Part shown: positions 1 to 35,078 of the stretch, piece by piece
How positions within the stretch are numbered: position 1 is the stretch's first letter
Layout of the letters: each line of letters starts with the position of its first letter
NCBI GenBank assembly: GCA_027624045.1
Contig: JAQBUE010000036.1
Location: 1-35,078 of the forward strand
Length of the DNA: 35,078 nt
Source of the DNA: Acidobacteriota bacterium
GTDB taxonomy: Bacteria; Acidobacteriota; Terriglobia; Bryobacterales; UBA6623
Direction of reading: 5' to 3'
Program-made: the position numbers and the translations under genes
The notes under the pieces: generated by a model
Seen by the model: the letters and a program-made list of their open reading frames with translations, nothing else
Database searches by the model: none
Told to the model about the DNA's origin: nothing

Positions 1-453
1 GGGGGGGGGGGCGCCCGCAAGAGCGCTCGACCGTGATTCAGCTCTCACCCGTTCGGCTCTCACGCGGCTCAGTCCCGCTCGTTGGCGCGCTGGACACTCC
101 CTCCGCGACCCCTTAGAATCAATGGATTAGCGTGTCAGGTGTCTGGGTGTTGCATGTGGTACCGGTGGCTGGGTCAGGTAACTTCTCTATTGCAAATGCG
201 GTATGTTTCACAGATACTGTTTCACGAAGGCTGTAGACCGTTGGTTGTACGGCAAAACCCGCACTTGAACCCGCCGCATGCTTGAACTTGGACTGCTTAG
301 CCGCTCCCGAACTGGGGACATGGGCCGTTGGAGAAGTTATTCCCTTGAGTCAAGAAGGCCTTGGAACGCAACGCAGCCTCCCGTGGCGGGGCAGCCAGTT
401 ACCGTGAACATGATCTCGACAGGGTGCAGGAAAATATTCTCGCCTGAGTCGAT
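1..453. other. Gene-free leader upstream of rpoD
   Basis: I see no convincing gene in this stretch. It opens with a run of eleven G residues, which may be an assembly or contig-end artefact. A 67-codon open frame at 82-285 has a TTG start, no Shine-Dalgarno sequence and an atypical composition, so I do not call it. The only local structure noticed is an 8-bp direct repeat, TGTTTCAC, at 204-211 and 218-225. No tRNA, 6S RNA or riboswitch pattern could be recognised by eye. It probably contains the promoter and leader of the sigma factor gene, but I cannot place them. Confidence 0.5.
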
Positions 454-2025
454 ATGAGATCCGAGGAAGCGATCGTGGATCAGTTCGAGGAACAGTTGAG
501 AGCACCGTCCAGTGAACGAGCCAGTCTGGATTTAGACCAAAGTCCCTCCTTCGTGGATGCCCGCGCGCAGGATGCGGATTCGGACGACAGTGAACAGAGC
601 CCAGTCGCTCCCGAAGAGGTCCTGTATACCGACGACCCTGTCAGGGTCTATCTCCGCGAGATGGGCGCGGTCCCGCTGCTCACGCGCCAGGGTGAAGTAG
701 ACCTCGCCCGGCGGATGGAGCGTGGCAAGAATCAGATGCTGCGGGCCATTTCACGTTCGCCGCTCGTCATCGCCGAAATCCTGGACGTTTACGACCGGAT
801 CAAGCGCGGCGATCTGGAACTGGATTCAGTCGTCGATATTACGCACCCTGAAGACACCGAGGCACAACGGAATACGAAGCGGGCCGAAGCGAAACTGAAA
901 TTCACGCGGGTCACGCGAGCCCACAAGCAGGTCCAGACGGCGATTCAGAAGCTGGACCGTACGCCGAAACGGAACGTGCATGTTGCGCGCAAACTGAAAT
1001 GGAAGCGGAAGCGCCTTCTCGTCAAACTGTCACAGGCCATTCAAGAGGTTCCCTTCTCTCAGAATTACTGGGACCGGTTCGGCGACGAGCTTGAAAAAGT
1101 GCAGGCCAACTTGGCGCCGCTTTACTCGGAACTCGACCGGCTCAACACCCAGCCCTCCCGGGTAACGAGTCCCAATAACGGCGCCCAGCGTGAAATTCGC
1201 CGCGAGATTCGCAAGGCCGAAGCGTCCTACAACCTGACGCTTCACGATTTGGACCATACCACCCGCCGCATCTATGAGGGTTTCTGCGAGTCGGAGAAGG
1301 CCAAGAAGTCACTGGTCGAGGCAAACCTCCGTCTGGTCGTCTCCGTGGCGAAAAAGTATGTCAACCGCGGGCTGCACCTGCTGGATTTGATCCAAGAAGG
1401 CAATATCGGGTTGATGCGAGCCGCCGAGAAATTCGAGTATCGCCGCGGGTATAAGTTTTCGACCTACGCCACCTGGTGGATCCGCCAAGCCATCACTCGC
1501 GCTATCGCCGACCAGTCCCGCACGATTCGCATCCCCGTCCACATGAACGAGAGCATGAATAAGTTCCTGCGGGCCTCTCGCGAGCTTGAGAAGGAACTGG
1601 GCCGTACGCCGACCAACGAAGAGATCGGCGGACGCATGGAGATCTCGGTCGAGAAGGTCCAGAAACTCAAGAGCATCTCGCGCGACCCGGTCTCGCTGGA
1701 GACGCCCGTCGGCCGAGACGGCGAGTCCGCCTTGGGCGACCTGCTCGAAGACCGTTGGGTCGGATCCCCGGTCGACGCTGTCATCGAGGCCAATGTTCAG
1801 GAGGAAACGGCTGATGTGCTCAAGACCCTTTCTCCGAAAGAAGAGAAGGTGATTCGGATGCGTTTCGGCATCGGCTGCGACCGCGAGCATACCCTGGAAG
1901 AGATCGGCCAGGAGTTCGCCGTGACGCGCGAACGCATCCGCCAGATTGAGGCGAAAGCCCTGCGGGCGTTGCGCGGGCCCGACCGCGCCCGCCGGCTGCG
2001 CGCGCTCATGGCCGCCAAACCTTGA
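454..2025 (+). CDS. rpoD: Major RNA polymerase sigma factor (sigma-70, RpoD)
   Basis: The primary sigma factor directs core RNA polymerase to housekeeping promoters. The 523-residue protein shows the group 1 order: an acidic N-terminus (1-57), region 1.2 around 58-90 ([12 protein letters not shown]), a charged non-conserved region (about 120-280), region 2 from about 287 ([42 protein letters not shown]), region 3 around 360-420 and region 4 with the helix-turn-helix at about 480-510 ([20 protein letters not shown]). It is shorter than E. coli RpoD (613 residues), mainly because region 1.1 is short or absent. The ATG at 454 lacks a clear Shine-Dalgarno sequence, but no better upstream start is visible. 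The tail after region 4 is Arg/Ala-rich. A group 2 paralogue is possible, but the large non-conserved region favours RpoD. Confidence 0.93.
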
Positions 2026-2101
2026 GCAGGCTGATCTTCTAAGTGTTCCCCCTGGGTTCCCGCTGCCGACCCGGTTGCTATAATTTTCCCCCGGAGCCCT
2101 C

Positions 2102-2845
2102 TTGCTGCCTTCCCTCTCGGTTGTGATTCCTGCTTATAACGAGGAATCCCGTCTGCCCGCCAGCCTCGAAAAGGTGGCTCATTACCTTAAGGAAAACGTT
2201 CAGCCACCTTCCGAGATCCTGGTTGTCAACGATGGTTCCAGCGACAACACTTTCGAGATCGCGCGCATTTCCGCCGCCGGGCTTGAGACGGCGGAGCTGC
2301 GCATTACGGTTCTCGACAACGGCCGGAATCGCGGCAAAGGCTATTCGGTTCGGCACGGTGTCAGCGCGGCGCGTTATGGCTGGGTCCTTATTACCGACGC
2401 CGATCTATCGGCCCCCATCGAGGAGTGCGCAAAACTCTTCGCGGCGGTGCAACAGCAAGGCTGCGATGTCGCCATCGGCTCGCGGGCAATCGACCGGTCG
2501 CTGATTGGCGTCCATCAATCTTCCTTCCGTGAAATGATGGGCCGCACTTTCAATATTGCTGTGCGCATCGGCGCCGGGCTTCCCTTCAAAGACACCCAAT
2601 GTGGTTTCAAGCTCTTCTCGGATAACGCCGCGCGAGACGTCTTTTCGCGGCAGTTGCTCGAGGGCTTCGGGTTCGATGTCGAAGTTCTTTACCTCGCCGC
2701 CCGGCTCGGCTATCAAGTTGCCGAGGTGCCCGTCCGCTGGGACCACTGTGAAGGAACCAAGGTCCGTATGTTCTCCGGTGCGGATGCCTTCCTCGACATC
2801 CTCCGCGTTCGCGGGAACGATTGGAGCGGCAAGTACTCGAAATAG
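2102..2845 (+). CDS. Family 2 glycosyltransferase, dolichyl-phosphate glucosyltransferase-like
   Basis: This 247-residue GT-A fold enzyme probably transfers a sugar from a nucleotide donor to a polyprenyl-phosphate or another lipid-linked acceptor. It starts directly with the GT2 motif (SVVIPAYNEESRLP, 6-19), followed by VVNDGSSDNT (41-50), NRGKGYSVRHG (76-86) and the metal/donor motif ITDADLSAP (97-105). The C-terminal half has the CGFKLF and GFGFDVEVLYLA segments found in ALG5/polyprenol-phosphate glycosyltransferases. No C-terminal membrane domain is present, so it resembles the soluble-domain type. The predicted start is a TTG just 76 bp after rpoD with only a weak upstream CCGGAG; no in-frame ATG precedes the catalytic motif. 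The natural acceptor cannot be told from sequence. Confidence 0.85.
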   Translation: MLPSLSVVIPAYNEESRLPASLEKVAHYLKENVQPPSEILVVNDGSSDNTFEIARISAAGLETAELRITVLDNGRNRGKGYSVRHGVSAARYGWVLITDADLSAPIEECAKLFAAVQQQGCDVAIGSRAIDRSLIGVHQSSFREMMGRTFNIAVRIGAGLPFKDTQCGFKLFSDNAARDVFSRQLLEGFGFDVEVLYLAARLGYQVAEVPVRWDHCEGTKVRMFSGADAFLDILRVRGNDWSGKYSK

Positions 2846-2899
2846 TTTTCCGGCGCGCTGGTCAGGTCGCGATCAGCGTCACGTGGTGACAAATGCGCG

Positions 2900-3676
2900 C
2901 TAGATGTGCCCGAAGACCGGTTCAGCCTCGCGACGCCCGGGGGCGGCGGATGCGAGAGCATCCCTGACGCGCTGAATGATGGCTTGTTTGTCGTGGTTGC
3001 GCAGCGACCGCCGGTTCACGAGCAGCCGCGCCGTCGAGTTCGGCACGACCTTTTCGATGATCTTGAGCCCGTTCGCTCGCAGCGTGCGACCCGTCTCTGT
3101 GTTATCGATGATGGCGTCGCCGTCTTCCGGTGGTTTCGATTCGGTGGCCCCGAAAGAGTGAAAGATCGCAACCGGCGATGAGCTTCGGCGTTCAACGTGC
3201 AGCCGCGAGTAGGGGCTATAAAGTGACGGTTCCAAATCCGTATGGCGCCGCACCAGCGATTCGGTCAGGTTCAGGTACTCCGTCCAGATGCGCAGCGGGT
3301 GCGTGCCGGTCGAATCAACGAATTTCCGAAACAAGTCAGCCGATGAGTTAACGTCTTCCCACACATCCGGCACGGCGAGCACGATGTCCACGCGCCCGAA
3401 TCCCAGATCGAGCACATCGTCAACATTCGACTGGCATTCGCTCTCGAGGTACCAATCGATGCCTGAGATCCCCATGTCGTAGAAACCGGCCGCGATCATG
3501 TACGGGATTTCCTGCGGCCGCAGCACCTTCAGGGTCAGGCCCGGGATGTCGAGCTTGGGACGATAGCTGCGGCTGCCATCGGCGTAGCCGCTGGGCCGAA
3601 GGTTCGCGCGGTCGAGAAATGCCGCGGCCTTGGTCTCGAGGCTGCCTTTGGGAATCGCGAAACGAACCTGGGTCAT
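2900..3676 (-). CDS. hisG: ATP phosphoribosyltransferase catalytic subunit HisG
   Basis: HisG joins ATP and PRPP in the first step of histidine biosynthesis. The 258-residue protein has the N-terminal signature (RFAIPKGSLETKA), a GISGIDW segment (70-75), and the PRPP-binding loop DAIIDNTETGRTLRANGL at 187-204 (usually IVD-V-ETGRTL), then the NSTARLLVNR strand. It stops about 35 residues later, so the roughly 75-residue C-terminal histidine-sensing domain of long-form HisG is missing. The core is longer than in typical short forms (about 210 residues) because of an insertion around 125-185. The ATG at 3676 has an AGAAAAGG ribosome-binding site. The HisRS-like gene upstream on the same strand, 106 bp away, supports a HisZ-HisG complex. 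Confidence 0.9.
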   Translation of the reverse strand: MTQVRFAIPKGSLETKAAAFLDRANLRPSGYADGSRSYRPKLDIPGLTLKVLRPQEIPYMIAAGFYDMGISGIDWYLESECQSNVDDVLDLGFGRVDIVLAVPDVWEDVNSSADLFRKFVDSTGTHPLRIWTEYLNLTESLVRRHTDLEPSLYSPYSRLHVERRSSSPVAIFHSFGATESKPPEDGDAIIDNTETGRTLRANGLKIIEKVVPNSTARLLVNRRSLRNHDKQAIIQRVRDALASAAPGRREAEPVFGHI

Positions 3677-3782
3677 AACCTTTTCTCTCGCCGTCTCTTA
3701 CCTTATCGCTTGAGCGCTCATTTTGATGGCGGGCGCCGCGCGGGCAGCAGACCTGCTGCTCTTCCCGCACACTCATGAACGC

Positions 3783-5249
3783 TCACGCCAGTCTCGTGAG
3801 CCTTTGCAGCACCGCTTCCGCGTCAGACGCTACAAGCTCGGACGTATGTCCGTCGCTCATCGTAATCTCAGCACCGGGCTGACCGGAGACCAAGCCGATC
3901 CACTCTGCCTTGCGGGCCGCGCAAGCGGCGGAGGTCGGCGCATCCTGAGGGCCGACGGCGACACCCGCCCGGATGCCCACGGAGCGCAGCCTCTCGGCGA
4001 GACCGACCGCTTCGCTCAAGGCCGCCTCCGACGCCGCCAGCAAAAACAACTCAAAAGCCTTCGGCGTCGACCACGCGCCCGTTGCCCGTACCTCATCCAG
4101 CAATGAATCGAACCGGAAGGCGCAACCGGTCGCCGCCAGTTCGGGACCTCCGAATTCGCCGATCAAACGGTCGTAACGGCCGCCGCCGCAGTACTTACGA
4201 ACGCCCCGCGGGCCCGTCGATAAGATCTCGAACACCGTGCTTGTGTAAAACGTGAAGCCACGTGCGATTCCGAGCACGACTTCGATTTCGCCGTGGCCGT
4301 ACATTTCAACCTGGCGGCACACGGCAAGAAGTTCATCGAGCGCTCCGGTTGCCCGCGTGCCTTTCAGTAGGGCACGCGCCTCCTGGTCGACGCTCGCCAG
4401 AGGCCCCTGCAGTCGCGACACTGCAATCAGCAGATCGGCCGTCGGCTGCGGGACCAAGTCCTGTACGTCCCACAGGCGGCGGTACGTCGCTTCGGCTTCG
4501 CGCGGCATCACTTCGGCCAACTCGGCCGCATCGGCTATCTGGCGTTCCTCAATACAGTCCGGACCGGAGTAATCAGCCTGCTCCTGCAGTGAGGCCAAGT
4601 CCATGCGGTCGATCTTCAACTCGCCGAACAATAGCGGGTCGTCTGATTCGGCGAGCTCGCGGCAACGCTCTCTGATCCCCATCAGGCGGTCGAGGTGCCC
4701 GATCACAATCGCCCGATCGTCCGCGCCGAGGTCTTCACGCAGTAGCTGACCGAAAATACCAACATTGCCGATCCGCAGGGTCGGTTTCACGATCCCAATC
4801 GTTTCCAAAAAACGATACGCCGCGGCGATCACTTCCGCGTCAGCCGCCGCTCCAGGCTCCCCGATACACTCGATGCCGGCTTGCGTGAATTCGCGATAGC
4901 GGCCTGACCCCGGCCGGCAATACCGGAAGCAGGGGGCGACATAGTAGAGCTTGTGGGGCAGTGAATCTTCGTCGAGCGCCCCGGAAGAGACCAGGCGGCA
5001 AACCGGCGCCGTCATCTCCGGGCGCAGCGCCAGCTCCTCGTGGTCGCAATGGAACGTCAGCAATGAACCTTTGATTTCGGGCCCCGAGCGCGCCGAGAAC
5101 AGTTCAACGGTCTCGAACGTCGGTGTCCGCACCGGCTGAAACCCGTAGGTTTCCACGACCCTCCCGAACGCACTTTCGACGTGCTTGCGCAGGGCCGCCT
5201 CGGCGGGCGGTAGATCACGGGTTGATCGAGGAGGTTGAAAACGGGCCAT
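3783..5249 (-). CDS. hisZ: HisRS-family protein, probable HisZ regulatory subunit of ATP phosphoribosyltransferase
   Basis: This class II aminoacyl-tRNA synthetase-like protein precedes a hisG that lacks its own regulatory domain, so I read it as HisZ, the partner that activates short HisG and senses histidine. Visible motifs (numbering from the ATG at 5249, 488 residues): RSTRDLPP near the N-terminus, ALRPEMTAPVCR, motif 2 CFRYCRPGSGRYREFTQ (about 107-123), the histidine-loop equivalent ARGFTFYTSTVFEI (about 329-342) and GGGRYDRL (355-362). The motif 3 position reads GCAFRFDSLL instead of the G-x-G-x-E-R pattern of active synthetases, arguing against aminoacylation. An anticodon-binding-like domain (about 393-488) is retained, which is unusual for HisZ and leaves true HisRS as the alternative. 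An upstream TTG at 5300 is possible, but the ATG puts the N-terminus where the family expects it. Confidence 0.68.
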   Translation of the reverse strand: MARFQPPRSTRDLPPAEAALRKHVESAFGRVVETYGFQPVRTPTFETVELFSARSGPEIKGSLLTFHCDHEELALRPEMTAPVCRLVSSGALDEDSLPHKLYYVAPCFRYCRPGSGRYREFTQAGIECIGEPGAAADAEVIAAAYRFLETIGIVKPTLRIGNVGIFGQLLREDLGADDRAIVIGHLDRLMGIRERCRELAESDDPLLFGELKIDRMDLASLQEQADYSGPDCIEERQIADAAELAEVMPREAEATYRRLWDVQDLVPQPTADLLIAVSRLQGPLASVDQEARALLKGTRATGALDELLAVCRQVEMYGHGEIEVVLGIARGFTFYTSTVFEILSTGPRGVRKYCGGGRYDRLIGEFGGPELAATGCAFRFDSLLDEVRATGAWSTPKAFELFLLAASEAALSEAVGLAERLRSVGIRAGVAVGPQDAPTSAACAARKAEWIGLVSGQPGAEITMSDGHTSELVASDAEAVLQRLTRLA

Positions 5250-5511
5250 CGGGTTCAATACTGCCTTCTCGCGGGCCGAAGCCCACAAAGCATCGGTCAA
5301 TCGCGTGGGACGTTGTTAGGGAGAATAGCCGTGGGCTCGTGTCGGATCGCCCCCAATCCCTTGCGGGACAATCGAGCCTGCAACCGGCGCAGGAAGAACG
5401 TTTTATTTATAACAGAATCGCCACAGCGAAGCTTTCTCCGCCCTACCCGTCCAGCGGCGTCTCAGTCCCTATCCGCGCCATTCCGGCCCCGACTTATTCA
5501 GAGCCCCGCGG

Positions 5512-7938
5512 CTAACGATTGATCAACATCAAGTTCGCGGGGTCGATGCTGACGCCCGTTGGTTTGTCAGGCACTGAGAACGTGAACTCCGTCACTGCGC
5601 CGCTGGTCGTGACCTCGTGCGGAATCTTCCTGCCTGCCGCCGTCTGGATACCTAGCGGCACAGTCACGCTGAACGATTCGGGGACGTCTTCTTGGCGCAG
5701 CCGGCCTGTCACTTGAAATCCTTTCTCTGACTTCGTGACGTCATAGTCGAGGCGGATGGTGGGGATGCCGGTCCCGTAGACCCACTGTTCGAAAAAGCTG
5801 TCGAGCCTGGCAGCCGAACCGCTATCAGAGACAGTCCCCGCAGCCGCGGCGCGGAAGTCCTCCGTCGTGATGGAGCGCAGCCGGAACTTGTCGCATAGCG
5901 AGCGCAGGAACGAGAAAAACTTCTCGTCGCCCATCATGCCGCGCAGCATGTGAATGATCCAGGCCCCTTTCTCGTAGACGATGATTCGCGCCGCATCAGG
6001 GGCAAGCGACGAGCGCAGGCGGTCGCCGAGCACAATCGCGCCGGCGCTTTCATTGGTCTCGCCGCCATCGTTGCGGGCCAGCAGGTCATCCTTGTACCAG
6101 CCGAGCGCTCGGTCGAGCGAAGCACGGCCGCGGCGCTGCTCCAGGAAGAGCAAAGACGAGTAGGTCGCCAGAGCCTCCATGATCCATTCATCCTGCCCGG
6201 AGTCAGTACCGATGACATTGCCCCACCATTGGTGCGAGATTTCGTGCGTGCGGAGAAGTTCTGAGTAGAACAACTGCTCCTGTTGCGAGCTATTCTTGAG
6301 CGGCAAATCATCCGGCTTGAAGTAGCTGCGGGTGGACGCGTAGACAAGGCCAGGCAACCCTTGGCCGAGATTGCCAGGGATGGGAGAAATCACAATGGTC
6401 TGTGTCGAGGGCGGGCCGAACTTCTCAAGGAAGAACGAAAACGCTTCGGCGCTGTCAGAAACCACGTAGTCGAGGCGGCTAACGGGACTGGGCGGCTGTG
6501 TTCGCGGGGCGGCGCTGATGATCGTGCCGGGCGAGCTCTGCGATCCTCTTCGGCCGCGCAAGCCCGCTGGATTTGGCGACCAGATCATCAGCGGACCAGT
6601 CTTTGGTTGCAGGTTCTCTTCGACGGTTTTGTTCGCGCACACCTCGATGCGGTAATCGCCGATCTCACGCTGCGCGCGTTCGTAGCGGCCGAGGTTGAAG
6701 CCGGCCAGGCGGATGGGAGAGCGTGCGCGGAATTTCGAAGTGCGGACCCCAGCGGAACTTTCCGTTGACAGAAGTTCGCCGGTCGCCACCAAGTCGAGGC
6801 TCTCCGGATAGTGAAAGGTCAACTCAAAGGATGCGAACGGAATCTCACGCCGCGGGTACCAGGAATCGCGGCTTCCCACGTAGTAGACGCCGTTCCCTGC
6901 GTCGCTTACGACTTTGCCGTCGTAGTGGAACTCGATCCGGCGCGACTCGGCCGTTGCCGCCTGCTCGGGTATGACCACGGCGATGATGATGTTGTTACGG
7001 CTCGCAGCCGCGCTCGAGTTCGCGCTCATGACTTGTACAAATTCCGTTGGCGCGCCATCGAGCATGACTTTGCGGATCTGAAGCCGTTCGGAGAGCTCGA
7101 ACCCGTAGATCTGATCGCGGGCGCCCTCGGGCAGGAAGTCGGCGCTGAACTCTACCCGCATCGAGAGATCCTCGTCGAGATGGGTTGCAATGTCGTGGTT
7201 GTCCAGGCGCCCCTGGTAGGGGACCGGCTTGCGGTGGCCCGAGCGGAAGTTACGGCCCTCGAACTTGACCCAGGTTTCGTAGAAGCGGCGACCCTCGCGC
7301 CAGACGGTCTGTCCCATGACGACCTGCTCATGGTTGCGTGGATCGATCACAACATCGAAGCGTCCTCTCGCGCCTCCGCCAATGGCCGCCGCGAAGAAGC
7401 CGTTCTCAAGCGGGGCCCCGGCGAAGGTATCTAAGAGCACCCGCGGCGAGAGTCCTTCAAGCACGTTGCCGACTGGGCGTGACCATTTTTCGGCCATGTC
7501 CTGGCCCACAACGGGGTCGGGGCGCGACTGCTCGTTGGCCTCAATCGCCTGGCGCAAGACTTGGGCGGTGTCGTCGGTAAAGAACATCATCGCGGTCCTA
7601 AATTTCTCGTTCAAGACCGGTTCCGATGTGAAACGGACGAGCGACTGCCGCTCGCGCGCGCTAGGCGGGACGACCAGGATTTCGCCCTCGTCGGTGGGAG
7701 CCGACGCGATGAACAAGGCCGCCAACGTGCGTCCCTGTAAGGGTTCAGCGAACAGGATGTGGCCGTCGGTGAAGTAGAGTTTGACGTCCTCGCGTTCGAT
7801 GAAAAGATCGCGGACGCGGAAGCACTGCGCGGGATCAAGACGCAGCCCCTGAATCGCCTTCAGCTGATCCGCGGCCGTCTGCGCCGTCATGGGCTGGGCG
7901 AGCCCCAACGCCATCACCAATAGCAAGACTCGCAGCAT
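5512..7938 (-). CDS. Secreted M1-family zinc metallopeptidase (aminopeptidase-like)
   Basis: An exported gluzincin. The ATG at 7938 gives 808 residues starting with a signal peptide (MLRVLLLVMALGLAQPMTAQ). The open frame extends 47 codons upstream, but that part is low-complexity Arg/Gly/Ser and unlikely to be translated. The zinc site is complete: HEISH at 565-569 and Glu588 in EWIMEALATY, spaced exactly as HExxH-x18-E. The G-x-M-E-N exopeptidase motif that normally lies upstream is not recognisable; the equivalent region reads GQGLPGLVYAS. The first 350 or so residues have no obvious family, and a beta-rich domain follows the catalytic part. Zinc hydrolase activity is likely, but true aminopeptidase activity is less certain. 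The gene is divergent from the M48 protease at 8126. Confidence 0.82.
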   Translation of the reverse strand: MLRVLLLVMALGLAQPMTAQTAADQLKAIQGLRLDPAQCFRVRDLFIEREDVKLYFTDGHILFAEPLQGRTLAALFIASAPTDEGEILVVPPSARERQSLVRFTSEPVLNEKFRTAMMFFTDDTAQVLRQAIEANEQSRPDPVVGQDMAEKWSRPVGNVLEGLSPRVLLDTFAGAPLENGFFAAAIGGGARGRFDVVIDPRNHEQVVMGQTVWREGRRFYETWVKFEGRNFRSGHRKPVPYQGRLDNHDIATHLDEDLSMRVEFSADFLPEGARDQIYGFELSERLQIRKVMLDGAPTEFVQVMSANSSAAASRNNIIIAVVIPEQAATAESRRIEFHYDGKVVSDAGNGVYYVGSRDSWYPRREIPFASFELTFHYPESLDLVATGELLSTESSAGVRTSKFRARSPIRLAGFNLGRYERAQREIGDYRIEVCANKTVEENLQPKTGPLMIWSPNPAGLRGRRGSQSSPGTIISAAPRTQPPSPVSRLDYVVSDSAEAFSFFLEKFGPPSTQTIVISPIPGNLGQGLPGLVYASTRSYFKPDDLPLKNSSQQEQLFYSELLRTHEISHQWWGNVIGTDSGQDEWIMEALATYSSLLFLEQRRGRASLDRALGWYKDDLLARNDGGETNESAGAIVLGDRLRSSLAPDAARIIVYEKGAWIIHMLRGMMGDEKFFSFLRSLCDKFRLRSITTEDFRAAAAGTVSDSGSAARLDSFFEQWVYGTGIPTIRLDYDVTKSEKGFQVTGRLRQEDVPESFSVTVPLGIQTAAGRKIPHEVTTSGAVTEFTFSVPDKPTGVSIDPANLMLINR

Positions 7939-8125
7939 GCGTTTCTTATGTTCAGCGCCCGGCGGGAACAGGTCAAGCGGCGCCAGAGGACGCCGGCAGT
8001 CCGCCTCCAGTCTGCTCCCTCGGCTCCCTCTGCTTCCGCGGTGCCGTGAATGCTGTAACGGAATCCAGGCCCCATCCATCCAACTGAGTGCAAGTACGGT
8101 TATGTTTCACGGGAGGTAAGCAACC

Positions 8126-9163
8126 ATGGGCAGAATGATTGCGTTCACGTTGGCGGCTGTATTGACGTTGCCGGTTAGCGCTTGGGCGAAGTATAACCCC
8201 GACGACAACCCGAAGCACGACGTTTCGGCGATCGGCGACCGGGACGTGGACGGCTCGATCAATCTCTATTCGCTGGAAAAAGAGATCGGCCTCGGCAAGC
8301 AGCTGGCCGACGAAGTGGAGAAGCATTCCAAGGTGGTCGATGACCCCGTGATCAGCGAGTACGTGAACCGCGTCGCGCAGAACATAGCCCGCAACTCCGA
8401 CATCAAGGTGCCCTTGGTCGTGAAAGTTCTTGACGCCGACGAGGTCAACGCATTCGCTCTCCCCGGCGGTTACTTCTTCGTCAACACCGGCCTGGTTCGG
8501 CTAGCGGAAAATGAAGCGGAACTCGCGGGCGTGATGGCTCACGAAATTGCTCACATCGCGGCGCGCCACGGCACACGGCAAGCGTCCAAGGGCCAGATCG
8601 CGAATTTGGCATCGATTCCCCTGATCTTCCTGGGTGGATGGACCGGATACGGAATACGGCAAGCCGCCGGACTGGCCGTGCCGATGACCTTTCTGAAATT
8701 CTCGCGCGGCTTCGAGCAGGATGCCGACCTGCTCGGCATCCAGTACTTGTGGAAAGCCGGTTATGACCCCACTTCCATGGTCGCGTTCTTCGAACGGCTT
8801 CAGAATCAGAAAAAGAAGAAGGAAGGCGGCGGCATCTCGGGCCTTTTCAGAAGCCATCCGCTGACAAGCAAGCGCATCAAGCTGGCCCAAGAGGCGATTG
8901 ACCAGATACTGCCCGCGCGCAACGAGTATGCGCTGGGCGGCAGCGAGTTTGCGAACGTAAAGGCTGACCTTGAGAAGCTCATGACGGTTTCGAGCAAGAG
9001 GTCCAAGGATGCCGACGCCAACCGCCCGACGCTCAAGCGGCGCGCTCCCGATGATGAAATTCCTGCCGATGCCGAGCCCGTTCCACAGGAGGGCGATCAA
9101 GGCGACGAGCGCCCGAAGCTCAAACGGAAGTATGATTCGTTGAGTGCCGGTGGTGCCGACTAG
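8126..9163 (+). CDS. Periplasmic M48-family metalloprotease (BepA/YfgC-like core)
   Basis: A zinc endopeptidase probably acting in the cell envelope on misassembled proteins. The 345-residue protein has a signal peptide (about 1-21, ending VSAWA), the conserved lead-in FALPGGYFFVNTGL (110-123), the zinc motif HEIAH (139-143) and a third-ligand region SRGFEQDADLLGI with Glu197. A hydrophobic stretch (about 160-190) lies between them, as usual in M48. After residue 290 the tail is charged and low in complexity (PKLKRK). Unlike E. coli BepA there is no clear TPR domain. The ATG at 8126 is well supported by GGGAGG at 8111-8116, nine bases upstream. The gene is divergent from the M1 peptidase with a 187-bp shared region. 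Confidence 0.9.
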   Translation: MGRMIAFTLAAVLTLPVSAWAKYNPDDNPKHDVSAIGDRDVDGSINLYSLEKEIGLGKQLADEVEKHSKVVDDPVISEYVNRVAQNIARNSDIKVPLVVKVLDADEVNAFALPGGYFFVNTGLVRLAENEAELAGVMAHEIAHIAARHGTRQASKGQIANLASIPLIFLGGWTGYGIRQAAGLAVPMTFLKFSRGFEQDADLLGIQYLWKAGYDPTSMVAFFERLQNQKKKKEGGGISGLFRSHPLTSKRIKLAQEAIDQILPARNEYALGGSEFANVKADLEKLMTVSSKRSKDADANRPTLKRRAPDDEIPADAEPVPQEGDQGDERPKLKRKYDSLSAGGAD

Positions 9164-9201
9164 AACGTCTGAGTCGTTTCACAGCGGCGCTCTTGCCTGC
9201 C

Positions 9202-9735
9202 ATGGAGAGCTACCCGTTTCGAGCTACAGACCAAGCTCATCGTTACACGGGGATCGACAAGATCCCCGTTTCGATCGTCCTCGACCGCGTTCGCAGCCTC
9301 TACAACGTAGGTGCGTTCTTTCGCTCGGCCGATGCGGCGGGCGTATCGAAACTCTACCTGACCGGGTACACCGGTTATCCTCCCCATCGTGGCATCACCA
9401 AGACCGCGCTGGGAGCCGAAGAACACGTTCCCTGGGAGCACAGTTCCGATCCCATCGCGGTTGTCGACTCGCTCCGGGCGACGGGCCATGAGATCGCGGT
9501 GATTGAGACGCATACGCGTGCGATTGATCTCTACGAGTGGGTTCCGGCCTTTCCAGTCTGCCTGGTGCTGGGAAACGAGGTCGACGGCGTGCTGCCGGAA
9601 ATCAGCGAGCGGGCCGACACGCGCATCCGCATCCCGATGCTGGGCGTGAAGCAATCGCTGAACGTAGCCGTGGCGGGGGGAGTGGTGATGTATGAACTGC
9701 TCCGCAAGTATGCGGCGCTTGTGCGTGCTCGCTAA
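9202..9735 (+). CDS. SpoU/TrmH-family RNA 2'-O-methyltransferase
   Basis: A SPOUT-class methyltransferase that uses S-adenosylmethionine to methylate a ribose 2'-OH in tRNA or rRNA. All three SpoU motifs are visible in the 177-residue product: motif 1 RSLYNVGAFFRSADAAGV, motif 2 CLVLGNEVDGVLPE and motif 3 IPMLGVKQSLNVAVAGGVVMYE, which form the knotted cofactor site. It is a minimal protein without an N-terminal RNA-binding (L30e-like) extension. I chose the ATG at 9202 over the TTG at 9193; neither has a clear Shine-Dalgarno sequence. It lies 38 bp after the M48 gene and may be co-transcribed. The substrate RNA cannot be assigned from sequence. Confidence 0.9.
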   Translation: MESYPFRATDQAHRYTGIDKIPVSIVLDRVRSLYNVGAFFRSADAAGVSKLYLTGYTGYPPHRGITKTALGAEEHVPWEHSSDPIAVVDSLRATGHEIAVIETHTRAIDLYEWVPAFPVCLVLGNEVDGVLPEISERADTRIRIPMLGVKQSLNVAVAGGVVMYELLRKYAALVRAR

Positions 9736-9838
9736 CTGACGACTTCACTACGCGCGCCTTCACTGCCTCGATGGCGGGTGCGGCATATCGCACTGCTGAG
9801 GCCTAATCTGTTGCCGTCCAAAGGGAAGAGTTCTGGAG

Positions 9839-11308
9839 CTACCCAGCCGCAATCTGCAACAGCATCTGCTCGGCGAGCCATTCCGCTTCGCGCTTATTGG
9901 GAACGCTGCGTCCCGCCATAACGTTGCGGCCGGATTGGCGCTGGATCTCGATGTCGTAGTAGGCGTGAGAGTCCTGGGTCATGGTTTTCTGTTGCTGCAT
10001 GCCGATCTTGACGTTGATGTCCTTCACGTCCGAGTAAACGATCTCTTTGACACTTCGGTAACCCAGCGTCGAGCGGATAACCCGGACCTTGCCGTTTTCG
10101 ATGACGACGCGCGTGCTCGCGAACAGGACGTCAACGACGAAGAGCAGCATCAGCAGGCAGACGACCCCGAACACAATCGGAAACAGCAAAGGGACGCCAA
10201 AATAAAACAGTCCCGCCGTAATAGCCGCGAGCAATAGGAAGAAAAACGTGGTCGCGGCCGCCGCGCCCCTGTTGCGGGCGGCGGCAAAGTAATACTCGCT
10301 GCCGCCCAATGCGCTGGGGCGGATTTCGATCGTCGCCTGCTTTGGGTCAAACTCGGGAGCGGAGACCGGCCTGAACCCGTATACGCGCTCCGGGGGAGAC
10401 TCGGGTGAACTGTCCGCGGTCTTGAAAACCGGCGCTTCGAACTGAGTCTGATAGTCGACCCCGGCCAACTCAGCGCCCGCGCTGACCCGCCAGATGATCT
10501 TGTTGTAGCGGTCACTCTCATCGGAAGGGAGGCTGTCATGCGGAATGTTGAACTCGACGGGAAGGTCGAGGCCCTCGCGTCCCCGGTAAAGGTGTTCGGG
10601 GCCCAGGGTGTACGACTCCTCCCAAAGGATGCGCTCACTGCTGGAATTGTTCTTTCCCCGGCTCTCCCGGCGCCGCACGCAATGCAGACTCACTTTGATA
10701 CCTTCGGCCGGCTTCTCGGATAAACGACTCTGAATCGTGCCGCGCAGTTTGCCGCCGATCACGCCCGGCAGCGTATCGAGCTGCAGATACGACGTCCCGA
10801 ACTTGCGGTAGCGGAGCGTCGAGTGAGCCGCCCACCACAGCAACCCCACGCCGATGACCGGAAAGAGCAATCCGACCGCCGCCGCGTAGTTGCCCTTCTC
10901 GATCTCCGCCGGTAGAAAGAAGAGCAGAGGGCAGGAAATGAGATTCCAGAAAATCGCGAAGCCCCAGGAAAACCACATCGTCACCTGACTCGAGCCTTTG
11001 ATACGCCCCGTGGCCCACTCAGCCTTCCACATCCAGGGCTCTTCGGGATGCCGTTGCTCAAGCTCGCCCTCTTCGCGAACTTTCCCTTTTCCCCACAGGG
11101 CGGCGGCGATGAGCCCGAACCCGACGCCGCCAAACACGAGACCAAAGATGCCCAGCATGAGGGTCTGCTGCCAGTCTTGCGGCCCTTCACTGAACTGCTT
11201 GAGAGCGAGATAGCCTGTGACAACACCGACGGCGGCGAACGGCAGCGCGAAGAGAATCAGGCAGCCGGCGCCGCTCTTGAAGTTCGAATCGATGGTTGGA
11301 GCTGGCAT
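9839..11308 (-). CDS. Polytopic membrane protein of unknown function
   Basis: I do not recognise a named family with confidence. The 489-residue protein begins with hydrophobic segments: GCLILFALPFAAVGVVTGYL, a second (LGIFGLVFGGVGFGLIAAAL) after about 20 residues, then two more (WGFAIFWNLISCPLLFFL and VGLLFPVIGVGLLWWAA). A large soluble beta-rich part in the middle (about 190-360) follows, then two or three further membrane segments and a roughly 90-residue C-terminal domain ending in an amphipathic helix. The pattern resembles DUF3592-type membrane proteins, like the gene at 17489-18427. An in-frame ATG at 11377 would add 23 residues. I prefer 11308 because the hydrophobic part follows soon after it. 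It is divergent from the SBBP gene. Confidence 0.7.
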   Translation of the reverse strand: MPAPTIDSNFKSGAGCLILFALPFAAVGVVTGYLALKQFSEGPQDWQQTLMLGIFGLVFGGVGFGLIAAALWGKGKVREEGELEQRHPEEPWMWKAEWATGRIKGSSQVTMWFSWGFAIFWNLISCPLLFFLPAEIEKGNYAAAVGLLFPVIGVGLLWWAAHSTLRYRKFGTSYLQLDTLPGVIGGKLRGTIQSRLSEKPAEGIKVSLHCVRRRESRGKNNSSSERILWEESYTLGPEHLYRGREGLDLPVEFNIPHDSLPSDESDRYNKIIWRVSAGAELAGVDYQTQFEAPVFKTADSSPESPPERVYGFRPVSAPEFDPKQATIEIRPSALGGSEYYFAAARNRGAAAATTFFFLLLAAITAGLFYFGVPLLFPIVFGVVCLLMLLFVVDVLFASTRVVIENGKVRVIRSTLGYRSVKEIVYSDVKDINVKIGMQQQKTMTQDSHAYYDIEIQRQSGRNVMAGRSVPNKREAEWLAEQMLLQIAAG

Positions 11309-11408
11309 TGGGAAAAGGGTCTGGGCTGGTATCCCTACTTCAGTACGATTTCGATGTCCTGAAAAGGGCTGCTCCATCTGCCGGAAAAGAGTATGCTTTT
11401 CTTAGATC

Positions 11409-13688
11409 ATGCCGTTGTTTCGCTTTATCGCGGTTCGGGCGCTCACGCAGAGGCTGCCGGTCTTTCTTGTGGCACTCCTTTCGGCTGCCGCCGCGGTGGG
11501 CCAGTCGCCTGAAGTCGAGTCGCTGCTCGCCAAAGTTCAGGTTCGAGTGCTGCTTCGCGGGCCGGATGGGAGCATCTACCTCGCGGGCTCCACCGAATCG
11601 TCCGATCTGCCGGGCACTGAGGGAACCATGTCGCCAACGCCCGTGATCGTGGGGTGTGCCCCCAATCCGTCTGTCATCAACATCGGCGAGTGCCTTGACG
11701 TATTTGTAGCCAAGCTCGACTCGGCTGGTGAGAACGTCCTGTTCGCCACCTATCTGGGCGGAACCGACTTTGAAACAGCATCTGACCTTTTCGTGGATTC
11801 GGAGGGTAACGTCTACCTTCTCGGCGTGACGCGGTCGGAGGACTTTCCTACCACCTCCACGGCGGTTCAGACGGCACTGGGCGACGGAGATGACTTCTTC
11901 TGGTTTTTTCCGGACGACCTGTTTATTGCCAAGATCAGTTCGGCGGGCGACCAACTCCTCTACTCGACGTACTTAGGTGGTAGCTGGCCCGAGTCAGACG
12001 GAAGGATCGATGTCGATTCCGACGGCCATATCTACGTGACAAGCAGCACAAATTCGCCGGATTTTCCTGTCACGGAAGGCGCTTATCTAACAACCCGGCC
12101 CGATCCGTCGTTCGCCGATCTCCTGGTCGGTGTGCCATCCGTGAGTACGCTTAGCAAAATCGACCCTGCCGCGGAAGTTCTCGTTTATTCAACATACTTG
12201 GATCGACCGGTAGCGGATTTGGCGATCGATCGTCGAGGAGCGGCCGTGCTTGCCGGGCCGCCACGAGTGCTGTATTTCTCCACCACCGGCGCAATCCCGG
12301 AAAAGGGCGAACTCACCCCGCTCGACGCCTTTCTGGCAACACTGAGCCCTGATGGCGCAACTGTGGAGTCAGTAATCGAGTTCGGTGGTTCCGGACTGGA
12401 AACCGTAACCGATGTGGAGCTGGATTCGGATGAGAACGCATGGATCACGGGAGGGATCTCGTCAGCGGACCTGCCTCTGACAAACCCGCTACCCGCTCTC
12501 AGTAAGCCCGAGGGGTTCATCGCGAAGCTTGCTCGCGGCGGTGAGGTGCTCTTTGCAAGCCACATTCCGGGAAGAGGACGCCGCTTGGCGCTGAGCCAAC
12601 TTGGTGAAGCCGTCGTTCTGGGTGAAACCCTCAGGGCAAACGTCCCCACTACTCCCGATGCCTATTTCTCGGGCATGTGCGATACGGAGTTTGGGATGCG
12701 TTTGAGCGCGGACGGAGACCTCCTCTACTCGTCGTACCTGCCGCGATCATTTGCGACAGCGACAAGCTTCCCTTCTTCCGGCGCGGTTGAGTTTCTTTGG
12801 GTTGGACCCGAGCGCCTGGAATCGGTTCGCACGACGGACGAACCGCCTTCGTTCGCGTGCGTAACGCACGGGGCCTCCACGGAACGGATTGACTTCGTTG
12901 ATTCGGCGTTCGTCCCATATGATTTCTCTGATGTTTACCCGTCACAAGCGGCGCTCTCTCCCGGTGCGATCGTTGATCTGCACGGGTTTGGTTGGGGCCC
13001 CCATGAAGCGGTCCCGCTCGAATTGGACGGGAATGGGCGTGTCGCGACGAAACTTGCCGGCGCGCGGGTTCTTTTCGACGGAGTACCGGCTCCTCTGCTC
13101 AGCGTTCAGGATCGGGTGATTCGCGCCATCGTACCTTTCTCGCGGTCGTCCGAGGTCTCGCAAGCGTCCGAAGCACGGATGACCGTGGAGGTCGAAACGG
13201 CCGGGGGGATTACACCTCCGCGCGATGCCTATTGGGCAAGCGCTTCTCCGAAGATCTTTACCTTGGACGGGATCGCCGATGGCCAGGCGGCAGTTCTCAA
13301 CGAAGACGGCTCGCTGAACTCCGCAGCGAACCCGGCACGGAAGGGTTCGATCATAGCCATCTTTGCGACAGGCGCGGGGACCACCGATCCGCCCTCTGTT
13401 GATGGCGCGATCACGCCGATCGGCGGCCCGTTCCCGCGCCTCAGTCAACCTGTCGCAGTGTGGCTCGGGTCTTACAGATCCGTGTTCAACGCGTCACCCC
13501 TGGCGGAAGCGGAAGTTCTCTACGCCGGGGCCGCACCCGGACTTGTAGCCGGCGGCGTACAGGTAAACGCAAGAATCCCTCAGAATGCCCCGTCGGGTTC
13601 GAGGGTACGCATCCATTTGCAGGTCGGCTTTGACCTCGGCGTCGGCGTGTTTGAATCCGCCAGCGCGCCTACGATCGCCATCGAGTAA
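11409..13688 (+). CDS. Secreted SBBP-repeat beta-propeller protein with C-terminal TIGR03437-type domain
   Basis: A 759-residue exported protein with a signal peptide (VFLVALLSAAAAVGQS). The first two thirds contain SBBP repeats, recognisable by the recurring pattern ATYLGG or YSTYLGG followed about 20 residues later by D-S-x-G-N-V/H-I-Y and xSxDFPxT. From about residue 515 (SPGAIVDLHGFGWGP) to the end lies the Ig-like domain of the TIGR03437 family, with the typical segments GVPAPLL, VIRAIVPF, AAVLNEDGSLN, IAIFATGAG and VQVNARIPQ. Both families are strongly expanded in Solibacter-like Acidobacteriota, where their function is unknown; surface or extracellular binding is inferred. The ATG at 11409 is preceded by only a weak ribosome-binding site. 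Confidence 0.88.
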   Translation: MPLFRFIAVRALTQRLPVFLVALLSAAAAVGQSPEVESLLAKVQVRVLLRGPDGSIYLAGSTESSDLPGTEGTMSPTPVIVGCAPNPSVINIGECLDVFVAKLDSAGENVLFATYLGGTDFETASDLFVDSEGNVYLLGVTRSEDFPTTSTAVQTALGDGDDFFWFFPDDLFIAKISSAGDQLLYSTYLGGSWPESDGRIDVDSDGHIYVTSSTNSPDFPVTEGAYLTTRPDPSFADLLVGVPSVSTLSKIDPAAEVLVYSTYLDRPVADLAIDRRGAAVLAGPPRVLYFSTTGAIPEKGELTPLDAFLATLSPDGATVESVIEFGGSGLETVTDVELDSDENAWITGGISSADLPLTNPLPALSKPEGFIAKLARGGEVLFASHIPGRGRRLALSQLGEAVVLGETLRANVPTTPDAYFSGMCDTEFGMRLSADGDLLYSSYLPRSFATATSFPSSGAVEFLWVGPERLESVRTTDEPPSFACVTHGASTERIDFVDSAFVPYDFSDVYPSQAALSPGAIVDLHGFGWGPHEAVPLELDGNGRVATKLAGARVLFDGVPAPLLSVQDRVIRAIVPFSRSSEVSQASEARMTVEVETAGGITPPRDAYWASASPKIFTLDGIADGQAAVLNEDGSLNSAANPARKGSIIAIFATGAGTTDPPSVDGAITPIGGPFPRLSQPVAVWLGSYRSVFNASPLAEAEVLYAGAAPGLVAGGVQVNARIPQNAPSGSRVRIHLQVGFDLGVGVFESASAPTIAIE

Positions 13689-13690
13689 TC

Positions 13691-15292
13691 CTAGCGCCGC
13701 AGATCCTTCAGGACGCGATTGGCGGCGTTGTAGCCGGCGGCGCCGATGACGCCTCCGCCGGGGTGGGTGCCGGAGCCGCACAGGTACAGTCCACGAATCG
13801 GCGTTGCGTAGCGGGCCCAGCCCATCACGGGGCGGCTGAAGAACATCTGGTCCGGGCTCATCGCGCCATGAAAAATATTGCCGCCGGTGATGCCGTAGAT
13901 GCGCTCGATGTCGAGCGGCGTCAGGACCTGGCGGTGAAGGACGATGTCTCGGATGTTGGGCGCGTGCTCGGCGATGCAGTCGATGACGCGGTCAGCGAAG
14001 CTTTCGCGCAGGTCGTCCCACGTGCCCTCACGCAAGGTGTAGGGCGCATACTGCACGAACACTCCCATGATGTGCTTGCCGGGGGGCGCGAGCGATGGAT
14101 CGTAGACCGTCGGCAGCGTCATCTCGATAATGGGGCGCTCGGAGGGCCGCCCGTACTTGGCATCGTCCCAGGCTCGCTCCATATATTCGATGGTGGGGCA
14201 GATGTGCATCGTGGCCCCATGGTGCGGACCCGCCGCCTGTGCGGATGCGCTGGGGGCCGCGCTGAAGTGCGGTAGCCCATCCAGCGCCAGGTTGATCTTG
14301 AGCGACGTTCCCTCCGAGCGATAGTTCTCGATCGCGCGGCGAAACTCAGGGTCGAGATCGCCCGGCTCGACCATCGCGAGAAACGTCCGCTTCGGATCAG
14401 CATTCGACAGCACGCAGCGTGACCGAATCTCTTCGCCGCCCGCAAGCACCACACCCTGCGCTTCGCCGCTCCGGACGAGCACACACTCGACTGAGACCTC
14501 GCTGCGGATCTCCGTGCCGCGGCTCCGCGCGCAATCAGCCATCGCCTGCGTCACGGCCCCCATGCCGCCGCGCGCGAAGCCCCACAGCCCGCGTACACCG
14601 CCCACGCCGCCCATGTAGTGATGGAGCAGCACGTACGCCGTCCCGGGCGACATCGGCCCGCCGTTCGCGCCGATGACTCCATCCGTTGCCAGCGTCGCCA
14701 GCATCGCTTCCGATTCGAACCACTCGCTTAGAAACTCATGCGCGCTCTGAGAGAAGATCTTGACGAGGCCGTTCCAGGTTGCGCGGTCAACGTTACGGAA
14801 CCGTCCCGCCAGCTTGAGGGTATCGAGAAAGTCTGTGAGCGAGCCCGGTGGAACGTCGGGCGGCGTTACGAACAGTAGTGGCTCGACCAAACGCGCCAGG
14901 CGGTCAACGTGTTCGCAATAGCGCGGATAGGCCGTGGCGTCTTTGGTCGAAAATCGCGCGATTTCCTCCACGGTCCGCTGCTGGTCCTGCCACATCGTGA
15001 GCGTTCGCCCGTCGGGGTAGAGCGAGAAGAAGGCCGGGTCCTTCGGGTCGACGTGGTAGCCAAAGCGGTGCAGTTCCAGTTCGTCGACGATCCGCTGCTG
15101 GAGCAAGCTCACCAGATACGCCGCCGTCGACACGCGAAAGCCCGGAAAGACTTCTTCGGTGACGCACGCGCCGCCCACCAGCGCGCGGCGCTCAAGCACC
15201 AATACGCGCAGTCCCCGGCCGGCCAGCACAGCCGCTGACACTAAACCGTTATGGCCGGCGCCGATGATGATTGCGTCATAGCGGTTCGTCAT
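13691..15292 (-). CDS. FAD-dependent oxidoreductase, PYROXD2/CrtI (phytoene desaturase-like) family
   Basis: A flavoprotein of the amine oxidase/phytoene desaturase fold, probably acting on a hydrophobic or polyene-like substrate, though no carotenoid genes are nearby. Starting at the ATG at 15292 (533 residues), the N-terminus goes straight into the FAD-binding Rossmann motif DAIIIGAGHNGLVSAA, followed by VLERRALVGGACVTEE, the second dinucleotide contact typical of CrtI relatives. The middle contains GGPMSPGTAYVLLHHYMGG and FARGGMGAVTQAMA, and the end has GLYLCGSGTHPGGGVIGAAG, the conserved C-terminal FAD motif. The arrangement and length match PYROXD2-like proteins rather than true carotenoid desaturases. 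A 13-codon longer frame exists, but the ATG fits the fold. It converges tightly with the SBBP gene: stop codons are 2 bp apart. Confidence 0.87.
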   Translation of the reverse strand: MTNRYDAIIIGAGHNGLVSAAVLAGRGLRVLVLERRALVGGACVTEEVFPGFRVSTAAYLVSLLQQRIVDELELHRFGYHVDPKDPAFFSLYPDGRTLTMWQDQQRTVEEIARFSTKDATAYPRYCEHVDRLARLVEPLLFVTPPDVPPGSLTDFLDTLKLAGRFRNVDRATWNGLVKIFSQSAHEFLSEWFESEAMLATLATDGVIGANGGPMSPGTAYVLLHHYMGGVGGVRGLWGFARGGMGAVTQAMADCARSRGTEIRSEVSVECVLVRSGEAQGVVLAGGEEIRSRCVLSNADPKRTFLAMVEPGDLDPEFRRAIENYRSEGTSLKINLALDGLPHFSAAPSASAQAAGPHHGATMHICPTIEYMERAWDDAKYGRPSERPIIEMTLPTVYDPSLAPPGKHIMGVFVQYAPYTLREGTWDDLRESFADRVIDCIAEHAPNIRDIVLHRQVLTPLDIERIYGITGGNIFHGAMSPDQMFFSRPVMGWARYATPIRGLYLCGSGTHPGGGVIGAAGYNAANRVLKDLRR

Positions 15293-15436
15293 ATTGAGGG
15301 AAGAACTCCGGCCGACGAGCGGGGCTCGCACCCGTGGCGCCGCGGAGGCTTTCTTGACTTTATCGCTATGGGTATGCGATTGTTGCCTATTCCTCTAGTG
15401 GCAGGCCGCTGGGGAGGGACGGATGTCGCTTCGCGT

Positions 15437-16222
15437 ATGCCTTCAGGTCGAAAACTGTACCTGAGATTTGACAGTACTCTTTCGAGTGTTGAGGCGGCGG
15501 AAATTATCGTTCAGAAGCTGGCGAAAGATCACGGACTCGACGACGACGTGATCGAGCAGCTCTCGGTGGCGGTCCGTGAAATTACAGTAAACGCGGTTAC
15601 CCATGGGAACGGGTACAGCAAGGAGAAATCGGTCTATTTTTCGATAGTTACAAGCCCAACTCAAATTTCCATCACGATCCGGGATGAAGGCAAAGGGTTC
15701 AACCCTGATGCCGTTCCGGACCCCACGGCCGGAGACAACCTTTTGAAGAACTCGGGCCGAGGGCTGCTGCTCTCGCGGGCATTCGTCGACGAAATTAGTT
15801 TTCGTCCCGCATCACCGCACGGCACAGAAGTTATGATGGTGAAGAAGATAGCGCAAACATTGAGCGAGAAGGAGGAGGAAGTGAGTCTAGCAACCAACGT
15901 TCGTGACGTGGATGGCGTTACGGTGGTCGATTTAAGCGGACGCATCACACTAGGTGAAGGGTCCGGCAAGCTTCGTGATACGGTCAGGGAAATTCTCGGC
16001 AAGGGACAGAAGAAGATTGTGCTGAACCTCGGAGATGTCGGCTACATCGACAGCTCGGGTCTCGGCGAGCTCGTATCCAGCTACACCACAGCCTCGAATC
16101 AGGGCGCCAAAGTGAAGCTGGTCAACCTGCAACAGAAGGTGAGCGATCTGCTTCAGATCACCAAACTCTATACCGTGTTCGAGACGTTTGAGTCCGAGCC
16201 CGAAGCCCTTCTGAGCTTCTGA
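15437..16222 (+). CDS. Fused anti-sigma serine kinase (RsbW-like) and STAS anti-anti-sigma factor (RsbV-like)
   Basis: One frame encodes two normally separate partner-switching proteins. Residues about 5-136 form an RsbW-type GHKL kinase: N-box QLSVAVREITVNAVTHGNG (41-59), ATP-binding IRDEGKGFNP (81-90) and the lid GRGLLLSRAF (108-117). After a short charged linker (SEKEEE) a complete STAS domain follows (about 150-261) with the phosphoacceptor motif YIDSSGLGE; Ser206 aligns with SpoIIAA Ser58. In standard systems the kinase binds a sigma factor and phosphorylates the STAS protein; here both lie in one chain. A strong internal ribosome-binding site and an in-frame GTG at 15881 suggest that the STAS part is also made alone. 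The N-terminus is uncertain: in-frame ATGs at 15368, 15374 and 15437 exist, and I chose the last because it sits just before the kinase fold. Confidence 0.82.
   Translation: MPSGRKLYLRFDSTLSSVEAAEIIVQKLAKDHGLDDDVIEQLSVAVREITVNAVTHGNGYSKEKSVYFSIVTSPTQISITIRDEGKGFNPDAVPDPTAGDNLLKNSGRGLLLSRAFVDEISFRPASPHGTEVMMVKKIAQTLSEKEEEVSLATNVRDVDGVTVVDLSGRITLGEGSGKLRDTVREILGKGQKKIVLNLGDVGYIDSSGLGELVSSYTTASNQGAKVKLVNLQQKVSDLLQITKLYTVFETFESEPEALLSF
15870..15883 (+). promoter_or_regulatory. Internal Shine-Dalgarno and GTG start for a free STAS protein
   Basis: Inside the kinase-STAS frame, a purine-rich AAGGAGGAGGAA lies directly before an in-frame GTG at 15881. The first AGGAGG is five bases upstream, a good spacing. 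Initiation here would give a 113-residue STAS protein (15881-16222) starting where stand-alone anti-sigma factor antagonists start. The codons also encode the linker KEEE, so chance cannot be excluded. Confidence 0.6.
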
Positions 16223-16329
16223 CAGCCAGCCGCCGCGCTATAAGTCCTGAGTTGTCCGCTCTTGAAACGGGCGGCAGCTCCGGGCGGCGGCTTTCACGCT
16301 GTCAGCCGCTGAGCCCCTACCGCCACCCC

Positions 16330-16923
16330 CTAAAAGAGAAGCGAAAACGTCGACGAGTACTCGACGTTATGGAGCCTTCCAGAGGCATCCGGAAGCTTGA
16401 ACGGCTTCCCTGTCACATGGTCGCGCACATCGAAGCGCAGACCAAACTTGTCAGTCAGCTTGAACTTCAGTCCGCCGCCATAGTTGTAGCCGAACTTATT
16501 GTCGCCGCCGCCCGATAGCGACGAGGCCCCTGGCGGGAAGAACACTGACACACCGACCCCGGCGGTAGCGAAGGGCCGCACCACCGTACCCTCGGGCGTG
16601 GCATGCGCCACGAAGTTGTAATACATGTTCTGGACCGTCATGCCCCGTGCTGGCTGATCGCCAATCTTTAGCGACGAGCGCTGGTAAGCGTAGCTGAATT
16701 CGTGTCCCAGGAACACCCAGCTATTCGTCACCCAGCGCGCCCCGATCCGAACTCCGTCCCCGAGTCCGGCCGGAGTCGTGCCGGCTTCGAACGATGTGAG
16801 CGAGCCGATGCCGCTGGAATTGAGCACCGACCGGCCCACCGTCAGCCCAAGCTCGGCTGATTGCGCCGAGGCCGTTGCGGCACTGACAGCACAAAGAACG
16901 ATCGCGGCAAACCATTTCACCAT
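16330..16923 (-). CDS. Outer-membrane beta-barrel protein (OmpA-barrel-like)
   Basis: A 197-residue exported protein. The ATG at 16923 has GGAG five bases upstream and begins a signal peptide ending in ATASAQ; a longer frame adds ten residues without support. The mature part has alternating hydrophobic/aromatic strands (WVFLGHEFSYAYQ, MYYNFVAHA, VRPFATAGVGVSVFF, FGYNYGGGLKFKL, FGLRFDVRDHV) and ends in STFSLLF, with the C-terminal phenylalanine typical of BAM-inserted barrels. About eight strands fit an OmpA/OmpW-size barrel. No ligand or pore function can be inferred. It is convergent with the kinase-STAS gene. Confidence 0.78.
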   Translation of the reverse strand: MVKWFAAIVLCAVSAATASAQSAELGLTVGRSVLNSSGIGSLTSFEAGTTPAGLGDGVRIGARWVTNSWVFLGHEFSYAYQRSSLKIGDQPARGMTVQNMYYNFVAHATPEGTVVRPFATAGVGVSVFFPPGASSLSGGGDNKFGYNYGGGLKFKLTDKFGLRFDVRDHVTGKPFKLPDASGRLHNVEYSSTFSLLF

Positions 16924-17002
16924 TCGCACTCCATTCGCCCCATACTCCTTCACAAAGAAGACCTGCTAGGATCGACGGACCTCGCAGCCGCCCGGTTGCA
17001 TG

Positions 17003-17383
17003 TCAGGCGTCCGAATAGTGAACAAATTCGATCACATGGCCGTCCGGGTCCTGACAGAACACCTGCTCCATGCCCAAGTCGCGGTTGCCGCCTTCGCGGA
17101 ACTCGACTCCGGCCTCGGCGAGACGTCCGCGCACGGCCTCGATGTCCCGAACCTCGAGCGCGACGTGGTCGGAACGGCTGATGCGGGGCCGTACGTCCGG
17201 TTCCGGTTCGCTGGCTTGAATCAAGTGGAGCTGGCGATCGGCGAGCGCATACCAAGCTCCCGGAAAGCGAAAGGAGGGCCTTTCGATCTCGGCAAGCCCC
17301 AAGACTTCGCCGAAAAACTTCCGAGATCGTTCGAGGTTGCGAATCGCGAATGATACGTGATGGAGCTTCACTAGATCGATCAT
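17003..17383 (-). CDS. VOC superfamily protein (glyoxalase/dioxygenase fold)
   Basis: A 126-residue single VOC domain of two beta-alpha-beta-beta-beta modules. The first metal-ligand region is LHHVSFAIRNLERSRKFFGE, the second SDHVALEVRD, and the C-terminal FCQDPDGHVIEFVHY motif carries the final acidic ligand. Members include lactoylglutathione lyase, fosfomycin resistance enzymes, methylmalonyl-CoA epimerase and dioxygenases; nothing here allows a choice. The ATG at 17383 has GGAG five bases upstream. The nearest genes on the strand are an outer-membrane protein and a DUF3592-like membrane protein, so context is uninformative. Confidence 0.85.
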   Translation of the reverse strand: MIDLVKLHHVSFAIRNLERSRKFFGEVLGLAEIERPSFRFPGAWYALADRQLHLIQASEPEPDVRPRISRSDHVALEVRDIEAVRGRLAEAGVEFREGGNRDLGMEQVFCQDPDGHVIEFVHYSDA

Positions 17384-17488
17384 GAGTACTCCGCTTGCCT
17401 TGCCTGAAACGGTTGAATAGGGGCGTTCATTTCGTAAGACACGTTTGCAAGTTTCCTGCCTTCAGCGGTCCAGCTCAGCCCGCGTGGT

Positions 17489-18427
17489 TTATACAGCCTC
17501 GTACATGCTCAGCCGGTAGATGAGTCTCTCCTCGGGCTTCTGGGGCAGGTAGAGGACCGTGATAGTCTCGCCTTCGAGGACCGCCTGCTCTCGCCCCGTC
17601 GCCCGTATTGAGCTCTCGACTCCGCCCGCGTCGCAGCGCACGGTGTAGACGTAGCCGGCGCCACGCCGATACACCATGTCAATCTTGCCGGCCGCGGGCG
17701 CGCCAAACGCCGTGATCTTCTTGTGACGCCGCCGGATCATCTCGAACACGGCGAGAAGCAGCGTCGCTAGCCCGGCAGCAAACCAGATCACCGTCGGCGC
17801 GGGTCGTTTTGCGTCCAAATCGAGGACTTCATGGACGGCGGGGTTCGGCGCCAAGTAGAGCACCTTCAGCGGATCGCCGACATTGTGTTTGTTGTAGTTG
17901 CTCTCGGATACGCTAACCGAAGCGCGGACTTCCTCGCTGCCCGCCAGGTGGAAATTGTAGTAGAGGTAAAATCTCTTACCTCCAACCACGTCCCTGACCG
18001 CTTTCTCGTGAATCGTCGCGCTCGCTTCGACATAGTCTTCGGAATAGTCAACACTCGGGCGGTCCTGGCGCTGCATCACGAACCAGGTGTAGACGGGAAT
18101 CGCCATCAGTAGGATCGCCCACCAGGCGACCATGCGCCGTCCGGACCGGCTGAGGCGCACGACTCGCGGAGTGACGCCGCGCAACTCAGGCTCGGGAAGC
18201 CAGCCGCCTTGATCAACCCTCGCCGGCGAGCGCGCGGTCTGCTTGGCTCGTTGCACGACGCCCCAGGTGATCAGCAGGGAACCGCAGACGACCGCGGCCA
18301 CGCCGCCAATTACATCCGGGCCGAAATCCGGCAACGTGCGCCAGATCAGGGTGGCTCCCAAAACTTGGAGGCCTAATCCTGACAGAATCCATGCTATGCC
18401 GCGCCGCTGAGAAGTGTGAGTTTTCAC
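17489..18427 (-). CDS. DUF3592-like membrane protein
   Basis: A 312-residue protein of unknown function with a GTG start (18427) and no strong ribosome-binding site. Hydrophobic segments lie at about 12-30 and 38-60, 100-115 (WAILLMAIPVYTWFVM) and 212-230 (VIWFAAGLATLLLAVFEMI). Between the last two lies a small beta-rich domain (YVEASATIHEK, FYLYYNFHLAGSEEVRAS, YNKHNVGDPLKVLYLAPNP), which is the classic DUF3592 arrangement: short strands, then VG-x-x-V-x-V-x-Y, then a membrane segment. The C-terminal part repeats a similar strand pattern, ending in GETITVLYLPQKPEERLIY, so the protein may hold two such modules. Confidence 0.72.
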   Translation of the reverse strand: MKTHTSQRRGIAWILSGLGLQVLGATLIWRTLPDFGPDVIGGVAAVVCGSLLITWGVVQRAKQTARSPARVDQGGWLPEPELRGVTPRVVRLSRSGRRMVAWWAILLMAIPVYTWFVMQRQDRPSVDYSEDYVEASATIHEKAVRDVVGGKRFYLYYNFHLAGSEEVRASVSVSESNYNKHNVGDPLKVLYLAPNPAVHEVLDLDAKRPAPTVIWFAAGLATLLLAVFEMIRRRHKKITAFGAPAAGKIDMVYRRGAGYVYTVRCDAGGVESSIRATGREQAVLEGETITVLYLPQKPEERLIYRLSMYEAV

Positions 18428-18651
18428 GATCAGGAAAAATCCGATAGTAGCGTATTTTCGCCTCTAGGGCGCTTCAGCGTCCTTACCCAACCGGGCTCCA
18501 GCCACCCCAAAGGGCACACATTCCTCCCTTGTCAATTCCCGACTGCTGGATTCGAACTGAGACGCTACCGCTGCCAGGGCCATTGTGATGCAGCCCACAA
18601 TCGAGATACGACGCCGACGTTCTCGCTGCTTCCTTTTGTGTCATAATCGCA

Positions 18652-19338
18652 ATGAATCCGCTTCTCGGCGGGCCTATGCCACGTTTTTTCACAGCCGTTT
18701 TCGCGGTCTTTTCGGTATGCCTGCTCTCCGCCGCGGAGCCCCCGGTCTGGGTCACGGCGGAACTGGCCGATGTTGCTTTCAAAGCGCGTCTCGTGCGTGA
18801 CGTGAGCGAGATGCAGTCTCGCTTGGGTAATGACCTCGACAACGAGTTCATCCTCGTTGAGATCGAAGTACGTCCTTTGTATAACTCGGAAGTCATCATT
18901 CGAAGAGATGATTTTCTGCTGCGCTCTTATCAGAACAACGAGCGCTCGACGGCGCAATCCCCCGACCGCATCGCCGGTGAGGCCGTACTCGTGCTCGGAG
19001 ATGGCGGCACGGCGGGGGGCGGTGTATTCGCGCAGCGGAATGAGCCTGTCTTCGGCGGCGGCGTTCCCGGTTTAGGAGGGGTCGGCGGGCCCGGGGGTGG
19101 CATCGGCGGCGGAGGTGGCGGAGGAGGTGAAGGCCTTCCTACCGTGACCGAGGAAAAGCGCGAAACCGGTACACTCGCCGGACGCCTGGCTGAAATCGAG
19201 TTGCCGATCGGCGCCACCAGAGAAACGGTTCACGGCTTTCTGTTCTTCCAGGTGAGACCCAAACATAAACCCAAGAATCTTGTATTGACCTACGACGGCT
19301 CGGCGGGCGAGTGCAAGATTTCTTTCAAGCCCAAGTAG
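18652..19338 (+). CDS. Secreted hypothetical protein with Gly-rich loop
   Basis: I do not recognise this 228-residue protein. It has a signal peptide (FFTAVFAVFSVCLLSAAEP) whether translation starts at 18652 or at the second ATG at 18676. A beta-rich domain (VWVTAELADVAFKARLV, FILVEIEVRPLYNSEVIIRR) is followed by a glycine-rich, low-complexity loop at about 128-160 and another domain with LPIGATRETVHGFLFFQV. The end, NLVLTYDGSAGECKISF, has the look of a small Ig-like fold. It may be a periplasmic or surface protein. It is followed on the opposite strand by the NACHT gene, with the stop codons 46 bp apart. Confidence 0.7.
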   Translation: MNPLLGGPMPRFFTAVFAVFSVCLLSAAEPPVWVTAELADVAFKARLVRDVSEMQSRLGNDLDNEFILVEIEVRPLYNSEVIIRRDDFLLRSYQNNERSTAQSPDRIAGEAVLVLGDGGTAGGGVFAQRNEPVFGGGVPGLGGVGGPGGGIGGGGGGGGEGLPTVTEEKRETGTLAGRLAEIELPIGATRETVHGFLFFQVRPKHKPKNLVLTYDGSAGECKISFKPK

Positions 19339-19384
19339 CCGCTCGCCCCAGTGCGGGGTCGGCTTTCACGGGTGACAGGCCGGG

Positions 19385-22300
19385 CTAGCGCTTCTTGAGA
19401 TCGGCGAGGAACTGCTGAACGTCAGGATCACTCCTCCAGCCCCGCGCCAACTCCTGGACCGCCGCTTGCCGGACATCTTCGTGTGTATCCTCGGCGGCGC
19501 GTTGTTTGAGCAGAACGACGGTGTCGGGGTCGGCTTTCCAGCCCCGCGCCAACTCCCGCACCGCCGCTTGCCGGACATCTTCGTGTGTATCCTCGGCGGC
19601 GCGTTGTTTGAGCCAGACGACGGTGTCGGGGTCGGATTTCCAGCCCCGCGCCAACTCCTGGATCGCCGCTCGCCGGACGTATTCGCTTTTATCCTCGGCG
19701 GCCCGTTTCTGAAGCAGGACCACAGTGTCGGGGTCGGATTTCCAGCCCCGCGCCAACTCCCGCACCGCCGCTTGCCGGACATCTACGTCTGTATCCTCGG
19801 CGGCGTGTTGTTTGAGCAACGCGACGGTGTCAGGGTCGGATTTCCAGCCCCGCGCCAACTCCCGCACCGCGGCATACCGGACATCTTCGTGTATGTCCTC
19901 GGCGGCGCGTTGTTTGAGCCAGACGACGGTGTCGGGGTCGGATTTCCAGCCCCGCGCCAACTCCCCGACCGCCGCTTGTCGGACCGGGTAGTCGCGATCC
20001 TCGGCGGCGCGTTGTTTGAGCAAGGCCAGGGTGTCAGGCTCGGATTTCCAACCCCGAGCCACCTCCTGGACCGCTGTTTGTCGGACCTCCCACTCGTCAT
20101 CTGAGGCGGCGCACTGCTTGAGCAAGACAATGGTCTCAGGGTCAGATTTCCAGCCCCGTGCCAGCTCCCGGACCGCCGACCATCGGACCCTATAGTGGTG
20201 GTCGTGGACGGCGCGTTGCTTGAGCAAGACAATGGTCTCGGGGGCGGATTTCCAGTAGTGTGCTAGCTGCAGGAGTGCCGACTGTCGGACTGCCCCGCTG
20301 TTGTCCTTACCGGCACGTTTCATAAGCCAAACGAAGGTCTTGTCGGATTTCCACCCCTGGGCTAATTCCTCGATCGCCGCTTGCTGGATACCCATGTCTT
20401 GATCCTCGGCGGCACGTCGCTTGAGCCAGACGACGGTGTCGGGGTCGGATTTCCAGCCCCGCGCTAGTTCCTGAACGGCAGCGTGCCGGACCATATACTC
20501 GTCATCCTGGGTGCCTCGCTGCTTGAGCAGCGCGACGGTGTCGGGGTCGTCTTTGAAGCCCCGCACCAAGTCCACCAGGGCCTGCCAGCGTACTTCCCGG
20601 CTGACGTCCTCGGCGGCGCGCTGCTTGAGCAAGACGACGGTGTCAGGATCGGATTTCCAGCCCCGCGCCAACTCCTGGATCGCCGCTTGCCGGACCGGAT
20701 ACTGGTAATCCTCAGTGACGCGTTGCTTTAGTAACGCGAGGGTCTCTGGGTCGGATTCAAAGCCCCGGGCCAGCTCCTGGACCGCCGCTTGCCGGACCGC
20801 CCAATGGTCATCTCGGGTGGTGCGTTGTTTGAGCCAAATGACGGTGTTGGGATCGGCTTTCCAGCCCCGCGCCAACTCCTGCACCGCCGCTTGCCGGACC
20901 TGCCAGAAATCATCCTCGGCGGCGCGTTGTTTGAGCCGGACAATCGTGTCAGGATCGGATTTCCAGCCCCGCGCCAACTCCTGGACAGCTCCTACTCGTA
21001 CTCGCGCAACTTGCGTAGCCTCATCGCTCCACGGTTCGTAGTAGTAGGGGAGGTCGAACCCAGTGAGAGCTATGAGCCTGCGACGCGCCACGGCCCGAAC
21101 ATCATGGACTAGCCCAAGCTCGCGAACCTCCAGCAGGCACTGAGCGGCGAGGATCACCGCCCGGTGACCGTCTTCGGCGTCATGTTGTTCCAATAACTCG
21201 TTAGCGCAAGCGCCCGCGTGTTCGGGGCCGATGAGGCCGCTGAGCAGGCGCAGCACCTCATGCCATTCATCTTTGGGCCACCCGTCGCGGTAGACACGGC
21301 GAAGGTCGGCGATCTTGAAGTCGGTCGTTTTCTCAAGACGATACTTGAGGTCGCGGGCGCGGAAGTACTCCAGAAAGGTGCGATGGACGAAAGCGTACTG
21401 ACGGTCGCCCATGTAGGCAAGCATGAAGTTGCGTTCCTGGAGCATCCGAATAAGCTTGTCGGCAGCCCACCACGCACCGTCGACGCCAAGTTGCTTCAAC
21501 TCCTCCTCGACGATGGGCTTGAGCTTGTCTTCGGAAATAAGGTTGCCCGCGAGGCCTGTTTCCTCGTCTTCCGCGGCGGCGGCGACGCGCTCCAGTATTC
21601 GCATCTTTTGCCTTGGGCCTAGTTTGTCGGTGATGTCAAGAGCTTGTTTGTCGTCCTTCAGCTCTTCGAACTTTTCGAGGTCCCAGTTCTTGAGCAGCAG
21701 CTCGGCGCATTTCTCATAGAGGTCGCAGCGGTCGCGGGGCAGGTCCTGATTGCGGCTCAGGATGGCCATCATCGTGAGCAGAAGCGGGTTGGCGGCCAGC
21801 TCGCGGATGGCGGGGGATTCGTCGAGAGCGCTTTGCAAGCGGGACTGATAGCGTTCGCGGTCGGCGACGTTACTGAAAGCGGCCTGATACCAGACGTTGA
21901 TGAATCGATCGATCTCGGGCTCTTCGAAATCCTGCAGCGTGAACTGCTCGAAGCCGGCGTCGCTGAACTTTTGCGGGTTGGTTGAGCCCGTGGAATAGCC
22001 GTGAATGCGCGTGGTGACGATGATGCGGGCCTGGGGGTAGTCGGCGGCGAAACGGATGATGGCGGCAACGGCGTCGCTACGATCGCCTTCGGTGACCTCG
22101 TCGAGACCGTCGAACAGGACCAGGGAATCGTTGTCCTTCAGGTGCTGGTCGATCTCGTTCCTCGGGAGACAACAAGTGGCGCGGTTGCCGTGCTGCAGGT
22201 AGTCGAGAAAGATATGTTCGCGCTTCTCGCGCATGGCCTGGCGCAGCTCGATGAAGAGAGCTAGAGAGTTGCCGTCGGGATCCTCGGCCCAACGCAGCGC

Positions 22301-23239
22301 CAGATGCTTGAGTAGCGTTGATTTACCGAGCCCCGGGTCGCCGAGGATGACGAGCCGCTGCTGGGCCGGGTCGTCGACGACTTCCATGAGCGGGCGGGTG
22401 CTGAGCTGGGCGTATTCCTGCTTGCGCTGCTGGACCTCTTCTTCATCGCTTTCGATGCCGTGGCCGCGCTGCTCTTTCTTGAGCAGTTGGAAGTAGTCGC
22501 GGGTGACGTCGCGGGGCGGCAGGGCCTGCTTGACGGATTGCGGAACGTAGATGGTTTCGAGGCGGACAGCGTTGTCGCGCTCGTAGTAGGTCCAGTCGTC
22601 GGTGAGCGGGGCGAGCTGTAGATGGGCGAAGGCTTCTTTAATGGCGCGGGCGTAGCGGGGGAGGTCGAAGGCGCGTGCGGGGCCGGCGATGCGCTCGGTG
22701 GCGTCGGCGGCTCTCATGTTGGCCTCGGCGCTTCGCTGGGCGCTCTCCGCCGTGCGGATGGTGGCCAGGGCTTGAATGACGGGGCGGAGTTCGGGGTCAG
22801 CGACGCCGAGACGTTCGACGGCCTTGGCGTAGAGCTTGGCGACTTTGGCCCAATCGAAGTCTTCGGGGAGAGTGATGAGGCGCTCGCCGCCGGGCAGGTA
22901 GAACTCGTCCCATGTGCCGCGCAGCAGTTTCCAATCTACAGGGGACTGGCCGTCGAGGGGGGCCTGAAGAACGTCCTGCACGGAGTGGTTCTGGAGGAAG
23001 GCTTCTAGGGCTTCCCGGTAGGGTTCGGCTGCGAGTGTGGGGAGGTCGATAACGCTGTCGAGCTCTTTGCCGAAGCGGAGGGTGAAGGCTTCGTTGAGTT
23101 TCGTCAGCGTGTCTTTGGTGGTGACGGCTTTGAAGGTGTCGTCGAGTTTTTGTTTGGCTAGCTGTCTGGCGCGGTCAGCGATGTAGGCCTTGAGAAACGG
23201 GGTGACGACCGCGGCGATGGTAATCCAATCAATGGGCAT
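19385..23239 (-). CDS. NACHT NTPase with sixteen tandem HEAT-like repeats (NLR-like STAND protein)
   Basis: A 1284-residue signal-transduction ATPase with the three-part layout of bacterial NLR-like (bNACHT) antiphage proteins. Residues 1-285 are an alpha-helical N-terminal region of unclear family, presumably the effector or adaptor part. The NACHT core has Walker A ILGDPGLGKSTLLKH (about 298-312), Walker B SLVLFDGLDEV (372-382) and IIVTTRIHGYS, then a winged-helix-like region with the hallmark FVHRTFLEYFRARDL. After a helical linker the C-terminus is sixteen 34-residue repeats of the pattern VRQAAVQELARGWKSDPDTV. In characterised systems the repeats sense a trigger and NACHT oligomerises to switch on the effector. 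No Shine-Dalgarno sequence precedes the ATG. Immune function is inferred from architecture; a developmental or housekeeping STAND role is the alternative. Confidence 0.88.
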   Translation of the reverse strand: MPIDWITIAAVVTPFLKAYIADRARQLAKQKLDDTFKAVTTKDTLTKLNEAFTLRFGKELDSVIDLPTLAAEPYREALEAFLQNHSVQDVLQAPLDGQSPVDWKLLRGTWDEFYLPGGERLITLPEDFDWAKVAKLYAKAVERLGVADPELRPVIQALATIRTAESAQRSAEANMRAADATERIAGPARAFDLPRYARAIKEAFAHLQLAPLTDDWTYYERDNAVRLETIYVPQSVKQALPPRDVTRDYFQLLKKEQRGHGIESDEEEVQQRKQEYAQLSTRPLMEVVDDPAQQRLVILGDPGLGKSTLLKHLALRWAEDPDGNSLALFIELRQAMREKREHIFLDYLQHGNRATCCLPRNEIDQHLKDNDSLVLFDGLDEVTEGDRSDAVAAIIRFAADYPQARIIVTTRIHGYSTGSTNPQKFSDAGFEQFTLQDFEEPEIDRFINVWYQAAFSNVADRERYQSRLQSALDESPAIRELAANPLLLTMMAILSRNQDLPRDRCDLYEKCAELLLKNWDLEKFEELKDDKQALDITDKLGPRQKMRILERVAAAAEDEETGLAGNLISEDKLKPIVEEELKQLGVDGAWWAADKLIRMLQERNFMLAYMGDRQYAFVHRTFLEYFRARDLKYRLEKTTDFKIADLRRVYRDGWPKDEWHEVLRLLSGLIGPEHAGACANELLEQHDAEDGHRAVILAAQCLLEVRELGLVHDVRAVARRRLIALTGFDLPYYYEPWSDEATQVARVRVGAVQELARGWKSDPDTIVRLKQRAAEDDFWQVRQAAVQELARGWKADPNTVIWLKQRTTRDDHWAVRQAAVQELARGFESDPETLALLKQRVTEDYQYPVRQAAIQELARGWKSDPDTVVLLKQRAAEDVSREVRWQALVDLVRGFKDDPDTVALLKQRGTQDDEYMVRHAAVQELARGWKSDPDTVVWLKRRAAEDQDMGIQQAAIEELAQGWKSDKTFVWLMKRAGKDNSGAVRQSALLQLAHYWKSAPETIVLLKQRAVHDHHYRVRWSAVRELARGWKSDPETIVLLKQCAASDDEWEVRQTAVQEVARGWKSEPDTLALLKQRAAEDRDYPVRQAAVGELARGWKSDPDTVVWLKQRAAEDIHEDVRYAAVRELARGWKSDPDTVALLKQHAAEDTDVDVRQAAVRELARGWKSDPDTVVLLQKRAAEDKSEYVRRAAIQELARGWKSDPDTVVWLKQRAAEDTHEDVRQAAVRELARGWKADPDTVVLLKQRAAEDTHEDVRQAAVQELARGWRSDPDVQQFLADLKKR
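19388..21001 (-). repeat. Coding tandem array: 16 HEAT-like repeats, 102-bp period
   Basis: The 3' third of the NACHT gene is a tandem array. The period is 102 bp (34 residues); repeat 7 has one residue fewer and repeat 16 is cut at 29. Most units keep VRxAAVxELARGWKSDPDTV and LKQRAAED. Residues 31-34 of each unit differ strongly (for example DFWQ, YQYP, DMG, HHYR, DEWE, THED), and residue 22-23 alternates between WL, LL and AL. Units 11-16 near the 3' end are the most similar to one another, pointing to recent duplication there. Confidence 0.95.
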
Positions 23240-23278
23240 GGTGGTGCGGAACTAGGATAGCGGAGTTTGGGGGGGCGC

Positions 23279-23298
23279 GGGCACGGCACCGCGTGCCC
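23279..23298 (-). terminator. Hairpin between the toxin gene and the NACHT gene
   Basis: A perfect 7-bp stem (GGGCACG/CGTGCCC) with a 6-base loop lies 41 bp after the PIN gene stop and 40 bp before the NACHT start. No U-tract follows on the minus strand, so it is a weak terminator at best. It could instead attenuate transcription or stabilise the upstream mRNA. Confidence 0.4.
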
Positions 23299-23338
23299 CT
23301 GCATCTCCGGCCGGTCGTGCGACGGGTCTAAGCCGCGT

Positions 23339-23764
23339 TCAGAGAAACGCCTTCTCCAGTGGCACGATGAACTGAATCCCCGGCACTGCTTTGCGGCTCA
23401 ATCGATCATCGTTCGTGATGAACATATCGCATCGAGCCTCGGCCGCGCATGAAAGCTGAACCGCGTCCGGCGCTCGAATCGACCTATCCTGGCGGACGCC
23501 GGCGTAGGTTCGCGCTGAGCCCGCATCGAACGGGATCAGCAGCACCGAGCCCGAGGTAAGGGCCTGCTCATAGCGCTCGACCAGATCGTTTCGGCCCAAC
23601 TGGATGGGCTTCACGAGCACTTCACCCAAAGTCATGGTTGACGTGCAGAGTACGTCACCTCTGTCGATCATTCGCTTGCGCAGTTTCATTACCTTTTCGC
23701 CGCGAGGCCCCGCATCCTCGATCAAGTAAACGAACAGGTTGCTGTCCCAGAATATTCGGCTCAC
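23339..23764 (-). CDS. PIN-domain ribonuclease toxin (VapC-type)
   Basis: A 141-residue PIN-domain protein, likely a Mg2+-dependent RNase toxin of a type II system. The acidic active-site set is complete: Asp7 (FWDSNLF), Glu48 (GEVL), Asp100 (RAPDAVQL) and Asp119 in FITNDDRL. It starts at a GTG whose first bases overlap the TGA of the upstream antitoxin gene (a 4-bp GTGA overlap), which implies translational coupling and a fixed toxin-antitoxin ratio. VapC toxins typically cleave tRNA or 23S rRNA; the target here is unknown. It is followed on the same strand by the NACHT gene. Confidence 0.85.
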   Translation of the reverse strand: MSRIFWDSNLFVYLIEDAGPRGEKVMKLRKRMIDRGDVLCTSTMTLGEVLVKPIQLGRNDLVERYEQALTSGSVLLIPFDAGSARTYAGVRQDRSIRAPDAVQLSCAAEARCDMFITNDDRLSRKAVPGIQFIVPLEKAFL

Positions 23765-24264
23765 CGCCAGTCCTCCCTGAGCTTGCGGATGTATTCATCG
23801 GGGTCTTCGTCCTTCCAAATCTCCGCGCCGACGCCGCGCAAGGCAAGGATGGGGTCATTCTCATAGGCCGAAGCGGGCTCTTGTTTCGCGTAGTCGCGAT
23901 CGTACCAACCCAGCAGTTCGTGGTAAGCCTCGGGAATCTGCCCAGGGTCAGGGCGTGTCTTGCCGGTGCGCCCAACATGAGTCGAGTCACCGGGCTTGTA
24001 AAGCCGGCGACGGCTTTTCCCTGTTGAGGTCAGCATGCGGTACGTTGCTGGGTTGGGCGGCAGGTTCGCGACACAGTGCGAGTAGGCGTGAACCGAAAGA
24101 CCCTGGCGCAAGCGTCCGGTGACGTTCTCGGACGCTGCCTGTTCAATAATCTCCTGAACCGCGAAGTCCTTCCGGTCGGGGTACTTTCGATGCAGCATTG
24201 CTGTTGCGATCCAGACCTCGTCGGCTACTCGTAGTTTGGTTGGGGTTGCGAGTGTGGCAAGCAT
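23761..24264 (-). CDS. Probable antitoxin partner of the PIN toxin, DUF7669-like
   Basis: A 167-residue protein directly upstream of and overlapping the PIN gene, the position of the antitoxin. The first two thirds (VADEVWIATAMLHRKYP, VQEIIEQA, YSHCVANLPPNPATYRML, RRRLYKPGD) form a compact domain that looks like a winged-helix DNA-binding unit; it resembles DUF7669 proteins, though I give this name with caution. The last 35 residues (DPILALRGVGAEIWKDEDPDE, then YIRKLREDWR) look like the toxin-binding tail of VapB-type antitoxins. The ATG at 24264 follows AGAGGGG at six bases and is much better than the upstream TTG at 24309. It is likely an autorepressor, given the palindrome in its promoter. 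Confidence 0.75.
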   Translation of the reverse strand: MLATLATPTKLRVADEVWIATAMLHRKYPDRKDFAVQEIIEQAASENVTGRLRQGLSVHAYSHCVANLPPNPATYRMLTSTGKSRRRLYKPGDSTHVGRTGKTRPDPGQIPEAYHELLGWYDRDYAKQEPASAYENDPILALRGVGAEIWKDEDPDEYIRKLREDWR

Positions 24265-24296
24265 GTCAATCCCCTCTTGTCGAAAGTTATGAATAT

Positions 24297-24325
24297 ATTG
24301 TAATTTCAAAATGCAATGATGTCAA
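24297..24325 (-). promoter_or_regulatory. Near-consensus sigma-70 promoter of the toxin-antitoxin genes
   Basis: On the minus strand a perfect TTGACA (-35, 24320-24325) is separated by exactly 17 bases from TACAAT (-10, 24297-24302, one mismatch to TATAAT). Transcription would begin about 25 bases before the antitoxin ATG at 24264. This is the clearest promoter in the window and is AT-rich against its GC-rich surroundings. Confidence 0.75.
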
Positions 24326-24335
24326 TGATATTGAC
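24321..24335 (-). promoter_or_regulatory. Palindromic operator overlapping the -35 box
   Basis: A perfect 6-bp inverted repeat, GTCAAT-n3-ATTGAC, overlaps the -35 hexamer. Its position is ideal for repression, and toxin-antitoxin operons are usually autoregulated through such sites. Binding by the antitoxin is inferred. Confidence 0.65.
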
Positions 24336-24338
24336 AAG

Positions 24339-24645
24339 CTTAGCCGTCGCGAGTTCTACGTCCCGCTGGCGCCGCATTGTACGATGACGCCACTGGGCAT
24401 GACGGCCAGCCTGCACGTGGCTGCCTCGATACCGCTCTTTTTGATTCACGAACGCTACTCGCCGGACGACCGGCTGCCCGGGCTTGGCCAAGCGCAGTTG
24501 GTCACTTCGTGATGATGGTTATGTGACGCTGCCGGAAGGCCCCGGCATCGGTGTCGAGATCGACGAGACGCGGCTGGCGGAGTTGTCGAAGGAGCGTAAG
24601 TTCGAATGGCCTAAGAACTTTGCGCCGGATGGGCTCGGTGGCTGA
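24339..24645 (+). pseudogene. 3' remnant of a mandelate racemase/enolase-superfamily gene
   Basis: Two frames of the plus strand together carry the C-terminal end of an enolase-superfamily sugar-acid dehydratase or racemase. Frame one (from about 24339) reads LAPHCTMTPLGMTASLHVAA then SIPLFLIHE, matching the conserved barrel end (APHN-PxG-x-A-x-LHLAASIPNFLIQE). Frame two (from 24511) reads DDGYVTLPEGPGIGVEIDET and ends with KFEWPKNF and a TGA at 24643-24645, matching the family's terminal domain closure. Frame one hits a stop at about 24510, so there is at least one frameshift or deletion, and the 5' 80 percent of the gene is missing, replaced by the TA genes. It marks a recombination boundary. 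Confidence 0.75.
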
Positions 24646-24694
24646 TTATTGACGGCTGGCCGTGCCGGGATAGAACCATCCCCTGCTCCCCGCC

Positions 24695-24728
24695 GGTTTT
24701 TTCGTACAGTCCCCGGTTTTTCACAGCC
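24695..24728 (-). repeat. Short dispersed repeat, copy D
   Basis: On the minus strand GGCTGTGAAAAACCGGGG plus ACTGTAC (24704-24728) matches the start of the copy at 34206 at 22 of 25 bases. The sequence next to it holds a second partial unit (CCGGTTTTTT direct repeats). It lies just downstream of the rraA-like stop codon. Confidence 0.6.
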
Positions 24729-24736
24729 CTTGCAGG

Positions 24737-25477
24737 CTAGATCCGGCCGAATTCCGCGACGGCCTTCTTGATCGACTTGAACTTCTCGATGAAGGGATAC
24801 ATAGCGTGTTCGGTTTGGTCGTTCGCGATCGCCTTATCGAGAATTTCCTTGGCATGCTCGCGCGGGACCACGGCCACGCCGTCTTCATCGGCGACGATGA
24901 TATCGCTTGGACGAACCTTCACGCCGGCACACATGATCTCGACGTTCGCCCCGGCGAAGCGGTAGTGATTGATCGACGTTGATGGGACCGGTCTGCCACC
25001 AAAGGTCGGAAACTGAATCTTACGAAGCTGCGGCGTATCCCGCACGCCCGCATCAATGATGGCGCCGGCGAGGCCCCGCACCTTCATGGCCGTGCCCATC
25101 AACCCGCCGATCCCCGCCACATCCTTGCCATCCTCGAACGTGATCACGTAGATCGAGCCCGGCGCGGCGTTGTCGATGGCATCGAGCGCGCCTTGAAAAT
25201 CCTTGCTGCCATCCTTGTGCTCTTCCTTCCTGAATTTGACGGTGACCGCCGGACCCGCGATCTTCGCGGGGAACACGGGCTGGATGTCGCTCGACATGTG
25301 GGCCCGCTGGCCGAGCACTTGTTCGACGGCGTCGGCCACGGAGGCGACTTCGACCATCAGAAATCCGTCCACGAGCGGATCGCCTGTTTTGGCCATCGTC
25401 TGGTTGCTGTCAGTCGGCCAGAAGAGTACGACGGCGAGCACGATGGCGACGGCGAGCAGGAGGCGTTTGCGAGTCAT
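24737..25477 (-). CDS. Exported RraA-like (4-hydroxy-4-methyl-2-oxoglutarate aldolase-type) protein
   Basis: This 246-residue protein has the RraA/HMG-aldolase fold with the core GTAMKVRGLAGAIIDAGVRD (Arg and Asp of the VRD motif are substrate and metal contacts) and DIIVADEDGVAVVP. Family members are cytosolic pyruvate-type aldolases or, in E. coli RraA, an inhibitor of RNase E. Here the N-terminus (RKRLLLAVAIVLAVVLFW) is a signal peptide or membrane anchor, unusual for the family. I chose the ATG at 25477 because AAAGGA lies eight bases upstream; the longer frame extending to 26056 is not credible. The enolase remnant next to it makes an original role in sugar-acid catabolism plausible. Confidence 0.82.
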   Translation of the reverse strand: MTRKRLLLAVAIVLAVVLFWPTDSNQTMAKTGDPLVDGFLMVEVASVADAVEQVLGQRAHMSSDIQPVFPAKIAGPAVTVKFRKEEHKDGSKDFQGALDAIDNAAPGSIYVITFEDGKDVAGIGGLMGTAMKVRGLAGAIIDAGVRDTPQLRKIQFPTFGGRPVPSTSINHYRFAGANVEIMCAGVKVRPSDIIVADEDGVAVVPREHAKEILDKAIANDQTEHAMYPFIEKFKSIKKAVAEFGRI

Positions 25478-25541
25478 GAAGAAATCCTTTCGATGTTCCC
25501 TTGAAAAGTCGATTTTAGCAGGGGTCGAGCGCGAACTCCCA

Positions 25542-25620
25542 GGCCGTAAAAAAAATCGCGGGCCGAACCAGGCGCCGTGATCGTAATTTCCTTGGTTCCA
25601 ATAAACAGATACAGCGCGCC
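25542..25620 (+). repeat. Short dispersed repeat, copy A
   Basis: About 80 bp upstream of the rraA-like gene. GCGCCGTGATCGTAA (25572-25586) is identical to 34234-34248, and over 48 aligned bases about 39 are the same as copy B. Its ends (GCGCCGT and ACAGCGC) can form an imperfect stem. It probably belongs to a REP-like family. Confidence 0.6.
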
Positions 25621-25652
25621 CGTGGACCGTTCCCGATCTTGTCCATAGCCCC

Positions 25653-26516
25653 TCAGGGAGCGGTTCGACCTGCCCCCTCAAGAGCTTTCTCGTCCCCGCG
25701 CTCCATGTTGTTACAAGTGCCGACATGGGGCGCGAAAGCAGCGAGCGGTTTCCAGTCGTCTCCCTGCTTCTCCTCGATCCAGTAAGCTCCGTTCGAGGAG
25801 TCGCCTCGAAGGCGCCGGCTTTCAGCGGCTTGGACAACCTCGAACGGAATCTCCGGCTCTTCGCTCGATAACTCCCGGATGCCCCACGAACTGCCCGCGG
25901 TCCTTGTTTCGTAAAGTTCGAAAGGGTCGGCGTCCGTATTGGTTCGCTCAATAACCAGATAGCCGTGGCTTTCCGTTTCGAAATCAAGTCCGAGTACGAT
26001 TCCGTTTCGGTCATCCTGCTCCCAAACGTCGCGGCGGGACCACCGATCGCCGCCATTACGTGTCGCTAGCAGGAAGGGTATGGGTGAGCTATCGGCTTCC
26101 CACTGCTGCCCTCCGATCCAGCCGCTCCCCGAACCAACCGAGCGGAAGATCTCAAGACTGCCGCCCGAGATGCGCTCGATCGGTTCGGTCCATGTCGTCC
26201 CGCCATCCTCGCTGGCGAGCAGCACCGATGACACCGTACCGGTCGAGGCGTGGACATTCCCCATCACGAAGATGCGGTCGCCGAGGCCGCCGATCGCCAC
26301 AAGTTCGAGGACAAGAGTGCAGGGTGTAACGTCGTTGCACACCAGACCGGCGCGCAACAGGTGCTCCTCCTGGCACTCCAGCGGCAGCACCACCGGCTCA
26401 CCGCGAAAGGTCAGCTTTGGCTGGGAGGCTTCCTCCGTCGCGCTCTGTCCGAACGCCGCAAGCGTGGCGCAGAGCAGCCAAACGGTGAGAATGCGCAATG
26501 TCGGCCGAGCTGTCAT
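25653..26516 (-). CDS. Secreted BNR-like beta-propeller fragment protein
   Basis: A 287-residue exported protein (signal peptide ending in LAAFGQS) of unknown function. It contains Asp-box/BNR-type turns: ASEDGGTTWTEP, ATRNGGDRWSRR and TRTAGSSWGIRE, each S/T-x-D/N-G-G-x-x-W-like and about 55 to 70 residues apart, as in sialidase-like and YCF48/HCF136-like propellers. With only three or four blades visible it may be a partial propeller. Four Cys residues lie early (LECQEEH, LVCNDVTPC) and late (GTCNNME). The ATG at 26516 has no strong ribosome-binding site. Confidence 0.68.
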   Translation of the reverse strand: MTARPTLRILTVWLLCATLAAFGQSATEEASQPKLTFRGEPVVLPLECQEEHLLRAGLVCNDVTPCTLVLELVAIGGLGDRIFVMGNVHASTGTVSSVLLASEDGGTTWTEPIERISGGSLEIFRSVGSGSGWIGGQQWEADSSPIPFLLATRNGGDRWSRRDVWEQDDRNGIVLGLDFETESHGYLVIERTNTDADPFELYETRTAGSSWGIRELSSEEPEIPFEVVQAAESRRLRGDSSNGAYWIEEKQGDDWKPLAAFAPHVGTCNNMERGDEKALEGAGRTAP

Positions 26517-26694
26517 AGCTGCTCTAGCAGGGTAGCGGAAACAATGGCGATCGCGGCATTCCAGCGGGAAAAATCTTTACTCCCTTCGGGCGCCGGCGAG
26601 CCAGGGACGTGGGCTGGGATATTAAAATCGAGCCGGCGAGGAATTCCACCCGGTTCGTTACACTTAGGAGGTTATTTTTGGCGGGTTCTAGCGG

Positions 26695-27606
26695 ATGTTG
26701 GGAGGCATGCTTACACCTGCGATTCTAGCCCCTCTGCGGGCCATCGCGGAGATCCTCGTCCTTACGTACTTGCTGTACCACTTGCTCCTCGTCATCCGTG
26801 GGACGCGCGCCGCACCCGTATTCTTGGGAATGCTGATTGTAGCCGCGCTTTACCAAGTATCCGGATGGCTGGGATTCGGGGCGATCCGCTGGCTGATCGA
26901 GAGTGTCCTGCCCTACGCGGCGCTCGCAATCATCGTGATTTTTCAGACCGAAATCCGCCGCACCCTGCGGCAGCTTGCTCTCAGCCTCGTCCCGCGCGGA
27001 CGCCCAAAGCAAGTCGCGCGATCTGATTACGAAGACATCATTTTCGCTGTGGCGCAGCTTTCCGAGGACAAGGTCGGCGCCTTATTCGTCCTGGAGCGTG
27101 AAACCGGTTTGAGGACTTTCGTGCAAAGCGGCGTGGTATTGGACGCCCGGCTGACTTCCGATCTGTTAATTACCATCTTCCAGCGGCAGGCGCCGTTGCA
27201 CGATGGAGCTGTCATCATTCGCCGCGGTCAGGTCGCCGCGGCGGCCTGCTTTCTTCCGCTCACGACGAACCCCGAGCTCGTGCGCTCGCTGGGCACCCGG
27301 CATCGCGCCGCGATCGGCATTACCGAAGAAAGCGATTGCATGACGATCGTTGTGTCCGAAATGACGGGCCGCATCTCGATCGCCTTGGGCGGTAACATTG
27401 AGCAGGACGTATCGCTCGACCGCGTGCGCCTGCGAATCATCCAACACTTCGGACCGATTGTGGCCGCGCCTCTCGGCACACCCGTACCGCTGATCGAGAC
27501 GCCTGCCAAAGAGACCTCCGCCGAAGGGACCCCCGCCGAAGAGACCCCTGCGCAGCCCATCTCGGATTTACCACAAGGCAACTCAACCGCGAGCACGGGA
27601 AGCTAG
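26695..27606 (+). CDS. cdaA: Diadenylate cyclase CdaA
   Basis: Membrane-bound enzyme that makes cyclic di-AMP from two ATP. Three hydrophobic segments lie at about 12-34, 40-58 and 68-84, then the DAC domain (about 110-250). The catalytic motifs are intact: the DGA triad in PLHDGAVIIRRG (168-178) and RHRAA at 202-206. A Pro/Glu/Thr-rich tail with imperfect repeats (PAKETSAEGTPAEETPAQ) follows and is unlike standard CdaA. An in-frame ATG at 26707 is an alternative start. An AGGAGGT at 26666-26672 lies 22 bases upstream of the chosen start, too far to be ideal. The cdaR and glmM genes follow directly, as in Bacillus and others, and CdaR is known to modulate CdaA. Confidence 0.93.
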   Translation: MLGGMLTPAILAPLRAIAEILVLTYLLYHLLLVIRGTRAAPVFLGMLIVAALYQVSGWLGFGAIRWLIESVLPYAALAIIVIFQTEIRRTLRQLALSLVPRGRPKQVARSDYEDIIFAVAQLSEDKVGALFVLERETGLRTFVQSGVVLDARLTSDLLITIFQRQAPLHDGAVIIRRGQVAAAACFLPLTTNPELVRSLGTRHRAAIGITEESDCMTIVVSEMTGRISIALGGNIEQDVSLDRVRLRIIQHFGPIVAAPLGTPVPLIETPAKETSAEGTPAEETPAQPISDLPQGNSTASTGS

Positions 27607-27617
27607 CGAATAAAGCA

Positions 27618-28277
27618 ATGCAAAGGATTCCAGACGCGCTACGGCCGAATTTTTGGCTCAAGGTTGGGGCCTTCGCGGCCGCGCTGATGATTTGGACATT
27701 CTCGGTGACACAGCCGGAAATCGAACGTGTCCTGGAGGCGGAGCCGCAGTACGTCAACGTCCCCGACGGGCTTGAAATCGATCCCGATCAGGCCCATCGC
27801 GTGACGGTCGTGATCCGCGGCGTGCGCCGAAAACTTGATGAGATCGACGCCGGTCCACTCAACGCCGAACTGGATCTGTCTGGAGTCAGCGGGCCGGGCG
27901 AGCAGACCTTTACGGTGACAAGCGCAAGCCTGAACCTGCCGCGGGGTATCGAGTTCGTCAGGGCCATCCCGTCGCAATTGCACCTTCGGTTGGAGCCGCG
28001 GGTCCGCCGGGAAGTGCCCGTCGAGCCCAGTTTTGTGGGCGCTCCCGATAGCGGTTATGTCCTCGATTCCTATACCGTGACCCCTCCCGTTCTCACCATC
28101 GTCGGCCCGCGCAACCGCCTTAGCCTGCTGGCGGCCGTGACAACGGATCGCATCGATCTCAGCGGTGCCGCGGGAGCGAAAAGCTTTCACGCAGCGGTGT
28201 TCGTTTCGGATCCCTATGTTCGTTTTGAAGGGGACGCACACGTTACGGTTAACGTCGAGATGAGGAGATCCCCCTGA
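27618..28277 (+). CDS. cdaR: CdaR/YbbR-domain protein, regulator of CdaA
   Basis: CdaR is a membrane-anchored extracytoplasmic protein that binds and modulates the diadenylate cyclase. The 219-residue product has one N-terminal membrane segment (LKVGAFAAALMIWTFSV, about 14-30) followed by two beta-rich YbbR-like repeats (about 35-115 and 116-205), with motifs such as VTVVIRGVRRKLDEID and VPVEPSF/VLTIVGPRNRL. It is shorter than Bacillus CdaR, which has four YbbR domains. It lies 11 bp after cdaA and 36 bp before glmM, so co-transcription is likely. Confidence 0.85.
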   Translation: MQRIPDALRPNFWLKVGAFAAALMIWTFSVTQPEIERVLEAEPQYVNVPDGLEIDPDQAHRVTVVIRGVRRKLDEIDAGPLNAELDLSGVSGPGEQTFTVTSASLNLPRGIEFVRAIPSQLHLRLEPRVRREVPVEPSFVGAPDSGYVLDSYTVTPPVLTIVGPRNRLSLLAAVTTDRIDLSGAAGAKSFHAAVFVSDPYVRFEGDAHVTVNVEMRRSP

Positions 28278-28313
28278 GGGGTTCCCGTTGGCGGAATTCC
28301 CCCAATAGAATTC

Positions 28314-29660
28314 ATGGCGAAGCAACTTTTTGGAACAGACGGCATCCGCGGCGTGGCCGGTGAGCCGCCCCTCGACGATCGCACCGTATTTGCGGTTGGT
28401 CTGGCCCTCGGTGAGAGCTTGCGGGCACAAGATGAGCAGTCGAACGTGCTCATCGGCATGGATACTCGCCAGTCGGGTCCCAAGATCGCCGGACTTCTCG
28501 CCGCGGGCTTGCTGGCCAGGAACGTTCCGGCTCGTTTCGCCGGCGTCATCAGCACGCCCGGTGTAGCCTACTTGACTCGCAGCGGTGAGTTCTCGGCGGG
28601 CATCATGATCTCCGCCTCTCACAATCCTTTTCGTGATAACGGCATCAAAGTGTTTGGATCTTCAGGAGCCAAGCTCGATGACGCCCGCGAGGCGACTTTG
28701 GAGACCGCGATCCTCCGCCTGCGGGAATCTGACGAAACGCTCTCGGCCGCCACGCTTACACCCGAGCCGGCTCTCGACGAGGCGTACCTCGACCATCTCG
28801 TTTCTGCCGCCAAGGCCGCTCCAGGGCTCATCGCCAAAACGGTGATCGTCGACTGCGCGCACGGAGCCGCATCCGCCCTCGCGCCGAAGCTTTTCGAGCA
28901 GTTGCGAGTCGATGCCCGGATCTTCGCGAATCAGCCGGACGGCAGCAACATCAACGAAGCCTGCGGCTCGATGCACATGCAAAGTCTTCAGGACCGGGTC
29001 GAGCGAAGTGGCGGTGCTATCGGGGTCGCTTTCGATGGCGATGCCGATCGAGCCCTGTTCGTCGCCGAAGACGGCTCGCTCGTTGATGGGGATGTGATCC
29101 TGTTGCTGGCCGCCCGCTACTTGGCCGCTTCCGGCGCGCTTCCCGGAAATCACATCGTCACAACGATCATGGCCAACATGGGCCTCGAGAAGGCGCTGGC
29201 CGACGACGGCATCTCGATGGCGCGCACGCCCGTCGGCGATAAGTACGTCCTCGAAGAGATGCTGCGCAGCGGCGCGGCCTTAGGCGGAGAGCAGTCAGGC
29301 CACATCATCTTCCGCGCCTATGCCTCGACCGGCGACGGACTATTGACGGCCCTGATGATGCTGCGAATCCTTGCCGCCGAGAACAAACCCTTGAGCGAGC
29401 TGAAACAACGGCTGAAGGTGTTTCCTCAGGCCCTCGAAAACGTGCGAGTCTCCCACCAGCCCGCCATCGAAGATGTGCCCGTGCTCGCCGAAGCGGTTGA
29501 GAGAAGCAGCCGCGAGCTGAACGGCCTGGGCCGAATCGTCGTCCGCTACTCGGGCACCGAGCCGCTCGCGCGCATCATGGTGGAAGCCGAAACACGCGAT
29601 CTGGTCGACCGGCATACGCAGCGGCTTGTCGAAGTTTTCAAACGGGAGTTGGGCGCTTGA
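28314..29660 (+). CDS. glmM: Phosphoglucosamine mutase GlmM
   Basis: GlmM converts glucosamine-6-phosphate to glucosamine-1-phosphate for UDP-GlcNAc and peptidoglycan synthesis. The 448-residue length is standard. Hallmarks are present in order: LFGTDGIRG at the N-terminus, the phosphoserine loop ISASHNPFRDNG with Ser102, the metal site FDGDADR (about 240-246), the sugar-binding loop GGEQSGHIIF and the phosphate-binding site RYSGTEPLARIMVEA. Linkage to cdaA-cdaR is known in other bacteria and couples c-di-AMP signalling to cell-wall supply; CdaA-GlmM binding is reported there. Confidence 0.96.
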   Translation: MAKQLFGTDGIRGVAGEPPLDDRTVFAVGLALGESLRAQDEQSNVLIGMDTRQSGPKIAGLLAAGLLARNVPARFAGVISTPGVAYLTRSGEFSAGIMISASHNPFRDNGIKVFGSSGAKLDDAREATLETAILRLRESDETLSAATLTPEPALDEAYLDHLVSAAKAAPGLIAKTVIVDCAHGAASALAPKLFEQLRVDARIFANQPDGSNINEACGSMHMQSLQDRVERSGGAIGVAFDGDADRALFVAEDGSLVDGDVILLLAARYLAASGALPGNHIVTTIMANMGLEKALADDGISMARTPVGDKYVLEEMLRSGAALGGEQSGHIIFRAYASTGDGLLTALMMLRILAAENKPLSELKQRLKVFPQALENVRVSHQPAIEDVPVLAEAVERSSRELNGLGRIVVRYSGTEPLARIMVEAETRDLVDRHTQRLVEVFKRELGA

Positions 29661-30409
29661 GCGAGCTGAACGAGCGCACGGCACGGCCGGCGAAATCGGG
29701 GAAGCCGGGGAGGGGGATGGCCGCGCTCTTTTACGGTTTTTTCTGGGTCGTCCTGCTGCTCCCAAAACTTCGGCGGCAGCGGCGGCGGCCCGAATGGCGC
29801 CGCGTCCAGTTCCTGACGGCCGGCGTCGCGCTGATCGTGATCACCCTCGCCATCAGTTTCTCGAAGCTCTGGCTGGCGGCCGCCGGATGTCTGCTTCTCG
29901 TGCTTTCCATCGCCGTGCGCCGCTTGCGTGATCCCGATCACGAGCGCAAGCTGCAAGCCCGCTACGGCGCCGCATATCTGCTCAACGGCGGCAAGCTTAT
30001 CTCGGGCCGCTTGCCGCATGATCAGGCGCTTCCGGTCAACGAGCCGCTCTATCTTCTGCTGAGGGACGAAGAGTTGCTATTCGTTCCCGTGCAAACGGGC
30101 GAGCTGGCGGGGACGCTTCCGCTCTCCCTCATCTGCGACATCCGCGTCGGCGGCGAACACTACATCCCCGTCTATGTGTCCGAAGCAAAGGACCCCCCGG
30201 TTCGCGAAGAACGTGTGAATCAGAATCAGACGACCGTCACTGAACTCGTTCTCGATAGCGGCGAAGTCATCACGCTTGCCTACACGGGCGCCTTCCACAA
30301 GCACCTTGCCGAGACAGCCGCCCACGCCGTCTACAGCGTCCGGAACTTAATGCGTTCGGACGGTGTCGGCGGCCAGTCCCCAGAAGTCTTCCACGTAATA
30401 GGACGATAA
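29657..30409 (+). CDS. Membrane protein of unknown function coupled to glmM
   Basis: This 250-residue protein starts at a TTG that overlaps the glmM stop by four bases (TTGA), so translation is likely coupled. Its N-terminus is basic, followed by two or three hydrophobic segments (ALFYGFFWVVLLLP, FLTAGVALIVITLAIS, LWLAAAGCLLLVLSIAV). The C-terminal soluble domain (about 105-230) is beta-rich: LYLLLRDEELLFVPVQ, LICDIRVGGEHYIPVYV and VTELVLDSGEVITLAYTG, which looks PH-like, but no family was identified. Its end is antisense to the radical SAM gene over 63 bp. Position in the cda-glmM cluster suggests a cell-envelope role. Confidence 0.75.
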   Translation: MSELNERTARPAKSGKPGRGMAALFYGFFWVVLLLPKLRRQRRRPEWRRVQFLTAGVALIVITLAISFSKLWLAAAGCLLLVLSIAVRRLRDPDHERKLQARYGAAYLLNGGKLISGRLPHDQALPVNEPLYLLLRDEELLFVPVQTGELAGTLPLSLICDIRVGGEHYIPVYVSEAKDPPVREERVNQNQTTVTELVLDSGEVITLAYTGAFHKHLAETAAHAVYSVRNLMRSDGVGGQSPEVFHVIGR

Positions 30410-31399
30410 AACGTTTCCGAACAGGAAACAGTTGTTCTTGCACTGCGGCGCTTCGCCGTAGATGCGGCGGCCACGCTCGAACGCGGCCGAAATCGAGCCT
30501 TCTTCAAGTACGTTGCCCGCGATCTTCCTCAGAACCTCGCAAGGGTAGAAAATATCGCCGTTCGGGTAGACTCGCGGGAACATCGTCGGATAGCACTTGA
30601 ACTCCTCGAAGCGCAGCATCGTTCGCAGCAGCTTCGGGGTGCCGTTGATCTTCGCTTCGCCCTTTTCGCGCATGTCGATCAGCTTGTCAACGAAGCGCTG
30701 ATAGCGCTGGTCTTTGATGAACGTGAAGTTCGGATACTTGCCGTTGTTCTGCGCCGATTGCACGGAAAACTGAAAATCGTGCTCCTGGCAGAAGGCGAGG
30801 ATCTTCTCGGCTTCCTCGATATTCCACAACTCGAGAACGCAACTCACCGTAATCGAACCCGGCGGTAGAAGTTCCTTGGCCATGAGTAGGTTTTCCTTCA
30901 CCCTCGGAACGGCCGCGGACTTCGACATCGGCTCGGAGGGATCGTGTGTGATGGCGTCAAGGCTGCAGATAATGCCATTGAGATGCTTCAGCATCGCTTT
31001 GCGCTTGTCGAGCAGAACTCCGTTCGTAACGATCAGGATCGAGCGGAACTTTACATCCTCTCGCGCGGCGCGCACCAGTTCCTCGATGTCCGGGCGAATC
31101 GTGCACTCCCCGCCCGTGATGAGCAGCGTATCGACGTCCTTACGCAGCTTGTGGAATAACCGGATCGTCGTCGCGGTGTCTAACTCTTCACTGAAAACTT
31201 CCGGGTTCTTTTGCGTGCAATAGCTGCAATCAAGATTGCACTTGTGGGTGGCGTAGAAAATCGCCGAGTAAGGCGTGACCACGCTGCTCTTGAGGATCTT
31301 GCGCCGGTACAGGTTCTGGAAGTAAGCGCGAAAATTCTTGATCACGAACGGATAGTGCCGCAGCATCCCTTCGATAAGCCGATGCCGGTCAGGAGCCAT
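30347..31399 (-). CDS. Radical SAM protein with Cys-rich C-terminus (SPASM-like)
   Basis: The N-terminal half of this 350-residue protein is a radical SAM core with the CNLDCSYC cluster motif (Cys54, Cys58, Cys61) that binds the [4Fe-4S] cluster and generates the 5'-deoxyadenosyl radical, then LITGGECTIRPDIEELV. The C-terminal part has further Cys residues in FKCYPTMFPRVYPNGDIFYP, then CEV, and PQCKNNCFLFG, the arrangement of an auxiliary-cluster (SPASM or twitch) domain. Members modify peptides or lipids or mature enzymes; no precursor peptide is recognisable nearby. The ATG at 31399 is used instead of a TTG two codons earlier. It overlaps the gene at 29657-30409 by 63 bp tail to tail. Confidence 0.87.
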   Translation of the reverse strand: MAPDRHRLIEGMLRHYPFVIKNFRAYFQNLYRRKILKSSVVTPYSAIFYATHKCNLDCSYCTQKNPEVFSEELDTATTIRLFHKLRKDVDTLLITGGECTIRPDIEELVRAAREDVKFRSILIVTNGVLLDKRKAMLKHLNGIICSLDAITHDPSEPMSKSAAVPRVKENLLMAKELLPPGSITVSCVLELWNIEEAEKILAFCQEHDFQFSVQSAQNNGKYPNFTFIKDQRYQRFVDKLIDMREKGEAKINGTPKLLRTMLRFEEFKCYPTMFPRVYPNGDIFYPCEVLRKIAGNVLEEGSISAAFERGRRIYGEAPQCKNNCFLFGNVLSSYYVEDFWGLAADTVRTH

Positions 31400-31548
31400 G
31401 AGCAACTAGTGTATCCGTTCGCGGCGGCGAGCAGCAGTGAGCTGAGCTTACGCCGGCCTCACCCGATCTCATACCGGCCCAGTGCCCCTTCCCGCCCCGC
31501 AACTTCCCCGCCGGCAGGCCCCGAATCCTATGCTAAAGTGGAAAATAT

Positions 31549-31755
31549 ATGGCGGTCCCGAACACCAAACGATACAGAATCAAGAACCCTGACGCAGCCG
31601 AGTACGCCACGGTCGTTGCCGTGCTTCCCAAGGGCTCCGACGTCAATGCCTATCTCAAAGAGGCGGCGCAGCGCTTTGATTGGAAGGCGTGGGGCGAGAT
31701 GAAGGCGTCGCAGAACAAGATCCGCGTCGGGCAGCAGAAGCAGAAACGCAAGTAG
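31549..31755 (+). CDS. Small basic hypothetical protein
   Basis: A 68-residue, Lys-rich protein (MAVPNTKRYRIKNPDAAEYA) with no recognised family. A purine-rich stretch precedes the ATG, and its codon use resembles its neighbours. The tail KIRVGQQKQKRK is very basic, consistent with nucleic-acid or phospholipid binding, but this is speculation. It lies between divergent radical SAM and convergent HEAT genes. Confidence 0.6.
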   Translation: MAVPNTKRYRIKNPDAAEYATVVAVLPKGSDVNAYLKEAAQRFDWKAWGEMKASQNKIRVGQQKQKRK

Positions 31756-31810
31756 CGTTTCTCTTTCCCGGCTCATCCTTCTCCCGGCTAACCCCGCAAC
31801 GTCAGCTTGC

Positions 31811-33118
31811 CTACAGGCGCGCCTGCAAGTTCTTCAGCGCGCGGATGGCTTCTTGCGCGACCTCGGTATTGGGGTCGTGCGTCAGCTTCTCCAGGTGAGC
31901 CATGCTCTCCTTATTCCCATTGATGGAAACGACGTAGGCAATGTGTTTCTTTTGGTCGTTCGAGCCAGTTGTCAGCGGCCGGTAGAGATCGTTGAGTACC
32001 GCTTCATCGCGCGACAGCTCCACGAGGAAGGGTCTGGCTTCAAGCCGGTGAAAGCTCGAGTTCAGCCCGTCGTAGAGATACGTCAGGAAGCTCAAGTCTC
32101 CCAGGCTCGCCGCCCCGAACGCCATTGACAAGCGCCCTGATTCGCTCTTCTCTTTCGCGAACGCGTCGATCACCGATTGCAGGTCCTCTTTGTTCCCCAG
32201 GCGTCCGAGACCCTCCGCCGCCCCCGCTCGCAGCTGCTTGTCGCGGTCTTGCAGATACTGCTGGAAGAGCGGTCGCTGTTCCTGATCACGCATCTTCGCA
32301 ATCGCGATCAGCGACTGCCGCCGGATCCCCTTCTTCGAACTGCTCCGCAATAAGTTCGTCAGCTCCGGGATAGCCTCTTGAACCTGCAACTGGCCCATCG
32401 TCCGCACTACCTCGAACTGCACATCCTCATCCAGGTCGCGCAGCAGAAAGACCATCTCGGGGCCGGCGCTCTTGTCGCCGATCTTGCGAATGGAGCGGAC
32501 GCACTCGATGATGATCGTGCTGTCGCGCGACTTCAGTCCTTCGACGAGTTGCGGCAAGCCCGAGTTGCTGCGCAGCACACCGATCGCCCGCGCCGCATTG
32601 GCGCGCGACTCCATGCTCGTCCCGCCCGTCACCAACCGGCCAATCGCCGCGACCACATCCTGCGACACCTGGCTCTGCACGTAGGTATCCACGAACTTCG
32701 GTTCCGGTTTCGAGAAGCGGCCCTTCACGCTCGAGCCGAATGACTTCAGCGCCGCCGTCCAGCCCATCTGCACGTAGCCGGGATAGTAGAAGTTCACCAG
32801 CCCGTCGGTGGCCATTACTTGAATCTCAGGTGTCGAGTCGCGTGTGGCCTTCGCCAGCGGTTCCAAGCTGTGCTGAGTGCCCAGCCGCATGATGGCCCCG
32901 ACGACTTCCGCCCTGACGTCCGTTACCGGATCGTTGAGCACTTCGGCCAAGGCCGGGATGTCGTCCGACGTGCCTTCCTTGCCGACTTTCTCGGCCGCGG
33001 AGGCGCGCCGCTTCGGATCAGGGTCCTTCAGGAATACAACTTGCGCCGCAAGGGCGGCGGAAAGCAAGGGGATGAGAGCCAACCGGCCCCAGCGGAAAAA
33101 TAGCACCGATCGCTTCAT
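31811..33118 (-). CDS. Secreted HEAT-repeat protein
   Basis: A 435-residue protein with a signal peptide (LALIPLLSAALAAQ) and about eight HEAT/PBS-lyase-like repeats. They read, for example, DIPALAEVLNDPVTDVRAEV, GLPQLVEGLKSRDSTIIIE and AIPELTNLLRSSSKKGIRRQ. These are diverged from one another, in contrast to the near-identical repeats of the NACHT protein, so the two are not recent relatives. The ATG at 33118 follows AGGAGG at about six bases. The gene lies downstream of the mqnD-like gene, 75 bp away, on the same strand. Function unknown; a scaffold role is plausible. Confidence 0.82.
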   Translation of the reverse strand: MKRSVLFFRWGRLALIPLLSAALAAQVVFLKDPDPKRRASAAEKVGKEGTSDDIPALAEVLNDPVTDVRAEVVGAIMRLGTQHSLEPLAKATRDSTPEIQVMATDGLVNFYYPGYVQMGWTAALKSFGSSVKGRFSKPEPKFVDTYVQSQVSQDVVAAIGRLVTGGTSMESRANAARAIGVLRSNSGLPQLVEGLKSRDSTIIIECVRSIRKIGDKSAGPEMVFLLRDLDEDVQFEVVRTMGQLQVQEAIPELTNLLRSSSKKGIRRQSLIAIAKMRDQEQRPLFQQYLQDRDKQLRAGAAEGLGRLGNKEDLQSVIDAFAKEKSESGRLSMAFGAASLGDLSFLTYLYDGLNSSFHRLEARPFLVELSRDEAVLNDLYRPLTTGSNDQKKHIAYVVSINGNKESMAHLEKLTHDPNTEVAQEAIRALKNLQARL

Positions 33119-33193
33119 GAAAGTCCTCCTGTTACGCGGGGTTGGTAGAGTTGGTGCGTCAGTTTTAGCAGCAGTTGAGAACCCGGGCCCTCA

Positions 33194-34033
33194 TTATACG
33201 TAGTCGAGTTCGACCTTCTTCGTGATCAGGCCGGCGTCGAAGCCCATAGCAAGCAGTTTGCGGGCTGATTCAAGCACTTCCGGGGCCATGTCGGTTGTAT
33301 GGTGGTTCACATACATGCCGACGAACCGTTCCGCTGTCGCTACGTCGAGGCCACGCGAAAACTCCATAGCGTAGCGCAACGCCTCGTCGCGGTTATCAAG
33401 CGCATAGCAGATACTGGCGCGCAGGCAATCCACGCACTCCTTCTGAATCTCCGCTGAAAGACTGCGCAGGATGGCGTTAGCGCCCAACGGTAGCGGCAAG
33501 TTGTGTTGTTCCTTCCACCAAACCCCGAGATCCAACGCACGATGCAAACCACTTCGGTCGTACATCAACTGCCCTTCATGGATGATCAAACCCGCATCAA
33601 CCGCGCCATTCTGCACCCGCTCGATAATCTGGTCGAAGGGCGCGACGACCGCCTCGAAGTCCGGCTGATACAGACGCAATGCCAGATACGCTGTGGTTTG
33701 CAGTCCCGGCACTGCGACCTTTTTACCCTTCAGTTCGTCCGGTGACATCGCCCGCTTTGACACAACCAGCGGACCGTAGCCGTCACCAACGCTCGAGCCG
33801 GGTGAGGTGAGAATGTATTTGTCCGCCACATAAGGATATGCATGGTAAGAGATGGCGGTCATCTCGTAGCGGCCTTCCTTGGCGGCATCATTCAAACTCT
33901 GGATATCGTCGAGCTGATGCTCGAACCGCACCAGCGACGAGCGTACCTTGCCCGTCGCGAGACCATAGAACATGAACGCGTCATCGGCATCCGGACTGTG
34001 CGCCACAGTCACTTTGTGAACTGAAGATTCCAT
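33194..34033 (-). CDS. mqnD: 1,4-dihydroxy-6-naphthoate synthase-like protein (MqnD family)
   Basis: MqnD acts in the futalosine pathway of menaquinone synthesis, converting cyclic de-hypoxanthine futalosine to dihydroxynaphthoate. The 279-residue product (from the ATG at 34033) has the family N-terminus VAHSPDADDAFMFYGL, a periplasmic-binding-protein-like fold, KVAVPGLQTTAYLALRL and the conserved DAGLIIHEGQLMY, whose His is the proposed catalytic residue. A frame 13 codons longer is less likely. No other mqn gene is in the window, so the substrate assignment rests on family alone; a solute-binding paralogue is the alternative. Confidence 0.8.
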   Translation of the reverse strand: MESSVHKVTVAHSPDADDAFMFYGLATGKVRSSLVRFEHQLDDIQSLNDAAKEGRYEMTAISYHAYPYVADKYILTSPGSSVGDGYGPLVVSKRAMSPDELKGKKVAVPGLQTTAYLALRLYQPDFEAVVAPFDQIIERVQNGAVDAGLIIHEGQLMYDRSGLHRALDLGVWWKEQHNLPLPLGANAILRSLSAEIQKECVDCLRASICYALDNRDEALRYAMEFSRGLDVATAERFVGMYVNHHTTDMAPEVLESARKLLAMGFDAGLITKKVELDYV

Positions 34034-34205
34034 ATTGTTTTCCACCCCGGCCACCCACCTGGCACCGGCCACCGCTGCTAGAATCAGAGCGCAAAGCTCC
34101 TCAGCTCTTCGAGCCTACATTCAATGCGGTCTATGGGTGTTGACCCGGTGGATAACCGGGCTATTTTGCTACTGTAGCAGACCGCTTGCCGCCGCCAGAC
34201 CGACG

Positions 34206-34281
34206 GGCTGTGAAAAGATGGGGACTGTACAAAGCGCCGTGATCGTAACCTGTTCGGTTCCCGTAAACACATACGGCGCGC
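34206..34281 (+). repeat. Short dispersed repeat, copy B
   Basis: The first 25 bases match copy D (24704-24728, opposite strand) at 22 positions, and the rest matches copy A (25542-25620). GCGCCGT (34234-34240) and ACGGCGC can pair as a 7-bp stem with a long loop. The unit of roughly 76 bp therefore behaves like a REP- or BIME-type element. Confidence 0.6.
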
Positions 34282-34293
34282 AGCGGACTACAA

Positions 34294-34418
34294 GGTGTGA
34301 AAAAATCGGGACTGTCACAAACGCTGGCCAAGAACTCGTTGATTCCCAAGGACTTAGCGGAAGCGCGGCTGGCTGTCCCAGCATTTATTCAAACCTTCCT
34401 GGTTCCGATTTTTTCACG
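34294..34418 (+). repeat. Repeat copy C and MITE-like inverted-repeat unit
   Basis: GGTGTGAAAAAATCGGGACT followed by GTCAC (34294-34318) is a third copy of the D/B head. Its GTGAAAAAATCGG (34297-34309) is repeated in perfect inverse orientation as CCGATTTTTTCAC at 34406-34418. The two 13-bp arms enclose a 122-bp unit without a gene. No target-site duplication is evident. Confidence 0.6.
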
Positions 34419-34444
34419 ATCGCCGAGCGAATCCCAGTCACTTC

Positions 34445-34855
34445 ATGACCCCACTCATGCCCCAAAAAAGCCCTCCCCAGGTTATCGCAGGCGTTTCCGA
34501 CCTGATGTTTACTTCGAAGATTGCTGAAACAGCCCGCCACGTCGGTGTTTCAGTCGGCTTCGCCGGCAACCAGCAAGTCTTGCTTGGCAAGACCGACCCC
34601 GCCCCCGTGCTGATCATCCTCGACCTGAACTTGAAGGCGCTCGACCCGCTTTCCCTCATCCGCAAGCTCAAGGAAGACCCGCGCACGGCTGGCATCCCCA
34701 TAACCGCCTACGTCAACCACGAATGCGCCGACCTGATCGAAGGAGCCAGGCAAGCCGGCTGCGACGCCGTCCTGACCCGTGGCGCGTTCTCAAGCGGCTT
34801 ACCTCAATTATTGGCGCGGCACCTCACACCACAACCATCCCAGCAGGGAACGTAG
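34445..34855 (+). CDS. Receiver-like (CheY-fold) stand-alone domain
   Basis: A 136-residue protein that looks like a diverged response-regulator receiver domain: VLIILDLNLKALDPLSLIRK has the strand-3 Asp and turn of the phosphoacceptor site, IPITAYVNHECADLI matches the conserved Ser/Thr strand, and AGCDAVLTRGAF replaces the usual conserved Lys segment (GADDYLxKP), with Arg where Lys is expected. The N-terminal acidic pair is also not obvious. It is therefore probably a pseudo-receiver that works without phosphorylation. The start could be the ATG at 34445 or at 34457. No kinase is adjacent. Confidence 0.68.
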   Translation: MTPLMPQKSPPQVIAGVSDLMFTSKIAETARHVGVSVGFAGNQQVLLGKTDPAPVLIILDLNLKALDPLSLIRKLKEDPRTAGIPITAYVNHECADLIEGARQAGCDAVLTRGAFSSGLPQLLARHLTPQPSQQGT

Positions 34856-34941
34856 CGGCACGGAATCCCACTGGCCCCAAACTCTTCTGCGGCCGCTGGC
34901 GTCCACATCACCCCCCTGAGTGCAACCATACAAAGAGTCAC

Positions 34942-35010
34942 GTGCCGGCCTCAGTTATCGAAGTTTCCAGCCTGAGAAAAACCTACGGCTCCACCCGCGC
35001 CGTTGATGAC
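34942..35010 (+). pseudogene. Interrupted 5' end of an ABC transporter ATP-binding gene
   Basis: From the GTG at 34942 the frame reads PASVIEVSSLRKTYGSTRA then VDDV, the typical beginning of an ABC ATPase (strand 1, the A-loop Tyr in KTYG, then xAVD-x-V). After codon 23 or so the family pattern ends, the next residues VVQCKMILKGG do not belong to it, and a stop follows at 35068. The gene is therefore split at about 35010, where the insertion-like sequence begins. The Walker A and later parts are outside the window, if they exist. Confidence 0.6.
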
Positions 35011-35078
35011 GTGAGAGTTGTCCAATGCAAGATGATCCTGAAAGGAGGGAGTGTTTCCAATACAAGATGATCCTGAAG
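35011..35078. mobile_element. Probable insertion-sequence end (partial)
   Basis: Directly after the break in the ABC ATPase gene a roughly 23-bp sequence, TCCAATGCAAGATGATCCTG plus AAAG (35021-35044), is repeated as TCCAATACAAGATGATCCTG plus AAG at 35056-35078, a 35-bp spacing with a single mismatch plus one gap. Multiple short direct repeats at an element end are typical of transposase-binding sites in IS21-type elements, but the family is a guess. The window stops inside it. Confidence 0.5.

Follow-up and report, generated by a model that had tools for sequence, protein, structure and literature searches.

The closest described counterparts of the gene analysed here are the SpoIIAB-SpoIIAA and RsbW-RsbV pairs of Bacillus, which have the same domains, motifs and folds. 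Rv1364c of M. tuberculosis is a PAS-PP2C-RsbW-like-RsbV-like protein that is reported to phosphorylate its own antagonist domain (PMC7693655; PMC12143880). Internal in-frame initiation, in turn, has been reported for Cas11b, which is made inside cas8b (PMC11899642), and for a second endolysin made inside lysA of phage Ms6 (PMC3111421). Here we describe a locus at which a partner-switching pair appears to have lost the stop codon between its two genes, and we consider it fairly probable that its single frame yields both a fused kinase-STAS protein and, through a retained internal start, free STAS. The locus lies in a window of 35,078 nucleotides (the whole stretch of DNA that was analysed) from a 5.5-Mb draft genome in 342 contigs, G000.

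All parts of the gene lie on the forward strand. The frame runs from ATG 15437 to TGA 16222 (15437-16222, 261 aa) and passes from a kinase domain through a linker into a STAS domain without meeting a stop; Pfam matches both halves (HATPase_c_2, 8e-26; STAS, 3e-16), which bears out the claim of the first-pass annotation that the two proteins are fused. Upstream of ATG 15437 the frame is open back to 15251, and this ATG aligns with that of both congeneric genes (G001 and G002). The RsbW/SpoIIAB-type HATPase_c_2 domain (15470-15844, residues about 12-136) has all three expected boxes, namely the N box REITVNAVTHGN (15575-15610) with catalytic-type Glu48 and Asn52, the G1 box DEGKGF (15683-15700), whose D83 and G85 are invariant in 26 kinase rows, and the G2 box GRGL (15755-15766), whose GRG is invariant in the same number of rows. 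Together these features place the domain among the RsbW/SpoIIAB-type GHKL serine kinases. Its scores fall short of the equivalog cut-offs for SpoIIAB (50.5 versus 135) and for RsbW (41 versus 145), so we treat it as a relative of these proteins and assign it to neither. A linker of 12 residues (15845-15880, residues 137-148) takes the place of the relatives’ stop codon and leads into the STAS domain (15896-16207, residues about 154-257; Pfam, TIGR00377), which exceeds the TIGR00377 cut-off (66.5 versus 53.45) and carries an intact D-S-[ST/A]-G phosphosite, here D-S-S-G. By these family criteria, the STAS half is predicted to be an RsbV/SpoIIAA-like anti-sigma-factor antagonist. The expected phosphorylation site is Ser206 (codon 16052-16054, in YIDSSGLG), a serine in 23 of 23 STAS rows and at the position of SpoIIAA Ser58 and RsbV Ser56. 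In sequence and fold, the kinase half matches the SpoIIAB structures 1til and 1l0o, and the two halves separately match SpoIIAB/RsbW and SpoIIAA/RsbV structures (1til, 1tid, 1th8, 6m36). AlphaFold2 returned two well-folded domains joined by a disordered linker (residues 141-147, pLDDT below 50; pTM 0.55). The model leaves the domain orientation undefined and lends no support to a docked cis complex of the kind that the cis autoinhibition proposed in the first-pass annotation might involve; a linker modeled as flexible allows such docking without showing it.

The second product would come from within this frame. The Shine-Dalgarno sequence AGGAGGAGG (15870-15878), which encodes part of the peptide KEEE, places its first AGGAGG at a normal spacing of 5 nt from GTG 15881-15883, and the frame opened by this codon (15881-16222) predicts a free STAS protein of 113 aa. 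The predicted anti-Shine-Dalgarno pairing of GTG 15881, at -12.2 kcal/mol, is the strongest among 508 in-frame internal ATG, GTG and TTG codons in the 23 long open reading frames of the window, and only one other of these codons has a hexamer Shine-Dalgarno sequence. It also beats the starts of all 23 frames (best, -11.7), a comparison that is approximate since the list of frames is mechanical; the test against chance covers the genes of the window only. Given a K-E-E-x-V peptide, the window’s codon usage would be expected to produce AAG GAG GAG...GTG in about 7% of cases. Taken alone, the site is thus suggestive of more than chance. What carries it further is its exact placement on the STAS start of relatives, together with its recurrence in independently fused genes (below). 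In dozens of relatives, the separate STAS gene begins with GTG/ATG-AGY at the position that aligns with the GTG-AGT of the fused gene. The locus has the pattern expected of a gene with internal initiation, namely a strong, conserved Shine-Dalgarno sequence with an in-frame start at a domain boundary. The earlier proposal that a strong AGGAGG and an in-frame GTG remain where a stand-alone STAS gene would begin is correct, and these elements are conserved in the fused genes.

We looked for the fusion in other genomes. The two other species of the genus that were compared (G001 and G002; 81% identity) are fused at the same junction, G006, from another genus of the same family, is fused through a different linker and has ATAGGAGGAAGATTTTCAATG, and in G427, which belongs to an Acidobacteriota family far from this one, the gene is fused as well, with GTTGGAGGTGAAGGAATG. 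Across the order (257 genomes, 71 of them with a match at E ≤ 1e-50), a frame without a stop across both domains was found only in the three genus members and G006, and a phylum sample of 396 genomes had the fusion only in G000 and G427; both surveys would miss copies diverged past the thresholds or split across contigs. Among the listed matches that span both genes, all others have a stop. Nine genomes with long open STAS frames (G024, G052, G067, G095, G101, G108, G112, G131 and G048) were considered as candidate fusions and rejected, and a plasmid search returned no close homologue. The first-pass annotation had suggested surveying relatives for a stop between the domains, and it is present only beyond the genus, in more distant relatives. 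These comparisons also settle whether an error of sequencing or assembly removed the stop. A draft of 342 contigs with a purine run at the junction invites the suspicion, but two other species with separate assemblies share the junction, and the G006 genome, assembled in 3 contigs, has its own linker. Because the fusion is common to G001, G002, G006 and G427, a base-calling error has a negligible probability and we regard it as ruled out.

The family shows a gradation of arrangements, from separate genes (G004, G005 and G010-G017) through a 4-base ATGA overlap in which the Shine-Dalgarno sequence encodes the kinase tail (G007, G008 and G009) to the fused gene. The overlap is seen in loci L047, L048 and L049 of these three genomes and in L050 of G018, where the last codons of the kinase are the STAS Shine-Dalgarno sequence and the kinase stop overlaps the STAS start (ATGA or GTGA). 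Such an overlap is likely to be the step before fusion. In a tree of concatenated kinase and STAS sequences (30 taxa, LG+G4), G006 groups with the unfused G007-G016 (UFBoot 100), and a tree in which G006 is forced to be monophyletic with the genus loses 50 log-likelihood units and is rejected (p-AU 0.0003). The position of G006 among unfused genomes and the rejection of this monophyly indicate that the stop was lost independently at least twice; G427, a distant outgroup, is probably a third case. An ancient fusion that was later undone elsewhere by gain of a stop needs more steps and is disfavoured.

Another possible account is that the loss of the stop was nearly neutral, with free STAS doing the work, the STAS tail on the kinase being harmless and the switch operating as in two-gene relatives. 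In close relatives the end of the kinase gene already often overlaps the STAS start (the ATGA of G007, G008 and G009), which is one base away from fusion and fits this account, as do at least two independent fusions that are each rare. However, a substrate tethered at high local concentration beside an active kinase is unlikely to be inert, and the genus has kept the fusion while its species diverged to 81% identity, so that we hold this account to be distinctly unlikely.

The opposite account is that the fused protein alone matters, as a self-contained cis switch resembling the C-terminal half of Rv1364c, and that the internal Shine-Dalgarno sequence and GTG are ancestral relics. It can draw on the flexible linker of the AlphaFold2 model and on Rv1364c itself, for which autophosphorylation and autodephosphorylation of its own antagonist domain have been reported (PMC7693655). 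Rv1364c, however, has its own phosphatase domain, whereas the fused protein here has none, and every fused lineage keeps the Shine-Dalgarno sequence and start at undiminished strength. In five of five fused genes, no other in-frame internal Shine-Dalgarno pairing is as strong as that at the STAS start (-12.2, -11.8, -11.8, -10.2 and -13.6, ranking first of 14, 12, 12, 22 and 18, respectively), and separate STAS genes show equal strength (G004, -11.1; OX638379, -10.3). Within the genus, the linker codons that precede the site have diverged while the Shine-Dalgarno sequence and start are unchanged: AGGAGGAGG is identical in G001 and G002, and all three species of the genus share the five consecutive codons AAG GAG GAG GAA GTG, against a match of about 53% at degenerate codons for identical amino acids between G000 and either congener. 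Shine-Dalgarno sequence and start together match at 17 of 18 nt, compared with 74% in the kinase half. We estimate that each of these tests corresponds to about 0.04-0.09, which would give modest support to selection on the start. The support goes no further since the site is ancestral and constraint may act on the KEEE peptide, which could be conserved for protein reasons; as the Shine-Dalgarno sequence and start are older than the fusion, their presence could be a relic. We judged the codon conservation of the window too weak to serve as sole proof of selection on the start. Weighing these points, we find it unlikely that the fused protein acts alone, and we return to the reading in which both products are made.

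According to this two-product reading, a partner-switching pair of a kinase and its STAS substrate would have passed from two genes to one frame through stop loss. Since no stop lies between the domains, translation of the kinase must run on into STAS, which makes a kinase-STAS protein of 261 aa the primary product to be expected. Ribosomes would also initiate at GTG 15881 by means of the strong internal Shine-Dalgarno sequence and produce the 113-aa STAS alone, so that free STAS is probably made as well. Pairing at the kinase start is weak in the genus (-4.1 to -3.3), and with a weak site there and a strong one at the STAS start, free STAS is likely to be in excess, as is plausible for two-gene relatives; the stoichiometry of the switch may thus differ, as the first-pass annotation suggested. 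By homology with the SpoIIAB/RsbW families, the kinase would phosphorylate the tethered STAS on Ser206, in cis or across a kinase dimer, and would act in trans on the same serine of free STAS. The phosphate would be removed by a phosphatase of the SpoIIE type whose gene lies elsewhere, and unphosphorylated STAS, tethered or free, would capture the kinase and thereby release its target. The tethered arrangement may have no purpose beyond that of a kinase with a tail. It is tempting to speculate that tethered and free STAS compete for one kinase at a ratio given by the two ribosome-binding sites, which would set the threshold of the switch, and that selection would then have arrived at this design on at least two independent occasions, probably three, but we consider this extension doubtful.

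As for the partners of the switch, no sigma factor above the SigB/F/G cut-off was found in any genome searched, and the target of the kinase may for this reason be something other than a sigma factor. SpoIIE phosphatases are present in five of five genomes searched, and the seven matches in G000 all lie outside the window. In the unfused G004, a GAF-SpoIIE protein (L093:8799-10127) is encoded about 3 kb downstream of the kinase-STAS pair and is a candidate phosphatase for the switch. These genomes also have a second, unfused kinase that adjoins a STAS gene (e.g., G000:C333 and G006:C1:1531615-1532341). Upstream of the fused gene, a motif TTGACTTT..GGTATGCGATTGTTGCC (15354-15387, forward strand) is similar in an alignment with G002, G006, OX638379 and G004 and is the probable promoter region. 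A scan with the sigma-70 consensus found no promoter and did not call this motif. The pattern TTGACTTT ... GGTGTGCGATTGTTGC, with a −35-like box and no standard −10, precedes the kinase gene across genera and may be a promoter used by a special sigma factor. The neighbours of the fused gene are conserved across the genus, with an FAD oxidoreductase gene on its upstream side and, on its downstream side, a gene for an outer-membrane beta-barrel (L061, L062 and L034), and the beta-barrel and glyoxalase genes near the locus are shared with OX638379, the relatives’ genes in both cases being named by eye. Elsewhere in the window, the reverse strand encodes a 1284-aa STAND-type NACHT NTPase (19385-23239) that starts with an NNH2 domain, has about ten matches to HEAT_2 repeats and gave no match in PADLOC, and the forward strand (26695-29660) encodes a CdaA-type diadenylate cyclase, identified by domain match, followed by a YbbR-like protein and a phosphoglucosamine mutase resembling GlmM, both identified by eye. 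The order CdaA, YbbR-like, GlmM-like is familiar from Firmicutes.

Should the gene yield both products, a single mRNA would determine how much of the switch’s substrate is tethered and how much is free, and the locus would offer a clean natural test of the part that stoichiometry and local concentration play in setting partner switches. The graded series in the family, from separate genes through the ATGA overlap with the Shine-Dalgarno sequence inside the kinase end to fusion, shows how a two-gene operon can become one gene with two products. Automatic annotation is expected to record only the long protein and to miss free STAS. In the open-licence literature, we found no paper that joins Acidobacteria with partner switching and no account of a partner-switch kinase and its substrate that have recurrently lost the stop between them in Acidobacteriota while keeping the internal ribosome-binding site. 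The closest known systems also include the two-gene loci of other Bryobacterales (e.g., G004 and OX638379), which have the same pair with the same Shine-Dalgarno sequence and start and, in OX638379, shared neighbouring genes, but in which the two proteins are kept apart by a stop or by the ATGA overlap of 4 bases. The Bacillus SpoIIAB-SpoIIAA and RsbW-RsbV pairs differ in that the kinase and then STAS lie here in one polypeptide with an internal start. Rv1364c shares the order of kinase and then STAS on a single chain; it has a PAS sensor and a PP2C phosphatase domain, whereas Pfam finds neither in the 323-aa frame here, and the available text on Rv1364c makes no mention of the free-STAS product that we predict for the fused gene. 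Cas11b and the Ms6 lysin resemble our case, in which the C-terminal domain is predicted to be made separately by initiation within the frame, but their second products are reported from experiment, whereas here the product is predicted and the arrangement arose from stop loss between former genes. Taken together, kinase-STAS fusion and internal initiation are each known, and the locus is a recurrent variant of a familiar bacterial switch, not a system of a new type.
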